A stretch of DNA of 64,000 nt from Ruegeria arenilitoris (lineage in GTDB: Bacteria; Pseudomonadota; Alphaproteobacteria; Rhodobacterales; Rhodobacteraceae), in NCBI RefSeq assembly GCF_013032855.1, contig NZ_WQDA01000003.1:248001-312000 (forward strand), given 5' to 3'. This document shows, piece by piece, positions 1-64,000 of this stretch (position 1 is its first letter; each line of letters opens with the position of its first letter). The position numbers and the translations under genes are program-made. The notes under the pieces are model-generated. The model was not told the DNA's origin and searched no databases. It was given only the letters and a program-made list of their open reading frames with translations.

Positions 1-378
1 CGACAGGGCGTCATGGATGCGGGGCGCGCCCTGCACCAACTCGTTCGCGAAAAGGCGGCTTTCGCGCGGCAACTCGCGGCTCATCTGCAGCTTGCGCTTG
101 ATGTACGAGAGGATCTCCTCCATCGGCTCGCCGTTTTCATCAAGGTCGTGCAGCGGCGCCAGCCAGGTGTCCAGCAGGCCGGACAGAAGCGCGGTGTGGA
201 TCGCCTCCTTGGACGGGAAATAATACAGAAGATTCGGCTTGCTCAGCCCGGCCTCGGCCGCGATCTGATCGACGGTCGCCCCGCGAAAGCCGTGGGCCGA
301 AAACACGTTCAGCGCGGCCTCGAGAATCGCGGCGCGGTTCTTTTTCTGAATTCGGGTCGGGGCGCGGTCTTTGGGCAT
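1..378 (-). CDS. rutR: TetR-family regulator, RutR-like (partial, C-terminus beyond left edge)
   Basis: Only the first 126 residues are in the window. They read MPKDRAPTRIQKKNRAAI and continue into a typical TetR helix-turn-helix (about residues 15-60, with GATVDQIAAEAGLSKPNLLYYF), followed by the start of the ligand-binding domain. The start is the ATG at 376-378. RutR proteins sense uracil or thymine and repress pyrimidine-degradation genes. Two observations support that role here. The gene diverges from an amidohydrolase and dihydropyrimidinase operon, and a palindrome matching the E. coli RutR consensus TTGACCA-N2-TGGTCAA lies at 485-500 between them. The ligand has not been shown and the effector domain is mostly outside the window, so the specific RutR name is an inference. 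Confidence 0.8.
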   Translation of the reverse strand, partial: MPKDRAPTRIQKKNRAAILEAALNVFSAHGFRGATVDQIAAEAGLSKPNLLYYFPSKEAIHTALLSGLLDTWLAPLHDLDENGEPMEEILSYIKRKLQMSRELPRESRLFANELVQGAPRIHDALS

Positions 379-484
379 GTATGCAGGGCGTCTCTTTTTC
401 GAACAAGCAGGTGTTGAATATGCCGATTTTTGCATCGGCGCGATGCAATTTCTTGACTGATATCGAACCCGTGATAGCGTGAGT

Positions 485-500
485 TTGACCAGATGGTCAA
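485..500. promoter_or_regulatory. RutR-type operator palindrome
   Basis: The sequence TTGACCAGATGGTCAA is a perfect 7+7 bp inverted repeat around AG/AT and matches the known RutR consensus TTGACCA-N2-TGGTCAA. It lies 50 bp upstream of the amidohydrolase start and 107 bp upstream of the rutR start. A weak candidate -35 (TTGACT, 453-458) lies just before it with no good -10. The site is placed to repress the rightward operon and perhaps rutR itself. Confidence 0.8.
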
Positions 501-549
501 ATCAAGACACCAAAAGCGAGCCTAATCGCAAGCAACAGGGAAGACGAAC

Positions 550-1800
550 ATGGCAGCTCCGGCGCAGAATCTCAGGATCAATGGCGACAGGTTGTGGGAC
601 ACCCTGATGGAGATGGCCGAGATCGGTCCGGGCGTTGCCGGCGGCAACAACCGCCAGACCCTGACCGACGAAGATGCCGAAGGCCGCGCGCTGTTCCAGA
701 AATGGTGCGAAGAAGCCGGGTGTACCATGGGCCTCGACCAGATGGGCAACATGTTCGCCATGCGCCCCGGCACGGACCCCGATGCGCTGCCGGTCTATGT
801 AGGCTCGCACCTGGATACGCAGCCGACGGGCGGCAAGTACGACGGGGTGCTGGGGGTTCTGGGCGCGCTCGAGATCATCCGCACCCTGAACGATCTGGGC
901 ATCAAGACCAAACACCCGATCGTGGCCACCAATTGGACCAACGAAGAGGGCACGCGCTTCGCCCCCGCCATGCTGGCCTCGGGCGTGTTCGCGGGGATGC
1001 ACACGCAGGACTGGGCCTATGACCGCGAGGATGCCGAGGGCAAGAAATTTGGCGACGAATTGCAGCGCATCGGCTGGCGCGGCGATGAAGAGGTCGGGGC
1101 CCGCAAGATGCATGCTTTCTTTGAGCTGCATATCGAACAGGGCCCGATCCTCGAGGCAGAGGGCAAGGATATCGGCGTCGTCACCCATGGGCAGGGCCTC
1201 AGCTGGACCCAGGTGACCGTGACCGGCAAGGACGCGCATACCGGCTCGACCCCGATGCCGATGCGCAAGAATGCCGGGCTGGCGATGGCGCGCATTCTCG
1301 AAAAGGTGGACGAGATTGCCTGGTCGCACGCGCCCCATGCCGTGGGGGCTGCCGGGCATATCGACGTCTATCCGAACTCGCGCAACGTGATCCCGGGCAA
1401 GGTGGTGTTCACGGTCGATTTCCGCTCGCCCGAGTTGGACGTCATCAAGGACATGGAGAACCGCCTGCGCGTCGCGGCCGAGGACATCGTGGATGAATTG
1501 GGCCTGCAGGTCGAGTTCGAGAAGGTCGGCGGGTTCGACCCGGTGAAATTCGATGAGACCTGCGTCGCCGCCGTGCGCAACGCGGCCGAGCGGCTGGGCT
1601 ATTCGCATACCAACATCATCTCGGGCGCGGGGCACGATGCCTGCTGGATCAACCGCGTGGCGCCGACCGCCATGGTGATGTGCCCCTGCGTGGATGGCCT
1701 GAGCCACAACGAGGCCGAGGAAATCAGCAAGGAATGGGCAACCGCCGGGGCGGATGTGCTGTTCCACGCGGTCGTCGAAACAGCCGAGGTCGTGGAGTAG
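550..1800 (+). CDS. Zn-dependent N-carbamoyl amidohydrolase (beta-ureidopropionase / hydantoinase-carbamoylase family)
   Basis: This 416-residue M20-type amidase contains all hallmarks of the allantoate/N-carbamoyl amidohydrolase family. The metal ligand motif GSHLDTQPTGGKYDG has His87 and Asp98. NEEGTRF has Glu132/Glu133. HIEQGP has His194. GAGHDA lies near residue 358 and SHNEAE near 382. The enzyme hydrolyses a carbamoyl group, giving an amino acid, CO2 and NH3. Followed by a dihydropyrimidinase and preceded by a RutR site, it most likely performs the last step of reductive pyrimidine catabolism (N-carbamoyl-beta-alanine to beta-alanine), acting in the cytosol. Allantoate or N-carbamoyl-L-amino acid specificity cannot be excluded from sequence. 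It is the first gene of the operon. Confidence 0.88.
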   Translation: MAAPAQNLRINGDRLWDTLMEMAEIGPGVAGGNNRQTLTDEDAEGRALFQKWCEEAGCTMGLDQMGNMFAMRPGTDPDALPVYVGSHLDTQPTGGKYDGVLGVLGALEIIRTLNDLGIKTKHPIVATNWTNEEGTRFAPAMLASGVFAGMHTQDWAYDREDAEGKKFGDELQRIGWRGDEEVGARKMHAFFELHIEQGPILEAEGKDIGVVTHGQGLSWTQVTVTGKDAHTGSTPMPMRKNAGLAMARILEKVDEIAWSHAPHAVGAAGHIDVYPNSRNVIPGKVVFTVDFRSPELDVIKDMENRLRVAAEDIVDELGLQVEFEKVGGFDPVKFDETCVAAVRNAAERLGYSHTNIISGAGHDACWINRVAPTAMVMCPCVDGLSHNEAEEISKEWATAGADVLFHAVVETAEVVE

Positions 1801-1872
1801 CCTTGGCCGCGCGCCCCCGAATCCGCCGAAAACCAACAGAGGCGCAACAGACGCGCCCGCAGGGAGTTGAAC

Positions 1873-3327
1873 ATGAGCACAGTCATCAAGAACGGAACCG
1901 TTGTCACTGCGGATCTGACCTACAAGGCCGACGTCAAGATCGAAGGCGGCGTGATCACCGAGATCGGGCCGGATCTGAAGGGGGACGAGCAACTGGACGC
2001 GACCGGCTGTTATGTCATGCCCGGCGGGATCGACCCGCACACGCATCTGGAAATGCCGTTCATGGGCACCTATTCCAGCGATGACTTCGAAAGCGGCACC
2101 CGCGCGGCGTTGGCTGGCGGCACGACCATGGTGGTGGATTTCGCCCTGCCGAACCCGGGCGAAAGCCTTTTGGATGCGCTCAAACGCTGGGACAACAAAT
2201 CGACCCGCGCCAATTGCGACTATTCTTTCCACATGGCCGTGACGTGGTGGGGCGAACAGGTGTTCGACGATCTGAAAACCGTGATCGAGCAGCGCGGCAT
2301 CAACACGTTCAAGCATTTCATGGCCTACAAGGGCGCACTGATGGTCAATGACGACGAGCTGTTTGCATCGTTCAAGCGGCTGGCCGAGCTGGGCGGGATC
2401 GCGATGGTCCATGCCGAGAATGGCGACGTGGTGGCCGAGTTGCAGGCCAAGCTATTGGCCGAAGGAAATACCGGCCCCGAGGCCCATGCCTATTCGCGCC
2501 CGCCGCAGGTCGAGGGCGAGGCCACCAACCGCGCCATCATGATCGCCGACATGGCCGGGGTGCCGCTCTACGTGGTGCACACCTCGTGCGAAGAGGCGCA
2601 TGAGGCCATCCGCCGGGCTCGGATGCAGGGCAAACGCGTCTGGGGCGAGCCGCTGATCCAGCACCTGACGCTGGACGATAGCGAATATGCGCATCCTGAT
2701 TGGGACCACGCCGCGCGCCGGGTGATGAGCCCGCCGTTCCGCAACAAACAGCACCAGGACAGCCTGTGGGCGGGGCTTCAGTCGGGCTCGCTGAGCGTGG
2801 TGGCCACCGATCACTGTGCCTTCACGACCGAGCAGAAGCGGTTCGGCGTGGGCGATTTCACCAAGATTCCGAACGGGACGGGCGGCCTGGAGGATCGGAT
2901 GCCGATGCTGTGGACCCACGGCGTGGCGACCGGGCGGCTGACGCCGAACGAATTCGTGGCCGTGACTTCAACAAACATCGCCAAGATATTGAATTGCTAT
3001 CCGAAAAAGGGCGCAGTTCTGGTGGGCGCAGATGCCGATCTGGTGGTGTGGGACCCGGACAAGACCAAGACCATCAGCGCGGCGACGCAGCAGTCGGCGA
3101 TCGACTACAACGTGTTCGAGGGGCACGCGGTCAAGGGCCTGCCGCGCTTTACCCTGACCCGTGGACAGGTCGCGGTGCATGATGGCGAGATTCGCACGCA
3201 GGAAGGCCATGGCAAATTCGTCGCGCGCGAGGCCAACACCACCGTGAACAAGGCGCTGAGCACCTGGAAAGAGCTGACCGCCCCGCGCCCGGTAGAGCGG
3301 TCGGGCATCCCGGCGACGGGGGTATGA
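1873..3327 (+). CDS. hydA: Dihydropyrimidinase / D-hydantoinase
   Basis: This 484-residue cyclic amidohydrolase opens the ring of dihydrouracil or dihydrothymine (and hydantoins) to the N-carbamoyl acid that the upstream enzyme hydrolyses. Visible features are the HxH metal motif in GGIDPHTHLEMPF, the FKHFMAYKGAL segment with the lysine expected to be carboxylated between two zincs, the ligand motif HTSCEEAH, and ATDHCAF with the catalytic aspartate. Length is normal for the family. I chose the ATG at 1873 because AGGGAG at 1861-1866 is ideally spaced for it. A TTG two codons upstream is open but worse placed. The 72-bp gap to the amidohydrolase has no terminator. Confidence 0.93.
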   Translation: MSTVIKNGTVVTADLTYKADVKIEGGVITEIGPDLKGDEQLDATGCYVMPGGIDPHTHLEMPFMGTYSSDDFESGTRAALAGGTTMVVDFALPNPGESLLDALKRWDNKSTRANCDYSFHMAVTWWGEQVFDDLKTVIEQRGINTFKHFMAYKGALMVNDDELFASFKRLAELGGIAMVHAENGDVVAELQAKLLAEGNTGPEAHAYSRPPQVEGEATNRAIMIADMAGVPLYVVHTSCEEAHEAIRRARMQGKRVWGEPLIQHLTLDDSEYAHPDWDHAARRVMSPPFRNKQHQDSLWAGLQSGSLSVVATDHCAFTTEQKRFGVGDFTKIPNGTGGLEDRMPMLWTHGVATGRLTPNEFVAVTSTNIAKILNCYPKKGAVLVGADADLVVWDPDKTKTISAATQQSAIDYNVFEGHAVKGLPRFTLTRGQVAVHDGEIRTQEGHGKFVAREANTTVNKALSTWKELTAPRPVERSGIPATGV

Positions 3328-3378
3328 TGCACGAAGGTTACCGAACGGGCAAAAAAGCCAAAACTTCAAGGCAGTAGG

Positions 3379-4176
3379 ATGACATCGGAAAGCAATACCC
3401 AGCCCGTGATCGAGGCAAAGAACCTCGACCTGACCTTCCAGACCAATGACGGACCCGTGCACGCCCTCAAGGACGTGAACCTGGCGGTCGACAAGGGCGA
3501 ATTCGTCAGTTTCATCGGCCCTTCGGGCTGCGGAAAAACGACCTTCCTGCGCTGTGTCGCTGCGCTGGAAACGCCTACGGGCGGCACGCTGACCGTCAAC
3601 GGCATGACCCCGGACGAGGCCCGCCGGAACCGGGCCTATGGCTATGTGTTCCAGGCGGCGGGCCTGTACCCGTGGCGGACCATCGCCAAGAACATCAAAC
3701 TGCCGCTCGAGATCATGGGATATTCGGCTCAGGAACAGGAAGAACGTGTAAAGAACGTTCTGGAACTTGTTGATCTAGCAGGGTTTGGTGCAAAATTCCC
3801 CTGGCAGCTATCGGGTGGGATGCAGCAACGGGCCAGCATCGCGCGGGCGCTGGCTTTCGACGCCGATATCCTGTTGATGGACGAGCCTTTCGGCGCGCTG
3901 GACGAGATCGTGCGCGATCACCTGAACGAACAGCTTCTGGCGCTGTGGGCGCGCACCGGCAAGACGATCGGTTTCGTCACCCACTCGATCCCCGAGGCGG
4001 TGTATCTGAGCACCAAGATCGTGGTGATGAGCCCGCGCCCCGGGCGGATTACCGATGTGATCGACAGCCCTCTGCCCAAGGAACGGCCGCTGGACATTCG
4101 CGACACGCCCGAATTCATCGAGGTCGCGCATCGCGTGCGCGAAGGGCTGCGCGCCGGGCATGGGGACGATGTGTGA
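3379..4176 (+). CDS. ABC importer ATPase (NitT/TauT family)
   Basis: This 265-residue ATP-binding subunit has Walker A (GPSGCGKTT), the Q-loop, the signature LSGGMQQR, Walker B (ILLMDEPFGALD) and the switch histidine in FVTHSIPEA. It resembles SsuB/TauB-type ATPases that power import of small organic solutes. It is encoded with two permeases and an NMT1/THI5-type binding protein after the pyrimidine-catabolic enzymes. The likely cargo is therefore a pyrimidine, dihydropyrimidine or hydantoin, but this comes from context and not from the ATPase. Its stop overlaps the next start (TGATG). Confidence 0.92.
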   Translation: MTSESNTQPVIEAKNLDLTFQTNDGPVHALKDVNLAVDKGEFVSFIGPSGCGKTTFLRCVAALETPTGGTLTVNGMTPDEARRNRAYGYVFQAAGLYPWRTIAKNIKLPLEIMGYSAQEQEERVKNVLELVDLAGFGAKFPWQLSGGMQQRASIARALAFDADILLMDEPFGALDEIVRDHLNEQLLALWARTGKTIGFVTHSIPEAVYLSTKIVVMSPRPGRITDVIDSPLPKERPLDIRDTPEFIEVAHRVREGLRAGHGDDV

Positions 4177-4607
4177 TGGGCAGGGATGACATCAGACGCG
4201 CGACCGAGGCGGATGTGCCAGCCTGCGCGGCGGTGGTCTCGGCCTGGGTCCGCCAGACCGAGTGGATGACGGATGAACTGCCCCAGCAGGAATTGGAGGC
4301 GCTGATCGCGCAGGCCTTCCCGGACCGCGAGATGTGGGTCGTGGGTGAACCCGTCGATTGCTACATGTCGGTCGATCCCGCGGCACAGAAGGTCGGCGCG
4401 CTCTATTGCCTGCGGACCGGGCAGGGCATCGGCAAGCGCCTGCTGGACCGGGCAAAACAGGGGCGTAGCTTTCTGTGGCTGACGGCCCATCAACCGAATG
4501 CCGCCGCGCAACGGTTCTATCGCCGCGAGGGTTTTGTCGAAACCGGGAGCGAGGCCGCAACGCCGCCCGAGACCGTCCCCGTGGTGCGGATGGAGTGGCA
4601 CGCATGA
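4176..4607 (+). CDS. GNAT-family N-acetyltransferase inserted in the ABC transporter operon
   Basis: This 143-residue protein has a GNAT fold. The acetyl-CoA pyrophosphate loop appears as GQGIGKRLLD around residues 83-92, and the C-terminal motif B region appears as LTAHQPNAAAQRFYRREGF. The ATG at 4176 overlaps the ATPase stop by one base, and its own stop overlaps the next permease start (ATGA), so it is translationally coupled to both transporter genes. The substrate is unknown. It could acetylate an amine formed in the pathway (for example beta-alanine or 3-aminoisobutyrate) or protect an imported compound, both speculative. A GNAT in the middle of an ABC importer operon is unusual. Confidence 0.85.
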   Translation: MGRDDIRRATEADVPACAAVVSAWVRQTEWMTDELPQQELEALIAQAFPDREMWVVGEPVDCYMSVDPAAQKVGALYCLRTGQGIGKRLLDRAKQGRSFLWLTAHQPNAAAQRFYRREGFVETGSEAATPPETVPVVRMEWHA

Positions 4608-5521
4608 AGCAGCTTGTTGCCGTTCTGACCGTTTTGCTGGCCATCATCGTCATCTGGTACGCGGCCTGCATTCCGATGAACATCAAGGGCGTCCTGACCG
4701 AACAGGAACGGGCCGGGGCCGAAGTGGTTCCGCCCTCGGCCAAAGACCGCCGCGACATGGGGGAAATCGGCCTGGCGCTGCGCAACAGCTTTGCCATTCC
4801 GGCGACCTGGGCGCAGGACCGGCCGCGTCTGCCCGCGCCGCATCAGGTGGGCATCGAGCTGTGGGAGACCACGGTTCAGAAGAAGATCACCTCGAAACGG
4901 TCGCTGGTCTATCACGGCTGGGTGACGCTCAGCGCGACGATTCTTGGCTTTGCCATCGGCACGGGGCTGGGCATCCTGCTGGCGGTGGGGATCGTGCACA
5001 GCCGGGTGATGGACCTGTCGGTCATGCCCTGGGCCATCGTCAGCCAGACCATTCCCATCATCGCGTTGGCGCCGATGATCATCGTGGTGCTGTATTCGAT
5101 CGGCATTCAGGGGATCATCCCCAAGGCGGTGATCTCGGCCTATCTGAGCTTCTTCCCGGTGGTCGTGGGCATGGTCAAGGGCCTGCGCAGCCCTGACGCG
5201 ATGCAGTTGGACCTGCTGCGCACCTATAATGCAAGCAACGGGCAGGCGTTCTGGAAACTGCGCCTGCCGGCCTCGATGCCCTATCTGTTCGCCTCTCTCA
5301 AGATCGGGATCGCCGCGTCGCTGGTGGGGGCCATCGTCGGCGAACTGCCGACCGGCGCCGTGGCGGGGCTGGGCGCGCGTCTGCTGGCCGGCAGCTACTA
5401 TGGCCAAACGGTGCAGATCTGGTCGGCGCTGTTTGCCGCGGCCATTCTGGCGGCCTGTCTTGTGGGCCTGTTGGGCCTGATCGAGCGCGCGGTGTTGAAA
5501 CGCATGGGGATGGCGCAATGA
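4604..5521 (+). CDS. ABC transporter permease 1 (NitT/TauT type)
   Basis: This 305-residue inner-membrane protein begins with a hydrophobic segment (MKQLVAVLTVLLAIIVIW). A soluble stretch of about 80 residues follows, then several membrane helices of the BPD_transp_1 domain. The EAA cytoplasmic coupling loop is visible as LLRTYNASNGQAFWKLRLP near residues 205-223, where the ATPase docks. The start overlaps the stop of the acetyltransferase (ATGA) and its stop overlaps permease 2 in the same way. It probably forms a heterodimeric channel with permease 2. The long N-terminal soluble region distinguishes it from its partner. Confidence 0.9.
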   Translation: MKQLVAVLTVLLAIIVIWYAACIPMNIKGVLTEQERAGAEVVPPSAKDRRDMGEIGLALRNSFAIPATWAQDRPRLPAPHQVGIELWETTVQKKITSKRSLVYHGWVTLSATILGFAIGTGLGILLAVGIVHSRVMDLSVMPWAIVSQTIPIIALAPMIIVVLYSIGIQGIIPKAVISAYLSFFPVVVGMVKGLRSPDAMQLDLLRTYNASNGQAFWKLRLPASMPYLFASLKIGIAASLVGAIVGELPTGAVAGLGARLLAGSYYGQTVQIWSALFAAAILAACLVGLLGLIERAVLKRMGMAQ

Positions 5522-6363
5522 TGATGGTCGGTCTTGCAATCCTTTTGTGGTTGGCCGGTTGGTGGCTGAACACCCGCCTGGCCAGCGGACCTTATGCCGA
5601 CACGCGGACGGTGCGCATTCTTGCTCCGCTGATCTTCGGCCTGACCGTCATCGGGGTTTGGGAAATGCTGGTGCGCGGGCTCGATGTGCCTCTGGTGATC
5701 CTGCCGGCGCCTTCGGTGATCTGGGACCGGTTCTGGGACAGCTTGCCGATCCTGTGGGCCGATTTCGTGCAGACCATCATCAAGGGCGCGCTCAGCGGCT
5801 ATATCATCGGATGCGGCGCCGCCTTCCTGATGGCAATCGCCGTGGACCGGTGGGATTTCCTGCGCCTGGGCCTGCTGCCGGTGGGCAATTTCGTGGCCGC
5901 GCTGCCGATCGTGGGTACCGCGCCGATCCTTGTAATGTGGTTCGGGTTCGACTGGCATTCGAAGGCTGCTGTGGTCGTGGTGATGGTCTTTTTCCCGATG
6001 CTGGTGAACACGGTGGCCGGCCTGCGCGAGGCCACCGCAATGCAGCGCGACCTGATGGAGACCTATGCCGCAACCTATTGGCAAAGCTTTCTGAAGCTGC
6101 GGTTGCCCGCGGCCATGCCGTTTATTTTCAACGGGTTGAAAATTTCCACCACGCTGGCCCTGATCGGCGCTATCGTGGCAGAGTTCTTCGGCTCGCCCAC
6201 TTTGGGCATGGGGTTCCGGATCTCGACCAGTGTCGGGCAATTGTCGCTGGACATGGTCTGGGCGGAAATCGTGGTCGCGGCGCTGGCCGGGACAGCGTTC
6301 TACGGTCTGGTCGCCATGATCGAGAAACTGGTGACCTTCTGGCACCCCTCGCAGCGGGGATAA
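5518..6363 (+). CDS. ABC transporter permease 2 (NitT/TauT type)
   Basis: This 281-residue membrane protein has a BPD_transp_1 permease domain and the EAA loop METYAATYWQSFLKLRLPAA near residues 180-199. Its start overlaps the preceding permease stop by ATGA, indicating coupled synthesis of two unlike permease subunits. It ends just before an intercistronic hairpin that separates it from the binding-protein gene. Confidence 0.9.
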   Translation: MMMVGLAILLWLAGWWLNTRLASGPYADTRTVRILAPLIFGLTVIGVWEMLVRGLDVPLVILPAPSVIWDRFWDSLPILWADFVQTIIKGALSGYIIGCGAAFLMAIAVDRWDFLRLGLLPVGNFVAALPIVGTAPILVMWFGFDWHSKAAVVVVMVFFPMLVNTVAGLREATAMQRDLMETYAATYWQSFLKLRLPAAMPFIFNGLKISTTLALIGAIVAEFFGSPTLGMGFRISTSVGQLSLDMVWAEIVVAALAGTAFYGLVAMIEKLVTFWHPSQRG

Positions 6364-6376
6364 ATCATTCAAAAGA

Positions 6377-6390
6377 CCCCGAAAACGGGG
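6377..6390 (+). other. Intercistronic RNA hairpin before the binding-protein gene
   Basis: CCCCG-AAAA-CGGGG forms a 5-bp GC stem with a tetraloop, 26 bp before the binding-protein start and with no T-tract. Such hairpins commonly protect the 5' end of the downstream mRNA segment and help raise binding-protein levels over permease levels. A role here is inferred. Confidence 0.5.
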
Positions 6391-6416
6391 CGCAACAACA
6401 ACTAGGAGAAATGAAG

Positions 6417-7406
6417 ATGAAGAAGTTTATCAGCGGGGCAATCACGGGCCTGGCCCTGACGGCCGGATCGGCCTTTGCCGCAGACGAGGTGACTCTGCAG
6501 TTGAAGTGGGTCACCCAGGCCCAGTTCGCGGGCTATTACGTCGCCAAGGACAAGGGGTTTTACGAAGAAGAAGGGCTGGACGTCACCATCCTGCCTGGCG
6601 GCCCCGACATCGCGCCCACGCAGGTGATCGCGGGCGGTGGCGCTGACGTCACCGTGGAATGGATGCCCGCCGCGCTGGCCGCGCGCGAAAAGGGCCTGCC
6701 GCTGGTCAACATTGCACAGCCGTTCAAAAGCTCGGGCATGATGCTGACCTGCTGGAAGGATGCGGGCATTTCCTCGCCCGAGGACCTCAAGAACCGCACG
6801 CTGGGCGTCTGGTTCTTCGGCAATGAGTTCCCGTTCATGAGCTGGATGAGCCAGCTGGGCATCGACACCGGCGGCAAGAGCGAAAACGGCGTCGAGGTTC
6901 TGAAGCAGGGCTTCAACGTCGACCCGCTGCTGCAGCGCCAGGCCGATTGCATCAGCACCATGACCTACAATGAATACTGGCAGGTGATCGACGCCGGCGT
7001 CAGCCCCGACGAGCTGGTGACCTTCAAGTATGAAGACCAGGGCGTAGCCACGCTGGAAGATGGCCTATACGTGCTTGAAGAAAACCTCAGCGACCCGGCC
7101 TTCGTCGACAAGATGGAACGCTTTGTGCGCGCTTCGATGAAAGGCTGGAAATACGCCGAGGAGAACCCGGACGAAGCCGCTGAAATCGTGTTGGAGAACG
7201 ATGCGACCGGTGCCCAGACCGAGGAACACCAGAAGCGCATGATGGGCGAGATCGCCAAGCTGACCGCAGGTTCGAACGGCGCGTTGGATCCGGCGGATTT
7301 CGAGCGCACGGTGAACACGCTGCTGGCCGGTGGCTCGGACCCGGTGATCACCAAAAAGCCGGAAGGCGCGTGGACCAGCCAGATCACGGATGCAGCCCTG
7401 AACTGA
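6417..7406 (+). CDS. ABC substrate-binding protein, NMT1/THI5-like
   Basis: This is a 329-residue periplasmic binding protein. A Sec signal peptide (MKKFISGAITGLALTAGSAFA, cleavage before ADEV) is followed by the NMT1/THI5-like fold with LKWVTQAQFAGYYVAKDKGF. Members of this family bind pyrimidine-like thiamin precursors among other solutes, which fits a pyrimidine-degradation operon. I chose the second ATG (6417) because AGGAG at 6404-6408 is 8 nt upstream of it but only 2 nt from the ATG at 6411. It is the last gene before a strong terminator. The ligand is not proven. Confidence 0.9.
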   Translation: MKKFISGAITGLALTAGSAFAADEVTLQLKWVTQAQFAGYYVAKDKGFYEEEGLDVTILPGGPDIAPTQVIAGGGADVTVEWMPAALAAREKGLPLVNIAQPFKSSGMMLTCWKDAGISSPEDLKNRTLGVWFFGNEFPFMSWMSQLGIDTGGKSENGVEVLKQGFNVDPLLQRQADCISTMTYNEYWQVIDAGVSPDELVTFKYEDQGVATLEDGLYVLEENLSDPAFVDKMERFVRASMKGWKYAEENPDEAAEIVLENDATGAQTEEHQKRMMGEIAKLTAGSNGALDPADFERTVNTLLAGGSDPVITKKPEGAWTSQITDAALN

Positions 7407-7432
7407 TTGGCAGTACCATGACAACAATTCAG

Positions 7433-7462
7433 CGCGGCCCCCTGTGGGCCGCGTTTGTTTTT
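7433..7462 (+). terminator. Rho-independent terminator of the pyrimidine operon
   Basis: CGCGGCCC (7433-7440), loop CCTGT and GGGCCGCG (7446-7453) form an 8-bp GC stem followed by TTTGTTTTT. It lies 26 bp after the binding-protein stop and isolates the operon from tupBCA. Confidence 0.9.
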
Positions 7463-7559
7463 GCGGATGTCGGAATTTAACTGTCTTCAGAAGCAGTTTC
7501 CTCTATTATTCCTGTAAGATTTTGCGATCTCTACGAAATTCGGTGAATGCGGGAATGAA

Positions 7560-8273
7560 ATGCAGGATTTTGCATCACAATTCAGCCAAGCAGGCCACCT
7601 GATCCTGACCGGGGATCCGGACCTTTGGGCGATCGTGATGCTGTCGCTGCAAGTTTCGGTGCTGGCTGTGTTGATTTCAGCCGTGATCGGGATGCCGGTT
7701 GGCGCGGCCTTGGCGGTGGCCCGCTTTCCCGGACGGCGCGCGTTGATCATTCTGATGAACGCACTGATGGGCTTTCCTCCGGTTGTCGTCGGCCTGCTGG
7801 TCTACCTGATGCTGTCCCGTTCGGGCCCGCTGGGCGTGCTGGAGCTTTTGTACACGCCAACCGCCATGATCATAGCTCAAACAGTGCTGGTAACCCCGAT
7901 CGTCGCGGCGCTGACACGGCAGGTGATCGAGATGCTGGCCGAGGAATATTCGGAACAGTTGCGCTCGTTGGGAGTGTCTCGGCTGGCGTCTGTTCCCGTG
8001 CTGTTGTGGGATGCGCGTCTGGCGTTGGTGACTGCATTGCTGGCCGGGTTCGGACGAGCCATCGCCGAAGTCGGCGCGGTGATTATCGTCGGCGGCAACA
8101 TCAACCACGTGACACGGGTCATGACGACGACGATTGCGTTGGAGACCTCGAAAGGCAACTTGGCCTTGGCGCTGGCCTTGGGGACGATCCTGATCGGAAT
8201 TGCCGTGGCCGTGAATGCGGCAGTCAGCGCATTGACGCTTCGGACCGAGCAGGAAGGGTTGCGCCATGCGTGA
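7560..8273 (+). CDS. tupB: Tungstate ABC transporter permease TupB
   Basis: This 237-residue polytopic membrane protein is the channel of a tungstate importer. The permease coupling loop is seen as EEYSEQLRSLGVSRLASVPVL near residues 127-147, and the family-typical GFGRAIAEVGAVIIVGGNI near 161-179. It overlaps tupC by 8 bp and is followed by the binding protein tupA, the usual Tup gene set. Tungstate rather than molybdate is preferred because the binding protein is of TupA and not ModA type. The 97 bp between the upstream terminator and this start should hold the promoter, but I could not assign a convincing one. Confidence 0.9.
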   Translation: MQDFASQFSQAGHLILTGDPDLWAIVMLSLQVSVLAVLISAVIGMPVGAALAVARFPGRRALIILMNALMGFPPVVVGLLVYLMLSRSGPLGVLELLYTPTAMIIAQTVLVTPIVAALTRQVIEMLAEEYSEQLRSLGVSRLASVPVLLWDARLALVTALLAGFGRAIAEVGAVIIVGGNINHVTRVMTTTIALETSKGNLALALALGTILIGIAVAVNAAVSALTLRTEQEGLRHA

Positions 8274-9000
8274 TCTGATGCCGGACATGCCCAATTGTCT
8301 GCAGGCCGATGGTCTGCGAGTGGAACGCAATGGCAAGCTGTTGCTGGATGTTCCGCAGCTGATGATGGATGGTCCAGGGCCGACTTTGATCCTTGGGCCG
8401 AACGGTGCTGGCAAAAGCCTGCTGCTGCGTTGCCTGCATGGTTTGATCAAGGCCGATGCGGGGCAGGTTATGCAGGATGGCGGAGTTCTGAATGCAGCCC
8501 ACATGGCCCGGCAGGCCATGGTGTTTCAGCAACCGGTTCTGCTGCGCCGCTCGGTGTCTGCCAATCTGGACTTTGTTTTGAAACGGTTGGGGCTCGGCAG
8601 GACTGCTCGGAAGATCCGGATCCAGGAACTTCTGGCCGAAGGAGGGCTTGAGACAAAGGCCCGGCAGTCGGCGCGCTCGCTGTCGGGTGGCGAGGCACAG
8701 CGTCTGGCCATCCTTCGCGCGCTTGCGCTTGGCCCCGAGACCCTGTTCCTGGACGAACCCACCAGCGCCCTCGATCCCGCGGCGACCCAAATGATCGAGG
8801 CGATGATCCTGCGCGCCTCGGCCCGGGGGGTGCGGATCGTGATGGTCACCCACGACGTCGGGCAAGCCCGTCGGCTGGCGGCGGATATCGTGATGATGCA
8901 GGGCGGGCGCGTGGTCGAGCATGGCACCGCCAAACAGGTGCTGGAAGCGCCACAATGTCAGGCATCGCGCCAGTATCTGGCGGGCTGGCTGGTCACATAA
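8266..9000 (+). CDS. tupC: Tungstate ABC transporter ATPase TupC
   Basis: This 244-residue ATPase has Walker A (LGPNGAGKS), the Q-loop (VFQQPVLLRRS), the signature LSGGEAQR, Walker B (TLFLDEPTSALD) and the H-loop (MVTHD). Its start lies inside the end of tupB, so the two are translationally coupled. It energises tungstate uptake. The metal is probably delivered to the pterin cofactor of the formate dehydrogenase encoded on the facing strand. Confidence 0.9.
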   Translation: MRDLMPDMPNCLQADGLRVERNGKLLLDVPQLMMDGPGPTLILGPNGAGKSLLLRCLHGLIKADAGQVMQDGGVLNAAHMARQAMVFQQPVLLRRSVSANLDFVLKRLGLGRTARKIRIQELLAEGGLETKARQSARSLSGGEAQRLAILRALALGPETLFLDEPTSALDPAATQMIEAMILRASARGVRIVMVTHDVGQARRLAADIVMMQGGRVVEHGTAKQVLEAPQCQASRQYLAGWLVT

Positions 9001-9019
9001 CAACAACCGGAGGCAATCC

Positions 9020-9838
9020 ATGTTTCGCGCAGCAATCAAAAGCGCAATGATCCTGTGCGGGCTGTTGGCCGGTCCGGCAGCGGCCGAAGAACCATTCATT
9101 GTCGTGCAGTCCACGACATCGACGCAGAATTCCGGCCTTCTGGACTTTATCCTCCCGGGGTTCGAGGCGGAAAGCGGGATCGATGTCCGTGTTGTGGCCG
9201 TGGGGACAGGGCAGGCGATCCGAAACGCGATCAACGGCGACGGTGACGTTCTGCTGGTGCATGCCAAGCCAGCGGAAGAGCAATTCGTGGCCGACGGCTG
9301 GGGTGTCGAGCGGCGGGACGTGATGTACAACGATTTTGTCTTGGTGGGGCCGAAATCGGACCCGGCCAAGATCAAAGGCGGCGACGACGCAGTGGCCGCG
9401 TTGGCAGCGATCGCGCAGGCCAAAGCTCCGTTCGCGTCGCGCGCGGATGACAGCGGGACCCACAAGGCGGAGAAGGCTCTTTGGAGCCTGTCCGGAACGG
9501 ACCCGACCTTGTCTTCGGGCGAGTGGTACCGCGAGACCGGGTCGGGCATGGGTGCAACGCTCAACCTGGCTGCGGGCATGGATGCCTATGCCCTGACCGA
9601 TAGGGCCACATGGCTGTCGTTCGGCAACAAGGGAAACCTTGAGGTTCTGGTCGAAGGCGATCCTCGGCTGTTCAATCAATACGGAGTGATCCTCGTGAAC
9701 CCCGAAAAGCATCCGCGGGTCCGGGCGGCCGCGGGAAGAAGGTTCATCGACTGGCTCACTGGCCACGACGGTCAGGAAGCGATCGCGGCATACAAATTGA
9801 ACGGAGAGCAGCTCTTCTTTCCGAACGCGCAGCAATAG
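9020..9838 (+). CDS. tupA: Tungstate-binding periplasmic protein TupA
   Basis: This 272-residue protein has a Sec signal peptide ending near AAAEE. The TupA signature STTSTQNSGLLDFILP follows, with the TTST stretch that binds the oxyanion, and further family motifs (RADDSGTHKAE, YRETGSGMG, ALTDRATWL). The start at 9020 is preceded by CCGGAGGC. Tungstate bound here is passed to TupB/TupC. The short SGLL-ILP-F and FIDWL signatures recur in the cytochrome at 21217-21945, a point developed under findings. It ends 6 bp from the convergent regulator. Confidence 0.92.
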   Translation: MFRAAIKSAMILCGLLAGPAAAEEPFIVVQSTTSTQNSGLLDFILPGFEAESGIDVRVVAVGTGQAIRNAINGDGDVLLVHAKPAEEQFVADGWGVERRDVMYNDFVLVGPKSDPAKIKGGDDAVAALAAIAQAKAPFASRADDSGTHKAEKALWSLSGTDPTLSSGEWYRETGSGMGATLNLAAGMDAYALTDRATWLSFGNKGNLEVLVEGDPRLFNQYGVILVNPEKHPRVRAAAGRRFIDWLTGHDGQEAIAAYKLNGEQLFFPNAQQ

Positions 9839-9844
9839 GGCCGG

Positions 9845-10717
9845 TCAGTCACTTGCGCCGTTGTGATGGATCTGTCCCAAGCCGGACAGATCGTATCCGC
9901 CCAATTCATCTGCGCGACGCTTGAAATTGTCCGTTCCCATAAAAGTCAGCAGTTTCTGCATCGGCGGATCGAAACAAGACCGCCGCCAGATGGCGAGGTC
10001 GAGACGTTCGGAATGGGTCGGAACGAAGCCCAACCCGTAGAGTCGCGCCAGGGCTCCGATGCCGAATCCTGCCTCGGCCTTCCGGTCATGCAGAGCGATT
10101 GCCAGTTCCTCTTCGGTGCGGGCGCAAGTCGGCAGGGCGTCAAGATCGGCGCGGCTCAGGCCGCAGCTCTCCAACTGGGCATCGAACAAGTGCTGACTGG
10201 CGGCACTGTCCTGGCGCAGAACGACACGGCGGCCTTTCAGATCACCAAAATCGGAAATTCCCTGAACCTCGGGGGCCAGCAATAGGCCGCGCTGGCGGCT
10301 TGCGACCTCGTACAGTACCACGGGCGCCTCTCCCAGCGCACCGCGGACGGAATTGACGTTGAACCCGCCCGGTTCATGGATGTGCAGTACCGCGGCTTGT
10401 GCGTCACGTCGCGCAAGGCGGTTCAGCCCGTCGAATGAGCCGTCGTAATAGGTAGCCAACCCCGAGCCGCTTTCGCGGAGCGCCCAATCCAAAAGGGGGT
10501 CATGGCTGCCAGCCACGATGTCGGGCAGCGGCGGTTTGACCGTGTCCGGCCCGGTACGCGACGCATTGAGCCAGGCCAGTACCTCGGCCCGGGGAAAGAG
10601 AAGTTTGCCCATCGCTTTCACGCAGGGCACTTCGCCTGAAGACGCCAGATCATAGGCCTTGCGTTCGCCAATGCGCAGCAGGTCCGCCAACTCTCGTGTG
10701 GTCAGGAATTCGGACAT
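9845..10717 (-). CDS. HTH regulator with periplasmic-binding-protein-like oxyanion sensor domain
   Basis: This 290-residue protein has an N-terminal excisionase/MerR-type winged helix (about residues 1-55, LTTRELADLLRIGERKAYDL) and a C-terminal ModA/TupA-like binding fold of the COG1910 type (from residue 67, IVAGSHDPLLDWAL, through LRQDSAASQHLFD). It has no signal peptide, so it should sense molybdate or tungstate in the cytosol. It is the last gene of the formate dehydrogenase operon, with the preceding 41-residue ORF stopping directly at its ATG, and it is convergent with tupA. The likely role is coordinating tungstate uptake with formate dehydrogenase expression. Confidence 0.8.
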   Translation of the reverse strand: MSEFLTTRELADLLRIGERKAYDLASSGEVPCVKAMGKLLFPRAEVLAWLNASRTGPDTVKPPLPDIVAGSHDPLLDWALRESGSGLATYYDGSFDGLNRLARRDAQAAVLHIHEPGGFNVNSVRGALGEAPVVLYEVASRQRGLLLAPEVQGISDFGDLKGRRVVLRQDSAASQHLFDAQLESCGLSRADLDALPTCARTEEELAIALHDRKAEAGFGIGALARLYGLGFVPTHSERLDLAIWRRSCFDPPMQKLLTFMGTDNFKRRADELGGYDLSGLGQIHHNGASD

Positions 10718-10843
10718 TCAGTCTAGTCGCACCGAGGAGCCGGTCTGTGTCTCGGCCGCTGAGTGTCCGAGTTGCTTCAAAACCATCGGTGCGGCGGCGG
10801 TAATGACGACCATTGCGGCGGCAGCTGCAAGAAAGGCTTTCAT
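10718..10843 (-). CDS. 41-residue small membrane/secreted protein in the formate dehydrogenase operon
   Basis: This short ORF starts at the ATG at 10841-10843 with an excellent CGGAGGAT ribosome site 5 nt upstream. It encodes MKAFLAAAAAMVVITAAAP followed by a polar tail ending in SSVRLD. The N-terminal 20 residues form one hydrophobic segment, either a membrane anchor or a signal peptide. Its TGA directly abuts the ATG of the regulator, and it lies 13 nt after the WD40-cytochrome gene, so it is embedded in the operon. I do not recognise a family. Possible roles are a small subunit or assembly factor of the dehydrogenase complex. Confidence 0.72.
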   Translation of the reverse strand: MKAFLAAAAAMVVITAAAPMVLKQLGHSAAETQTGSSVRLD

Positions 10844-10856
10844 CTTATCCTCCGGC

Positions 10857-12119
10857 TTAGTCTGCAGGCGCTGTCGCGCTGCGCAGAAATTCAATCAGGT
10901 CGGTGCGGTCCTGCGCCTGCGCGATCCGCTGCATCGGCATCTTCGACCCCGGAATGTAGTGGTCCGGTCCCTGATCGAAAAGAGCGTTTATCGTCTGTTC
11001 GTTCCAAATGATATCAGACCCTTGCAGCGTTTCCGAGTAGATGTAGCCAGGCAGTGTCCCGGCCTGACGCCCGAATACGCCATGCAGGGTCGGTCCGGCC
11101 CGGCGCTGATCGTCCGGCGTCAGGCTGTGGCAGATCGAGCATTTCCGGGCGAACTGCCGTTCTCCGTTTTGCATTTCTTCGGGGTCCTTCAGGAAACTCG
11201 GCTCTTGGCTGGCCATCCGTTCCTGTGACCCCAGCGCGGCCACCGGCCAGCTGTACATGGCCTGATCCAGCCCGCCTGCGTGCAGGTTTTCTCCATCGGG
11301 GGAAAAGGCCAGTGCCCAGACCGGGCCGCGTAGCGTTGCCCGGAAATCCTGCGCAATCCGCCAGTTCTGCGTGTCGATGACCATGATGTAGCCCTCACCA
11401 TCGCCCACCGCCAGCAGTGACCGATCCGGGCTGAGGGCGAGCGCAAGGATCGGGCGGCGGTCCAACGTGAAATCACGCTCGGCCCCGGTGGTCAGGTCCA
11501 GAATGCGGGTTACGCCATCGACCGCGCCATATGCGATCCAACCGTCTTGCGCGTTCAGGACCAGTTCGTTGATGCCGAAACCATGCTCGACCAGTCGCGC
11601 GGATTCGGCCCCGGTCGTCACGTCCCAGACCCGCAAGCTGCCGTCTACCCCGGCGGAGTACAGCGACCGCCCGTCCGGCGCGAAGGCCACCGCATTGACG
11701 CCGCTGCCTGTAGGGCCCAGCAGCTTGGCCGCACCGCCCTCGGTTGGCCACAGGCCGATGGTCCCGTCCCAACTGGCAGTCGCCACAAGGGTCTTTGAGG
11801 CTGCAAGCCCGACGACCTTGCCCTTGTGCTGACCTACGACCTGTCCACCGGGCCAACGGCGCAGGGTGAAGTCGTCGCCGGCCGAATAGATCGCGGTGCC
11901 GTTGAACACCACCGCGTTCACGGCAGCTTCGTGACCTTCCAGCCAGTCCGGCTGCTGCCCGGACCACAGGCCCACGGAATTGTCGAAACTGGCGGTGGCA
12001 ATGCGCCCGTCCGGGGCTGCGGCGATGTCCATGATCGGCCCACCATGGCCCTTGAGCGTGTAGAAATCCGCCGCCAGCGGCAGCGGCAGCAGGGCCAGCG
12101 CCAAAGCCAGCCCGCGCAT
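10857..12119 (-). CDS. WD40 beta-propeller fused to cytochrome c
   Basis: This 420-residue protein has a signal peptide (MRGLALALALLPLPLAA), then about seven WD40-like blades (residues 20-305, for example LKGHGGPIMDIAAAPDGRIATASFDNS). A C-terminal class I cytochrome c domain has the haem motif CSICH near residue 330 and a distal methionine candidate in PGSKMPMQRI. It starts directly after the stop of the cytochrome b subunit of formate dehydrogenase. It probably sits in the periplasm as an electron acceptor or docking partner of that complex, with the propeller as a protein-interaction platform. The exact electron route is unknown. Confidence 0.85.
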   Translation of the reverse strand: MRGLALALALLPLPLAADFYTLKGHGGPIMDIAAAPDGRIATASFDNSVGLWSGQQPDWLEGHEAAVNAVVFNGTAIYSAGDDFTLRRWPGGQVVGQHKGKVVGLAASKTLVATASWDGTIGLWPTEGGAAKLLGPTGSGVNAVAFAPDGRSLYSAGVDGSLRVWDVTTGAESARLVEHGFGINELVLNAQDGWIAYGAVDGVTRILDLTTGAERDFTLDRRPILALALSPDRSLLAVGDGEGYIMVIDTQNWRIAQDFRATLRGPVWALAFSPDGENLHAGGLDQAMYSWPVAALGSQERMASQEPSFLKDPEEMQNGERQFARKCSICHSLTPDDQRRAGPTLHGVFGRQAGTLPGYIYSETLQGSDIIWNEQTINALFDQGPDHYIPGSKMPMQRIAQAQDRTDLIEFLRSATAPAD

Positions 12120-13328
12120 CTATTCGGCAGGCGAGGCCGCGCCGTCGCTGGCCTCCTGTGCCTTTACCTCTTCCAGCCACAGCGAATGGTGCTCGCGCGC
12201 CCATTGCTCTTCGACCTCGCCGGTGCCCATGGCGTCAAACGCGCCCTCCATGCCGACCGAGCCGAGGTAGATATGGGCCAGAATGATGGCGATGAAGGCA
12301 TAGGCGACCATGACGTGCCAGATCTGGGCATATTGCATCTCTTCCTGCGGAGACATCTGCGTGGGCAGGTCCAAGCCCATCAGTTGGGGCAACCCGGTCG
12401 CGTTGGCGATCGAAAACGTCTTGGCGAACATCGGAAGCTCGAACGGGAACAGCAGCGACAGACCCGACAGGCTGATCGAGACGCCAAGCAGAATGCACAG
12501 CCAGAAAATGATCTTTTGACCAGCGTTGAATTTCTTGGCCGGGGGGTGGCTGCCTTTGGTGAACAATCCGCCGCCCGCCGCCAACCATTTCAGGTCGGTC
12601 CGGTTGGGGATGTTGTGGGCGATCCAGTTCACGGTGATGATGACCAATCCCAGCATGAAGGCCCAGGCCAGATTGTTGTGCAACCACTTGCAGCCTTGCG
12701 CGATGGTGGCGAACCCTTCCTTGCCGAACAGTGGGATCAGGAAATCCCGGCCATAGAGCGTCAGCAGACCGGTCAATCCAAGTATCAGGAACGAGCCGGC
12801 AAACAGCCAGTGCCCGAACCTTTCAAATCCTGAAAACCGGGTGACCGTGCGGCCTGTTTTCTCGCCGTCGATGCGGATGCGGCCGCGGATCAGGAAAAAC
12901 AGAAGCAGAACGACCAGCATCCCGCCCAGAATGTAGGTTCCGTATTCACGCAGCGGACCGGTGCGGAAAGTCCACCACCACATGCCGCCATCCTGGATCA
13001 ACACGCCGGCAGCAGGCCCCTTGGTCGAAACGGTGACATCGGCTGAGCCATAGCGGATGGCGCGATACACATCACTGTCCGAAGCCACACCGCGTGTACC
13101 CAACTGACCCAGCAACCCTTCGGCATTGCCTTGCCCGGTATTCTGTGCGCGATAGCTGTTGTCGACCTTCTCGCCGCGTTGCCGGGCCAGAATATCCTCG
13201 AGCGTCGTGGCGCCACCGGTCTGCGCGCGCGGGGCATCGGTTGGTTCGTCTGTGCCGGTCGTGTCCTGTGCAAGCGCGCCGTGCGCGATCCCAAGTGTCA
13301 ACGTCAAAGCCAGAAAAATGCGCAGCAT
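12120..13328 (-). CDS. fdhC: Formate dehydrogenase gamma subunit (membrane cytochrome b)
   Basis: This 402-residue subunit has a signal peptide ending near AHGALAQ and a periplasmic region of about 100 residues. The FdoI/FdnI-type cytochrome b556 domain follows, with a membrane helix at about residues 130-150 and then four more helices. Haem histidines are plausible in FERFGHWLFAG, CKWLHNNLAW and IWHVMVAYAF. It should pass electrons from the Fe-S subunit to quinone or to the adjacent cytochrome. I chose the ATG at 13328 because it has a GAGG site and begins a good signal peptide. The long periplasmic N-terminus is larger than in E. coli FdnI. Confidence 0.9.
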   Translation of the reverse strand: MLRIFLALTLTLGIAHGALAQDTTGTDEPTDAPRAQTGGATTLEDILARQRGEKVDNSYRAQNTGQGNAEGLLGQLGTRGVASDSDVYRAIRYGSADVTVSTKGPAAGVLIQDGGMWWWTFRTGPLREYGTYILGGMLVVLLLFFLIRGRIRIDGEKTGRTVTRFSGFERFGHWLFAGSFLILGLTGLLTLYGRDFLIPLFGKEGFATIAQGCKWLHNNLAWAFMLGLVIITVNWIAHNIPNRTDLKWLAAGGGLFTKGSHPPAKKFNAGQKIIFWLCILLGVSISLSGLSLLFPFELPMFAKTFSIANATGLPQLMGLDLPTQMSPQEEMQYAQIWHVMVAYAFIAIILAHIYLGSVGMEGAFDAMGTGEVEEQWAREHHSLWLEEVKAQEASDGAASPAE

Positions 13329-13353
13329 CGGAACCTCGGTATCAATCCAAAAT

Positions 13354-13381
13354 CGGGTGACCCACCTGCGCGGGTCACCCG
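13354..13381 (-). other. Intercistronic hairpin between fdhB and fdhC
   Basis: CGGGTGACCC (13354-13363) pairs perfectly with GGGTCACCCG (13372-13381) across an 8-nt loop. In the direction of transcription it is followed by ATTTTGG. It could act as a partial terminator or as an mRNA processing/stability element that tunes subunit ratios. Confidence 0.6.
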
Positions 13382-13399
13382 TGTTGTCAGGCTGAGGTC

Positions 13400-13993
13400 T
13401 CAGCCGTCCTTCTGGTCGTAGGCCGTGCCCCAACCCCAGGCGCCCGAGCCGAACCCGCGCGCCACGACGCGTTCGCGGTAGATGGCCGAGACCACGTCGC
13501 CGTCACCGGCAAGCAGGGCCTTGGTCGAACACATCTCGGCGCAGATGGGCAGTTTGCCCTCGGCGATCCGGTTGCGGCCGTATTTGGCGAACTCTGCGGT
13601 CGAGTGCGTTTCCTCGGGGCCGCCGGCGCAGAAGGTACATTTGTCCATCTTGCCGCGCGATCCGAAGTTGCCGGCCTGCGGGTATTGCGGCGCGCCGAAC
13701 GGGCACGCATAGAAGCAATAGCCGCAGCCGATGCACAGGTCCTTGGAGTGCAGGACGACGCCTTCTTCGTTCTGATAGAAGCAGTCGACCGGGCACACCG
13801 CCATGCAAGGCGCATCCGAACAATGCATGCAGGCAACCGAGATCGAACGTTCACCCGGTTTGCCGTCATTGATCGTCACCACCCGGCGGCGGTTGATGCC
13901 CCACGGGACCTCGTGTTCGTTCTTGCACGCGGTCACGCAGGCGTTGCACTCGATGCAGCGTTCAGCGTCGCAGAGAAACTTTGCTCTAGCCAT
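13400..13993 (-). CDS. fdhB: Formate dehydrogenase beta subunit, four [4Fe-4S] clusters
   Basis: This 197-residue ferredoxin-like subunit has four cysteine groups typical of FdnH/HybA-type electron-transfer subunits: [15 protein letters not shown] near residue 13, [17 protein letters not shown] near 55, [16 protein letters not shown] near 87, and the [13 protein letters not shown] groups later. It carries electrons from the catalytic subunit to the membrane cytochrome b. It has no signal peptide of its own and is presumably exported in complex with the Tat-targeted FdhA. It starts 11 bp after FdhA. Confidence 0.93.
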
Positions 13994-14004
13994 TGTCGTC
14001 CTCC

Positions 14005-16899
14005 TTACGCTGCCCAGATCTTGCAGAGAGTCGCTTTGGTCTCCTGCATCTGGGTCACTGAATCATAGCCATAGGTCTGGGCGGTGTTGGTGCTTTCACC
14101 CAGCACGTACGGGTCGGCGCCTTTCGGGTATTTCTCCCTCAGGTCCGCGCCCTGGAAATGGCCGCCAAAGTGGAAGGGCATGAAGGCCACGCCGGCACCG
14201 ACCCTTTCGGTCAGCATCGCCATCACCTTGACCTTGCCACCCTCGGGACCTTCGACCCAGACCTGCGATCCGTCGCGAATGCCAAGGTTGTTGGCGTCAC
14301 GCGGATTGATCTCGACGAACATGTCCTGCTGCAGCTCGGCCAGCCACGGGTTCGACCGTGTCTCGTCGCCGCCACCTTCATATTCGACCAGACGACCTGA
14401 CGTCAGAATTATCGGGTAATCCTTTGAAAAGTCGTTCTTCTGGATCGAAGCATACAAGGTCGGAAGGCGATAGGCCTGGCGGTCCTCGTAGGTGGGATAG
14501 TCGGCCACCAGGTCACGCCGCGGCGTGTACAGCGGCTCGCGGTGCAGCGGGATCGGATCCGGGAAGGTCCAGACCACGGTGCGGGCCTTGGCGTTGCCGA
14601 AGGGCGCACAGCCATGCTTGATGGCCACCCGCTGGATGCCGCCCGACAGGTCGGTCTTCCAGTTGGTCTTGGGCCCGGCCACGGCGTCGATGGCCGCGCG
14701 TTCCTCGGCCGTCAGGTCGCCATCCCAGCCCAGATCCATCAGCATCTGCATCGTGAACTCGGGGTATCCGTCCTGGATTTCCGAGCCGACGCTGTAGACC
14801 CCTTCGGCCAGCAGGTTCTGACCGTCACGCTCGACGCCGAAACGCGCGCGGAAGGTCAGGCCGCCCTCGGCCACCGGTTTGGACATGTCATAGAGGTTTG
14901 GCGTCCCCGGATGCCCCATCTCGGCGGTGCCCCAGCAGGGCCACGGCAGACCGTAGTATTCGCCGTCATTCGGACCGCCCACCGCCTGCAGCGTCGTTCT
15001 GTCGAACGTGTGCTGGTTGGCCATATGGCTTTTGATCCGCTCTGGCGACTGACCGGTATAGCCGATCGTCCAAAGCCCCGCGTTGAACTCGCGCGTGATG
15101 CTTTCGACATTCGGGGTTTCGGGGTCCTCCATCTCGATATTGCGGAAGAACCGATCCGCCCAGCCGAATTTGTTGGCGAACTTGGCCATGATGACCTCGT
15201 CCGGCAGGCTTTCGAACAGCGGATCGACCACCTTGTCGCGCCACTGCAGCGAGCGGTTCGAGGCCGTGACCGAGCCACGGGTTTCGAACTGCGTGCAGGC
15301 CGGCAGCAGATAGACGCCATCGGTCCGGTCATGCAAGACCGCGGAAACGGTGGGATACGGGTCGATCACGACCAGCATGTCCAGCTTTTCCATCGCCGTC
15401 TTCATTTCGACCATCCGGGTCTGCGAGTTGGGCGCGTGGCCCCACAGAACCATGGCGCGGACGTTGTTGGGCTGATCCATGTTCTCGGGATCTTCCAGAA
15501 CACCGTCGATCCAGCGCGAAACCGGGATGCCCCGTTCGTTCTGCAGCGACTTGTCCTTGCCGTCCTTGTCCTTGACCATTGCGAACTGGCCAGCCAGCCA
15601 CTCCGGTTCCTCGCCCCAGACGCGGGCCCAGTGACCCCATGCGCCTGCGGACAGGCCGTAATAGCCGGGCAGGGTGTGGGACAGAACGCCCAGATCGGTT
15701 GCGCCCTGCACGTTGTCATGGCCGCGGAAGATGTTGGTGCCGCCACCAGAAGTGCCCATGTTGCCCAACGCCAGCTGCAGCACGCAATAGGCGCGCGTGT
15801 TGTTGTTGCCGTTGGTGTGCTGGGTGCCGCCCATGCACCAGATCACGGTGCCGGGACGGTTGTTGGCCAGCGTCCGCGCCACGCGCTTGAGCTGCGATCC
15901 CGGCACGCCGGTGACGCGCTCGGTCTCTTCAGGGGTCCAGTTAGCGACCTCCTCGCGGATCTGGTCCATGCCCCAGACACGGGTGCGGATGAACTCTTTG
16001 TCTTCCCAGCTGTTGTCGAAGATGTGCCACAGGATGCCCCAGATCAGCGCCACGTCGGTGCCAGGGCGGAATCGGACATATTCGTCGGCATGGGCCGCGG
16101 TGCGCGTAAAGCGCGGATCGCAGACGATCAGCGGGGCGTTGTTCTGCTCTTTCGCGCGCAGAACATGCAGCAGCGAGACGGGGTGCGCCTCGGCCGGGTT
16201 GCCGCCGATGATGAAGATCGCCTTGGAATTGTGGATGTCGTTGTAGCTGTTGGTCATGGCGCCGTAGCCCCATGTATTCGCAACACCCGCAACGGTGGTC
16301 GAGTGGCAGATCCGCGCCTGGTGATCCACGTTGTTGGTGCCCCAGTAGGCCGCGAACTTGCGGAACAAGTAGGCCTGTTCGTTGTTATGCTTGGCCGAAC
16401 CCAGCCAATAGACGCTGTCAGGCCCGCTTTCCTCGCGGATGCTCATCATGCCGTCGCCGATCTCGTTGATCGCCTCTTCCCAGCTGATGCGCTTCCACTC
16501 GCCACCCTCTTTCTTCATCGGGTATTTCAGGCGGCGCTCGCCATGGGCGTGTTCACGGACAGCGGCCCCCTTTGCACAGTGAGCGCCCAGGTTGAACGGG
16601 CTGTCCCAACCGGGTTCCTGCCCGATCCAGACACCGTTCTGCACTTCGGCAACCACGGTACAGCCGACCGAGCAATGCGTGCAGACGGATTTGATGTTCT
16701 CGACAGCCGTGTTGGCTGCGGTCTGGGCGCTGGCGGGCGACACGGTTCCACCCGTGGCGCTGATCGCGGCCAAGCCGCCGATCGTAAGGCCCGAGCCACG
16801 CAGGAACGCGCGGCGATCGACGCTTTTTTCGCCGATTTGGGACAGGATACTTGTCCGCTGGGGGCGTCTCGCAACCCCGTTGGTCTTTTTCCTAAGCAT
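14005..16899 (-). CDS. fdhA: Formate dehydrogenase catalytic subunit alpha (Mo/W-bis-MGD, cysteine type, Tat-exported)
   Basis: This 964-residue molybdopterin oxidoreductase oxidises formate to CO2. A Tat signal ([14 protein letters not shown], residues 29-42) directs it to the periplasm. An N-terminal [4Fe-4S] site uses Cys73, Cys76, Cys80 and Cys108. The active-site pair is Cys198-His199 (codon TGC at 16306-16308), so this is the cysteine and not the selenocysteine form. I chose the ATG at 16899, preceded by AGGAAGG, rather than an upstream open extension that lacks a ribosome site. A tungstate importer and an oxyanion sensor at the same locus favour tungsten in the active site, though molybdenum is possible. 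Confidence 0.95.
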
Positions 16900-17028
16900 T
16901 TCCTTCCTCCCTTGCTGGCCATGTTGATCATGGCTGGCTTGGTGTTTCGAAATCGACGTCAGGGCCAATCGCAACCGTCAGCCGAGTGTGACCACGTCCG
17001 GACTTGCGCCGGGCGTCGCCGGGGCGGC

Positions 17029-17217
17029 CTAGAAGCGCGCGCTGTCGAAATAGGCGCGGGTATGCGCCGTGTCCTGAATGCGGGTCTCGTCCGAGGGTTG
17101 CTCGGCCGCTTCCGCCTCGGTTCCCAGGCTGGCCGCTGCAACGGCTGCCGGGGCCGCGGTGCCCGCCAGTTTCAGGAAGTCGCGGCGGCTGGCGCCGGTC
17201 TCCTTGGTCTTGCTCAT
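17029..17217 (-). CDS. Small twin-arginine formate dehydrogenase-associated protein
   Basis: This 62-residue protein begins MSKTKETGASRRDFLKLAG, with a consensus Tat motif SRRDFLK, an alanine-rich hydrophobic core and a short charged tail ending YFDSARF. The ATG at 17217 has a GGAGGATCC site. Such mini-Tat proteins are a recurrent element of proteobacterial fdh operons with DUF3305/3306 and a TorD chaperone. Their function is not established. It could be a small exported subunit or an escort that assists Tat export of FdhA. Confidence 0.82.
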   Translation of the reverse strand: MSKTKETGASRRDFLKLAGTAAPAAVAAASLGTEAEAAEQPSDETRIQDTAHTRAYFDSARF

Positions 17218-17278
17218 GGGATCCTCCTTTCCCATTTGCGGTTCAGCGCCCGCCGGGGCGCCAGCGAATGACGGCCGC

Positions 17279-17890
17279 CTAATGCGTCGTCATGCGGAAG
17301 GCCTCGCGTTCGATCTCCATGAAAACCCGGCCAGCGGTGCCGACCGAGGCATAGAGAACCGAATGCTCGGCTGCTTCCAGGTCCGAGAAAAAGTGCTCGG
17401 CCCAGGGGCCGATATGCTTGTTCCAGAACGTCTTTTGATCTTCCAACGCGGCCGGGCCGCCGAAACGGCCGACGATCATGCCGCCCATCATCTCCATCAA
17501 CGAGGCGATGTTGTCTTCGGGTTCGAACACGTTTGCCGCCCGGGTGATGCCCCGCGCCGCCATGTCGTTGCGCAGCTGCGCCAGCGGTTTCTCGTTCAGG
17601 AACCCGGTCAGGTAGAAGCTGGCATAGGGCAGCAGTTCTCCGCGCCCCAGCCCGATGAACAATGCGTTGAACTCGCGCTCGGCCGCTTCGGGCTTGGTCA
17701 CTTTGGCCACGCGGGCCATGGCCTGAATGGCCTCGCCCAGATCGGTCTCGTCCCCCGACAACGCCGCGATCTGGCTCAGCAGGGTCTGGTCGGGCGGTGT
17801 TGCCAGAAGCAGGCCCAGAAAGTTGTAGAAATCCGCGCGCAGACGGTCCTCGGGGGAAATCTCGAACGTCTGCGGGTCGCGAATGTTCAT
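17279..17890 (-). CDS. TorD/DmsD-family molecular chaperone
   Basis: This 203-residue, largely helical protein belongs to the TorD family of redox-enzyme maturation proteins. These bind Tat signal peptides of molybdo/tungsto-enzymes in the cytosol and hold export until the cofactor is inserted. Family features visible are the N-terminal RADFYNFLGLLLATPP segment, the central EREFNALFIGLGRGELLPYASFYLTG motif and a helical C-terminus. Its position just upstream of fdhA identifies FdhA as the probable client. Confidence 0.88.
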   Translation of the reverse strand: MNIRDPQTFEISPEDRLRADFYNFLGLLLATPPDQTLLSQIAALSGDETDLGEAIQAMARVAKVTKPEAAEREFNALFIGLGRGELLPYASFYLTGFLNEKPLAQLRNDMAARGITRAANVFEPEDNIASLMEMMGGMIVGRFGGPAALEDQKTFWNKHIGPWAEHFFSDLEAAEHSVLYASVGTAGRVFMEIEREAFRMTTH

Positions 17891-17894
17891 CGGG

Positions 17895-18464
17895 TCATCC
17901 TTCGAATTCGAATTTCATGCGCCGCGGGGCCGGGGGGCGTTCGTCCTCATCCGGTTGGATGGCGTCTGCCACTTCGACAGGGGGCGCGGGCTCGGCTTCA
18001 GGCTCGGGCGTTTCGGTAGTCGGCTCGGCTTCGGCCTCGACCGGGTGTTCCTCGGCTTCCTTCTGCTCGGCCAACGCCTCGATATGGCGCAACATGCCTT
18101 TGCCCACCTGGTAAGCCGTCTGCAGGTTTTCGACCACGCAGGCGGCGTCGGTGTAGTCCTCACCGTAATCGACCAGCCCGTCCACATTCGCCAGTACCGG
18201 GTTCAACCGCCACAAGCGCCGCAAGGCGCGGCGGCGCAGACGGTCCGGCACGGCCTTGTCCATGAAGCCCGAAACATCGTCGCCCGCCTGCAGCAGGTCC
18301 GGGTCGGGCAGGTCAAGCTCGGCCAAAACCTCGGCGTCGGTCTTTTCTTCCAGTTCGGCTTGCTGCGCGGCGATCTCCTGCGCGGTCAGGGCCTCTTGTT
18401 CGGCATGCGCTTCGGCCTGCACGGCGGCCTTGCGGCGAGACCAGAAATCCTGTCGGGTGCTCAT
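17895..18464 (-). CDS. DUF3306 protein of formate dehydrogenase clusters
   Basis: This 189-residue acidic protein begins MSTRQDFWSRRKAAVQAE, a characteristic DUF3306 start. It has an Ala/Glu-rich helical region, a conserved centre (LRRLWRLNPVLANVDGLVDYGEDYTDAA) and a Glu/Pro-rich low-complexity tail. The family occurs almost only beside fdh operons and is presumed to aid maturation, but its mechanism is unknown. It overlaps the DUF3305 gene by 4 bp and lies 4 bp before the chaperone gene. Confidence 0.82.
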   Translation of the reverse strand: MSTRQDFWSRRKAAVQAEAHAEQEALTAQEIAAQQAELEEKTDAEVLAELDLPDPDLLQAGDDVSGFMDKAVPDRLRRRALRRLWRLNPVLANVDGLVDYGEDYTDAACVVENLQTAYQVGKGMLRHIEALAEQKEAEEHPVEAEAEPTTETPEPEAEPAPPVEVADAIQPDEDERPPAPRRMKFEFEG

Positions 18465-19015
18465 TGTACGGCCCTCCGCGGGGCGCGGTAGACATCCGAG
18501 GTCTGGCGGATGCGCGCATCGCCCTTGCCATCTTCTACAAGATCCACCCGTTTCTTGTCGCGGCGGCGTTTGACGAACACCTCATCGCGGTGATGGGCCA
18601 CAGTGAAATCGCGCACCCAGGCGATCAAGCCTTCGGTCATAGGGATCTTTTCCACGATCTCTTCGCCGGTATCGGCATAGTCCTGCCCTTCATAAGGTGA
18701 CGCTGTGATCAGAAACGCGTTCAGCGGGCGATCACCTTCGGCATCGTCACGCAGGACAAGATACAGCGATGGCTGGCTGTCCGAGAGATTGGCCATATAG
18801 GCCTCGGTTTCGTCGGACCAGAGTTTCAAGGGCAGGGTGGCAGCGTGGTATTCGACCGCATCGCCCTCGCGGCGCAGTTCAACCCAGTCAGCCGGCGGGG
18901 CGCCAGGCAGCACCGCGACCGCGCGCCAATTCCACCGGGCCCAGCGGGTGACCCCCGGTGTCTTGCGCACAACGACGCCAACCGGCATTTCGATCTGTTT
19001 TGCGGCCTCGGCCAC
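18461..19015 (-). CDS. DUF3305 protein, first gene of the formate dehydrogenase operon
   Basis: This protein of about 184 residues has the DUF3305 signature MPVGVVVRKTPGVTRWARWNW and a basic C-terminal region (KRRRDKKR). I chose the GTG at 19015 because GGGGAGG lies 7 nt upstream. An in-frame ATG at MPVGV would shorten it by nine residues. DUF3305 and DUF3306 are coupled by a 4-bp overlap and probably act as one unit in maturation of the dehydrogenase. No catalytic motif is evident. Confidence 0.8.
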   Translation of the reverse strand: MAEAAKQIEMPVGVVVRKTPGVTRWARWNWRAVAVLPGAPPADWVELRREGDAVEYHAATLPLKLWSDETEAYMANLSDSQPSLYLVLRDDAEGDRPLNAFLITASPYEGQDYADTGEEIVEKIPMTEGLIAWVRDFTVAHHRDEVFVKRRRDKKRVDLVEDGKGDARIRQTSDVYRAPRRAVQ

Positions 19016-19128
19016 TTTGATCCTCCCCGGAAAAGCTCTCCCCTGCCTTCCCTTAGGTTCACTATGGTACACAAATGGGCCACGTGCCAAGTCCGCAGCG
19101 GCCTGAAATGGTCGTGATCTGGAAAAAA

Positions 19129-19156
19129 ATCGTCGCAAATGGGTCGCGGCGACGAT
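19129..19156. promoter_or_regulatory. Inverted repeat in the divergent fdh promoter region
   Basis: ATCGTCGC (19129-19136) and GCGACGAT (19149-19156) are perfect complements separated by 12 nt, preceded by an A7 tract. The repeat lies in the 252-bp space between the DUF3305 start and the divergent ferredoxin gene, where a shared promoter region and operator would be expected. It is a candidate site for the COG1910-type regulator, without direct evidence. Confidence 0.4.
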
Positions 19157-19267
19157 CAGCCGACTTTGGCGGGCGAGGCAGAGTTTCTGACCAGAACCGG
19201 CCGCCACACGTTGCATGGGCGGCGTTTGGGTCTAAGGTTAGGGGCAAGGAAGAGATGCGGGGGGAAC

Positions 19268-21223
19268 ATGGTCACCAAATTGGTCTTGTGCGATTGCGCC
19301 GGAAGTCAGGCTCAGGACGGGCAGGGGATATCGGACGCCTGCGGTGCTGAATGCAGCAGGGTCCACACGGCGCTGTGCACCTCCGAACTGACCGCTGCGG
19401 CCAAGCTGATGCAGTCGGATGACCAGATCGTCATCGCCTGCGGTCAAGAAGCCCAAGTGTTTCAAGAACTGGCCGAGGAACTGGGCGTGGATCACCCCGG
19501 CTTTGTCGATCTGCGCGACCGGGCCGGCTGGTCCGAGCAAGGGCGGTCGGCGATGCCCAAGATGGCGGCGCTGGCGGCCGAGGCTCTGTTGCAACAGCCG
19601 ATCACGCCCAGCGTGGATGTCATCAGCGAAGGCACCGCCTGCATCATCGGGCCGGGTGAGGTTGCGTTTGACCTTGCACAGCGACTGTCGGACACGATGG
19701 CGGTGACGGTGGTCGTCACCGATGAGGCGCAGCCTGACAGCCGGGCCTATGACGTGGTGCGCGCGTGGGTCCGGTCGGTCTCGGGGGCGCTGGGCGGGTT
19801 CACCCTGCGGTTGGATGCGTTGCAGCAGATTGATCCGGCCGGACGCGGTCCCTTTGCCTGGACCCCGCCGCGCGACGGTGCGGTGTCGGCCTGCGATGTG
19901 CTGATCGATCTGGCGGGGGGTACGCCCTTCGTGACGGCCCCCGACAAGCGCGAAGGCTACCTGCGCGCCGATCCGCGCGATGCGGTGGCGGTTGCCCGGT
20001 TGGCCTTTGACGCGGCGCAGCTGGTCGGGACCTTCGAAAAGCCGCTGTATGTCCGGCTCGAAGAAACCCTGTGCGCCCATTCGCGGGCCGGGCAGGTGGG
20101 CTGTTCCAACTGTCTGGACATCTGCCCCACCGGGGCCATCACTCCGGCAGGAGACCACGTGGCCATCGACCCGATGGTCTGCGCGGGCTGCGGTGAATGC
20201 GCGGCCCTGTGCCCCTCGACCGCGATCAGCTATGAGGATCCGCCGGTGGCGGCCCTGTTGGCGCGGATGCAGACCTTGGCGGCGACCTACCGTCGGGCCG
20301 GAGGGAGCGCCCCGCGCCTGTTGGTACATGATGCCCACGGGGCCGAGATGATCCGGCTGGCCGCGCGGTTCGGGCGCGGGCTGCCCGCCGATGTGATTCC
20401 GCTGGAGCTGGGTGTGGTGTCCGGCTTTGGACATGCCGAGATGCTGGCTGCCTTGGCTCATGGCTTTGCCCGGGTCGACATCCTGCTGGCCCCGACGACC
20501 GAGCGGGATGCGTTGGACCGCGAACTGCCGCTGGCGCTGGCCATCGCCGGAGCGGACGTCGTCGGAGTGATCGACGAATCCGATCCCGATGCGCTGGCCG
20601 ATCTGCTCTATGCGCAGGACGTGCCGCAGCCTCTGGCCCAACCGGTGCTGCCGCTGGGCAACCGGCGCCAGATCACGCGGTTGGCGGCGCAGGCGCTGCG
20701 CCCCGATGCGTCTCAGCCGCTGCCCCTGCCGGAACGCGCGCCCTATGGCGCGGTGGCGGTGGACACCGAAGCCTGCACCCTTTGCCTGAGTTGCGTGTCG
20801 CTGTGCCCGTCAGGCGCATTGATCGACAACCCCGACATGCCACAGCTGAACTTTCAGCAGGATGCCTGCCTGCAATGCGGGCTGTGCAAGACCATCTGTC
20901 CCGAAAGCGCGATCATCCTGGTGCCCGAACTGGACCTGAGCGACCGTGCGCTGTCGCCGCGTGTTCTGAACGAGGAAGAGCCCTTTGCCTGCATCGAATG
21001 CGGTGGACTGTTCGGTGTGAAATCGACGGTCGAGCGGATCATGGAGAAGCTGGCCGGCAGCCACCCGATGTTTGCCTCGTCCGAGCAGGCGAGGATGATC
21101 CAGATGTGTGACGATTGCCGTGTCCAGGCGCAGTTCCACAGCGAGAATAACCCATTTACCTCAAAGCCCAAGCCCAAGGTCGTTACCACAGATGACTACT
21201 TCAGCAAGCGCAAGGATCACTGA
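19268..21223 (+). CDS. 4Fe-4S polyferredoxin protein associated with formate dehydrogenase
   Basis: This is a 651-residue cytosolic iron-sulfur protein. An N-terminal CDCAGS segment with further cysteines precedes a non-cluster domain. Two dicluster ferredoxin modules follow: CSNCLDICPTGAI with CAGCGECAALCPSTAI near residues 280-320, and CTLCLSCVSLCPSGAL with CLQCGLCKTICPESAI near 505-550. A last cysteine pair is seen in CIECGG. At least four [4Fe-4S] clusters are predicted. It diverges from the fdh operon and is a usual member of this locus type. A role in electron transfer or cofactor maturation is inferred. Confidence 0.82.
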   Translation: MVTKLVLCDCAGSQAQDGQGISDACGAECSRVHTALCTSELTAAAKLMQSDDQIVIACGQEAQVFQELAEELGVDHPGFVDLRDRAGWSEQGRSAMPKMAALAAEALLQQPITPSVDVISEGTACIIGPGEVAFDLAQRLSDTMAVTVVVTDEAQPDSRAYDVVRAWVRSVSGALGGFTLRLDALQQIDPAGRGPFAWTPPRDGAVSACDVLIDLAGGTPFVTAPDKREGYLRADPRDAVAVARLAFDAAQLVGTFEKPLYVRLEETLCAHSRAGQVGCSNCLDICPTGAITPAGDHVAIDPMVCAGCGECAALCPSTAISYEDPPVAALLARMQTLAATYRRAGGSAPRLLVHDAHGAEMIRLAARFGRGLPADVIPLELGVVSGFGHAEMLAALAHGFARVDILLAPTTERDALDRELPLALAIAGADVVGVIDESDPDALADLLYAQDVPQPLAQPVLPLGNRRQITRLAAQALRPDASQPLPLPERAPYGAVAVDTEACTLCLSCVSLCPSGALIDNPDMPQLNFQQDACLQCGLCKTICPESAIILVPELDLSDRALSPRVLNEEEPFACIECGGLFGVKSTVERIMEKLAGSHPMFASSEQARMIQMCDDCRVQAQFHSENNPFTSKPKPKVVTTDDYFSKRKDH

Positions 21224-21945
21224 AGCTTGAGCGGCGCCCCCAGGTCGGCCGCGCGGATGGCCGAGACATAGGCCAGAATGGCCTCAAGCTCGTCTTGCGT
21301 CAGCCTCAGTGGGTGAATGGGCGGGGGGCGTTCGGGGTTGAAGGGAGCAGTGATCCCTTCGATCTGGGTAAAGGACGGGTGCGGATTCAGGGCAAAGAAC
21401 GCTTGGAACCGGTTCGACCAGTCCGGCATCGCGCGCAGCACCGCGAAGGACGGCGTGGAGCCCAACCCGTTCATCCGGTTCTGAGGGCCGATCACATGAC
21501 AGCGCCCGCAATGGGTCAGCGACAGCTTTTCACCCAGCAAGGCGTCGCCTTCGATGGTATCCGACTCGGGCGCAGCGACCGTTTCGAAACTGGCCGAGAA
21601 CGGGCCGCCCTCGGTCGGTGCAAAACTTTCGACGGTGCGTTTGCCCACGTCGGACAACAGCCAATCCTGAAAGCGGGCCTGCCGCGGGTCGTCCTGAACG
21701 CGCAGGTGATAGATGTCGCCGCCGCGCTGAAACACCGGCTGTCCCGGTGGCCCGACCGCCAGAACCATCGCGCCACCTTCCTCCGCGACAACCCGGATTC
21801 CGGTCTTGAGCGAGAAGCGCGGAAGAATATGTTTCAAAAGACCCGATCGTGCGACATCTTCCGGCGCGGCCAGACCAATCTCCTCCTGCGACCAAGAGGG
21901 GCTGGCGAAGAGCGTCAGGCTCAGGCACAAAAGAACAAAGCGCAT
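21217..21945 (-). CDS. Monohaem cytochrome c with TupA-like N-terminal segment
   Basis: This 242-residue exported protein has a signal peptide (MRFVLLCLSLTLFASPSWSQ). A non-haem region of about 110 residues follows, then a class I cytochrome c domain with CGRCH near residue 145. The non-haem part contains SGLLKHILPRFSLKTGIRVV and later FQDWLLSDVGKRTVESF. These resemble the start (SGLLDFILPGFEAESGIDV) and end (FIDWLTGHDGQEAIAAY) of TupA in the same window, with the middle missing. It is therefore probably a reduced oxyanion-binding-protein fold fused to a cytochrome. It is convergent with the ferredoxin gene, overlapping it by 7 bp. Confidence 0.8.
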   Translation of the reverse strand: MRFVLLCLSLTLFASPSWSQEEIGLAAPEDVARSGLLKHILPRFSLKTGIRVVAEEGGAMVLAVGPPGQPVFQRGGDIYHLRVQDDPRQARFQDWLLSDVGKRTVESFAPTEGGPFSASFETVAAPESDTIEGDALLGEKLSLTHCGRCHVIGPQNRMNGLGSTPSFAVLRAMPDWSNRFQAFFALNPHPSFTQIEGITAPFNPERPPPIHPLRLTQDELEAILAYVSAIRAADLGAPLKLQ

Positions 21946-22008
21946 GGCCCAGCCTAACGGCGACAGAGCGCGTGCGTCAAATGAACGAACAAGACGGAGA
22001 CAACGGCG

Positions 22009-22206
22009 ATGAGCGGCGATTACAACATGTCGATGCGCAAATTCCTCAAACAGGTTGGCGTGACCAGCCAGCAGGCCATCGAAGGCGCGCTGCGCAAGGC
22101 GGGCGATCCGGCGGGCAAAAGCTTTGAGGCCAAGATGGTCCTGACGATCGACGGTCTGGATGTCGAACACGTGGTGACTGGCCAGATCAAGGACGGCGAC
22201 GCATGA
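22009..22206 (+). CDS. DUF6494 family small protein
   Basis: This 65-residue protein (MSGDYNMSMRKFLKQVGVTSQ at its start) contains a short helical region, QAIEGALRKAGD, and a predicted beta-hairpin (KMVLTIDGLDVEHVVTGQI). It has no signal peptide or cysteines. Its stop overlaps the start of the Mrp-type ATPase by 4 bp. I recognise it as a DUF6494-type protein. The family's function is unknown, but its coupling to Mrp suggests a role in Fe-S cluster handling or as a partner of that ATPase. Confidence 0.78.
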   Translation: MSGDYNMSMRKFLKQVGVTSQQAIEGALRKAGDPAGKSFEAKMVLTIDGLDVEHVVTGQIKDGDA

Positions 22207-23264
22207 GCATCCGCGACGCGGTTCTGGCGAACCTGAAAAAGATCACCGACCCGGTTTCGGGGCAGGACATCGTCAGCGCGGGCGTGGTCCGCGCGCTGAA
22301 TGTCGAGGGCGACACCGTGCGCTTCGTTCTCGAGATCGACCCCAAGTACGCCGAAAAGATGGAGCCGGTGCGCGCCACCGCCGAAAAGGCGGCGCAGATG
22401 GTCGACGGGGTGGCCAAGGTCTCGGCCCTGCTGACCGCGCATTCCGACAAGGCGCCGCCTGATTTGAAACCCAAGCCCAAGCCCTCGCAGACCGGGCCGC
22501 AGGCGGTGCCGGGGGTTGACCGGATCATCGCCGTGGCCTCGGGCAAGGGCGGGGTCGGAAAGTCGACCGTTTCGGCCAACCTGGCCTGTGCGCTGGCGGC
22601 CGAAGGGCGGCGTGTCGGTCTGCTGGATGCCGATGTGTACGGACCTTCGCAGCCGCGCATGCTGGGCGTGTCCGGACGGCCGGCGAGCCCCGATGGCAAA
22701 ACCATCCTGCCGCTGCGCAACCACGGAGTCACCATGATGTCGATGGGGTTGATGACCAACGAAGGTCAGGCGGTGGTCTGGCGTGGCCCGATGCTGATGG
22801 GCGCGCTGCAGCAGATGATGAGCCAGGTGCAGTGGGGCGCACTGGACGTGCTGATCGTCGACCTGCCGCCCGGCACCGGTGACGTGCAGCTGACGCTGAG
22901 CCAGAAATTCAAGGTGGACGGGGCCATCGTCGTCTCGACCCCGCAGGACGTGGCCCTGATCGACGCGCGCAAGGGCATCGACATGTTCCGCCAGCTGAAG
23001 ACGCCGATCGTCGGCATGATCGAGAACATGTCCACGCATATCTGCTCGAACTGCGGGCACGAGGAACACGTGTTCGGCCATGGGGGCGTCGCCGCCGAAG
23101 CCGCCGAATTGGGCGTGCCGTTGCTGGGAGAAATCCCGCTGCATCTGGATATCCGCGTGGCCGCCGATGGCGGGGCGCCGATCGTGGTCAGCAAACCCGA
23201 CAGCCCGCAGGCCGAGGCCTTCCGCAAGATCGCCCGCGACCTGATCGCCGCGGGCAAGGCATGA
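22203..23264 (+). CDS. mrp: Mrp/ApbC-type iron-sulfur cluster carrier ATPase
   Basis: This 353-residue protein has an N-terminal MIP18/DUF59-like domain (residues 1-75) followed by a MinD-like P-loop ATPase with the deviant Walker A GKGGVGKST near residue 118. The CxxC motif of CSNCGHEEHVFG near residue 275 is used by the dimer to hold a [4Fe-4S] cluster. It transfers clusters to apo-proteins in the cytosol. Next to a locus encoding many Fe-S clusters it may serve the formate dehydrogenase, although Mrp proteins also act generally. It overlaps both neighbours by 4 bp. Confidence 0.92.
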   Translation: MSIRDAVLANLKKITDPVSGQDIVSAGVVRALNVEGDTVRFVLEIDPKYAEKMEPVRATAEKAAQMVDGVAKVSALLTAHSDKAPPDLKPKPKPSQTGPQAVPGVDRIIAVASGKGGVGKSTVSANLACALAAEGRRVGLLDADVYGPSQPRMLGVSGRPASPDGKTILPLRNHGVTMMSMGLMTNEGQAVVWRGPMLMGALQQMMSQVQWGALDVLIVDLPPGTGDVQLTLSQKFKVDGAIVVSTPQDVALIDARKGIDMFRQLKTPIVGMIENMSTHICSNCGHEEHVFGHGGVAAEAAELGVPLLGEIPLHLDIRVAADGGAPIVVSKPDSPQAEAFRKIARDLIAAGKA

Positions 23265-23959
23265 CACAGCCGGTCTTTCCCCCATTGCTGTCCGGGCACC
23301 CGGTGCAGGGTGGGGAAGACCCGTTCGACCATGCGCAGGCCATGGCGGCGCTGGGCTGCGATGCGGGCAGCGTCGTCTACAACATCCAGGCGGATCGCCT
23401 GCGCGCGGCCATCGTATTTGCGCCCGAGGTGCCCTTGCAGGACGCCATGGCCATGCTGCCACTGTGCGCCGTCGGGTTCCAGAACGCGCTGGGCGCGCTG
23501 GCTCCGCCCGAGGTGGCGGTTCATCTGGGCTGGGACGGGCCGATTTTCGTCAACGGGGCCCGGTGTGGCCGATTTCGTGTGGCCGCGTCGACCTCGGATC
23601 CGGAAGCCGTGCCCGACTGGCTGGTCGTCGGCTGGGAACTGGCCTTGCTGCAAACCGGGGACGAGCCCGGCAAGTCGCCCGATGTGACGGCCCTGTATGA
23701 TGAAGGCTGCGCGGAAGTGTCCCCGGTGCAGCTGGTCGAAAGCTGGTCGCGTCACATGCTGACCTGGCTGAACCGCTGGTCCGAGGATGGCAACGCGCCG
23801 TTGCACGGGGAATGGATGGGCTTGCTGCAGGGCGTCGGAGAGCCCTATGGTGATCGCGGCGTGTTTCTCGGGGCCGATGAGCGGTTCGGCATGCTGTTGC
23901 GGAACGGTGCGGATACGCAGCTTGTTCCCTTGACCCGTCTGTTGGAGGACGCCCATTGA
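23261..23959 (+). CDS. Biotin/lipoate ligase-like protein (DUF4444 type), probably non-canonical
   Basis: This 232-residue protein has a fold resembling biotin/lipoate protein ligases (VHLGWDGPIFVNGARCGRFRVA, WLVVGWELALL) and a C-terminal extension of the DUF4444 type (GVGEPYGDRGVFLGADERFG). The glycine-rich GRGRxG nucleotide motif of true biotin ligases is not visible. In my hand alignment the position of BirA Lys183 is arginine in NGARC. It may bind a cofactor-like ligand without normal ligation. It overlaps mrp and the DUF6505 gene by 4 bp each. Confidence 0.7.
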   Translation: MTQPVFPPLLSGHPVQGGEDPFDHAQAMAALGCDAGSVVYNIQADRLRAAIVFAPEVPLQDAMAMLPLCAVGFQNALGALAPPEVAVHLGWDGPIFVNGARCGRFRVAASTSDPEAVPDWLVVGWELALLQTGDEPGKSPDVTALYDEGCAEVSPVQLVESWSRHMLTWLNRWSEDGNAPLHGEWMGLLQGVGEPYGDRGVFLGADERFGMLLRNGADTQLVPLTRLLEDAH

Positions 23960-24435
23960 ACCTGGCCCGCGCCATTCATTTCGACGAAAGCGACCTGAAC
24001 GTCTTTCACTCACCCGCCCGAACGGGCGAGTGGTGCATCTCGGGCGGGTTCGAGTTTTCGAACTGGGGCGAGGCAGACCTGGCCGGCAAGGCGCGTCAAG
24101 CCTTTGCCAACGGGTGGCTGGGGCTTGAAACCTTCGGGCGCGTGACCTTCGTGGCGGTGACGCAGATCGAACCGGCCGAGATGGAGCGGCTGGCCACCAA
24201 CCTGGCCGAGCATTTCGTGCGCCTTTACGGCGCGCCCACGGTCGAGGCGGCGCTGGACGTGGCCCGGGCCGAGCTGGCCCATATGTCCGAGATGTGTGAC
24301 GATCATGCCCCCAACACCCTGCTGACCGTTGCCCGCAGCCTGACCGAGTCCGGCGTTCACGAGGCGTTTCGCGTGATCACGCCGCAAGAGGCCGAGTTGG
24401 AGGCCTTTGCCGTGCACGGGTCATTGGACGAGTAA
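23956..24435 (+). CDS. DUF6505 family protein
   Basis: This 159-residue cytosolic protein (begins MNLARAIHFDESDLNVFH) has no signal peptide, membrane helix or recognised catalytic motif. It appears to be a mixed alpha/beta protein with a conserved histidine/aspartate stretch near residues 110-117 (HMSEMCDDHAP). It is the last gene of a four-gene cassette joined by ATGA overlaps (DUF6494, Mrp, ligase-like, DUF6505), so it should act with them. Function is unknown. Confidence 0.75.
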   Translation: MNLARAIHFDESDLNVFHSPARTGEWCISGGFEFSNWGEADLAGKARQAFANGWLGLETFGRVTFVAVTQIEPAEMERLATNLAEHFVRLYGAPTVEAALDVARAELAHMSEMCDDHAPNTLLTVARSLTESGVHEAFRVITPQEAELEAFAVHGSLDE

Positions 24436-24936
24436 TTACAAAAGGTCGGCAAAACCGCCGAACTGTCCGCGCTTGAAGATCAAGCCTTTGCCGGTGCGGT
24501 ACATGACCTGTTCGACCTCTCCCACGAGAATCAGATGATCCCCGGCCTCGTGGCGGGCAGACAATGTGCAGTCAAATCGGGCCAGACACTGGCTCAGCTG
24601 CGGCCGACCTTTGTGATCAGGGGACCAGTCTGCATGCGAGAAATCGAGGCCATTGCGGGCAAAACGAAGGGCCAGATCCTGCTGATCCTCGGCCACGACA
24701 TGGATCGAGTAATGTTGCGCTGCTTGAAAGGCCCCGTAACGGTTCGACTCTTTTGCCAGACACCACAGGACCAATGGTGGATCCAGCGACACTGATGCAA
24801 ACGAGTTGACGGTGATGGCCGAGGGACCGTCCGGGGTGCTGGTCGTGACGACCGTCACACCAGTGCCAAAGCACCCGAGAGCCTCGCGGAAGGCCATGCT
24901 TTGATCGGGTCCGGGTGTGAATGTTCTTTCGGTCAT
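24436..24936 (-). CDS. Flavin reductase family protein
   Basis: This protein of about 166 residues has the flavin-reductase-like split-barrel fold. Typical motifs are FRQALGCFGTGVTVVTT-like (here FREALGCFGTGVTVVTT), the flavin-binding ITVNSFASVSLDPPLVLWCL, and the C-terminal DHLILVGEVEQV. It probably supplies reduced FMN or FAD to a partner monooxygenase that is not in this window. I chose the ATG at 24936. An upstream ATG at 24972 would add 12 residues and neither has a strong ribosome site. It is convergent with the DUF6505 gene with no spacer. Confidence 0.85.
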   Translation of the reverse strand: MTERTFTPGPDQSMAFREALGCFGTGVTVVTTSTPDGPSAITVNSFASVSLDPPLVLWCLAKESNRYGAFQAAQHYSIHVVAEDQQDLALRFARNGLDFSHADWSPDHKGRPQLSQCLARFDCTLSARHEAGDHLILVGEVEQVMYRTGKGLIFKRGQFGGFADLL

Positions 24937-25022
24937 CGCGCGCTCGTTTGGTGGCCGGACACGGGGTGCCATGCCGCAGCAGAATTGTCCACGAAAAGCT
25001 GTATCGCGATCAATAGGCTGAT

Positions 25023-26435
25023 TCAGTTCAGGTCTTCCAGCAGCCGACCGTGCTTGCGGGTTTCTGCGATCACGTCGCCGAATGTCTGCATACCGCGCGC
25101 AGCCAGCATCGGCAGCATGCGCACCAACGCTTCAGCCGTCGCAACCGCATCCCCCAAGGCCGTATGGCGGAGCGTCTCGGGGATTTCCACGCCCAGTCTT
25201 TCGCACAAAGCGTCGAGCGTATGGGTTTCACTGGCGCCGAATAGAACCGCGGACAGCAGAACCGTGTCCAGGATGGGGTGATCCCACGTCACTTCCATGC
25301 GCTTGGTATGACGGCGCAGAAACGCCATGTCGAATGGTGCGTTATGCGCCACGATCACGGCATCACGGGCGAAGTGGTGGAACATGCGCCCGGCTTGCGC
25401 GATATCGGGCGCGTCCTGCACCATACGGTTACTGACCTTGTGAACCTTGGTCGAAGCGGGTGGGATCGGAATGCCCGGATTGACCAGCGTGTCCAGCCGC
25501 TCGCCCTCGACGATGCGCCCCTTGACGACACGGACGGCACCGATCTGCACGATCTCGTCCTTGTGCGGCAGCAAACCGGTGGTTTCGGTGTCGAAGACCA
25601 CAAAGCACAGTTGCGATAGCGGGCGGTTTTCGAACGCCTCGTCGCCTGGGGTGTCCAGAAGATCGAAATCATAGACCAGAGGGCGCGCGGCCTCTGGCGG
25701 AATGCGGGCGACGCTGTCTTCGAAGATCAGCATATAGCCCGGCGCATCGCCCAGCGGTTTCATGCGTGCCGTGTAGGTTTGGCGCCCGTCCACGCTGGCG
25801 AGGGTGCAATAGACATCCATGCCGGTTTTCCCCAGCTTCTCATAAGCGTCCAGCAGAGGTTTGCGTTCGAGATAGTCGAACAGCGAGGCGTTCAAGCGGG
25901 GATGGGCGATCTGCGCCAGAACCTCGGCGGCCTGCGCGTCGTACAGAACGATCTGGTGGTTTGGCCCCGCCAGCAGCATCGCGACCGGGATCTCGGACAG
26001 AAGCGCGGTCAGACGTTCTTTCTCTGACGCCAGATGCGCGGTTTCGGCGGCAACGGCTTCGGCGGTGGACAGGGCGGTGGTGGCCAGTCGTTCGGCAAGG
26101 CTGGCGGCGGCGGGGGCCAGATCACCCAGATAGCGTGCCGCCTGCAGGTCAAGATCGGTATCCACCCCCGCATGTGCACGCGCACGCAGCTGCGCCGACA
26201 GGCGTTCGATCGGTTTGGCCACGTTGTCGTCGAACAGCAGCCAGACACCAGCGACCAGCCCAAGCAAGCCAAACGAGATCAGCAGGCCGCTGAACACGAA
26301 GGCGCTGGTCATGTCCGCGGGATCGGCCCGGCGCAGGCCAAGCCAAAGCGCGATCAGAGTGATGGCGATGCCACCCGCGGCAAGCAAGCAGAAGAACAGA
26401 AAAATTCTCAGGCGCAGGCTCAGGCGGGTCAGCAT
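25023..26435 (-). CDS. Membrane-anchored PAS-DEDDh 3'-5' exonuclease
   Basis: This 470-residue protein is built like a sensor but ends in a nuclease. Two membrane helices (about 11-33 and 45-68) precede a HAMP-like linker (69-122), a coiled region, a PAS-like domain (about 145-245) and a DnaQ-type exonuclease (275-445). All five DEDDh catalytic residues are present: Asp282 and Glu284 (FDTET), Asp369 (HNAPFD), His424 and Asp429 (HTALGDA). The substrate is unknown and could be nucleic acid or a nucleotidylated protein. It is encoded 2 bp after a small membrane protein and downstream of the DUF294 protein and acetate symporter. Confidence 0.87.
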   Translation of the reverse strand: MLTRLSLRLRIFLFFCLLAAGGIAITLIALWLGLRRADPADMTSAFVFSGLLISFGLLGLVAGVWLLFDDNVAKPIERLSAQLRARAHAGVDTDLDLQAARYLGDLAPAAASLAERLATTALSTAEAVAAETAHLASEKERLTALLSEIPVAMLLAGPNHQIVLYDAQAAEVLAQIAHPRLNASLFDYLERKPLLDAYEKLGKTGMDVYCTLASVDGRQTYTARMKPLGDAPGYMLIFEDSVARIPPEAARPLVYDFDLLDTPGDEAFENRPLSQLCFVVFDTETTGLLPHKDEIVQIGAVRVVKGRIVEGERLDTLVNPGIPIPPASTKVHKVSNRMVQDAPDIAQAGRMFHHFARDAVIVAHNAPFDMAFLRRHTKRMEVTWDHPILDTVLLSAVLFGASETHTLDALCERLGVEIPETLRHTALGDAVATAEALVRMLPMLAARGMQTFGDVIAETRKHGRLLEDLN

Positions 26436-26437
26436 GG

Positions 26438-26956
26438 TTAGGCCTCACAAGTAGCGGAGACCACCGGATCATCCTGGCCAACCGGCACCCAATCGGCACC
26501 GACCAGACGCCCGTCATCCGAGAACTCGGCCCCATCGGCCAGACTTGCCCGGCTGTATTCGGCGCAGTTCACCGCGATCGGCATCTTGGATACCGGCGCC
26601 CAGCGGCCAAAGAAGTACAGGTCGATCAGGCGCTGATCCGGCACCTGCGCATTGGTCCGCAACGAGGCCGTATCGACGGCCGCGAACCGGTCGACATACG
26701 GCACCGCATAGGTCCAGGGGCGATAGAGCGCGCGGCTTTCGACCTCCTGCACGACGGTCAGGCCCTCGGGCAGGGCGTCACGGGTGCGGTCGTACCACGA
26801 ATACTCGCTGATGATCGTGACTGCGATCATGCCCAAACCGGCCGCAACCGGAGCCGACCATTTCGGCAGGCGGCCACCGGTCAGCCGGTTCAAACCCATC
26901 ACGAGGCCCGCGATGGCAAAACCCGCAAAGATCGTGCCGATCAGCTCAAGAAACAT
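26438..26956 (-). CDS. Conserved small membrane protein of the DUF294/exonuclease module
   Basis: This 172-residue protein has two N-terminal hydrophobic segments (about 4-22 and 34-50) with a short linker (NRLTGGRLPKWSAP), then an extracytoplasmic region of about 120 residues with two cysteines (NCAEYS near the middle and SATCEA at the end) that could form a disulfide. I recognise no family. It sits between the DUF294 nucleotidyltransferase (30-bp gap) and the exonuclease (2-bp gap), so it probably belongs to their pathway, perhaps as a periplasmic sensing or docking part. Confidence 0.75.
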   Translation of the reverse strand: MFLELIGTIFAGFAIAGLVMGLNRLTGGRLPKWSAPVAAGLGMIAVTIISEYSWYDRTRDALPEGLTVVQEVESRALYRPWTYAVPYVDRFAAVDTASLRTNAQVPDQRLIDLYFFGRWAPVSKMPIAVNCAEYSRASLADGAEFSDDGRLVGADWVPVGQDDPVVSATCEA

Positions 26957-26986
26957 CTTCCTCCTCCGTTCTTCCTGCCGGGGTCT

Positions 26987-28810
26987 TTATCCCAGCATCC
27001 CCTTGCCGTGCCCGACCGCGGATTGCATCGTCTTTACCACGACAAACGCGTCCCGAAGATGACTTCGCTCAAAGTCCGACAGTTCCGACGGCGCAAGATA
27101 GTTGTCTGGCTTGTCGCCATTCCTGATCTGTTTGACCTGATGGTTCAACCGGGTTTCCGCGATCAGGTCATAGGCATCCATCAGGTCCCGCGCGCCAGAC
27201 GGGCTGAGCACCCCGGCTGCCTCGGCGGCCTTGAGGCGCGCGCGGGTGTTCACCTCGGTCAATTCACCCTGCAGGCTGTAGACGCGGCCCAGATCGACCA
27301 CCGGGACCACGCCGTTGTGTTTGAGATCCAGCGTGTTGCGATGCTCGCCCGAGCGGATCGTGGCGATCCCGCGCAGCAGGCCCAGCGGCGGCGTGTGCTT
27401 CAGAGAATTCGAAATCATGTGCGCCACGAAGATCGAGTTGGCCCGCGCCGCGCGCAGGGTTTCGGCCTGCAGGTCGGAAAACAGCTCGAACCGGCCGCCG
27501 ATGGGGCGCAAGTCGAACATGACCGAGGCCAGCATCTGCGCCTCGGGGTTGGGCTTGGCGATCCAGCCGTTGAAATAGTCGCGCCAGACCCGGACCGGCT
27601 GCCGCCAGCGCGGATTGGTCGCCATCATGTCGCCGGGGCAATAGAAATACCCGCAGGTATCCAGCCCGCCGGACACGAATTTGGCCAGCGCCTCGAAATA
27701 GGGCAGGTCGGCATCGGTGACGCTGTCATCCAGCATCAGGCAATTGTCCTGATCGGACACGCCCGTCTGCTCCTGCCGCCCCTGCGAGCCGCAGGCCAGC
27801 CAAAGATAGTGGACGGGCGCCGGGCCGAGTTTCTGCTCGGCCAGCGCCAGCAGCCGGCGCGTCGCGGCGTCAGCGATGTCGGTGATCAGGCGGGTGACGA
27901 TTTCGTGCCGGTTGCCCGCCGCCACCAGTTGCACCAGCAGGTTCGGGATCTCGGCCGTGACCGCGGCCATCTCGGTCGCCGACCCGGCCTGCGCGATGCG
28001 GCCGACCAGCTCGGCCGAGCTGACGGCCTGGAACCGGGTCAGGTCGGTCTGGGTGACCATTCCGACCAGACGCCCACCCTCGGTGATGGGGATATGGCCG
28101 ATACCGCGTTCCAGCATCGCGTGCAGCACGTCCGAGCCGATGTCGCCGGGCGACAGGGTCAGCGGGTCCGGGGTCATGATCTGTGACACCGGGGTCGTCG
28201 GGGGCAGGGCGCCCGCCACGACCTGGCCCGACAGGTCCCGAACCGTGGCAATGCCGCGCAACGCGCCGCGCTCTGTGATGCAGACAGACGAAATGCCCCG
28301 GTCGCGCATCAGGCGCGCGGCTTCCTGAACGGTCGTGTCCGGGGTGCATGTGGCCGGCTTGCGCGCCATCAGGGTCTCGACCCGGGTGGTGGCCAGTGAT
28401 TGCTGTTCGGGCCGTGCAGGGCGGGCCCGGTTGAAGAATTTGGCGACGACGACGTGACGCTTGAGCAGGTCGGAAAACAGGTCGGTGGGGATAATCAGCA
28501 GAACCGAGGGCGCGTCAGCTGTTGCTGTGGTCACCGCGCGCCCGTCGCGCATCAGACCACGCTCGCCAAACGAGTTGCGCAGGCCCAGATGGGATACGAC
28601 CGCGCCGTTTTCGTCGGTGATCTCGACCTGGCCTTCGTAGATGATGAACAGGCCGGGCAACTGCGCGCCACGGCGATAGAGGACGGCGCCCTTTGCGATT
28701 TCGCGCGCTTCGATCCGGGCTGCGATGTCGGCCAGTTCCTCGACCGGCAGCGCGTCATAGGGGTGCACGGATTTCAGAAACCGGGTGATCTGATCAGGTG
28801 AAAGCGCCAT
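26987..28810 (-). CDS. cNMP-binding/CBS/DUF294 putative nucleotidyltransferase
   Basis: This 607-residue cytosolic signalling protein has a cyclic-nucleotide-binding domain (about 15-125) and two CBS repeats (145-265). A DUF294 nucleotidyltransferase domain (275-450) and a DUF294 C-terminal helical domain follow. The GlnD-like active-site motif is intact: Gly341-Ser342, Gly344-Arg345 and the metal pair Asp353/Asp355 (GSQGRQEQTGVSDQDN), with Asp433 as a likely third carboxylate (MFDLRPIGG). It resembles the uridylyltransferase half of GlnD. It follows the acetate symporter gene and may nucleotidylate a transport or metabolic protein in response to adenine nucleotides. The target is unknown. 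Confidence 0.85.
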   Translation of the reverse strand: MALSPDQITRFLKSVHPYDALPVEELADIAARIEAREIAKGAVLYRRGAQLPGLFIIYEGQVEITDENGAVVSHLGLRNSFGERGLMRDGRAVTTATADAPSVLLIIPTDLFSDLLKRHVVVAKFFNRARPARPEQQSLATTRVETLMARKPATCTPDTTVQEAARLMRDRGISSVCITERGALRGIATVRDLSGQVVAGALPPTTPVSQIMTPDPLTLSPGDIGSDVLHAMLERGIGHIPITEGGRLVGMVTQTDLTRFQAVSSAELVGRIAQAGSATEMAAVTAEIPNLLVQLVAAGNRHEIVTRLITDIADAATRRLLALAEQKLGPAPVHYLWLACGSQGRQEQTGVSDQDNCLMLDDSVTDADLPYFEALAKFVSGGLDTCGYFYCPGDMMATNPRWRQPVRVWRDYFNGWIAKPNPEAQMLASVMFDLRPIGGRFELFSDLQAETLRAARANSIFVAHMISNSLKHTPPLGLLRGIATIRSGEHRNTLDLKHNGVVPVVDLGRVYSLQGELTEVNTRARLKAAEAAGVLSPSGARDLMDAYDLIAETRLNHQVKQIRNGDKPDNYLAPSELSDFERSHLRDAFVVVKTMQSAVGHGKGMLG

Positions 28811-28833
28811 GGGGTCGCCTGTCCGCTTGAATG

Positions 28834-28864
28834 AAAAGCCCCGCCCGGGGTTTAGCCGGGCGGG
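28834..28864 (-). terminator. Terminator or attenuator between symporter and DUF294 genes
   Basis: On the transcribed (minus) strand CCCGCCCGG and CCGGGCGGG form a 9-bp stem around a 7-nt loop (28840-28864), followed by GGCTTTTCATT. The modest T-run suggests partial termination, lowering expression of the regulatory genes relative to the symporter. Confidence 0.6.
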
Positions 28865-28918
28865 AGAAGTTGGTCGAGGGAAACGGCCCGTGATGCATCA
28901 TCGCGGACCGCATCCGGC

Positions 28919-30703
28919 TCAGTGGTCCTGAGCCGCGCCCGCACCACGGGGAATGCGCACGCTTTCGACCAGATCCTTGATCTCCTGCGGGGTTTCCTTG
29001 GTCATGCCGGCAACCACATAGGCGACGCCGAAGTTGACCATGGCGCCGATCGCACCGAACGAGGTCGATTTGATCGGACCCAGCAGCGGGTCTGCATCGG
29101 TGAACGAGTTGGTGCCCGGAATGAACAGCCAGCCCTTGTGCAGGAAGATGTAGACCAGGGTGACGGTCAGACCAGCCAGCATGCCCGCGACCGCGCCGGT
29201 GTTGTTGATGCGGGTCGAGAAGATCCCCATCATCAGCGCCGGGAAGATCGAGGCCGCCGCCAGACCGAAGGCCAACGCCACGGTTTGCGCCGCAAATCCC
29301 GGAGGGTTGAGGCCCAGATAGGTGGCAACCACGATGGCCACGGCCATTGCGATCCGCGCCGCCAGAAGCTCGCCCTTTTCCGAGATGCTCGGGTTGATCG
29401 AGCCCTTGATCAGGTCGTGCGACACCGCCGACGAAATTGCCAGCAACAGGCCCGCAGCGGTCGAAAGCGCGGCCGCAAGACCACCGGCCGCGACCAGACC
29501 GATCACCCAACCCGGCAGGTTGGCGATTTCGGGGTTGGCCAGAACCAGGATGTCGCGGTTGAACTTGGTCAACTCGTTGCCGACCCAGCCCTTTTCTTCG
29601 GCAAGCGCCTGCATGTCGGCATTCTTGTCGTTGTAGTACTGGATCTTGCCGTCGCCGTTCTTGTCTTCCCAGTCCAGCAGGCCGGTTTTCTGCCAGGTGG
29701 CCATCCAGTCATACCGGGCATCGTTGTCGATCTGCTCCAGCGAAACAGCGCCACCTTCGATGCCGCCGTTCGGCCACATCATGTCGGTGATGTTCAGACG
29801 GGCCATGGCACCAACCGCGGGGGCGGTCAGGTACAGCAGAGCGATGAACACCAGCGCCCAACCGGCCGACCAGCGCGCGTCCGACACTTTGGGAACGGTG
29901 AAGAAGCGCATGATGACGTGCGGCAGGCCGGCGGTGCCGATCATCAGCGACAGGGTGAACAGAACCATGTTCAGCGTGTTCGAATGATGAGCGGTGTATT
30001 CCGCAAAGCCCAGCTCGGCCACGATGGCGTCCAGCTTGGTCAGCAGCGGCTCGCCACCGGCGGTGTCGCCGAACAGGCCCAGGGCCGGGATCGGGTTGCC
30101 GGTCAGCTGCAGCGAGATGAAGATCGCCGGAATGGTGTAGGCGGTGATCAGCACGCAGTACTGAGCGACCTGGGTATAGGTCACGCCCTTCATGCCGCCG
30201 AACACCGCATAGGCAAACACGACGCCCGCGCCGATCAGCAGACCGGTGGTGTTCGACACTTCCAGAAAGCGGCCAAAGGCCACGCCCACGCCGGTCATCT
30301 GGCCGATCACGTAGGTGACCGAGGCCACGATCAGACAGATCACCGCCACGACGCGCGCGGTCTGGCTGTAGAAACGATCGCCGATGAATTCGGACACGGT
30401 GAACTTGCCGAACTTGCGCAGATAGGGCGCAAGCAGAAGCGCCAGCAGCACGTAGCCGCCGGTCCAGCCCATCAGGAACGAGCTGTTGTCATAGCCGGTA
30501 AAGGCAATCAGGCCCGCCATCGAGATGAACGAGGCCGCCGACATCCAGTCTGCTGCCGTGGCCATGCCGTTGGTGACCGGGTGAATGCCGCGTCCGGCGG
30601 CATAGAATTCCGATGTGGATCCCGCGCGGGCCCAGATCGCGATGCCGATGTAGAGCGCAAAGGACGCGCCCACAAACAGCAGGTTGATGGTAAACTGATC
30701 CAT
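28919..30703 (-). CDS. Sodium:solute symporter, VC_2705 family (probable acetate/monocarboxylate uptake)
   Basis: This 594-residue protein of the SSS family has about 13 membrane helices and typical core motifs (ADWMSAASFISMAGL near 51, FTVSEFIGDRF near 101, AFGLAAASIFPALMMGIF later). It co-occurs with a DUF4212 small subunit, as in ActP/YjcH-like pairs, and with acs downstream of the same promoter region, so acetate is the likely substrate. A loop of about 90 residues (303-395) contains an EF-hand-like stretch DKNGDGKIQYYN at 347-358, suggesting calcium binding. It lies 15 bp after the DUF4212 gene. Confidence 0.88.
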   Translation of the reverse strand: MDQFTINLLFVGASFALYIGIAIWARAGSTSEFYAAGRGIHPVTNGMATAADWMSAASFISMAGLIAFTGYDNSSFLMGWTGGYVLLALLLAPYLRKFGKFTVSEFIGDRFYSQTARVVAVICLIVASVTYVIGQMTGVGVAFGRFLEVSNTTGLLIGAGVVFAYAVFGGMKGVTYTQVAQYCVLITAYTIPAIFISLQLTGNPIPALGLFGDTAGGEPLLTKLDAIVAELGFAEYTAHHSNTLNMVLFTLSLMIGTAGLPHVIMRFFTVPKVSDARWSAGWALVFIALLYLTAPAVGAMARLNITDMMWPNGGIEGGAVSLEQIDNDARYDWMATWQKTGLLDWEDKNGDGKIQYYNDKNADMQALAEEKGWVGNELTKFNRDILVLANPEIANLPGWVIGLVAAGGLAAALSTAAGLLLAISSAVSHDLIKGSINPSISEKGELLAARIAMAVAIVVATYLGLNPPGFAAQTVALAFGLAAASIFPALMMGIFSTRINNTGAVAGMLAGLTVTLVYIFLHKGWLFIPGTNSFTDADPLLGPIKSTSFGAIGAMVNFGVAYVVAGMTKETPQEIKDLVESVRIPRGAGAAQDH

Positions 30704-30718
30704 TGTCCCCTGGCTCCC

Positions 30719-31003
30719 TTATTCTTCTTCGACGCCGTATTCGGCATCCAGTTTGTTCATGCGCCAGGCGTAGAAGAAGATCAGCGCCAGAAAGACCAGG
30801 ATCGATCCCTGTTGCGCGAACCAGAAGCCCAGGTCGGTGCCGCCGACGGCGATGCCCGACAGCAACGGGCGCAGCAGAATGCCGAACCCGAAAGACACCA
30901 GCGCCCAGATGATGAGGCTGATGTAGATGAGACGCAGGTTTGCCTGCCAATAGCCCTTGTCGGACTCGGCAGTCTGCGCGGAGTTTGTTGAATTATCCGC
31001 CAT
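30719..31003 (-). CDS. DUF4212 small membrane subunit of the symporter
   Basis: This 94-residue protein has two membrane helices (about 24-44 and 56-80) and the DUF4212 signature YWQANLRLIYISLIIWALVS. It ends in a cytosolic tail LDAEYGVEEE. It is the partner always seen with VC_2705-type symporters, comparable to YjcH with ActP. The start at 31003 has a GGAGG site, while a longer upstream frame has none. The charged tail with its single tyrosine is a conceivable regulatory site. Confidence 0.87.
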   Translation of the reverse strand: MADNSTNSAQTAESDKGYWQANLRLIYISLIIWALVSFGFGILLRPLLSGIAVGGTDLGFWFAQQGSILVFLALIFFYAWRMNKLDAEYGVEEE

Positions 31004-31185
31004 TGCGGTTTCCTCCTTGGTTCCTCCAGGGCGGCCCGGTGCATTTGTCCTCCGGCGTAGGGCCGCCATTCGATTGCGCCGAGCGCCGCGATGGCGCCAG
31101 GCAAAGCTTCTCCGGTCCGCCAGAGCGGTTCCGTTGAAGAAACTCATGTCGGGGTCAGTGCCCGCTTTGGGGAGTCCTCTTCCCC

Positions 31186-31869
31186 TTACCGCATCGCGTC
31201 GCCCACGATGCTTTCCAGGCCACGGGCGATCTGATCGATCTGCCCCATGGCATCCAGTTTTCTGAGTACGCCGCGATCCTTGTAGTAGTCGATCAAAGGC
31301 GCGGTTTGTTCGTGATAGGCCTCCAGCCGGGACGCCACGGTTTCGGCATTGTCATCGGCGCGGCGGCTGAATTCGGTGCTGCCGCACTTGTCACAAACAC
31401 CGTCCACCTTCGGCTGCTTGTACTGATCGTGGTAGCCTTCACCGCACATTGCGCAGGTGTAGCGTCCGGCGATCCGGGTGACCATCTCGGCGTCCTCGAC
31501 CTCGAGGCTGATGGCCGCATTCACCTTCTGCCCGTTTTCGGCCAGCAGCTTGTCCAACGCTTCGGCCTGAACCGTGGTACGGGGAAACCCGTCCAGGATG
31601 ACACCGCACGCGCAATCGGGCTCGGCAATGCGATCGCGCAGGATTGCGATGACGATGTCGTCGCTGACCAGGTCGCCGGCTTCCATCACTGCTTTCGCGG
31701 CCTTTCCGGCCTCGGTTCCGGCAGCAACCGCGGCGCGCAGCAGGTCGCCCGTGCTGAGTTGCACAAGGCCGAATTTCTGTTCCAGCATTCGCGCCTGTGT
31801 GCCCTTCCCGGCGCCCGGAGGGCCGAGAAGGATCAGGACAGCGGGCTTTGTGATTGTTTCAGCCTGCAT
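31186..31869 (-). CDS. adk: Adenylate kinase with zinc-type lid, adjacent to acs
   Basis: This 227-residue enzyme catalyses ATP + AMP to 2 ADP. It has the P-loop GPPGAGKGTQ, the AMP-binding segment (STGDLLRAAVAAGTEAG) and DGFPRT. The long lid has four cysteines (CAMC and CDKC), as in zinc-binding adenylate kinases. It begins 7 bp after the acs stop, with its ribosome site GAGGG spanning the stop region. AMP made by acetyl-CoA synthetase would be recycled directly. It is not in a ribosomal-protein operon, where the alphaproteobacterial housekeeping adk usually lies, so it may be a paralogue. Confidence 0.92.
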   Translation of the reverse strand: MQAETITKPAVLILLGPPGAGKGTQARMLEQKFGLVQLSTGDLLRAAVAAGTEAGKAAKAVMEAGDLVSDDIVIAILRDRIAEPDCACGVILDGFPRTTVQAEALDKLLAENGQKVNAAISLEVEDAEMVTRIAGRYTCAMCGEGYHDQYKQPKVDGVCDKCGSTEFSRRADDNAETVASRLEAYHEQTAPLIDYYKDRGVLRKLDAMGQIDQIARGLESIVGDAMR

Positions 31870-31876
31870 CACGCCC

Positions 31877-33841
<1,965 letters not shown>

Positions 33842-33979
33842 TCTGAGGCTCCTCCCTCTGACTGGACTTCGGGTGGACCGAGTTTGCCCAATTGATTGGC
33901 ATTGTCGATCCGTTTCCTCCCCGGTCGGGATAATACGCCTTCGAGAAAAGAAAGAAATAAATTGCCGTAATCCTTGGAT

Positions 33980-34021
33980 TTGTTTGTAAACAACTTTCCG
34001 TTTCTCGGGGTATTTTGTAAA
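33980..34021. promoter_or_regulatory. Paired TTTGTAAA repeats upstream of acs
   Basis: TTTGTAAA occurs at 33983-33990 and 34014-34021, exactly 31 bp apart (about three helical turns). The first lies inside the near-palindrome TTGTTT-GT-AAACAA (33980-33993). They resemble TTTGCAAA sites bound by RamB/PccR-type short-chain fatty-acyl-CoA regulators in related bacteria, differing at one base. They lie about 140-180 bp upstream of the acs start. Confidence 0.4.
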
Positions 34022-34194
34022 TTCGACCGAGTTGAGTTTGCGATAACATGATGAAAAACAATTATTTACAGATTTTGGAGTTGTTAACGGTCCAGAGCGA
34101 CACCTTTTCTCCTGTGGGTCGACCGTGTCGGCGGAGCTTTCTGAGCCGTGCAGAAATCAGCGCTTTCACGGGTGCACCATCCGGGCGGCGGGGC

Positions 34195-34223
34195 TTGGCA
34201 CGTGTCGATGTTGGCGCTAGCTT
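34195..34223 (+). promoter_or_regulatory. Candidate promoter of the TRAP operon
   Basis: TTGGCA (34195-34200), a 17-bp spacer and TAGCTT (34218-34223) resemble a sigma-70 promoter about 50 bp before the binding-protein start. The -10 overlaps the inverted repeat GCTTG-ACTCG-CAAGC, a possible operator. Confidence 0.35.
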
Positions 34224-34270
34224 GACTCGCAAGCGCTCCGGGAGGGGGTGCACCAATGGGAGAGATCATT

Positions 34271-35287
34271 ATGAAGAAGATGTTGAGCGGAGCGGCCATC
34301 GCCGCCCTTGGCGTTGCTTTTGTCACCGAGGCGGCTGCGACCGAGTGGAATGCCTCGGTCTGGGGCAAGCGCCGCGCCTTCACCGAACATGTTGAGAAAC
34401 TGGCCGAACTGGTCAGCGAGAAAACCGATGGCGCGTTCACCATCAACGTCAGCTATGGCGGCCTTTCCAAGCCCAAGGAAAACCTGGACGGCATCGAAAT
34501 CGGCGCCTTCGAGATGGCCCAGTTCTGCGCTGGCTACCATCGCGACAAGAACCGCGCGATCACCGTCCTGGAACTGCCGTTCCTGGGTGTGAACACACTG
34601 GATGAGGAAGTGGCCGTCAGCCACGCGGTCTACGATCACCCTGCGGTCAAGGAAGAGATGGCTCAATGGAACGCTCGTATCCTCATGACCTCGCCGATGC
34701 CGCAGTACAATCTGGTCGGGACAGGCGAGCCGCGTGACAAACTGGCCGAGTTCGAAGGTATGCGCGTTCGTGCGACCGGGGGCCTTGGTCAGGCGTTCGA
34801 GGCCGTTGGTGCCGTTCCGACATCGGTTCCGGCGACCGAAGCCTACAATGCGATGCAGTCCGGTGTTGTGGACACCGTCGCATTTGCTCAGCACGCACAC
34901 CTGTCGTTCGGCACCATCAATGAGGCCGACTGGTGGACCGCGAACCTGAACCCCGGCACGGTGAACTGCCCGGTGGTCGTGAACATCGACGCCTATGAAG
35001 CACTGCCGCCCGAGCACCGTGAGGCGCTGGACAGCTCGATCGACGAGGCGATTGACCACTACCTGACCAACTACGGTGAGCTACTGAAAAAGTGGGATGG
35101 CGTGCTCGAAGAAAAGGGCGTTCAGAAAGTGATGATCGATGACTTCGTTCTGGACGAGTTCCGTGCCAAGGCGGCCGACCCGATCCGCGACCAGTGGATT
35201 GCTGACATGTCCGCCCAAGGCCTGCCGGCGCAGGATCTTTACGACCTGGTGCAGGCAACGCTGAAGCAGCAGCGCGGCGGCAACTGA
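34271..35287 (+). CDS. TRAP transporter solute-binding protein (DctP family)
   Basis: This 338-residue periplasmic binding protein has a signal peptide (MKKMLSGAAIAALGVAFVTEAAA). The DctP fold follows, including the conserved arginine region FEGMRVRATGG that normally contacts a substrate carboxylate, and EAYNAMQSGVVDTV. I chose the ATG at 34271 because GGGAGAG lies just upstream and the longer frame spoils the signal peptide. The solute is an organic acid of unknown identity. A hairpin separates it from the permease genes. Confidence 0.9.
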   Translation: MKKMLSGAAIAALGVAFVTEAAATEWNASVWGKRRAFTEHVEKLAELVSEKTDGAFTINVSYGGLSKPKENLDGIEIGAFEMAQFCAGYHRDKNRAITVLELPFLGVNTLDEEVAVSHAVYDHPAVKEEMAQWNARILMTSPMPQYNLVGTGEPRDKLAEFEGMRVRATGGLGQAFEAVGAVPTSVPATEAYNAMQSGVVDTVAFAQHAHLSFGTINEADWWTANLNPGTVNCPVVVNIDAYEALPPEHREALDSSIDEAIDHYLTNYGELLKKWDGVLEEKGVQKVMIDDFVLDEFRAKAADPIRDQWIADMSAQGLPAQDLYDLVQATLKQQRGGN

Positions 35288-35297
35288 TAAAAAACAG

Positions 35298-35319
35298 CCG
35301 GGGGCTGAAACGCCCCCGG
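35298..35319 (+). other. Intercistronic hairpin after the TRAP binding-protein gene
   Basis: CCGGGGGC (35298-35305) and GCCCCCGG (35312-35319) form an 8-bp GC stem around TGAAAC, 10 bp after the dctP-type stop and with no T-run after it. It probably stabilises the binding-protein mRNA or limits read-through to the permeases. Confidence 0.6.
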
Positions 35320-35345
35320 GATCATCTGGAACAGGGGACAACCGG

Positions 35346-35975
35346 ATGGCAGGACACGCCACGGTATTGGAGGACGGCAGCCTCCTGAGCCGTCTCGATC
35401 GGCAATTGCTGCGACTTGAACGATTTCTGGCCCTTCTCAGTGGCATCGCCGTTTTCGGATTGATGGTGTTGGCTGTTGTGTCCGTCAGCGGACGCAACGC
35501 GATCAACGCGCCATTGCCGGGCTATGTCGACTGGATCGAGCAGGCCATGCCTCTAATCGCGTTTCTGGGCATTTCCTATGTGCAGCGAGACGGCGGGCAC
35601 ATCCGCATGGACATCGTGATCGCACGGCTGCACGGGCGCGCAATGTGGTTGTTCGAGCTGATTTCGGTCGTGCTGATCCTGGTCCTGATGTTGGCTTTGG
35701 TCTGGGGCAGCTGGTCCCATTTCGATCGATCGTTTGATTTCGGCGCACCGATGTGGAGCCGCGACAGCTCGATCGACATCGGTATTCCGATCTGGCCCGC
35801 CAAGCTGTTGGCGCCAGTTGCCTTCTCCGTCTTGTGTCTGCGGTTGTGTCTCCAGATCTGGGGGTATGGTCGGGCGTTCCTGTTGGGGCTGGAAACTCCG
35901 GTTGCGGTGCCACTGATCCAGGACGCCGCCGCGCAGGCCGCGGCCGAAGCCGAGCAGTTTGAGAGGCAGGACTGA
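35346..35975 (+). CDS. TRAP transporter small permease (DctQ family)
   Basis: This 209-residue membrane protein has four predicted helices with the DctQ pattern (FGLMVLAVVSVSGRNAINAPLPGYVDWIEQ, then FLGISYVQRDGGHIRMD). It forms the small membrane subunit of the TRAP transporter and is encoded 3 bp before the large subunit. A helical hydrophilic tail rich in Ala/Glu/Gln ends the protein. Confidence 0.9.
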   Translation: MAGHATVLEDGSLLSRLDRQLLRLERFLALLSGIAVFGLMVLAVVSVSGRNAINAPLPGYVDWIEQAMPLIAFLGISYVQRDGGHIRMDIVIARLHGRAMWLFELISVVLILVLMLALVWGSWSHFDRSFDFGAPMWSRDSSIDIGIPIWPAKLLAPVAFSVLCLRLCLQIWGYGRAFLLGLETPVAVPLIQDAAAQAAAEAEQFERQD

Positions 35976-35978
35976 CAA

Positions 35979-37382
35979 ATGGACACGATTGAAATCGGCC
36001 TGTGGGTCACGGGCGGCCTGCTGGTTCTTGTCGTCGCGGGCATGCGCGTTGCGTTTGCCGCAGGCCTTGCAGGGCTGGTGGGGCTGGTCTGGATATTCTG
36101 GGCCAAATTCGGATACGACCCGGATCGGTTTGGCAAGGCTTTGACCGTTGCCGTCAAGACGGCGGGGCAGGTGCCGCATTCCAAAGTGGCCTCGCACACG
36201 CTCAGCCTGATCCCAACTTTCATCCTGATCGGATACCTGGCCTATTACGCGGGTTTGACCCGGGCTTTGTTCGAAGCGGCCAAGCGCTGGGTCGCCTGGG
36301 TGCCGGGTGGTTTGGCGGTGTCCACGGTTTTCGCGACCGCCGGCTTTGCAGCCGTGTCAGGCGCGTCGGTGGCTACGTCGGCCGTCTTTGCCCGCATTGC
36401 AATCCCCGAGATGTTGGACGTCGGCTACAACAAAAGGTTTGCCGCAGGCGTCGTGGCCGCAGGCGGTACTTTGGCGTCGCTGATCCCACCTTCCGCAATC
36501 CTCGTGATCTATGCGATCATCGTCGAGCAGGACGTGGGCAAACTGCTGCTCGCCGGGTTCATCCCCGGTGCGTTTTCGGCGGTGATCTACGGACTGCTGA
36601 TCATCGGTATCGCGGTTTTCTTCAAAAACGTGGGTCCGCCGGTGCGGGGCTTTACCTGGAAACAGCGCTTTGCCGCGTTGCCCGGTGCGCTGCCGATCTT
36701 CGCGGTAATCCTGATCATCATCTGTTTTGTCTACAACCCATTTGGTGACAAGGCGTGGGGAACGCCGACCGAGGGCGGCGCAATCGGTGCATTCATCGTG
36801 TTCTGCTTTGCTCTGTTTCACGGCATGCGCTGGACCGAGCTGAAGTCGGCGTTGTTGGAAACCGCCAAGCTGACGGCGATGATCTTCTCGATCATCTGGG
36901 GTGTCTTGATCTACGTGCGCTTTCTGGGATTTGCCGACCTGCCTGGGGCGTTTTCGGATTGGATCACTTCCCTCCATATGTCACCCATGCTGATCCTGAT
37001 CTGTATCCTGTTGGCTTATGCCGTGCTTGGCATGTTCATGGATGCAATCGGGATGCTACTGCTGACTCTGCCGGTGGTCTATCCTGCCGTCATGGCCCTG
37101 AACGGGGGCGAGGCGGTAAGCGCGGCCGAGAGCACATTTGGCATGTCCGGACCCATGTGTGCGATCTGGTTTGGTATTCTGGTGGTCAAGATGGCCGAGT
37201 TCTGTCTGATCACGCCGCCAATCGGCCTGAACTGCTTCGTGGTGGCAGGCGTACGCCCGGACCTGAGCGTTCAGGATGTGTTCAAGGGCGTGGCTCCGTT
37301 CTTCGTCGCTGATGCGGTGACGATTGCGCTGCTGGTCGCGTTTCCGGCGATCGTTCTGTATCTGCCATCGCTTGCCGGCTGA
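35979..37382 (+). CDS. TRAP transporter large permease (DctM family)
   Basis: This 467-residue protein with about 12 membrane helices forms the sodium-coupled translocation subunit. DctM features include the GxxASxPPS-like SLIPPSAILVIYAII segment and ITPPIGLNCFVVAGV near the end. It completes a binding protein-small-large TRAP operon oriented away from acs. The 170 bp after it hold only hairpins without T-runs, so no clear terminator is visible. Confidence 0.92.
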   Translation: MDTIEIGLWVTGGLLVLVVAGMRVAFAAGLAGLVGLVWIFWAKFGYDPDRFGKALTVAVKTAGQVPHSKVASHTLSLIPTFILIGYLAYYAGLTRALFEAAKRWVAWVPGGLAVSTVFATAGFAAVSGASVATSAVFARIAIPEMLDVGYNKRFAAGVVAAGGTLASLIPPSAILVIYAIIVEQDVGKLLLAGFIPGAFSAVIYGLLIIGIAVFFKNVGPPVRGFTWKQRFAALPGALPIFAVILIIICFVYNPFGDKAWGTPTEGGAIGAFIVFCFALFHGMRWTELKSALLETAKLTAMIFSIIWGVLIYVRFLGFADLPGAFSDWITSLHMSPMLILICILLAYAVLGMFMDAIGMLLLTLPVVYPAVMALNGGEAVSAAESTFGMSGPMCAIWFGILVVKMAEFCLITPPIGLNCFVVAGVRPDLSVQDVFKGVAPFFVADAVTIALLVAFPAIVLYLPSLAG

Positions 37383-37552
37383 GGTTTCGGGCAATCCAGG
37401 CACGGACTGTGATGCATGGCTCTGCCGCGCGCATAGAAAATTCGGGCGGCACGAAGTCTCGGTGCCGCAGTAGACCCAATACCTCAGTGTCGCAAAGACT
37501 GAACGGGGGCAGCGCCCCCATCCGGCCTAACGTCTAAATCGGGCGAAACGGC

Positions 37553-38593
37553 TCACCTGGCCCGCATGAGCATGCCAAACAGGTCGCGCGGATCGTCCGG
37601 ATCCGCCAGCATGTCCAGGGGCTCGAAAAACTCGGTTCCCTCGATCGCGCGCTTGACGTAGCGCAGGGCCGAGAAGTCCTCGATCGCGAAACCAACGCTG
37701 TCGAACAGAGTGATCTGCCGGTCGTCACGGCGACCTTCCGCCTGGCCGGTGATGACCTGCCACATCTCGGTGACCGGGTGGTCAGGGTCCAGCGCTTGAA
37801 TTTCACCTTCGATCCGGGTCTGCTCGGGGTATTCCACGAAGATGTCGGACCGCAGAAGAATGTCGCCATGCAATTCGGTCTTTCCGGGGCAGTCGCCTCC
37901 GATCGCATTGATGTGCACGCCCGGGCCGACCATGTTGTCGGTCAGGATGGTGGCATATTTCTTGTCGGCGGTGCAGGTGGTGATGATCTGCGCGCCCTCG
38001 ATCGCCTCTTCGGCCGAGCGACACGAAACCACCTTCAACCCGGTCCCTTGCAGATTGGCCGCGCATTTCGCGGTGGCGGCGGGATCGATGTCATAAAGGC
38101 GAACGGTTTCAATCCCGCACATCGCCTTGAAGGCCAGGCACTGGAACTCGGACTGTGCGCCATTGCCGATCATCGCCATCGTCGAGGCGTTTTTGGGGGC
38201 CAGGTACTTGCCGACAAGCGCCGACGTGGCCGCGGTGCGCAGCGCCGTCAGCATCGTCATCTCGGTCAACAGGGTGGGATACCCGGTGTACACGTCCGCA
38301 AGCAGGCCAAACGCGGTGACGGTCTGCAAGCCTTCGGACGTGTTCTTGGGGTGGCCGTTCACATATTTGAACCCATAGGCCTCGCCGTCCGAGGTCGGCA
38401 TCAGTTCGATCACGCCATGCGGCGAATGGGCCGGGATGCGCGGGGTCTTGTCAAAGCTCTCCCACCGTTTGAAATCGTCCTCGATCTGAGCGGCGATCTC
38501 GGTGATCATTCTTTCGACACCGATGTGGTGGATCAGCCGCATCATGTTGTCGACGGATACGAAGGGAACAAGCGCCTTGTCGGAAGGTTGCAT
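37553..38593 (-). CDS. Ornithine cyclodeaminase
   Basis: This 346-residue enzyme of the ornithine cyclodeaminase/mu-crystallin family converts L-ornithine to L-proline and ammonia. Visible motifs are the substrate region GFKYVNGHPKNTSEG, ALRTAATSAL, the NAD-binding turn MIGNGAQSEFQ, and IGGDCPGKTEL with the catalytic aspartate. It is the third gene after arginase and CtlX, so arginine-derived ornithine is its likely substrate. Confidence 0.92.
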   Translation of the reverse strand: MQPSDKALVPFVSVDNMMRLIHHIGVERMITEIAAQIEDDFKRWESFDKTPRIPAHSPHGVIELMPTSDGEAYGFKYVNGHPKNTSEGLQTVTAFGLLADVYTGYPTLLTEMTMLTALRTAATSALVGKYLAPKNASTMAMIGNGAQSEFQCLAFKAMCGIETVRLYDIDPAATAKCAANLQGTGLKVVSCRSAEEAIEGAQIITTCTADKKYATILTDNMVGPGVHINAIGGDCPGKTELHGDILLRSDIFVEYPEQTRIEGEIQALDPDHPVTEMWQVITGQAEGRRDDRQITLFDSVGFAIEDFSALRYVKRAIEGTEFFEPLDMLADPDDPRDLFGMLMRAR

Positions 38594-38603
38594 GGGGTCT
38601 CTC

Positions 38604-39524
38604 CTAGCGGCGTGACAGGTGGATGCCTGCGATCATGCAGCGCACCGACCCGCCGGCGGTTTCGATGGTGGGAACGGAAAGCGGCAGGGGCGTCGCGCTG
38701 TCCTGGATGATGTCGATCTGATCCGGGCGCAGCGCGGCCAATGCCCGGCTGGACAGCGCCAGAACCAGCCCGTCGCGGCCTGTCAGTTCGATGGCGTTAC
38801 CGGCAAATTCGGCGATCTGGTCGTGGGTCAGGTCGATCACCGTGCGGCCGGATTCCTCGAGCCGCGCCCGAACGGTCGCGCGCCGCTCGGGGTCGGTGAT
38901 CATATCCAGACAGATCAGGGCGTAATGCGTGCCGATCCCCATCAGAACATTGGTGTGATAGACATCGCGGCCTTGCGCGTCGCGGGCCTCGAAGGCGATG
39001 GGCTCGTAGTTGAAATGGGTGCAGAACCGTTCCAGCAGCACCGGGTCGGCGCGGTTGGATTTGACGGTATAGGCAATGCGCCCGACGTGATCGAGCACCA
39101 TCGCACCGGTGCCCTCCAGCGCGAGGTTGTCCTGCTCGAGCCCGGAATAGTCGATAACGTCCTGTACGCGATAGTCGCGTTTCAGCATCTCGATCACATC
39201 CATCCGCCGTTCGCGCCGGCGCGAGGGGACGAACATCGGATAGATCGCAACGTGCCCGCCCGGATGGGTCGAGAACCAGTTGTTCGGAAACACGCTGTCG
39301 GGCGTGTCGTTGTCACCGAAATCGTCGAACACATGTACGGTCACGCCGGTGTGGCGCAACTGCTCGACCGCGTGGTCATGCTCGTCGCGGGCGGCGGCCG
39401 AGGTCGCCTCGGCCGAGCGGTTGGCCAGCGTCTGGAACGCGTTGTCGTCGCGGGTTTCGGGGTTCGAGGCAAAGGCATGTGGCCGGATCATGACCACCGC
39501 CGATGGGGCTTGAAGGGAATGCAT
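38604..39524 (-). CDS. ctlX: Citrulline utilization hydrolase CtlX-like (amidinotransferase/deiminase fold)
   Basis: This 306-residue protein has the pentein fold of dimethylarginine/arginine deiminases: MIRPHAFASNPET at the start, PDSVFPNNWFSTH, and the C-terminal nucleophile region GGSVRCMIA with the catalytic cysteine. It resembles CtlX, which is linked to citrulline use. Placed between arginase and ornithine cyclodeaminase it should feed ornithine formation from a guanidino or ureido compound. The reaction is inferred from family and context. Its ATG overlaps the arginase stop by one base. Confidence 0.85.
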   Translation of the reverse strand: MHSLQAPSAVVMIRPHAFASNPETRDDNAFQTLANRSAEATSAAARDEHDHAVEQLRHTGVTVHVFDDFGDNDTPDSVFPNNWFSTHPGGHVAIYPMFVPSRRRERRMDVIEMLKRDYRVQDVIDYSGLEQDNLALEGTGAMVLDHVGRIAYTVKSNRADPVLLERFCTHFNYEPIAFEARDAQGRDVYHTNVLMGIGTHYALICLDMITDPERRATVRARLEESGRTVIDLTHDQIAEFAGNAIELTGRDGLVLALSSRALAALRPDQIDIIQDSATPLPLSVPTIETAGGSVRCMIAGIHLSRR

Positions 39525-40444
39525 CAGAAGCTCCGGGTAATACGGTCGAAGATGCGGCGCCCAAGCAACGAGGCGGCCAGGTCGACCATCAGTTTCGCGG
39601 TGCGGCCGCGTTCATCCAGAAAGGGGTTCAACTCGACCAGGTCCAGCGAGCAGACCAATCCGCTTTCGTGCAGCAGTTCCATGGCCAGATGCGCCTCGCG
39701 TTCGGTGGCGCCGCCGGGAACGGTGGTGCCGACGGCCGGGGCGATGGCGGGGTCCAGGAAATCCACGTCCAGCGAGACATGCAGAATGCCGTTCGCGGCG
39801 CGGACGCGGTCCAGAAAGGCCATCAGCGGAGCTTTGATGCCGTGTTCGTCGATGCTGCGCATGTCGGCCAGCATGGCGCGGTCTTTCTCCAGCGCGGCGC
39901 GCTCGGCCGGATCGACCGAGCGTAGGCCGATCATGCCGACGCGGTCGGTCGGAACGGGGGCCGCCAGCGCGGGGAAGGCGTCGAACCCGGGCTGGCCGGT
40001 GAAATAGGCGACCGGCGTGCCATGCAGGTTGCCGCTGCCGGTGCTGTTGGGTGTGTGGAAATCGCTGTGCGCGTCCAGCCAAAGCACGAACAGCGGGCGC
40101 CCGATCTGCTGCGCATGGGCGGCCATGCCAGAGACCGTGCCCATCGACAGGGCATGATCGCCCCCCATAAAGATCGGCAGACCTTGTTGGGCCGCCTGTT
40201 GCGCGACCCGTTTCAAAGCCCGCGTCCACCCTACGCATTCGGGTAGGGCAAAGAGGTGATCATGTTGCGGCATGTCGACAGTGTCCGGGCGGGTGTCGCC
40301 AAAGTCTGTGACCGTGTGCCCGAGGTCGGATAGAGCCTCGGCAATTCCGGCCACCCGGTACGCGTCGGGTCCCATCCGGCAACCCTGGCGCCGCTTGCCG
40401 ACGTCCATGCCGGCACCAACGAGAATGACTGATTTGGTATCCAT
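39524..40444 (-). CDS. rocF: Arginase
   Basis: This 306-residue ureohydrolase splits arginine to ornithine and urea. The two-manganese ligands are visible in GGDHALSMG, LDAHSDFHTP and SLDVDFLDPAIAPAVGT. It is the first gene of the arginine-to-proline operon, and it diverges from an Lrp-type regulator whose start lies 44 bp away. Confidence 0.94.
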   Translation of the reverse strand: MDTKSVILVGAGMDVGKRRQGCRMGPDAYRVAGIAEALSDLGHTVTDFGDTRPDTVDMPQHDHLFALPECVGWTRALKRVAQQAAQQGLPIFMGGDHALSMGTVSGMAAHAQQIGRPLFVLWLDAHSDFHTPNSTGSGNLHGTPVAYFTGQPGFDAFPALAAPVPTDRVGMIGLRSVDPAERAALEKDRAMLADMRSIDEHGIKAPLMAFLDRVRAANGILHVSLDVDFLDPAIAPAVGTTVPGGATEREAHLAMELLHESGLVCSLDLVELNPFLDERGRTAKLMVDLAASLLGRRIFDRITRSF

Positions 40445-40488
40445 ACGTTCATTTAGCGGTGCAATGCGGGTTGCGTGAAGGAGGCAAA

Positions 40489-40959
40489 ATGCTCAAAATG
40501 AAATCTGAAAATCCAAATTGGAAACACGAAATGGACGATCTGGACAGCCGCTTGCTCAGCGCCCTTCACAGAGACGCTCGCGCGTCTCTGTCAGAGCTTG
40601 CAGAAGTGCTGGGTGTAACGCGGACGACCGTGCGCAGCCGGCTGCAGCGGCTCAAGCAATCGGGTGAGATTGTGGGCTTTACTGTCCTGACCCGTCGGGA
40701 CGTCGCGCAAAGCCCGGTGCGCGGGTTGATGATGCTGGAAATCGAAGGGCGCGGGACCGAGCGCATCATGGCCCGGATCGCAGCCATGCGGCAGGTGCGG
40801 GCGGTGCATTCCACCAACGGCGGATGGGACCTGATCGCCGAGATCGGGACCGAAACGCTGGCCGAACTGGACGAGGTTCTGTTCCAGATCCGCCGCATCG
40901 AAGGCGTCACCCGGTCCGAGACCAATCTGCTTCTGTCCACTCGAAAAGGCCGCTTTTAA
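40489..40959 (+). CDS. Lrp/AsnC-family regulator of the arginase operon
   Basis: This 156-residue regulator has an N-terminal helix-turn-helix (about 12-60, DLDSRLLSALHRDARASLSELAEVLGVTRTTVRSRL) and a RAM ligand-binding domain (80-150). The ATG at 40489 is preceded by AAGGAGG. An internal ATG at MDDLDS is the usual family start but has no such site. Its divergent position 44 bp from rocF suggests it is the arginine- or ornithine-responsive activator of that operon, as with ArgR/PutR-type Lrp proteins. Confidence 0.88.
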   Translation: MLKMKSENPNWKHEMDDLDSRLLSALHRDARASLSELAEVLGVTRTTVRSRLQRLKQSGEIVGFTVLTRRDVAQSPVRGLMMLEIEGRGTERIMARIAAMRQVRAVHSTNGGWDLIAEIGTETLAELDEVLFQIRRIEGVTRSETNLLLSTRKGRF

Positions 40960-41060
40960 ACCGCCCGCCATTCACCGGCGCGGCATAGCTTTGAATACCA
41001 AACGATTTGTGCAAGAGTTTTCCCGCAGGCTTGATCAAGCCCATGGGCAGGGAATTCAAT

Positions 41061-43670
41061 ATGAGCACAGCAGACCCAGGCGAAAACTCGCGGGCGGAAA
41101 TCCTGATTGCCCGGGTGACCGGTCTGTTGGAGCAGCCGATCGTCAGGCTGGCAATACCTGTGGTGATTACGCTGATCGCGTTGACGGTGCTGCACGACCT
41201 GTCGAGCCATGTGAAATGGTCGGACGTTCAATCTGACATTGCCGGAACATCCTGGCGGGTGATGTTCCTTGCCGTATTCTGGACGGCCTTCAGTTTTCTG
41301 TCTCTGTCCTTCTATGACGTCTTCGCCGTGCAGAGCGTGGCGGGGGGAACGGTCCCCCTTCGCATCGCGGCCATGGCCGGGGCCAGCGGCTATGCGGTGT
41401 CGAATTGCCTAGGGTTTTCGTACATCACGGGCACGGCGATCCGCTATCGGATCTATGCGTCGCTGGGGTTGGATCTGGGACGAGTCGCGGGCGTGATCGC
41501 CACATCATGGGTGGCCTTCTGGATGGGCCTCATCCTGATCCTCGGCGGAATGATGACGCTTCATCCAGACGGGATCGCCCAGGCGCTGCCGATCAGCGGA
41601 ACGCTTGAAACGGTCATCGGGGTTGCCCTGCTGGTCGGTCTGCTGGTGCTGTTTGTGTGGCTGGCCAAGGGCGGGCGTCGGCTGGCCTTTGGCGGAGTGG
41701 GATTTGATCTGCCCGGAGGCAAGTTGGCCAGCCTTTTGACGCTGGCAGCGATCGGGGATCTGTTCGGCGCGTCGATGGCTCTTTATGTTCTGATGCCCGA
41801 CGATCTGGGCGTCGGCTATCCCTATTTCTTCACCATCTATATTTGCGCAATCGCAGTTGGAATTCTCAGCCACGCGCCGGGCGGAATCGGTGTGTTCGAG
41901 GCCACTTTGATCGCCGGGCTGGGGGCCTCGGGCCGGTCGGACGTGATTGCTGCGTTGCTGCTTTACCGGGTTGTCTACACGTTTTTGCCATTTGCCATCG
42001 CAAGCCTGTCGATCGCCGTCGCTTCGGCGCTGGCACACCGGCATCACATCAGCGGTGCGGCTACTTGGTTCTATCGGGCCGTCCGGCCAATCGTGCCGAT
42101 GGTGGCTGCCGGTATCGCGGCAATGGCCGGTGTGGTTCTTCTGGTGTCCGGCACCTTGCCTGCCAGCTCGACGAAGCTGGGGATCCTGCGCGAGTTTCTG
42201 CCCTTGTCCTTCGTCGAGGCATCGCATCTGGCCGGAAGCGCCATTGGCGTTCTGCTGCTGCTTGTGGCGCGGGGGCTGTACCGCAAGCTCTACCGGGCAT
42301 GGATCGTTGCCATGATCCTGATGCTGGCCGGGTTCTTCGCGTCGCTGGCCAAGGGGCTGGATACGCATGAGGCCATCGGAATGCTTGCAGCCATCGGTTT
42401 GTTGGCCCTGTTTCGGGGGGCTTTCTACCGGGTCAGCGGCGCATCCATCTTCCGACTGAACATTCCCTGGCTGGTCAGCCTGATCGCGTTGCTGGCGGTG
42501 ATCTTCTGGATCGGGTTGTTTGCCTATTCCCATGTCGAATACGAAAATGCGTTGTGGTGGGAGTTTGCATGGAATGGCGATGCCTCGCGGTTCCTACGCT
42601 CCAGCATGGTGGTGGCGGTCATCGTCGGGGTGGTGGCCGTGAACTCGTTGTTCGGACGCACGATCCCCGCACGTCAGCGCACCGAGATCCCTGCGGCGGT
42701 CGAACGTCTGGCGCTGGCCAGCGAAGACACCGAGGCGCAGATCAGCCTGACCGGCGACAAGCAGTTCCTGGTCGCGCCGGATGAAAGCGCCTTTCTGGCC
42801 TATGCCGATTCCGGCAACGCGTTGATCAGCAAGGGCGAGCCTGTCGGCGATGAGGCCGCCGGCCAGCAACTGATCTGGCAGTTGCGCGAAATGGCCGATG
42901 CCGAAGGCAAGCTCTGCGCATTTTACAGCGTGTCCACCAAGTATCTGCCTACGTTTCTTGACCTCGGGCTGTCGATCCTCAAGATCGGTGAAGTCGCCCG
43001 CGTTCCGCTGAAGGACTTCACGCTGGACGGCAAATCCCGCAAGCGGTTCCGTCAGGCCCGGAACCGGGCCGAGCGTGAAGGATATGTCTTCGAGATCATT
43101 CCCAAAGAACAGCTAGCACCAGTCCTGCCCGAGCTGCGCCAGATCTCAGATCACTGGCTGGAAGGCAAGGCGGGCGCGGAAAAGGGTTTTGCCCTGGGCG
43201 GGTTCGACGAGCAGTATTTGTCCTATTTCGATCATGCGGTTCTGAAGAACGGCGAAACTGGCAAGATCGTGGCTTTTGCCAACCTGTTTCAGGGCGGCAA
43301 CAAGTCGGAATTGTCGCTGGATCTGATGCGGTACGAGCCCGACTGCCCCAGCTTTGTCATGGACGCTCTGTTCGCCGAGATGATGAACTGGGGCGCCGGC
43401 CAAGGGTTTCATTGGTTCTCATTGGGGGCCGCGCCGTTTTCCGGGATCGAGAACCGGCAACTCGCCTCGCTCTGGAACCGGATCGGCGGTTTCGTCTACG
43501 AGCACGGCGAGCAATTCTATCACTTCGAGGGGCTGCGCGCCTTCAAGCAGAAGTTCGACCCGGAGTGGAGCCCCAACTATCTGGCCAGCCCAGGCGGTCT
43601 GGCCGCGCCGCGCATCCTGTACGAGGTGAACATCCTGATCTCTGGCGGCCTGAAGGGCCTGACGAAATAG
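41061..43670 (+). CDS. mprF: MprF-type phosphatidylglycerol lysyltransferase/flippase
   Basis: This 869-residue protein has an N-terminal half with about 14 membrane helices (the lipid flippase, with GLGASGRSDVIAALLLYRVVY) and a C-terminal cytosolic DUF2156 aminoacyltransferase domain from about residue 545 (GDKQFLVAPDESAFLAY, then KRFRQARNRAEREGY). The family transfers lysine or another amino acid from tRNA to phosphatidylglycerol and moves the product to the outer leaflet, lowering surface charge. I chose the ATG at 41061 after CAGGGA. The acvB/virJ partner often found next to alphaproteobacterial lpiA genes is not present here. Confidence 0.9.
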   Translation: MSTADPGENSRAEILIARVTGLLEQPIVRLAIPVVITLIALTVLHDLSSHVKWSDVQSDIAGTSWRVMFLAVFWTAFSFLSLSFYDVFAVQSVAGGTVPLRIAAMAGASGYAVSNCLGFSYITGTAIRYRIYASLGLDLGRVAGVIATSWVAFWMGLILILGGMMTLHPDGIAQALPISGTLETVIGVALLVGLLVLFVWLAKGGRRLAFGGVGFDLPGGKLASLLTLAAIGDLFGASMALYVLMPDDLGVGYPYFFTIYICAIAVGILSHAPGGIGVFEATLIAGLGASGRSDVIAALLLYRVVYTFLPFAIASLSIAVASALAHRHHISGAATWFYRAVRPIVPMVAAGIAAMAGVVLLVSGTLPASSTKLGILREFLPLSFVEASHLAGSAIGVLLLLVARGLYRKLYRAWIVAMILMLAGFFASLAKGLDTHEAIGMLAAIGLLALFRGAFYRVSGASIFRLNIPWLVSLIALLAVIFWIGLFAYSHVEYENALWWEFAWNGDASRFLRSSMVVAVIVGVVAVNSLFGRTIPARQRTEIPAAVERLALASEDTEAQISLTGDKQFLVAPDESAFLAYADSGNALISKGEPVGDEAAGQQLIWQLREMADAEGKLCAFYSVSTKYLPTFLDLGLSILKIGEVARVPLKDFTLDGKSRKRFRQARNRAEREGYVFEIIPKEQLAPVLPELRQISDHWLEGKAGAEKGFALGGFDEQYLSYFDHAVLKNGETGKIVAFANLFQGGNKSELSLDLMRYEPDCPSFVMDALFAEMMNWGAGQGFHWFSLGAAPFSGIENRQLASLWNRIGGFVYEHGEQFYHFEGLRAFKQKFDPEWSPNYLASPGGLAAPRILYEVNILISGGLKGLTK

Positions 43671-43673
43671 CGC

Positions 43674-45266
43674 TTAGTTCAGGCTTGCTCGTGTTGGGTC
43701 CTGCTGCAGCAGGTCCCCCCAATCGGTGCGATAGGACATCTCGGCCAGTACGGTTTCCGGCAGGAACTCCTGGTTCTGACGGATCTGCCAGCCCCCGCCC
43801 AGACCTTTGTAGACCGCGACCAGATTCGACGAAACCTGCTGGCGCGCCTCGATCAGGTTGGCTTGCGAGCGCAGAAGCGCGGTCTGCGTGTTCAGGACGC
43901 GGGAATAGTCGGCGATGCCGTCGCGATACTGGCTGACTGCGATGTCGGCGGCCTTGCGCGCTGCGTCGACGCTGCGTTGGTAGAACGTCACCTGCTTGCG
44001 CGCCTGGGCATAGGCGACCATGGCGCTTTCGACCTCGGAATAGGCGGTCAGCACGGTGTTCTGATAGTTGGCGATCAGCGCCTGATAGGCGGCGTCCTGT
44101 GCGCGCACGTTGTTCTTGATCCGCCCATAGTTCAGCACGTTCCAGACCACGCCGGCGCTGGCCAGACCCGTGGTGCTGTTCGAGCTGAACAGGTCGCGTC
44201 CGCCCGACGCCTGCAGGCCGATCGAGCCCGACAGGATGAACTGCGGATACAGGTCCGCCATGGCAATGCCCACTTGCGCCGATTGCGTGGCTGCGGCCAG
44301 TTCGGCCGCGCGAACGTCGGGGCGGCGGCGCAGCAGTTCGGCCGGAACGCCGACGGCGACGTTCGATCTTGCTGACGGAATCCGCCCGGACGTTCCCAGA
44401 AGGCCGGTCATGCGTGACGGTGTCGTGCCCAACAGTACCGCCAGCGCGTTCTTGGCCTGCTGCAGATCGCTTTCCAGTGTCGGCACCAGCGCCTTGGTGT
44501 TGTTCAGCAGGGCGGTGGATTCCTGCACGTCCAATTCCGTCGTCACACCATTGTTGAACCGCAACTGGGTTAGATCGTTGGCTTCTTGCTGCAGCTTGAT
44601 GTTCTCGCGCGCGACGGCCAGCGATTCCTGCAGGGCGCGGATGTTGATGTACAGCGCGGCCACATCGCCCGTCAGCGTTACCAGCGCGTCGTCATAGTTG
44701 GCGACCTGCAGTGCCAGGTTCGACCGCGCCGCCTGCACGCCGCGTCGCTGCGCGCCCCAGACGTCCAGTTCCCACTGGGCGTCAAATCCCACCTGCGACG
44801 TCGAAAACTCCGTATCCAGCGGAATGATCCGGTTGATATCGGCAATGGGACCGAGATTGTCGCTGATCCGGCGCCGCTCCAACGCGCCGCCCACGGCCTG
44901 CGATTGCGGATAGAGCTCGCCGAATGCGATGCCCAGTTGCGCGCGGGCCTGCAACACGCGCGCGCCTGCGACCTGAAGCGTCAGGTTCTGGGCATAGGCC
45001 TCGGCCACCAGCTTGTTCAGGGTCGGATCATTGAAGCTCTGCCACCATTTGACCACGGGGGCGCTGCGTGATGTCAGACCGCTGGCCTGGCTGGCGCTGG
45101 GGCTGTTGGCCTCCATCCACTGTTTCACGACCGGCGAGTTGGGGCGCACGAAATCCGGCCCGACCGGGGTGCAGGCAAACAGCAGCGCGGCGCTCAGCGC
45201 GGTGCCGATCAACATGCAGCGGCGGTTTCGTGGCCTGCGCGGATGGTCCGGGTTCATGTGTGTCAT
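43674..45266 (-). CDS. Outer-membrane efflux lipoprotein (NodT/OprM family)
   Basis: This 530-residue TolC-type channel has a lipoprotein signal with lipobox ALLFAC near residue 32, the PDFVRPNSPVVKQW start typical of NodT, and two outer-membrane efflux repeats with long coiled-coil helices. It starts 2 bp after the HlyD gene. It is the exit duct of the five-gene operon and may also serve the RND pump at 50307-54626, which has no channel of its own nearby. Confidence 0.9.
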   Translation of the reverse strand: MTHMNPDHPRRPRNRRCMLIGTALSAALLFACTPVGPDFVRPNSPVVKQWMEANSPSASQASGLTSRSAPVVKWWQSFNDPTLNKLVAEAYAQNLTLQVAGARVLQARAQLGIAFGELYPQSQAVGGALERRRISDNLGPIADINRIIPLDTEFSTSQVGFDAQWELDVWGAQRRGVQAARSNLALQVANYDDALVTLTGDVAALYINIRALQESLAVARENIKLQQEANDLTQLRFNNGVTTELDVQESTALLNNTKALVPTLESDLQQAKNALAVLLGTTPSRMTGLLGTSGRIPSARSNVAVGVPAELLRRRPDVRAAELAAATQSAQVGIAMADLYPQFILSGSIGLQASGGRDLFSSNSTTGLASAGVVWNVLNYGRIKNNVRAQDAAYQALIANYQNTVLTAYSEVESAMVAYAQARKQVTFYQRSVDAARKAADIAVSQYRDGIADYSRVLNTQTALLRSQANLIEARQQVSSNLVAVYKGLGGGWQIRQNQEFLPETVLAEMSYRTDWGDLLQQDPTRASLN

Positions 45267-45268
45267 GC

Positions 45269-46414
45269 TCAGATATCCAGCGGTCGGATGAAGTTGGCGA
45301 AGGAATAGAGGCGAATGTTGATGCGCCGCAGAAACTCAAAGCTTTTCCCTTGCCCGGTATAGATGGCCACGGCCGCGTGCCCGCCAGCGGGGAAAGTATG
45401 CCCTTCGGGGACGTCGACCGAAATCTGCACCGCGATGCGCCCGGGAATTTTGGGAATCTCGAACCCCGGCAGGCGGCCGGAGGGCAGGTATTGCCCTTGC
45501 CGTGTGGCCCACCAGATGGCCTCGACCTTGCCGGTCAGAATTTCACCCGGATAAAGATCCAGCGCGACTTCGACGGGCTGACCGGGTTCGACGAATTTCA
45601 GGTTCTGCTGGCGGTATGTGGCCAGGATATAGGGCGAATCCTCAGTCACGAAGCTGGCGATGGCCCCAAGTCGGATATCACCGACCACAAGGCCGGGACG
45701 GGCCTGTTGCGAGACGATCATACCGTTCTCAGGAGCGTAGATCGTTGTATTGTCGAGGAAATACTGTGCTTCGGCCAGCTGCGCCTTGGCCTGAAGGATA
45801 CCGGTGTTCACTCCGTCGATCTGTGATTCCTGCGCAAGTTGCGCCTTTCTTAGATTGGCCTCAGCCTGTTTGACCGCAGCCTGATCTTCGGTCACTTGTT
45901 CGTTCCAGCGATCCAGCTCGTCCTGACGCGCACCCCCGGCAGGCACCAGGTTTTCATAGCGCGCCTTCTGCGTCATCGCATAAGCCAGCTGGGCATTGGC
46001 GCGCTCCACCGCCTCGGTCGAGGCGATCACGTCCTGTTCAAGGATTTTGGCGTTCTGCTCCGCAGCCACCAGTTGGGCCTGCGCGTTCTCGACGGCCAGC
46101 TTGAACACCGTGTCATCAAACCGGTACAGCGGATCACCCTTGGTGATGGGCGTGTTGGGTTCGACCAAGACCTCGGTCAGGATGGTCGGTTGGGTCAGTT
46201 TCGGGACGATCTGGATGGTGGACCGCACCACGTGGCTGTCGATCGAGAAGGGTTGGAAGAACCGCAGCGCGACCAGGAAGATCAGCAGCAGATGGGCGCC
46301 GACCCAGAACGACACGATCCCCCAGACAATGTTGAACTTGAGCCATTGTGCTTTGAAGAAAATGAACCAGACAAAAATGATGTAGAAAAGCGTGATGCCG
46401 AGGGCGACGAACAT
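45269..46414 (-). CDS. HlyD-family membrane fusion protein (YiaV/YibH-like)
   Basis: This 381-residue adaptor has two N-terminal membrane helices (about 3-22 and 28-50), unlike RND adaptors with one anchor. A lipoyl/barrel domain and a coiled-coil hairpin of about 100 residues (110-215) follow. Size and layout match E. coli YiaV/YibH, which are likewise encoded next to a DUF3302 protein. No ABC or RND pump accompanies it, so the energy source of this export system is unclear. Confidence 0.87.
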   Translation of the reverse strand: MFVALGITLFYIIFVWFIFFKAQWLKFNIVWGIVSFWVGAHLLLIFLVALRFFQPFSIDSHVVRSTIQIVPKLTQPTILTEVLVEPNTPITKGDPLYRFDDTVFKLAVENAQAQLVAAEQNAKILEQDVIASTEAVERANAQLAYAMTQKARYENLVPAGGARQDELDRWNEQVTEDQAAVKQAEANLRKAQLAQESQIDGVNTGILQAKAQLAEAQYFLDNTTIYAPENGMIVSQQARPGLVVGDIRLGAIASFVTEDSPYILATYRQQNLKFVEPGQPVEVALDLYPGEILTGKVEAIWWATRQGQYLPSGRLPGFEIPKIPGRIAVQISVDVPEGHTFPAGGHAAVAIYTGQGKSFEFLRRINIRLYSFANFIRPLDI

Positions 46415-46435
46415 AGTGGTGGATTTCCTTCGGCG

Positions 46436-46795
46436 TCAGGTTTTCTGTGGGTCGTCTGCAGCAGGGGCCCGGTACTCGTCCTTGACCTGCCCGCCAAGGC
46501 GCTCGATCTCCTTGCGGATCGCTTCGCGCTCGCCCTCGGGCAAGCGGCGGATGTCCACGGTCATGCCATCATGATAAGCCCAGATAAAGGCGTGCACCCA
46601 GGGGATGATCGCCAGAAACCCCATCCATCCCATCAGTTTGACGGCTTCGGCATGGGGGTGGTTCCGTTTGATTGCGATGCGGCCCGGCAGGCCCATGATG
46701 AACAGAAACAAGGCCATGACCGCCGCCAGCAGCAGGATCAGCGCGACGAATGTCAGGTAGTCATAATAGCCCAGCGGCTGCCCCAGTAGTCCCAT
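46436..46795 (-). CDS. DUF3302 inner-membrane protein (YiaW/YibI-like)
   Basis: This 119-residue protein has two membrane helices (about 12-36 and 55-75, YYDYLTFVALILLLAAVMALF) and a charged cytosolic tail. The start at 46795 has a GGAGG site 8 nt upstream. DUF3302 proteins pair with HlyD-type adaptors in E. coli (yiaW-yiaV). The gene is 21 bp before the HlyD gene here. Function is unknown but probably structural in the export complex. Confidence 0.83.
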   Translation of the reverse strand: MGLLGQPLGYYDYLTFVALILLLAAVMALFLFIMGLPGRIAIKRNHPHAEAVKLMGWMGFLAIIPWVHAFIWAYHDGMTVDIRRLPEGEREAIRKEIERLGGQVKDEYRAPAADDPQKT

Positions 46796-46829
46796 CGTCG
46801 CGCCTCCTGTCTGGACGGTTGCCCCATCC

Positions 46830-47399
46830 TCAGTTGTTGGTGTCCAGTTCGTCAATCAATTTGTAGCTGGTCGGCGGGTCGGCGCAGATGCCCGGACCGC
46901 ATTCCAACAGCGTCGAACCGGCGTTCAGCACCGCAAGACCCAGCATGATGAAGAACGCGACCTTTGCCAATGTTCTGCCGCCAAAGCGTGGTTCCACGCG
47001 CGTGTCCGAAACATACTGCTTCTCGAACATCAGCATGACGGCGGTGCCCAACAGGATCAGGAAAAAGCAGATGGCCGCCCAGGTATAGTAGTGCAGGCCC
47101 AACACCGGAGAGCCATAGTGCCCGGTTCCCGGCACGATGTGCAGAAGGATCTGCCGCACCGACACGCTGCCGCCGTAGAGGGCCGCAATCAGCATGATCG
47201 CATAGTGTTGGGGCCGCGGGCCATAAAGCAGGTTCAGGCCCAGACCAACACCAACCGCAACGAAGCCAACTCGCTGCAACAGGCAGAGCGGGCAGGGCAG
47301 TTCGTACAGCTTGAGCTGGTAGACATAGGCAAGCAACAGAACAAGGCTGACGGCCAGCATTCCTAGGGCATTCAGAGTACGGGACAGTTCAGGTGTCAT
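46830..47399 (-). CDS. DsbB-like disulfide bond formation protein with relocated second cysteine pair
   Basis: This 189-residue protein has five membrane helices and the quinone-side redox motif Cys36-x-x-Cys39 (ELPCPLCLLQR) typical of DsbB. The loop where DsbB has its second cysteine pair (about 88-108, GTGHYGSPVLGLHYY) has none. Instead a pair, Cys167 and Cys172 (ECGPGIC), follows the last helix near the C-terminus. It probably oxidises a periplasmic thiol partner using quinone. It is operonic with a DUF5993 protein (12-bp gap) and, 34 bp on, the DUF3302/HlyD/channel genes. Confidence 0.85.
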   Translation of the reverse strand: MTPELSRTLNALGMLAVSLVLLLAYVYQLKLYELPCPLCLLQRVGFVAVGVGLGLNLLYGPRPQHYAIMLIAALYGGSVSVRQILLHIVPGTGHYGSPVLGLHYYTWAAICFFLILLGTAVMLMFEKQYVSDTRVEPRFGGRTLAKVAFFIMLGLAVLNAGSTLLECGPGICADPPTSYKLIDELDTNN

Positions 47400-47411
47400 G
47401 ATCGTCCCTTT

Positions 47412-47567
47412 CTACAACTGAATTGTCAGTTGGCTGGTGGCATGAAACTTGAGCCAATAGACGCTCAACGCCAGCGTGAGAAAGAAAACCACGTTCCCGG
47501 CCTTTGTCCGTCCAAAGTAATTCAGCGCCATAACGGCTGTAAGTAACGCAAATAAAAGCGCGATCAT
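47412..47567 (-). CDS. DUF5993 small membrane protein
   Basis: This 51-residue ORF begins MIALLFALLTAVMALNYFG and continues with a second hydrophobic stretch (NVVFFLTLALSVYWLKF), giving two membrane helices. The ATG at 47565-47567 follows a GGGGAGG site. It matches the DUF5993 family, which commonly precedes a DsbB-like gene, as here. It is the first gene of the five-gene operon and may be a small subunit of the DsbB-like protein. Function is unknown. Confidence 0.8.
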   Translation of the reverse strand: MIALLFALLTAVMALNYFGRTKAGNVVFFLTLALSVYWLKFHATSQLTIQL

Positions 47568-47677
47568 GGCTCGGTCCTCCCCTCCCGTGCAACGATTGCA
47601 ATGGTGGTGATACTGTCAGGCCCGCTGCCATCTGGCAAGTTTTGGGATCGTCCGTTCGCCTTAAGTGCGAGCGAACC

Positions 47678-48439
47678 CTAGCGGCACACCACCAATTGGG
47701 TCTGCCATTCGCGGCAGCACGCAGCCAGTTCGGATGTGACGGGTGCGTCTGTATAGAACGTGTCGATTTCGGACAATGACGTGATGCGGGCCGGGGCCGA
47801 CCGCTGGAATTTCGAGTGATCGGCAACAAGGCTGGTATGCCGCGCCTGCGCGATGATTGTCTGGCTGACGTTCACTTCCTGAAAATCGAAATCCAGCAGA
47901 TCGCCTTCGCTATCCAACGCAGAACACCCTATGACCGCGTAGTCAAACTTGAACTGACGAATGGTCGAGACTGTCAGATTACCGATCAGGCCCCCATCTG
48001 ATCGGCGCAGAACACCACCAGCGACCACGATCTCGCATTCAGGGTTTTCGACCAGAATGTTGGCCACGTTCATATTGTTGGTCACGACCATCAGGTTCTT
48101 GTGGGTCACAAGTTGCCGTGCCACGGCCTCGGTCGAGGTGCCGATATTCATGAACACCGATGCTCCGTCCGGTATGTCGGCGGCACACCGTTTGGCAATG
48201 CGTGTCTTGGCTTCGTCGTTCAGTCCGCGGCGGTCTTCGTAACCGATATTCGAAACGCCCGACCTCAGAACCGCGCCCCCGTGAACGCGGTCCAGCATCC
48301 CGGCATCGGAAAGTTCCGACAGGTCCCGACGAATGGTCTGGACAGTGACATTGAACCGCTCGGCCAGATCCTCGACCGCGACACGTCCGTTTTGCTTGGC
48401 AAGGCTCAGGATGTCGGATTGGCGAAAGGACAGGGACAT
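47678..48439 (-). CDS. glpR: DeoR/GlpR-family repressor of glycerol-3-phosphate metabolism
   Basis: This 253-residue regulator has an N-terminal DeoR helix-turn-helix (residues 6-55, ILSLAKQNGRVAVEDLAERFNVTVQTIRRDL) and a C-terminal sugar-phosphate sensor domain (75-235, FMNIGTSTEAVARQL, VAGGVLRRSDGGLIG). It diverges from glpD, so glycerol 3-phosphate is the likely inducer. Inverted 13-bp repeats in the shared promoter region are the probable operators. Confidence 0.88.
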   Translation of the reverse strand: MSLSFRQSDILSLAKQNGRVAVEDLAERFNVTVQTIRRDLSELSDAGMLDRVHGGAVLRSGVSNIGYEDRRGLNDEAKTRIAKRCAADIPDGASVFMNIGTSTEAVARQLVTHKNLMVVTNNMNVANILVENPECEIVVAGGVLRRSDGGLIGNLTVSTIRQFKFDYAVIGCSALDSEGDLLDFDFQEVNVSQTIIAQARHTSLVADHSKFQRSAPARITSLSEIDTFYTDAPVTSELAACCREWQTQLVVCR

Positions 48440-48464
48440 ATTCGGCTCCGCGGGTGTGGCTCTG

Positions 48465-48477
48465 TTCGTTTTTGTTC
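48465..48477 (-). promoter_or_regulatory. GlpR-type operator, glpR-proximal copy
   Basis: TTCGTTTTTGTTC lies 26 bp upstream of the glpR start. An exact inverted copy is at 48574-48586. DeoR-family proteins typically bind repeated TTCG/TTTCG elements. Confidence 0.6.
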
Positions 48478-48573
48478 TTTTTGGGCATCGAGCGCAAGCC
48501 TGATGTTTTCTTGACTGGGTGCCGAAGGAGAAAGAAGTGAACGACGATCAAGTTGCACGAGATGCGACAAAGC

Positions 48574-48586
48574 GAACAAAAACGAA
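48574..48586 (+). promoter_or_regulatory. GlpR-type operator, glpD-proximal copy
   Basis: GAACAAAAACGAA is the exact reverse complement of the copy at 48465-48477. It lies 8 bp upstream of the candidate glpD -35, so repressor bound here could block the promoter or loop to the other copy. Confidence 0.6.
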
Positions 48587-48594
48587 AATAGAAA

Positions 48595-48623
48595 TTGACT
48601 AAACGAGTGTCGGTCGCGTTAAT
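48595..48623 (+). promoter_or_regulatory. Candidate glpD promoter
   Basis: TTGACT (48595-48600), a 17-bp spacer and GTTAAT (48618-48623) match sigma-70 elements at five of six and four of six positions. The -10 lies 34 bp before the glpD start. Confidence 0.5.
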
Positions 48624-48657
48624 GCGCGCGACCCTTTTGCAAATGGAATCATCAAAC

Positions 48658-50250
48658 ATGGAACAGTCGGACACCCAGATCACCGATCTTTTCATCATCG
48701 GTGGCGGCATCAATGGCTGCGGCATCGCGCGCGACGCGGCCGGGCGCGGGTTGAGCGTCACGCTTGCCGAGATGAACGATCTGGCCTCGGCCACCTCGTC
48801 AGCCTCGACCAAGCTGTTTCACGGAGGGCTGCGCTATCTGGAGTATTTCGAGTTCCGTCTGGTCCGCGAGGCCCTGATCGAACGTGAAACGCTTTTGCGT
48901 GCCATGCCGCATATCAGTTGGCCGATGCGGTTCATTCTGCCGTATCACCCGGACATGCGGTTTGACTCTGAAACGCCCACGTCGCGCTTGTTGGGGACGG
49001 TCATGCCGTGGATGAAGGGGCGGCGGCCTGCCTGGCTGATCCGTTTGGGGCTGTTCATGTATGACAACCTAGGCGGCCGGAAGATCCTGCCGGGAACAAG
49101 TTCATTGAACCTGCGCACGGCGCCCGAGGGTGCGCCGCTGCAGGACAAGTTCGAAACCGCGTATGAGTATTCCGATTGCTGGGTCGAGGATTCAAGGCTG
49201 GTGATCTTGAACGCACGCGATGCAGAGGCACGCGGCGCGCGGATCTTGGTGGGCACCAAGGTTCTGTCGGCCGAACGCAGCGAAGATGTTTGGCAGATCA
49301 CCGTGCAGGATTGCGAAAGCGGTGAAACCCGTGAACTGCGCGCGCGGATGCTGATCAATGCGGGCGGGCCGTGGGTTGGAGACATCATTCGGACCAAGAT
49401 CCGTTCGAACTCACGCGAGGGCGTGCGGCTGGTGCGCGGCAGCCATATCGTGACGCCGCGTCTCTACGACCATGACAAATGTTACTTCTTCCAAGGTGAG
49501 GACGGGCGCATCATCTTCGCCATTCCCTATGAGCAGGACTTTACACTGATCGGGACCACTGATCAGGACCACCCCGATCCGTCCGAGCCGCCCGTCTGCA
49601 CCGAGGCCGAGCAGGATTATCTGTGCGCCTTCGCGTCCAAATACTTCAAGAAGCCGGTGTCGCGTGACGACATTGTCTGGACCTACTCCGGCGTGCGCCC
49701 GCTGTATGATGATGGCGCCCAAAGCGCCACGGCAGCGACGCGGGACTACACATTGAAAGTGGACGCCGATGGCGGCGCGCCGGTCCTCAACGTGTTTGGT
49801 GGCAAGATCACAACCTATCGCCGCCTTGCCGAAAGCGCGATGGAGAAGGTGGCCGAGCACTTCCCAGACCTCTCTGGCCCTTGGACTGCGGGAGTTGCTC
49901 TGCCGGGCGGGGATTTCCCGGTCGACGGGGTGGAGTCACTGGTTGCCGGGTTGAAGGCCGACTACGGATTCCTCACCGACAAATGGGCGCACCGTCTGGT
50001 ACATGCGTACGGCACCGAAGCACGCATCATCCTCGGGAACGCGGTCCAAGCCGATGATCTGGGCGTCGATTTTGGCGCGACCCTGACCGAGCGTGAGCTC
50101 GAATGGCTGGTGGACAGGGAATATGCCCGTACAGCGCAGGATGTGATCTGGCGTCGAAACAAACTGGGACTGCGCCTGAAACCCGAGCAGGTTGAGCAGA
50201 TCGAGGCCTGGATGCAGAAGCGTCGTCAGCAACAACTGAAAACCACTTAA
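48658..50250 (+). CDS. glpD: Aerobic glycerol-3-phosphate dehydrogenase
   Basis: This 530-residue FAD enzyme oxidises glycerol 3-phosphate to dihydroxyacetone phosphate and passes electrons to quinone at the inner membrane. It has the dinucleotide-binding motif FIIGGGINGCGIARDAAGRG at residues 13-32, STKLFHGGLRYLE, and RLVRGSHIVTPR with substrate-binding residues. I chose the ATG at 48658 (MEQSDTQ). An in-frame ATG five codons upstream is open and neither has a strong ribosome site. The gene ends 16 bp before a bidirectional terminator. Confidence 0.93.
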   Translation: MEQSDTQITDLFIIGGGINGCGIARDAAGRGLSVTLAEMNDLASATSSASTKLFHGGLRYLEYFEFRLVREALIERETLLRAMPHISWPMRFILPYHPDMRFDSETPTSRLLGTVMPWMKGRRPAWLIRLGLFMYDNLGGRKILPGTSSLNLRTAPEGAPLQDKFETAYEYSDCWVEDSRLVILNARDAEARGARILVGTKVLSAERSEDVWQITVQDCESGETRELRARMLINAGGPWVGDIIRTKIRSNSREGVRLVRGSHIVTPRLYDHDKCYFFQGEDGRIIFAIPYEQDFTLIGTTDQDHPDPSEPPVCTEAEQDYLCAFASKYFKKPVSRDDIVWTYSGVRPLYDDGAQSATAATRDYTLKVDADGGAPVLNVFGGKITTYRRLAESAMEKVAEHFPDLSGPWTAGVALPGGDFPVDGVESLVAGLKADYGFLTDKWAHRLVHAYGTEARIILGNAVQADDLGVDFGATLTERELEWLVDREYARTAQDVIWRRNKLGLRLKPEQVEQIEAWMQKRRQQQLKTT

Positions 50251-50266
50251 AGACCCACCAAACAAA

Positions 50267-50299
50267 AACGCCCCGCGGATTTCGCGGGGCGTTTCTTTT
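50267..50299. terminator. Bidirectional terminator between glpD and the RND pump
   Basis: AACGCCCCGCG (50267-50277) and CGCGGGGCGTT (50283-50293) form an 11-bp stem around GATTT, followed on the plus strand by TCTTTTTT. The plus-strand run AAACAAAAA before it gives a T-run on the other strand, so it can end both convergent operons. Confidence 0.92.
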
Positions 50300-50306
50300 T
50301 TCTAGG

Positions 50307-53300
50307 TCAGGCCGCCTTTTCGGACGGGTCGGGATCCTTGTTCGTGCCCTTGATCCACTCTCGCATGCTCTGCATCACCGCATAGAGGACCGGCACCAGG
50401 ATCACCCCGAACAGGGTCGCGGCGAGCATCCCGCCAAATACGGCCACACCAATCGCCTTCTGGCTGGCTGCACCAGCACCGCTGGCTGCCAGCAGAGGCA
50501 CAACGCCCAGCAGGAAGGACAGCGCGGTCATCATGACGGCCCGGAAACGCTGATGCGCAGCCTCGGCGGCGGCGTCCTTGACAGACAGACCCTTGGCCCT
50601 CTGCTCCATCGCGAATTCCACGATCAGGATGCCGTTCTTTGACGCAAGCCCCACCAGCATGATCATCCCGATCTGCGTGTACAGGTTGATGTCACTGCCC
50701 ACGATCGCCACCGCCGCAACCGCGCCGAACAGGGCCACGATCACCGATAGCAGGATCGAGACTGGCATCGTCCAACTTTCGTATTGCCCGACCAGGAACA
50801 AATACCCGAACAAAATAGCCAGCCCCAGGATCACCACGACCAGCCCGCTGGATGCCAGCTGTTGCTGGGCGGTTCCGGTCCATTCAAAGGCATATCCCGG
50901 GGGCAGGGCGGTCGCCGACTCTTCTGTCATCACGGTGATTGCGTCACCGGTCGACAGACCTTCTGCCGGAACCGCCGTCACCGTCGCGGAACGGAACAGG
51001 TTGTGGCGTTTCAACAGAACCGGGCCAAGCACGTTTTCGACGTCGATGAGCGTTCCCAGCGGGACCATCTCACCGGTGTTCGAGCGGACGTACAGGTTTG
51101 AGATGTCCTCGACATTGTCACGATACGACCCTTCGGCTTGGATCATCACGCGATAGACGCGGCCGAACAGATTGAAGTCGTTCACATAGTACGAGCCAAG
51201 CTGAGCCTGCATGGTCTGGAAGATTTCGGCGACCGATACGTTCAGAGTTTTTGCCTTTTCCCGATCCAGATCCACGAACAGCTGCGGGACGTTGGCCCGG
51301 AAAGTCGTGTAGGCTTGGCCGATTTCAGGCCGCTGGTTGGCCGCGTAGACAAAGGATCCCACGGCCGAGGCCAGATCCTGCGGCGAGCCGCCTCCGGTTT
51401 GCTGAACCTCCATTTCGACGCCCGCCGACATGCCAAGACCTTGGATCGGCGGCGGGTTGAATGCGACGATCGAGGCGGCGGATTCGCCGTTGGCGATGGC
51501 CAGTACCTTCTGCAGGATGGCGTCCGCCGTCAGATCCTCGTCTTGCCGTTCGTCCCAGTTGTCGAGGTTGACGAACACAGCCGCGCCGTTGGTGATGGTT
51601 CCGTTCAGCAGTGAGAATCCGTTGATCAGAACGGTATTCGCCACGCCCGGAATCTCGCGGATCTGGTCGTCGACACGTTTGGATACCGCCTCGGTTCTCT
51701 CCAGTGTGGCCGCGTCGGGCAATTGGATGTCCACAAAAAGATAGCCGTTGTCTTCAAGCGGCAGGAACCCGCTGGAGGTGTTCGACATGATAGTCACGCC
51801 GCCAAAGGCAAAGCCCGCGATGATCCCGAGCGAGACCACGGGGACGATCAGCAGCTTGCGCACGATGGACACATAACCTGCGCGCATCGTCCCGATGAAT
51901 TTCTCGAACACCGCCAGCAGACCCTTGGGCGGGCCTGAACGCGCCTGAAGGACCAAACCGCACAGCGCTGGCGACAAGGTCAGCGCATTGATGGACGAGA
52001 TGACGACGGCGGTCGAGATCGTAACCGCGAACTGTGAATACAGCCGCCCCGAGATACCGGGCATGAAGGTCACGGGGACGAAGACGGCCAGCAGAACCAG
52101 AGTTGTCGCAATGACGGGGCCAGTAATCTGCCCCATGGCCTTGCGGGTCGCTTCGGCCGGCGGCAGGCCTTCCTCGGCGATGATCCGTTCCACGTTCTCG
52201 ACGACCACAATCGCGTCGTCGACCACGATCCCGATGGCCAGCACGAGTGCAAAAAGCGAGATTGTGTTCAGCGACATCCCGAACAGCAGGAGGAACGCAA
52301 ATGTCCCGATCAATGAGACCGGAATCGCCACGGCCGGAATGATGGTCGCCCGCCAACTGCCCAAGAAGATGAACACGACCGAGATCACCAGAATGAAGGT
52401 CAGGATCAGCGTCGACACCACGTCGTTCAGCGACTGTTCGACGAAGTCCGTAGTGTTGAAGGGAACCGCATATTCCACATCGGTCGGGAACGACCGTGAA
52501 AGACGCTCCAGTTCGGCTTCGACGCGGTCGGACACGGCCAGCGCGTTGGCGCCCGGCGCCTGGTAGATGCCGATTACCGTCGCCGGAACGGCCTGAAAAT
52601 AGCCTGATGCGGCATAATATTCCGCCCCCAGTTCGACGCGCGCAATGTCACGGACCCGCACGATCGAGCCGGCGTCGCCGGTCCGAATGACGATATCGCC
52701 AAACTCCTTGGCCGATGTCAGGCGGCCTTTGGTCTTGATCGTGTACTGAAAGGTCTGGCCTTCAGGCACCGGCGGGGCGCCGATCGAGCCAGCGGAAACC
52801 TCGATGTTCTGTTCGCGAATGGCCGAGATCACGTCACCCGGCGTGATGGAAAGGGCGGCCATCTTGTCGGGATCCATCCAGATCCGCATCGCGTATTCCA
52901 GGTTGGTCAGAACGTCGGCCTTGCCCACGCCCTGCACCCGTGCCAGCGCATCCTTGAGGTTGATCGACGCGTAGTTCGACAGGAACACGCTGTCATAGGT
53001 GCCGTTGGGCGAGGTCAGGGTGACCAGCAACAGCATGTTGGTCGACGCTTTCTGCGTCACCACCCCCGACGAGGTGACTTCGGTCGGCAGCGAGGACATG
53101 GCCTGCGCCACACGGTTCTGCACATTGACCGATGCGATGTCGGGGTCGGTGCCCACCTCGAACGTGATGTTCAGCGAATACGAGCCGTTGTCCGAGGATG
53201 TGGACGTCATGTAGATCATGTCATCCACGCCGTTGACCTGCGCTTCGATCGGCGCGGCAACCGTGTTTTCAACGGTTTCGGCGTTAGCGCCAGTGTACGT

Positions 53301-53444
53301 CGTCGTGACGCTGACCACCGGTGGGGTAATGTCCGGGAATTGGGCAACCGGCAGGACCATGTAGCCGATCGCCCCCATGATTGTCAGCACAAGCGAGATC
53401 ACAAGTGCCAGCTTGGGCCGGCTGATGAACAGGGCGGAAAACAT
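50307..53444 (-). CDS. RND multidrug efflux permease (AcrB/MexF type, HAE1)
   Basis: This 1045-residue inner-membrane pump has 12 membrane helices and two large periplasmic domains. The proton-relay aspartate pair is visible in [17 protein letters not shown], and HAE1 features include [24 protein letters not shown] near the N-terminus. It exports toxic or hydrophobic compounds in exchange for protons. It lies 3 bp after its adaptor gene and has no outer-membrane channel in the operon. Confidence 0.94.
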
Positions 53445-53447
53445 CAG

Positions 53448-54626
53448 TTATTCTCCCGGCTGTTCAGAGGCGACAACAGCGTCAACGGCAACACCCGGGC
53501 GCACCCTTTGCAGCCCTTCCACGATGACGCTTTCGCCCTCGCGCAGACCTTCCTTGACGATCACGGCAGAACCGACCGTGTCGCCGGTCGTGATGTAGCG
53601 CTGTTCGACCATCTGCTTGTCGTTGACGACCAGCACAAACTCTCCGCGTTGATCTCGCTGCAGGGCAGCTTGAGGGATCAGCACTTCAAGCGTGGGTTCA
53701 AGCGCTTCGATGTGAACGTTCAGAAAGGCGCCATCCACGATCAGACGTTTGTCGTTTGCAAACTCGGCGCGCAGGGTGATCGCGCCGGTCAACGGGTCGA
53801 TCCGGTTGTCCACGAACACGATCTTGCCGGTTTCCTCCAGCTCAGTACCATTGGGCAGCGTAAGCCGGACAACCGGGCTCTTGTTGCTTTCAGCAAGGGT
53901 GGAGGCGGTCTCACCAACGGTCTGAAGAACGGAGGTGAACTGCTTTTCATTCAACGAGAAATTCACGTAGATCGGCGCTTCGCTGATCAGGTTGACCAGC
54001 GGTTCCGTGTTGGGGCCGACCACGTCGCCGACGCTGGTGCTGATCCGACCGATCCGGCCGGAAAACGGTGCGTGGATCTGCGTGTAGTCCAGATCAAGCT
54101 GCGCCTGTTGAATGGCTGCGTTGGCCGCTTTGACTTCGGCTTCGGCGACCAACTCGTTCGCGCGGGCAATGTCGCGCTCGGATTCCGGCGTTGCGTCGCG
54201 CCTGTACAGTTCTTCCTTGCGGGCCAGGTCGACCTTGGCCAGTTCCAGATTGGCTTCGGCCCGATCAAGATCCGCTTTTCGGGCGTCCAGCGTGGCCTGG
54301 TACAGGTCGGGCTCAATGGTAAACAGCAGATCACCCTCGTTGACCAACGAGCCTTCTTCGACATTCCGGCTTTCCAGGAAGCCGCTGACTCGTGCGATGA
54401 TGTCCACGTTGTCCGTGGCTTCGGCCCGCCCGATAAAAACAGCCTCCTCGGTGATTTCCTGTGTGTATGCGGCCGCAATCGAAACCTTGGGCGGCGGTGC
54501 ATCCGACTGATCCTGGGCAAATGCGACCGGTGTAAACGCAAGGCATGCCAGCAGTGTCGCGCAAAGGCCGAGACGCGAGAGCGTTCGATTGCTGGTCGTG
54601 TGGGTAAGCGTCTTTTCAACGGTCAT
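53448..54626 (-). CDS. RND efflux membrane fusion protein (AcrA/MexE type)
   Basis: This 392-residue periplasmic adaptor has an N-terminal signal region (LGLCATLLACLAFTPVAFAQ), a lipoyl domain, a coiled-coil hairpin (about 105-175) and barrel/membrane-proximal domains (QIHAPFSGRIGRIS, VDNRIDPLTGAITLRAEF). I chose the ATG at 54626 because GAGG is 8 nt upstream, while the longer frame starts with TTG. It links the pump to an outer-membrane channel. The upstream region carries an AT-rich inverted repeat but no adjacent regulator gene. Confidence 0.92.
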   Translation of the reverse strand: MTVEKTLTHTTSNRTLSRLGLCATLLACLAFTPVAFAQDQSDAPPPKVSIAAAYTQEITEEAVFIGRAEATDNVDIIARVSGFLESRNVEEGSLVNEGDLLFTIEPDLYQATLDARKADLDRAEANLELAKVDLARKEELYRRDATPESERDIARANELVAEAEVKAANAAIQQAQLDLDYTQIHAPFSGRIGRISTSVGDVVGPNTEPLVNLISEAPIYVNFSLNEKQFTSVLQTVGETASTLAESNKSPVVRLTLPNGTELEETGKIVFVDNRIDPLTGAITLRAEFANDKRLIVDGAFLNVHIEALEPTLEVLIPQAALQRDQRGEFVLVVNDKQMVEQRYITTGDTVGSAVIVKEGLREGESVIVEGLQRVRPGVAVDAVVASEQPGE

Positions 54627-54721
54627 TGCGAGTGCCTCATTCAAACCGGGATTTGGGTCGAGCCGGACCGTTCCTGAAGCCCGAGTCGACTAAACTCCAA
54701 GTCAGGATGGAGGCATTGTTG

Positions 54722-54745
54722 AAAATTCTCAAGTATTTGAATTTT
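54722..54745. promoter_or_regulatory. AT-rich inverted repeat upstream of the RND operon
   Basis: AAAATTC (54722-54728) and GAATTTT (54739-54745) are perfect complements around a 10-bp spacer, about 95 bp upstream of the adaptor start. It is a candidate operator for an unlinked repressor. Confidence 0.4.
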
Positions 54746-54832
54746 AAACGCTCGAACCCTGTCCGGGGATGTCTCGGCCGTCGAACCAATTTCGTCCGAC
54801 GATTTCATCGGATCGGTCGGGTCAGTTGGCTG

Positions 54833-54856
54833 AAAAAAAGGGGGCCGCCGGCCCCC
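54833..54856 (-). terminator. Rho-independent terminator of metG
   Basis: On the minus strand GGGGGCC, loop GGC and GGCCCCC form a 7-bp GC stem (54840-54856) followed by a run of seven T (54833-54839), 10 bp after the metG stop. Confidence 0.93.
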
Positions 54857-54865
54857 TTGCTGTAC

Positions 54866-56584
54866 TCAGCTCCGCACTCCGGCAAAGCGTGTTTGCCAAT
54901 CTTCGCGCTGTTCGTCGGTGATCTTGGCGAACAGAACGTCCGGCACCGTGAACGCGTGTCCGGCGGGCAGGGCGCTCAGCGCGGCCTCCACGTCCTCGGG
55001 CCAGCTGGTATCGAGCGTGTTCATCGCGCTCAGCATTCTGGCCGAAGTTTCAGGGATGAACGGCGCGCTGAGTACTGCATAAAGCCGGATCAGGTTCAGG
55101 CCCAGCCGCACCTGCGCGGCGGCCTGTTCCGGGTCTTCTTTGAAGGTGGACCAAGGCGCAGCGGCCTGCAGGTATTCGTTGCCCGCAACCCAGATCGCAC
55201 GCAGTTCCTGCGCCGATTTGCGGACCTCCATCGCCTCCATGTGCGCCTCGTAGGCGCGAATGCGCTTGGTCAGTTCCTCGATCAGCGCCTGTTCGCGTTC
55301 ACCGTATTCGCCACCGGACGGAACCTCTTCACCGAATTTCGAGCGGCAGAACTTGGTGATCCGGCTGACGAAATTGCCCAACACGTCCGCCAGGTCCTTG
55401 TTGACCGATTGCTGGAAGTTCTCCCAGGTGAATTCGCTGTCGCTGCTTTCGGGCGCATGGCTCAGCAGCCACCAGCGCCAGTAGTCGGCGGGCAGGATGT
55501 CCAGCGCCTGGTCCATGAAGACGCCGCGGCCCTGGCTGGTCGAGAACTGTCCGCCGTCATAGTTCAGATAGTTGAACGACTTCAGGTGATCGACCAGCTT
55601 CCACGGCTCACCCGAGCCGAGGATGGTGGCCGGGAAGGACAGGGTGTGGAACGGCACGTTGTCCTTGCCCATGAACTGCACATAACGCACGTCGTCGGCG
55701 CCCTTGTCGGTGCGCCACCAGCGTTCCCATTCCGCATCCGGCTTGCCGTGGGCGTCGGCCCATTCCTTGGCGCAGGCGATGTATTCGACCGGCGCGTCGA
55801 ACCAGACGTAGAAGACCTTGCCCTCCATGCCGGGCCAGTCCTCGTCGCCCTTCTTGACCGGGATGCCCCAGTCCAGGTCACGGGTGATGCCGCGGTCCTG
55901 CAGGCCGTCGCCGTCATGCAGCCATTTCTTGGCGATCGAGGTGGTCAGCACCGGCCAGTCAGTCTTGCTGTCGATCCAGGCGTCCAGCTGATCCTTCATC
56001 GCCGACTGGCGCAGATACAGGTGCTTGGTCTCGCGCACCTCAAGGTCGGTCGAGCCGGAAATCGCGCTGCGCGGGTCGATCAGGTCGGTCGGATCCAGCT
56101 GCTTGGTGCAGTTTTCGCACTGGTCGCCGCGCGCCTTTTCGTAGCCGCAGTTGGGGCAGGTGCCTTCGATGTAGCGGTCGGGTAGGAAACGGCCGTCGGC
56201 GTTGGAATAGACCTGCTTTTCGGTCACTTCGCGGATCAGCCCGGCCTCGGCCAGCTTGCCGGCGAAATGCTGGGTCAGCTTGTGGTTCTGCGGGCTGGAC
56301 GACCGGCCGAAGTGATCGAAGCTGAGGCCAAAGCGCTTGGCGATGTCGGCCTGCACCTCGTGCATCTCGGCGCAGTATTCGGCCACCGGTTTGCCGGCCT
56401 TGGCCGCGGCCAGCTCGGCTGGGGTACCGTGTTCGTCGGTGGCGCACAGGAACATGACCTCGTTGCCGCGGCCGCGCTGGTAGCGCGCGAAAAGATCTGC
56501 CGGCAGCTGCGAGCCGATCAGGTTGCCAAGGTGCTTGATCCCGTTGATGTAGGGAATTGCCGAGGTAATGAGAATCCGAGCCAT
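54866..56584 (-). CDS. metG: Methionyl-tRNA synthetase
   Basis: This 572-residue class I synthetase charges tRNA-Met. It shows the HIGH-equivalent HLGN near residue 18 ([14 protein letters not shown]), a single zinc knuckle with Cys143, Cys146, Cys156 and Cys159, the anticodon-binding helical domain, and no C-terminal dimerisation domain. The KMSKS loop reads QFSTS at residues 346-350. The start is the ATG at 56584 ([12 protein letters not shown]). An open extension upstream lacks homology. Confidence 0.95.
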
Positions 56585-56653
56585 GTTTGGTTTCCGCCTA
56601 ACTGTCTGCGCGCGCTCTATCAAACCGGATCGGGAAATCCCAGCCCCAGAATG

Positions 56654-57877
56654 CTATCGCCCTTCGCGCGAGCGTTTCAGCAGGCGGCCGATGGTGAAGG
56701 ACGTGCGCGGCGCGTAGACGTAGTTCGTACGTTCCTCGGGCGTCGGGCGCGAGCGCATCCGCGCCAGTCCAAACACGATCAGAACCGCGTGGCCCAATGC
56801 CACGAAGGCAAACAGCGCGCCGGGGCCGAATTGCTCGATCAGCGTCGAGGAAACATAGGGCGAGGCGATAGCCCCCAGCGCATACCAGAACATCAGCGCC
56901 GCCGAAAGTTCCACCCGCTGCTCGGTGGTAGCGAAGTCGTTGGCATGCGCGGATGAGATCGAGAAGATCGGAAAGGTCGTTATTCCGAACAACCCGGCAG
57001 CCAGCATGACGCCGACGGTGCCCGTGCCGCTGGCGGCCATGGTGATACTGCAACTGACAACGGCGGCAATCGACATCCAGATCAGCACCCAGCGCCGGTC
57101 GTACTTGTCGGCCAGCCACCCGACCGGATACTGCGCCAGCGCGCCGCCCAGTACAAAGGCGGCCAGAAAGAATGCGATCTGATCGACGCCCAGCCCAACC
57201 TCTTGTCCGTAGACGGGACCAACCATCCGGAACGAAGCAGAGCTGATGGCCGAGACGATCACTCCAGCCACCGCCAAGGGCGAGCAATGCCAGGCCAGCT
57301 TGGGCCGCAAACGCGGTGCGTCCGGAGTTTCGGGCTGGCTGGCGCGCGTCAGGGTCAGCGGCAGCAACGAGGCACAGCACAGGATGGCCAGCAGGTTGTA
57401 AGAGACATATGAGGCAGGCGGCAGAACGGCGATGATCAACTGCGCGCTGAGAGAGGCTCCCATATCGGCCAACCGATATGTGCCCATGGCGCGGCCGCGG
57501 GTTTCGTTGGTGACTTTGGCGTTCAGCCAGGCCTCGATGACGGTATAACAACCCGCCACGCAGGTGCCCGAGGCAATGCGCAGCGCGGCCCAGGCATAGG
57601 GGTTTTCGGTCAGCGTGTGGCCAATCAGACCCATCGCGCCCAGAGCCGTGCAGACCGCAAAGGCGCGCGAGTGCCCGATGGATCCCATCAGCCTTGGCGC
57701 CCACCAGCATCCCGCAAAAAAACCCAAGAAGTGAGCCGAGCCCAAAAGGCCGATCTGTTCAGTTGAAAACCCCAGCGTCAGGCCGGATATAGCGTCCAGC
57801 GGACCCACGCCGCCCGTGGAAAGCTGCAATAGAATGACCGAAAGAAAAAGGGCGGCGAATGAGATGATGGTACGCAT
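56654..57877 (-). CDS. MFS transporter (YcaD-like)
   Basis: This 407-residue protein has 12 membrane helices of the major facilitator superfamily, with the loop 2-3 region GCWWAPRLMGSIGHSRAFAV and the loop 8-9 motif GWLADKYDRRWVL. It resembles YcaD-type permeases. Substrate is unknown. It stands alone between metG and yceI, oriented like both. Confidence 0.85.
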   Translation of the reverse strand: MRTIISFAALFLSVILLQLSTGGVGPLDAISGLTLGFSTEQIGLLGSAHFLGFFAGCWWAPRLMGSIGHSRAFAVCTALGAMGLIGHTLTENPYAWAALRIASGTCVAGCYTVIEAWLNAKVTNETRGRAMGTYRLADMGASLSAQLIIAVLPPASYVSYNLLAILCCASLLPLTLTRASQPETPDAPRLRPKLAWHCSPLAVAGVIVSAISSASFRMVGPVYGQEVGLGVDQIAFFLAAFVLGGALAQYPVGWLADKYDRRWVLIWMSIAAVVSCSITMAASGTGTVGVMLAAGLFGITTFPIFSISSAHANDFATTEQRVELSAALMFWYALGAIASPYVSSTLIEQFGPGALFAFVALGHAVLIVFGLARMRSRPTPEERTNYVYAPRTSFTIGRLLKRSREGR

Positions 57878-57953
57878 GGGTCCAGTAGATGTCCGAATGG
57901 CGTATGACGATGCGCGCGGCTATTCGACTTTGTGGTGTCGTTTTCCGCCAGTT

Positions 57954-58553
57954 TCAGGGTTTTCTGCGAATTTCGGTTCGTATGTTCAATCCCACAGTTT
58001 CGTCGACCAGGTCCGCATAGCCGGTGGCGCCGAAATCGTTCCGGTTCAACGCGCCGGTCAAATGGATGAACAGCCGGTTCAGATCGTCCTTTGCGGAACC
58101 CGGCGGGCGATAGAGCGCGGCATCAAGAGTGATCGGGCGGGTCACGTCGCGCACCGTCAAATCGCCGGTGACGGTTGCCCCGTCGGAAATGCGTCCGCCA
58201 GGGCCAAGGCTGACGGCCGTCGAGACGAAGTGGATTGATGGAAACTGCGCGGCGTCCAACACGGATCGGCTTAGCATCGGGCCGCGTGCAAACGGCAGTT
58301 TCGTGCGTGCCTCGGCGACATTCAGGACGACGTCGACCATGCTGTTGCGCAGGTTTTTCGTGTCCACCAGAACGTCAGCGGTCTGGATCGGCATGGTGCC
58401 GGTCTGGGCCGAGCCAGCCAGACCGAATGTGAATTCGATCAATGTACCTTGTGTTTCAAGTATATACGGAACCGGGGCGGCCACGGCGTGCCGCACCAAG
58501 GGCAGCGATGCCAGCCCCGCCAGTACCAGAGTTCGGCGGGTCAGGCGGCTCAT
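57954..58553 (-). CDS. YceI-family lipid-binding periplasmic protein
   Basis: This 199-residue exported protein has a signal with paired arginines (MSRLTRRTLVLAGLASLP), possibly Tat-dependent, and a YceI lipocalin-like barrel (VDTKNLRNSMVDVVLNVAEA, DGATVTGDLTVRDVTRPITLDA). YceI proteins bind polyisoprenoids or other lipids. Its start overlaps the stop of the MFS gene (ATGA), so the two are co-expressed and may handle the same hydrophobic compound. Confidence 0.87.
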   Translation of the reverse strand: MSRLTRRTLVLAGLASLPLVRHAVAAPVPYILETQGTLIEFTFGLAGSAQTGTMPIQTADVLVDTKNLRNSMVDVVLNVAEARTKLPFARGPMLSRSVLDAAQFPSIHFVSTAVSLGPGGRISDGATVTGDLTVRDVTRPITLDAALYRPPGSAKDDLNRLFIHLTGALNRNDFGATGYADLVDETVGLNIRTEIRRKP

Positions 58554-59764
58554 GCCGGAACCCGCCCCTGGCGCGGCCGCGAGCGCATCAACAGTGTTGC
58601 AATAATGGCGATGTTCAGCCCGTTCCACAGGATGCCGTTCACGAAGGCCAGTTCATACTGCCCGGTCACGTCATAGATCCAGCCGGACATCCAACCACCC
58701 AGCGCCATGCCCATGATCGTCATCATCATGACGAAACCGACGCGCGCGCCGGCTTCTTGCGGGGGCATGTATTCTCGGACGACCAGCGCATAGCTGGGCA
58801 CGATGCCGCCCTGCGCCAGTCCGAACAACAGGCTGATGACATAGAGCGACACCATTCCGTCATAAGGCAGGAACAGGAACAGGGCGATGCATTGCAGGAT
58901 CGACCCGATCAGCAACGTGTGAACGCCGCCCAGCTTGTCTGCGACCAGCCCCGAGATGATCCGGCTGACGACACCGCCCATCAGCATGAGCGACAGCATC
59001 TCGGCCCCGACCGCCGGGCCATAGCCCAACCCTACGCAGTAGGAGACGATGTGGACCTGCGGCATCGACATGGCGACGCAGCAGCCGATTCCGGCGAGGC
59101 CCAGCACATATTGCAGGGTCCGCGGCGACAGGCCGACGCTGCGCGCGTTGATCTGCGCGGCGGCTGCGGCGGTGCCATGCGCCTCGGCTGGGACCTGCCG
59201 GCGCAGCAGCAGCGACAGCGGGATAACCACGATCAGGGTGATGACCGCCAATGTCAGATAGACCTGCTGCCACCCGTCGCGGGCAAGGATACCAGACAGG
59301 AGCGTGGGCCAGATCGCGCCGGACAGATAGTTTCCGCTGGCCACCAGCGCCACGGCGATCCCGCGTCGGCGCAGGAACCAGTGCGAGATGTCGGCGATCA
59401 GCGGGCCGAACCCGACGGCGGTGCCCAGGCCCAGCAGCAGATGCGCCACCGACAGCATCGTGATCGTCGGCGCCCATGTCGCCAGCAGATAGCTGAGCGC
59501 GCTGAGGCCTGCGGCACCGATCAGCGCCTTGGTTACGCCCAGCCGGTCCACCACCTGACCCAGCCACATGTTGCCAAGCGCAAAGCCGATCATGGCCAGC
59601 GTGTAGGGCATCGAGGCTTCGGCCCGGCTGGCGCCGAACTGGGTCTCGATCGCGGGCATCACCACGATCACCGCCCACATGCCCACATTGGCCACCGCCG
59701 CGATGGCCAGCGTGACCAGAAGGCGAAGCCAGGAATAGCGGCTGTCGTGGATCGGGTGGGTCAT
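58550..59764 (-). CDS. MFS transporter coupled to the YceI protein
   Basis: This 404-residue 12-helix major facilitator protein (start MTHPIHDSRYSWLRLL) has loop motifs NMWLGQVVDRLGVTK and ISGLVADKLGGVHTL. It resembles oxalate/formate- or monocarboxylate-type antiporter MFS members, without a certain substrate. It overlaps the YceI gene by 4 bp. Confidence 0.85.
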   Translation of the reverse strand: MTHPIHDSRYSWLRLLVTLAIAAVANVGMWAVIVVMPAIETQFGASRAEASMPYTLAMIGFALGNMWLGQVVDRLGVTKALIGAAGLSALSYLLATWAPTITMLSVAHLLLGLGTAVGFGPLIADISHWFLRRRGIAVALVASGNYLSGAIWPTLLSGILARDGWQQVYLTLAVITLIVVIPLSLLLRRQVPAEAHGTAAAAAQINARSVGLSPRTLQYVLGLAGIGCCVAMSMPQVHIVSYCVGLGYGPAVGAEMLSLMLMGGVVSRIISGLVADKLGGVHTLLIGSILQCIALFLFLPYDGMVSLYVISLLFGLAQGGIVPSYALVVREYMPPQEAGARVGFVMMMTIMGMALGGWMSGWIYDVTGQYELAFVNGILWNGLNIAIIATLLMRSRPRQGRVPA

Positions 59765-59830
59765 TCCGGCACGCTAGGGGGCGGGATGCGGTTTGACCAG
59801 TCACAACTTGCGTGATCCATGCCCGGTCGG

Positions 59831-60451
59831 TCAGGCGCAGGTTTCCTCGGCGCCGATCCGTTGCAGGTGCAGCCCGGCGCGCGGCGCGGTCTGGGTGGCG
59901 TGCCAGCTGACCGGGGGCAGGGCGCGGGCGCGGCGGCGGGTCAGGGTCCAGCGGCGAGTCTGGCCCGTGTGCGCCGGGGCCATGTGCCAGCGTGTCTCGA
60001 TGCCCTGCGCGCCGCCGTCGCCGGGGGTCAGCAGCAGCCCCAGCGGGGCCTGACCCATCGTGCCTCCCTGTTCGGCGGCCAGATGCATCCGGCGCACCGG
60101 CGTCAGGCCCGGTGCCCCCGGCAGATCGCCGACCACCAGCGGCACCGCCCCGCTGCGCAGCGCCTCTTCGATGCACCACAGCAGGTCCTCGGCCCGGGTG
60201 GGGCGGACGAACAGGAACCGGGCGGGATCGGCAAAAGGCATCATGCCGTCGGGGTTCAGCTGATCGGCCTCCCACGCGGGCGAGATCCACAGAACCGGCC
60301 CCTGCGCCTGACCGGCCAGCCACATGGCAAAGCTGCGCCGCGCGGGGCCGCAGGCCTCGTGCACGCGGGCCAGTTGCAGCGAAATCTCATCATGCAGGGT
60401 CAGCCCCGGCGCCGCGCGCGCCGGTTTGCGGCCAAGAAGATGCGTGGACAT
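59831..60451 (-). CDS. ImuA-like (RecA/SulA-related) protein, stand-alone
   Basis: This 206-residue protein has a RecA-fold-like core with [50 protein letters not shown] and [10 protein letters not shown], which resemble ImuA. No Walker A is visible, as in ImuA. ImuA normally works with ImuB and DnaE2 in mutagenic repair, but neither is encoded next to it and no LexA box was noticed. The assignment is by pattern and therefore moderate. Confidence 0.6.
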
Positions 60452-60502
60452 GGCCGAATGCTAGCATGTTCGCATTTTGTTCTCAATCCCGAAAGCCGCC
60501 AT

Positions 60503-61084
60503 TCAGCGCGACAGGATCATCCGGCCGTCAGAAAACTGGATGTTGGAAAAACGGTGCAGGTAATCCATGCCCAGCAGGGACTGGTCCAGATCTCCTCCGT
60601 TGATCCATGCCGCAACATTTCGGTCCGTGATGGGCCCCAACGCCAGGCTGTCGAGGCGCACAGGCGCAGTCTGGACCACCCCATTTGCGGTCGAGGCACG
60701 CCCGTGAAAGGTCAGCTGACCGGTATCGAATCCGACGCGCTCCGCGTCCTGCGGGCTCAGCACGATCTGGCTGGCCCCGGTATCCACCAGGAATGTCACC
60801 GGTTTGCCATTCACCAGCATCGGCAAGTAGTAGTGCCCGTCGAACGAGCGGGGTACTTCGATCACATCTCCGGTCACGGACATCTGCGGAGATACGCCAA
60901 CGGTCGAGCGGATATCACCCCAAAGGCCGACAACGGCAATGATCCCGATGAAGATGAAGACCCAGGCCATGGCCATCTGCAAGGTCTTGCCCAACGACTG
61001 CCGATTGTGAGTGAAGAACCACATCAGCAGTGCGGCTCCCAGCAGAACCAGATAGGCCAAACGTCCAAAATCGTTACCATCCAT
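60503..61084 (-). CDS. Membrane-anchored retroviral-type aspartic protease (TIGR02281 family)
   Basis: This 193-residue protein has two N-terminal membrane segments (about 10-22 and 32-53) and a pepsin-like half domain with the active-site motif FLVDTGASQIVLS near residue 100. Such single-domain proteases act as dimers, presumably in the periplasm here. Targets are unknown. Confidence 0.85.
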   Translation of the reverse strand: MDGNDFGRLAYLVLLGAALLMWFFTHNRQSLGKTLQMAMAWVFIFIGIIAVVGLWGDIRSTVGVSPQMSVTGDVIEVPRSFDGHYYLPMLVNGKPVTFLVDTGASQIVLSPQDAERVGFDTGQLTFHGRASTANGVVQTAPVRLDSLALGPITDRNVAAWINGGDLDQSLLGMDYLHRFSNIQFSDGRMILSR

Positions 61085-61126
61085 GCGGGCACCCGAAACC
61101 TTCTTTCATAAAGTCAATATGGGGCT

Positions 61127-61747
61127 TCAGGACGCGAACCCAAAGGCCTTGAGCCCATCGAGAATGAACTGAACCGACAGCGCGGCCAGCAACATGCCCA
61201 GAAGGCGGGTCAGCACGGTCAGGCCGGTCTTGCCCAGAATGCGCGCGATCAGGCCGCTGGACAGGAAGAACAGCAATACAACCGCCATCACGGCAAGCAT
61301 CACGCCGACAGCGGCAGCGATGCCCTGAATGCCGGGGTGCTCACCGGCCAGAAGGATGATCGTTGCGATCGATCCGGGACCGGCCACCAGAGGAATGGCC
61401 AGCGGAAAGACCGAGGGGTCAGGGTGCTCTTCCTCTTCCGCACGGTCCTCGCGCCGCTTGTTGCGCCGCTCGAACAGCATGTCGAGCGCGGTCAGAAACA
61501 GCAATGCGCCGCCAGCGACCTTGAAAGCCTCCATCGAGATGCCGACAAAGCCGAGAACCGCCTCTCCGAAAGCGGCGAAGGCGATAAGGATGCCCGAAGC
61601 GGTCAGGCACGTGCGGTAGGCGACGCGGCGACGGGTGGCCGGGTCCATTCCTTGTGTCAGCGCGACGAAGATCGGTGCGGTGCCAAAGGGATCGATCACA
61701 ACGAACAGGGTTGTGAACGCGGTTATGAAGAATGCCATTTCGATCAT
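61127..61747 (-). CDS. MarC-family membrane protein
   Basis: This 206-residue protein has six membrane helices and MarC/UPF0056 motifs (VVIDPFGTAPIFVALTQG near the start and PLAIPLVAGPGSIATIILL in the middle). The family's function is unsettled. I chose the ATG at 61747, which overlaps the stop of the ABC-F gene by 4 bp, implying coupling. Confidence 0.88.
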   Translation of the reverse strand: MIEMAFFITAFTTLFVVIDPFGTAPIFVALTQGMDPATRRRVAYRTCLTASGILIAFAAFGEAVLGFVGISMEAFKVAGGALLFLTALDMLFERRNKRREDRAEEEEHPDPSVFPLAIPLVAGPGSIATIILLAGEHPGIQGIAAAVGVMLAVMAVVLLFFLSSGLIARILGKTGLTVLTRLLGMLLAALSVQFILDGLKAFGFAS

Positions 61748-63597
61748 GCGGCGGCCTCTGCGCTTTCCAGCCGCTCGGCGGCGGCGACCCACAGCGCCTC
61801 GGCGCGGGACATGGCCTCGACCACCTCGGCGAATTTTCGGTTCCAGGTTTCCAGATCAGCGATCCGGTCATCTTCGTACAAGGCCGGGTCGGATAATTTG
61901 GCCGAGAGCTTTTCGTGCATGTCCGTCAATTTCTCCAGCCGTTCCTCGCATTTCCGCAGGTCGGCCCGTAGCGCGAGAATGGTATCGCGAGAGGCGCGTT
62001 TGGGTTTGGCGGCCGGTTTTTCCCGGACCGGTGGTTTGTCGCGCGCCAGCAGCATCTGGCGATAGGCTTCCAGGTCGCCGTCAAAGGGTTTGACCGTGCC
62101 GTCCGAGACCAACCACAGCCGATCGGCCACCAGCCCCAGCAGGTGCATGTCGTGGCTGACCAGAACCACAGCACCGGAATAGGCAGTCAGCGCCTCGACC
62201 AGGGCCTCGCGGCTTTCGATGTCCAGATGGTTGGTCGGCTCGTCGAGGATCAGCATGTGCGGCGCGTCGATCGTCGCGATCAGCAGCGACAGGCGCGCTT
62301 TCTGGCCGCCCGACAGCCGGCCCACCTCGGTTTCGGCCTGATCCGCGCCCAGCCCGAACCCGGCCAGACGCGCGCGCAGTTGGGCCGGGGTCTCGGTCGG
62401 GCGCAGGCGCCGCAGGTGATCCAGCGGGGTTTCGTCCACATGCAACTCATCCACCTGATGCTGGGCGAAATACCCGATGCGCAGCTTGCTGCTGCGGGTC
62501 ATCTTGCCGGCCAGCAGGGGCAACCGGTCCGACAGCAGCTTGGACAGTGTCGATTTTCCCTGACCGTTCTTCCCCAACAGCGCGATGCGGTCGTCCTGAT
62601 CGATGCGCAGGTTCAGACGGCTCAGCACCTCGGTGTCGCCATAGCCGGTGACGCCGCCTTCGATCTGGATGATCGGGGGCGACAGTTCCTCGGGCTCGGG
62701 GAACGAGAAGGCGCGCAAGGCAGCCTCCTGCGGGGTCGAGATCAACTGGATCCGTTCGATCATCTTCAGCCGCGATTGTGCCTGAACGGCCTTGGACGCC
62801 TTGTAGCGGAACCGGTCAACGAAGCTCTGCAAATGGGCGATGCGGGCCTTGGCCTTGGCGTTTTCGGCCTCGGCCTGGGCCAGATGTTCGGCGCGGCGTT
62901 CGGCGAACTTGTCATACGGTACCGCGTAATAGGTCAGCTGGCGGTCTTCCAGATGCAGGATCGAGCCGACCGCCCGGTTGAGCAGTCCCCGGTCGTGGCT
63001 GATGACGATGACCGTATGCGGATATTTCGCCAGATAGCTTTCCAGCCACAGCGCGCCTTCAAGGTCCAGATAGTTGGTCGGTTCGTCCAGCAGCAGCAGG
63101 TCGGGCTGTGAGAAAAGAACCGCCGCCAGAGCGACCCGCATCCGCCAGCCGCCCGAGAAATCGGAGCAGGGCCGCTGCTGATCTGCATCGTCAAAGCCCA
63201 ACCCCTTGAGGATCGTGGCCGCGCGGGCCTCGGCCGACCAGGCATCGATATCGGCCAGCCGGGTCTGAATCTCGGCAATCCGGTCGGGGTCGGCGGCCTC
63301 CTGCGCTTCGGCCATCAGGGCGCTGCGCTCGGTGTCGGCGGCCAGGACCGTGTCGATCAGCGACACGTTGGACGAGGGCACCTCTTGTGACACACCGCCG
63401 ATCCGCGCGCGGCGGGGCAGGGTGATGCTGCCCGATTCCAACGCCAACTCGCCCCGGATCAGGCGGAACAGAGTGGTCTTGCCGGTACCGTTGCGGCCGA
63501 CCAGACCCACCTTGTGGCCTTCGGGAATGGTGGCGCTGGCGCCCTCGAACAGAGGGCGGCCTTCGACCGAATAGGTGATGTTCTCGATCCGTAGCAT
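61744..63597 (-). CDS. ABC-F family ATPase (YheS/Uup-like)
   Basis: This 617-residue cytosolic protein has two ATP-binding cassettes (Walker A GRNGTGKTT near 36 and GKNGQGKST near 345, signatures FSGGW and LSGGQ, Walker B LLLDEPTNYLD and LILDEPTNHLD) joined by the interdomain linker. A C-terminal coiled coil (about 540-610) follows. It has no membrane part. ABC-F proteins bind the ribosomal E site and modulate translation or antibiotic resistance. Confidence 0.92.
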   Translation of the reverse strand: MLRIENITYSVEGRPLFEGASATIPEGHKVGLVGRNGTGKTTLFRLIRGELALESGSITLPRRARIGGVSQEVPSSNVSLIDTVLAADTERSALMAEAQEAADPDRIAEIQTRLADIDAWSAEARAATILKGLGFDDADQQRPCSDFSGGWRMRVALAAVLFSQPDLLLLDEPTNYLDLEGALWLESYLAKYPHTVIVISHDRGLLNRAVGSILHLEDRQLTYYAVPYDKFAERRAEHLAQAEAENAKAKARIAHLQSFVDRFRYKASKAVQAQSRLKMIERIQLISTPQEAALRAFSFPEPEELSPPIIQIEGGVTGYGDTEVLSRLNLRIDQDDRIALLGKNGQGKSTLSKLLSDRLPLLAGKMTRSSKLRIGYFAQHQVDELHVDETPLDHLRRLRPTETPAQLRARLAGFGLGADQAETEVGRLSGGQKARLSLLIATIDAPHMLILDEPTNHLDIESREALVEALTAYSGAVVLVSHDMHLLGLVADRLWLVSDGTVKPFDGDLEAYRQMLLARDKPPVREKPAAKPKRASRDTILALRADLRKCEERLEKLTDMHEKLSAKLSDPALYEDDRIADLETWNRKFAEVVEAMSRAEALWVAAAERLESAEAAA

Positions 63598-63703
63598 GGG
63601 CCGCTCTTAGCAGAGCGATACTGGCGCCGCCAGACGCAAGCCATGTGCAAACCACATGCGCTGTGCTAGCGCTTTTGCAGATTAACGAAATTCGGATGTT
63701 GAG

Positions 63704-64000
63704 ATGCGGGCCGCACAAACTCCACCCTCTTTGGTGACCCTTGTCCTTGCGACCGGTCTGTCCGTGCTGTCGTTGAACATGTTCCTTCCGTCCCTTGCGA
63801 ACATGGCGGTCGATTTTCGGGCGGATTATGCGCTGGTGAACCTGTCGATCGCAGCCTATCTGGCCGTGTCCGCCGTACTGCAACTGATCCTTGGGCCAAT
63901 GTCCGACCGGTTCGGGCGCAGGCCGGTTCTTTTGACCTGCATGGCGGTCTTTGTGGCGGCGTCACTTGGCTGTGTTCTGGCGGAGTCGATCTGGACCTTT
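63704..64000 (+). CDS. MFS transporter, Bcr/CflA-like (partial, cut by right edge)
   Basis: An open frame from the ATG at 63704 runs off the right edge (99 codons). The first helices are visible (LVTLVLATGLSVLSLNMFLPSLANM, split by loops), followed by the loop 2-3 signature GPMSDRFGRRPVLL of drug-resistance MFS proteins. The Bcr/CflA assignment rests on FLPSLANMA at helix 1 and this loop. The rest of the gene is outside the window. Confidence 0.82.
   Translation, partial: MRAAQTPPSLVTLVLATGLSVLSLNMFLPSLANMAVDFRADYALVNLSIAAYLAVSAVLQLILGPMSDRFGRRPVLLTCMAVFVAASLGCVLAESIWTF

Follow-up and report, generated by a model that had tools for sequence, protein, structure and literature searches.

What task do a sensor-bearing nucleotidyltransferase and an exonuclease-like protein share beside an acetate-type symporter? 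The window, by which we mean the whole 64,000-nucleotide stretch of DNA that was analyzed, carries on its minus strand an operon with the order acs-adk-DUF4212-symporter-DUF294-hypothetical gene-DEDDh exonuclease (Table 1). A sequence-only reading of this locus proposed that the DUF294 protein adds nucleotides to a protein of the operon and that the DEDDh protein removes them. The underlying observation is confirmed: both active sites are intact, the span 25023-28810 is exact, and the exonuclease gene indeed lies two genes after DUF294. Here, we discuss the two enzymes, their pairing across genomes, and the reversible switch that they may form. We favor a two-enzyme nucleotidylation switch acting on a neighboring transporter or partner, a tentative reading that we place a little below an even chance.

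Table 1. Features of the operon (window positions) and domains of the DUF294 protein (residues)
Feature	Position	Strand	Basis or remark
acs, acetate-CoA ligase	33841-31877	minus	TIGR02188
adk, adenylate kinase	31872-31186	minus	
DUF4212, symporter small subunit	about 31003-30719	minus	TIGR03647, PF13937
VC_2705-family sodium/solute symporter	30703-28919	minus	TIGR03648
DUF294 protein, 607 aa, proposed writer	28810-26987	minus	Pfam
cNMP-like domain	residues 36-119		
two CBS domains	residues about 142-262		
nucleotidyltransferase domain	residues 287-423		
C-terminal domain	residues 460-600		
172-aa ORF between the DUF294 and exonuclease genes	26956-26438	minus	one TM-like segment
membrane-anchored DEDDh protein, 470 aa, proposed eraser	26435-25023	minus	Pfam RNase_T

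The operon and its two enzymes

The transport genes are assigned with wide margins. The symporter reaches 818.9 bits (cut-off 320.75), and its small subunit, whose start we placed at the MADNS methionine, reaches 110.8 bits (cut-off 26.05). The genome has two strong adk matches, that of the operon and another at G000:C7:18686-19321. The 172-aa protein has no match in Pfam or NCBIfam, and a similar ORF is present in 17 of 100 fetched loci. Residues 347-355 of the symporter form an EF-hand-like loop, DKNGDGKIQ.

The DUF294 protein matches cNMP_binding, two CBS domains, DUF294 (PF03445; 6.2e-47, 159.4 bits, gathering cut-off 21), and DUF294_C (PF10335; 2e-47, 161.1 bits, cut-off 22.5), so that the cNMP and CBS sensors of the sequence-only reading are borne out by Pfam. 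Its active site consists of GSxGR at residues 341-345 with D353 and D355. Across 101 DUF294 proteins (the window's and 100 others), G341, S342, and R345 never vary, and both aspartates are kept in 100 sequences each; the site was rightly called intact. D433 as the third acid is a guess. The cAMP-binding motif usually carries a Glu. We set cAMP aside as the ligand: this residue is E83 in the window, and Glu stands at that column in only 13 of the 101 sequences. Among the long DUF294 chains, those of L100, L169, and L189 and two in L185 are Cache-PAS sensors, with L106 resembling L100; the chains of L164 and L150 have the ordinary cNMP-CBS architecture; the long ORF of L119, as we read it, runs into a wrong reading frame upstream.

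An AlphaFold2 model of the protein (pLDDT 91.9, pTM 0.62) matches the N-terminal part of GlnE (VIA Z 27.0), its C-terminal part (VIA Z 26.7), and DrrA (VIA Z 24.7). These are the three among the best 50 fold matches listed that cover the nucleotidyltransferase part, and all take in the C-terminal domain as well. The model supports a predicted fold like that of the protein AMPylases GlnE and DrrA. When the nucleotidyltransferase profile A6 was run against the sequences of PDB chains, neither GlnE nor DrrA appeared up to E 10, and no meaningful match emerged.

The exonuclease matches RNase_T (PF00929) at residues 279-436 (2.2e-36; 126.3 bits, cut-off 24) and carries all five DEDDh residues: D282, E284, D369, H424, and D429. 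In 84 exonucleases (the window's and 83 paired ones), D282, E284, and H424 are invariant and D429 is kept in 83, whereas position 369, in the second motif, is Asp in 39 and Glu in 45. All 10 alignable unpaired PF00929 proteins have Asp there, a small control (30 loci fetched, 17 with a usable frame, 13 unpaired, 10 alignable). The N-terminus holds two strongly hydrophobic, TM-like 19-mers starting at residues 11 and 50. A Pfam scan of the window protein found no PAS match; PAS_9 and PAS_4 are above cut-off in its homologue of locus L047, and residues of about 150-240 look PAS-like to us by strand and helix order in the model. The earlier description of a membrane PAS protein with a complete DEDDh site stands for the five residues and the two TM-like segments, and its PAS part rests on the homologue and the model. 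The same description had served as an argument that the enzyme is oddly built for DNA repair. As a general clue this is not supported, since most of the downstream exonucleases (70 of 83) are plain proteins with a length of 205-286 aa. A membrane anchor as a general property is likewise rejected: the N-terminal half occurs in only 14 of 100 loci.

Nucleotidyltransferases with RNA substrates exist, and the exonuclease fold is closest to PolC, DnaQ, DinG, ExoX, and RNase T, each of which acts on nucleic acid. The pair might thus edit RNA 3' ends, the DUF294 protein adding nucleotides (for example, to tRNA) and the DEDDh protein trimming them, as RNase T does on tRNA. Against this, the nucleotidyltransferase-covering fold matches are the GlnE and DrrA chains described above, over both domains, and the neighbors that recur and could be identified are for the most part transporters, DUF4212, and acs. 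We regard RNA editing as improbable, second among the alternatives. A further reading has the DUF294 protein making a small nucleotide signal, an oligonucleotide or a nucleotidylated metabolite, which the DEDDh enzyme degrades. Orn is an example of a DEDDh enzyme that degrades short RNAs, and the sensor domains suit a signaling role, but the large, GlnE-like DUF294_C domain is present in all nine DUF294 proteins scanned with Pfam (the window's and eight others). This is the least probable of the alternatives, and a quite unlikely one.

Linkage, co-occurrence, and co-divergence of the pair

The conserved unit is well supported as the DUF294-DEDDh pair and not the whole operon, a point that the sequence-only reading underrated. 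Of 100 fetched DUF294 loci, 88 have an exonuclease downstream on the same strand, 2 have it on the other strand, and 10 lack it. The exonuclease domain starts within 450 bp in 75 of the 88 and further away in 13. Gaps between the two genes, measured in 83 cases, are 19 bp or less in 62, and 20 are 4-bp overlaps. Five genomes of about 23 Mb hold 34 PF00929 genes, paired ones included, so that chance would place one in about 2% of 14-kb regions. In a wider set of 123 DUF294 ORFs from 120 loci, 76 have an exonuclease on the same strand at a distance of up to 450 bp (69 downstream, 7 upstream), 10 have it elsewhere on that strand, 3 have it on the opposite strand, 24 have none, and 10 have none in an incomplete locus. 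This tally covers all 120 loci; the neighbor, gene-count, and tree tallies of this second set cover 80 of them. No chain in the 100 fetched loci or the 120-locus set fuses the writer to the eraser.

The two genes also come and go together. Among 149 family genomes, 72 have both, 74 have neither, 1 has the exonuclease only, and 2 have DUF294 only (p 4.5e-39). Divergence of the partners is correlated over 83 pairs (r 0.885). In 26 paralogous pairs from 12 multi-pair genomes, r is 0.954 against a mean of 0.122 when partners are swapped, a value reached in 0 of 5000 swaps. The pair recurs in other phyla. An exonuclease is missing from 12 of 139 cNMP-labelled DUF294 genes with room downstream, a count based on greedy gene calling, which retained 95 DUF294 genes in the first 100 loci and 69 in the second set; 2 of the 12 (L100, L106) are Cache-PAS forms, and 2 (L087, L150) have an exonuclease on the other strand. 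With linkage far beyond chance, co-occurrence, and co-divergence, the two enzymes are a genuine evolutionary pair. The three-gene linkage with the symporter holds less widely: among loci that bear an exonuclease, a symporter, DUF4212, or acs is in reach in only 41 of 83 (first set) and 16 of 51 (second set).

Could the pairing reflect co-regulation only, with an ordinary nuclease and a sensor protein placed in one acetate-controlled operon without a common substrate? In Pseudomonas putida, ErdR binds the promoter of pp_0354, a gene that acetate induces (PMC8402216), and loss of the DUF294 gene does not impair growth on acetate, succinate, or pyruvate (PMC9927547). P. fluorescens Pflu5625 likewise gives no phenotype. 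Such neutral writer deletions count among the points against a switch; they are compatible with one, yet are no evidence for it. Co-regulation fits poorly with the many loci that have the pair and no acetate genes in reach, with the paralogue-specific co-divergence, and with the near-perfect co-occurrence; we give it a small probability, third among the alternatives.

The MNT protein nucleotidylates and silences its HEPN RNase. By analogy, the DUF294 protein may silence its own exonuclease partner, a controlled RNase or DNase that alters metabolism. Tight gene coupling and partner-specific co-divergence agree with this, as do the placement of the DUF294 C-terminal domain in the HEPN/KNTase_C Pfam clan (PMC3710099) and the suggestion by the P. 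putida authors that pp_0353 acts in mRNA decay (PMC9927547). However, in 84 sequences the exonuclease domain has no Tyr conserved at 80% or more, nor such a Ser or Thr outside the active-site motif, and therefore no fixed acceptor is seen; in addition, half of the exonucleases carry Glu at motif II. Partner silencing ranks first among the alternatives and is, in our view, unlikely.

A possible switch on neighboring transporters

Since the pair is kept together in several phyla, it may form an on/off switch for uptake. In the reading that we favor, the DUF294 enzyme would be gated by its cNMP-like and CBS sensors, the CBS ligand perhaps being adenine nucleotides, and would move a nucleotide from an NTP onto a protein in the manner of GlnE and DrrA. 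The DEDDh enzyme, membrane-fixed in this group of alphaproteobacteria, would hydrolyze the resulting phosphodiester and free a 5'-NMP; chemically, 3'-5' exonucleases cut nucleic acid in just this way. The target would most likely be the neighboring transporter or its partner: the acetate-type symporter here, and a BCCT transporter in one gammaproteobacterial clade.

The gene neighborhoods bear on this choice. Acs and Adk, named earlier as candidate targets, are not supported as general ones because the pairs of that clade adjoin BCCT transporters; acetate enzymes are unlikely universal targets, and linkage to acs is scattered over the tree (5 of 5 changes). The tyrosine in the DUF4212 tail, also proposed as the site, is Tyr in 23, Phe in 14, and His in 12 of 51 cases, and we reject it, several close relatives of the window carrying His or Phe. 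The VC_2705-family symporter is probably the regulated transporter here.

The Pseudomonas operon, its regulation by acetate, and predicted nucleotidylation by the DUF294 protein are already published. In P. putida, deletions of the exonuclease gene and of actP-I share a pyruvate defect and grow normally on 20 mM acetate, which speaks for the transporter as the target; against the switch, loss of the exonuclease gene leaves growth on acetate and on succinate unimpaired (PMC9927547). In the open-licence PMC papers, we found no proposal of the DUF294-exonuclease pair as writer and eraser, no reported substrate for a DUF294 enzyme, and no biochemistry for either enzyme of the pair.

A broader claim would be a widespread bacterial system of reversible nucleotidylation of secondary transporters: a sensor-gated, GlnE-like writer; a dedicated DEDDh eraser, its nuclease fold recruited to clean proteins; a transporter that is swapped from lineage to lineage (acetate-type SSF, BCCT); and variants of the eraser in which Glu has taken the place of the second catalytic Asp. 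We consider this generalization doubtful, more so than the switch itself. If the pairing means what it seems to, every such writer has its own eraser, many DnaQ-like "exonucleases" do quite a different job, and transporter control by nucleotidylation is testable in an ordinary laboratory strain, P. putida KT2440, in which each of the two genes has already been deleted singly (PMC9927547).

Comparison with known systems

GlnD combines an HD hydrolase with ACT domains in a single polypeptide. For the analogy to GlnD drawn earlier, GlnE and DrrA are the better comparison because neither HD nor ACT families occur among the Pfam matches of the DUF294 protein up to E 0.01. GlnE shares the nucleotidyltransferase with a helical C-terminal domain, both of its halves are top fold matches, and AMP removal belongs to its system (PMC12663964). 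The differences are that GlnE has two tandem nucleotidyltransferase domains, the first of which removes AMP, whereas the window protein has a single PF03445 stretch, a separate hydrolase gene, and cNMP and CBS sensors. In MNT-HEPN toxin-antitoxin pairs, the partner is a HEPN protein; the partner gene here is RNase_T.

Separate erasers have precedents. In Legionella, Rab1 is AMPylated by DrrA/SidM, of the same fold, and a distinct enzyme, SidD, reverses this; SidD has a phosphatase fold, and the two proteins are injected and host-directed, whereas the DUF294-DEDDh pair looks like housekeeping. Known AMPylation erasers are few, and a nuclease, RNase Z, is one of them, serving as deAMPylase opposite SelO (PMC12663964). 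SelO is a pseudokinase, and RNase Z is a metallo-hydrolase with a different fold that moonlights in this role. RNase T, itself of the DEDDh class, left the AMP on SodA in place (PMC12663964), and an eraser role is therefore no general DEDDh property. Also comparable are pp_0354-pp_0353 of P. putida, PA3232-PA3235, and Pflu5625: the same kind of DUF294-exonuclease pair, under an acetate two-component system and adjoining actP in PAO1. Their symporter is ActP with DUF485/YjcH, and the Pseudomonas papers treat separately the two genes that we propose to read as one pair.

Linkage and age of the enzyme pair

What is conserved is a pair of enzymes: a DUF294 protein, the proposed nucleotidylating writer, and a DEDDh exonuclease, the proposed eraser. 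Of 299 genomes sampled from the phylum, 228 have a PF03445 match at E ≤1e-3, many such matches being weak. Around 100 strong matches in 79 genomes we retrieved stretches of at most 14.6 kb (L031-L130; 80 from the head of the list, without the window's own, plus 20 picked by hand). In 88 of the 100 DUF294 loci an exonuclease domain, located with a DEDDh profile made from the fetched loci, follows the DUF294 gene on the same strand; in 2 it is on the opposite strand, and 10 loci have none. Among the 88, 75 lie no more than 450 bp from DUF294; the 13 farther ones are chiefly long-N-terminal-half forms, often with a 172-aa gene intervening. An earlier count by ORF ends gave 83 downstream, 4 upstream, 2 opposite and 11 none; the 4 "upstream" ORFs have called starts that extend into DUF294, and L123, counted among the 11, carries a divergent exonuclease immediately downstream. 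Gaps in the 83 downstream pairs are at most 19 bp in 62, with a 4-bp overlap, typical of translational coupling, in 20. RNase_T genes number 34 in five genomes, counting those in pairs. At this density, about 1.5 per Mb, chance would place one in about 2% of such regions.

A second set came from a motif scan of named genomes (at least 120 loci, each up to 8 kb). Its 123 DUF294 ORFs have an exonuclease within 450 bp downstream (69) or upstream (7), elsewhere on the same strand (10), on the opposite strand (3), or none (24, plus 10 on incomplete loci). Pairing is less frequent here than in the first set, which is partly due to the inclusion of other architectures. Where there is room downstream, cNMP-labelled DUF294 genes have an exonuclease in 127 cases and lack one in 12, against 6 and 13 for other architectures (Fisher p 2.3e-8). 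In L100, L106, L169, L185 and L189, Cache and PAS sensors replace cNMP and no exonuclease is nearby; L106 was placed here by likeness to L100, and CBS is also present in the L169 form and in one of two in L185.

The pair is old. Within 80 second-set loci it occurs in isolates of Bacteroidota (Flavobacterium, Maribacter, Polaribacter) and Bacillota (Bacillus, Paenibacillus). A Pontibacter isolate (Bacteroidota) has the gene order reversed. Metagenome-assembled genomes contain pairs too (those named Sulfurovum, Nitrospiraceae, Acidobacteriaceae, Desulfobulbaceae and Intrasporangium), with contamination a possibility there.

The partners also travel and diverge together. Among 149 Rhodobacteraceae genomes (thresholds E 1e-60 for the exonuclease, E 1e-15 for DUF294), 73 have the exonuclease and 74 have DUF294: 72 have both and 74 neither. 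In 71 of the 72 the genes share a strand and are no more than 8 kb apart, the exonuclease downstream in 70; in the remaining genome they are on separate contigs. Distance matrices of the two proteins correlate at 0.885 (83 pairs) and, for 26 pairs in 12 multi-pair genomes, at 0.954, a value reached in 0 of 5000 within-genome partner swaps (mean 0.122, highest 0.939). Each DUF294 writer retains its own exonuclease.

Neighbouring transporters and the candidate target

The minus-strand order in the window is acs, adk, a DUF4212 small subunit, a VC_2705-family sodium/solute symporter, DUF294, the 172-aa gene and the 470-aa exonuclease gene; its genome has a single DUF294 match.

Features of the operon in window coordinates
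Feature	Position	Strand	Length	Remark
Membrane protein with C-terminal DEDDh domain	25023-26435	-	470 aa	last of operon
172-aa protein	26438-26956	-	172 aa	one TM-like segment; between DUF294 and exonuclease
DUF294 protein	26987-28810	-	607 aa	after symporter gene
EF-hand-like loop DKNGDGKIQ of symporter	29639-29665	-
adk	31186-31872	-		between acs and symporter genes

The 172-aa protein matched no family in Pfam or NCBIfam; of the 100 fetched loci, 17 contain a similar ORF, and most of these resemble the window's locus. A loop like that of the symporter is found in 29 of 42 relatives from fetched loci; for an acetate-type symporter, a site for calcium or another metal would merit a look.

The sequence-only reading named the symporter, its DUF4212 subunit, Acs or Adk as possible targets. 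The VC_2705 symporter is present in 70 of 72 pair-bearing family genomes against 5 of 77 others; in 68 of those 70 it precedes the NTase domain by no more than 3 kb, on the same strand. Symporter, DUF4212 or acs lies in the fetched stretch of 41 of 83 exonuclease-bearing DUF294 genes of the first set, and of 16 of 51 in the 80 second-set loci. When 157 DUF294 proteins were placed in a quick maximum-likelihood tree, all 19 labelled as linked to a BCCT (betaine/choline type) gene fell in one gammaproteobacterial clade of 31 (support 99). The BCCT gene lies within 1 kb: downstream opposite in 12, upstream on the same strand in 5, downstream on the same strand in 2. The 19 include pairs (L045, L048, L049, L051, L057, L058, L063, L064, L067, L070-L072, L092, L093, L096, L132, L146, L192) and L086, which has no exonuclease. 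The LeuT fold is common to SSF and BCCT transporters. Linkage to the symporter in some lineages and to BCCT in one clade points to a transporter rather than Acs or Adk as target, but pairs with neither transporter in reach also occur. The operon adk may recycle AMP produced by Acs, and a second strong adk match lies elsewhere in the genome.

A proposed switch and its counter-evidence

The two enzymes very probably act together. That they write and erase a mark on a protein is a tentative reading, just short of an even chance. A reversible nucleotidylation switch fits best, given an AMPylase-fold writer, a near-constant partner for phosphodiester hydrolysis and an often adjacent transporter.

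According to PMC9927547, pp_0354-pp_0353 of P. putida form one operon; the exonuclease mutant is delayed on pyruvate, as is actP-I, the DUF294 mutant grows normally there, and both pair mutants are unaffected on acetate and succinate. It also places the PAO1 homologues beside actP and suggests mRNA decay for the exonuclease. These phenotypes would fit the switch if the modified target were inactive and writer loss neutral: exonuclease loss would then resemble transporter loss, as it does on pyruvate. The pp_0354 promoter is bound by ErdR (PMC8402216), and propionate raises PA3232-PA3235 about 16-fold (PMC9765439). Proteins are de-AMPylated by RNase Z but not by RNase T or RNase E (PMC12663964); the failure of RNase T on an AMPylated protein is among the most serious counter-evidence. 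In the literature searched, no proposal of the exonuclease as eraser for DUF294 was found.

Active sites, folds and known systems

The coordinates and residues first read for the two enzymes are correct. In 101 DUF294 proteins G341, S342 and R345 are invariant, D353 and D355 are each retained in 100, and D433, at a guess the third catalytic acid, in 96. In 84 paired exonucleases (window plus first set) D282, E284 and H424 are invariant and D429 is retained in 83; Asn 365, near motif II, is kept in only 15. Position 369 is acidic throughout (39 Asp, 45 Glu), against Asp in 10 of 10 alignable unpaired DEDDh proteins; about half of the paired enzymes thus have an unusual second motif.

In fold, the exonuclease domain is of the DnaQ/PolC/RNase T type. 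The N-terminal half of the window's protein has two TM-like stretches and a PAS domain recognised by way of a homologue; 70 of 83 downstream exonucleases, at 205-286 aa, are too short for that half. Other exonucleases (L047, L050, L054, L059, L074, L082, L197, L198) reach 655-803 aa, with about 200 extra residues before the DEDDh domain and PAS matches above cut-off in L047 and weak in L050, L197 and L198. Their layout resembles that of a sensor kinase, with an exonuclease as the catalytic part.

For the DUF294 structure model (pLDDT 91.9, pTM 0.62), the 50 matches listed include, next to CBS and cNMP structures, both halves of E. coli GlnE, the N-terminal one at Z 27.0 (330 aligned, 4.2 A) and the C-terminal, adenylylating one at Z 26.7 (304 aligned, 2.8 A), as well as DrrA of Legionella at Z 24.7 (295 aligned, 3.5 A). 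An AMPylase-like fold, as modelled, is no proof of function. GlnE and DrrA are protein AMPylating/de-AMPylating chains, and the DUF294 match to them covers the NTase and C-terminal domains.
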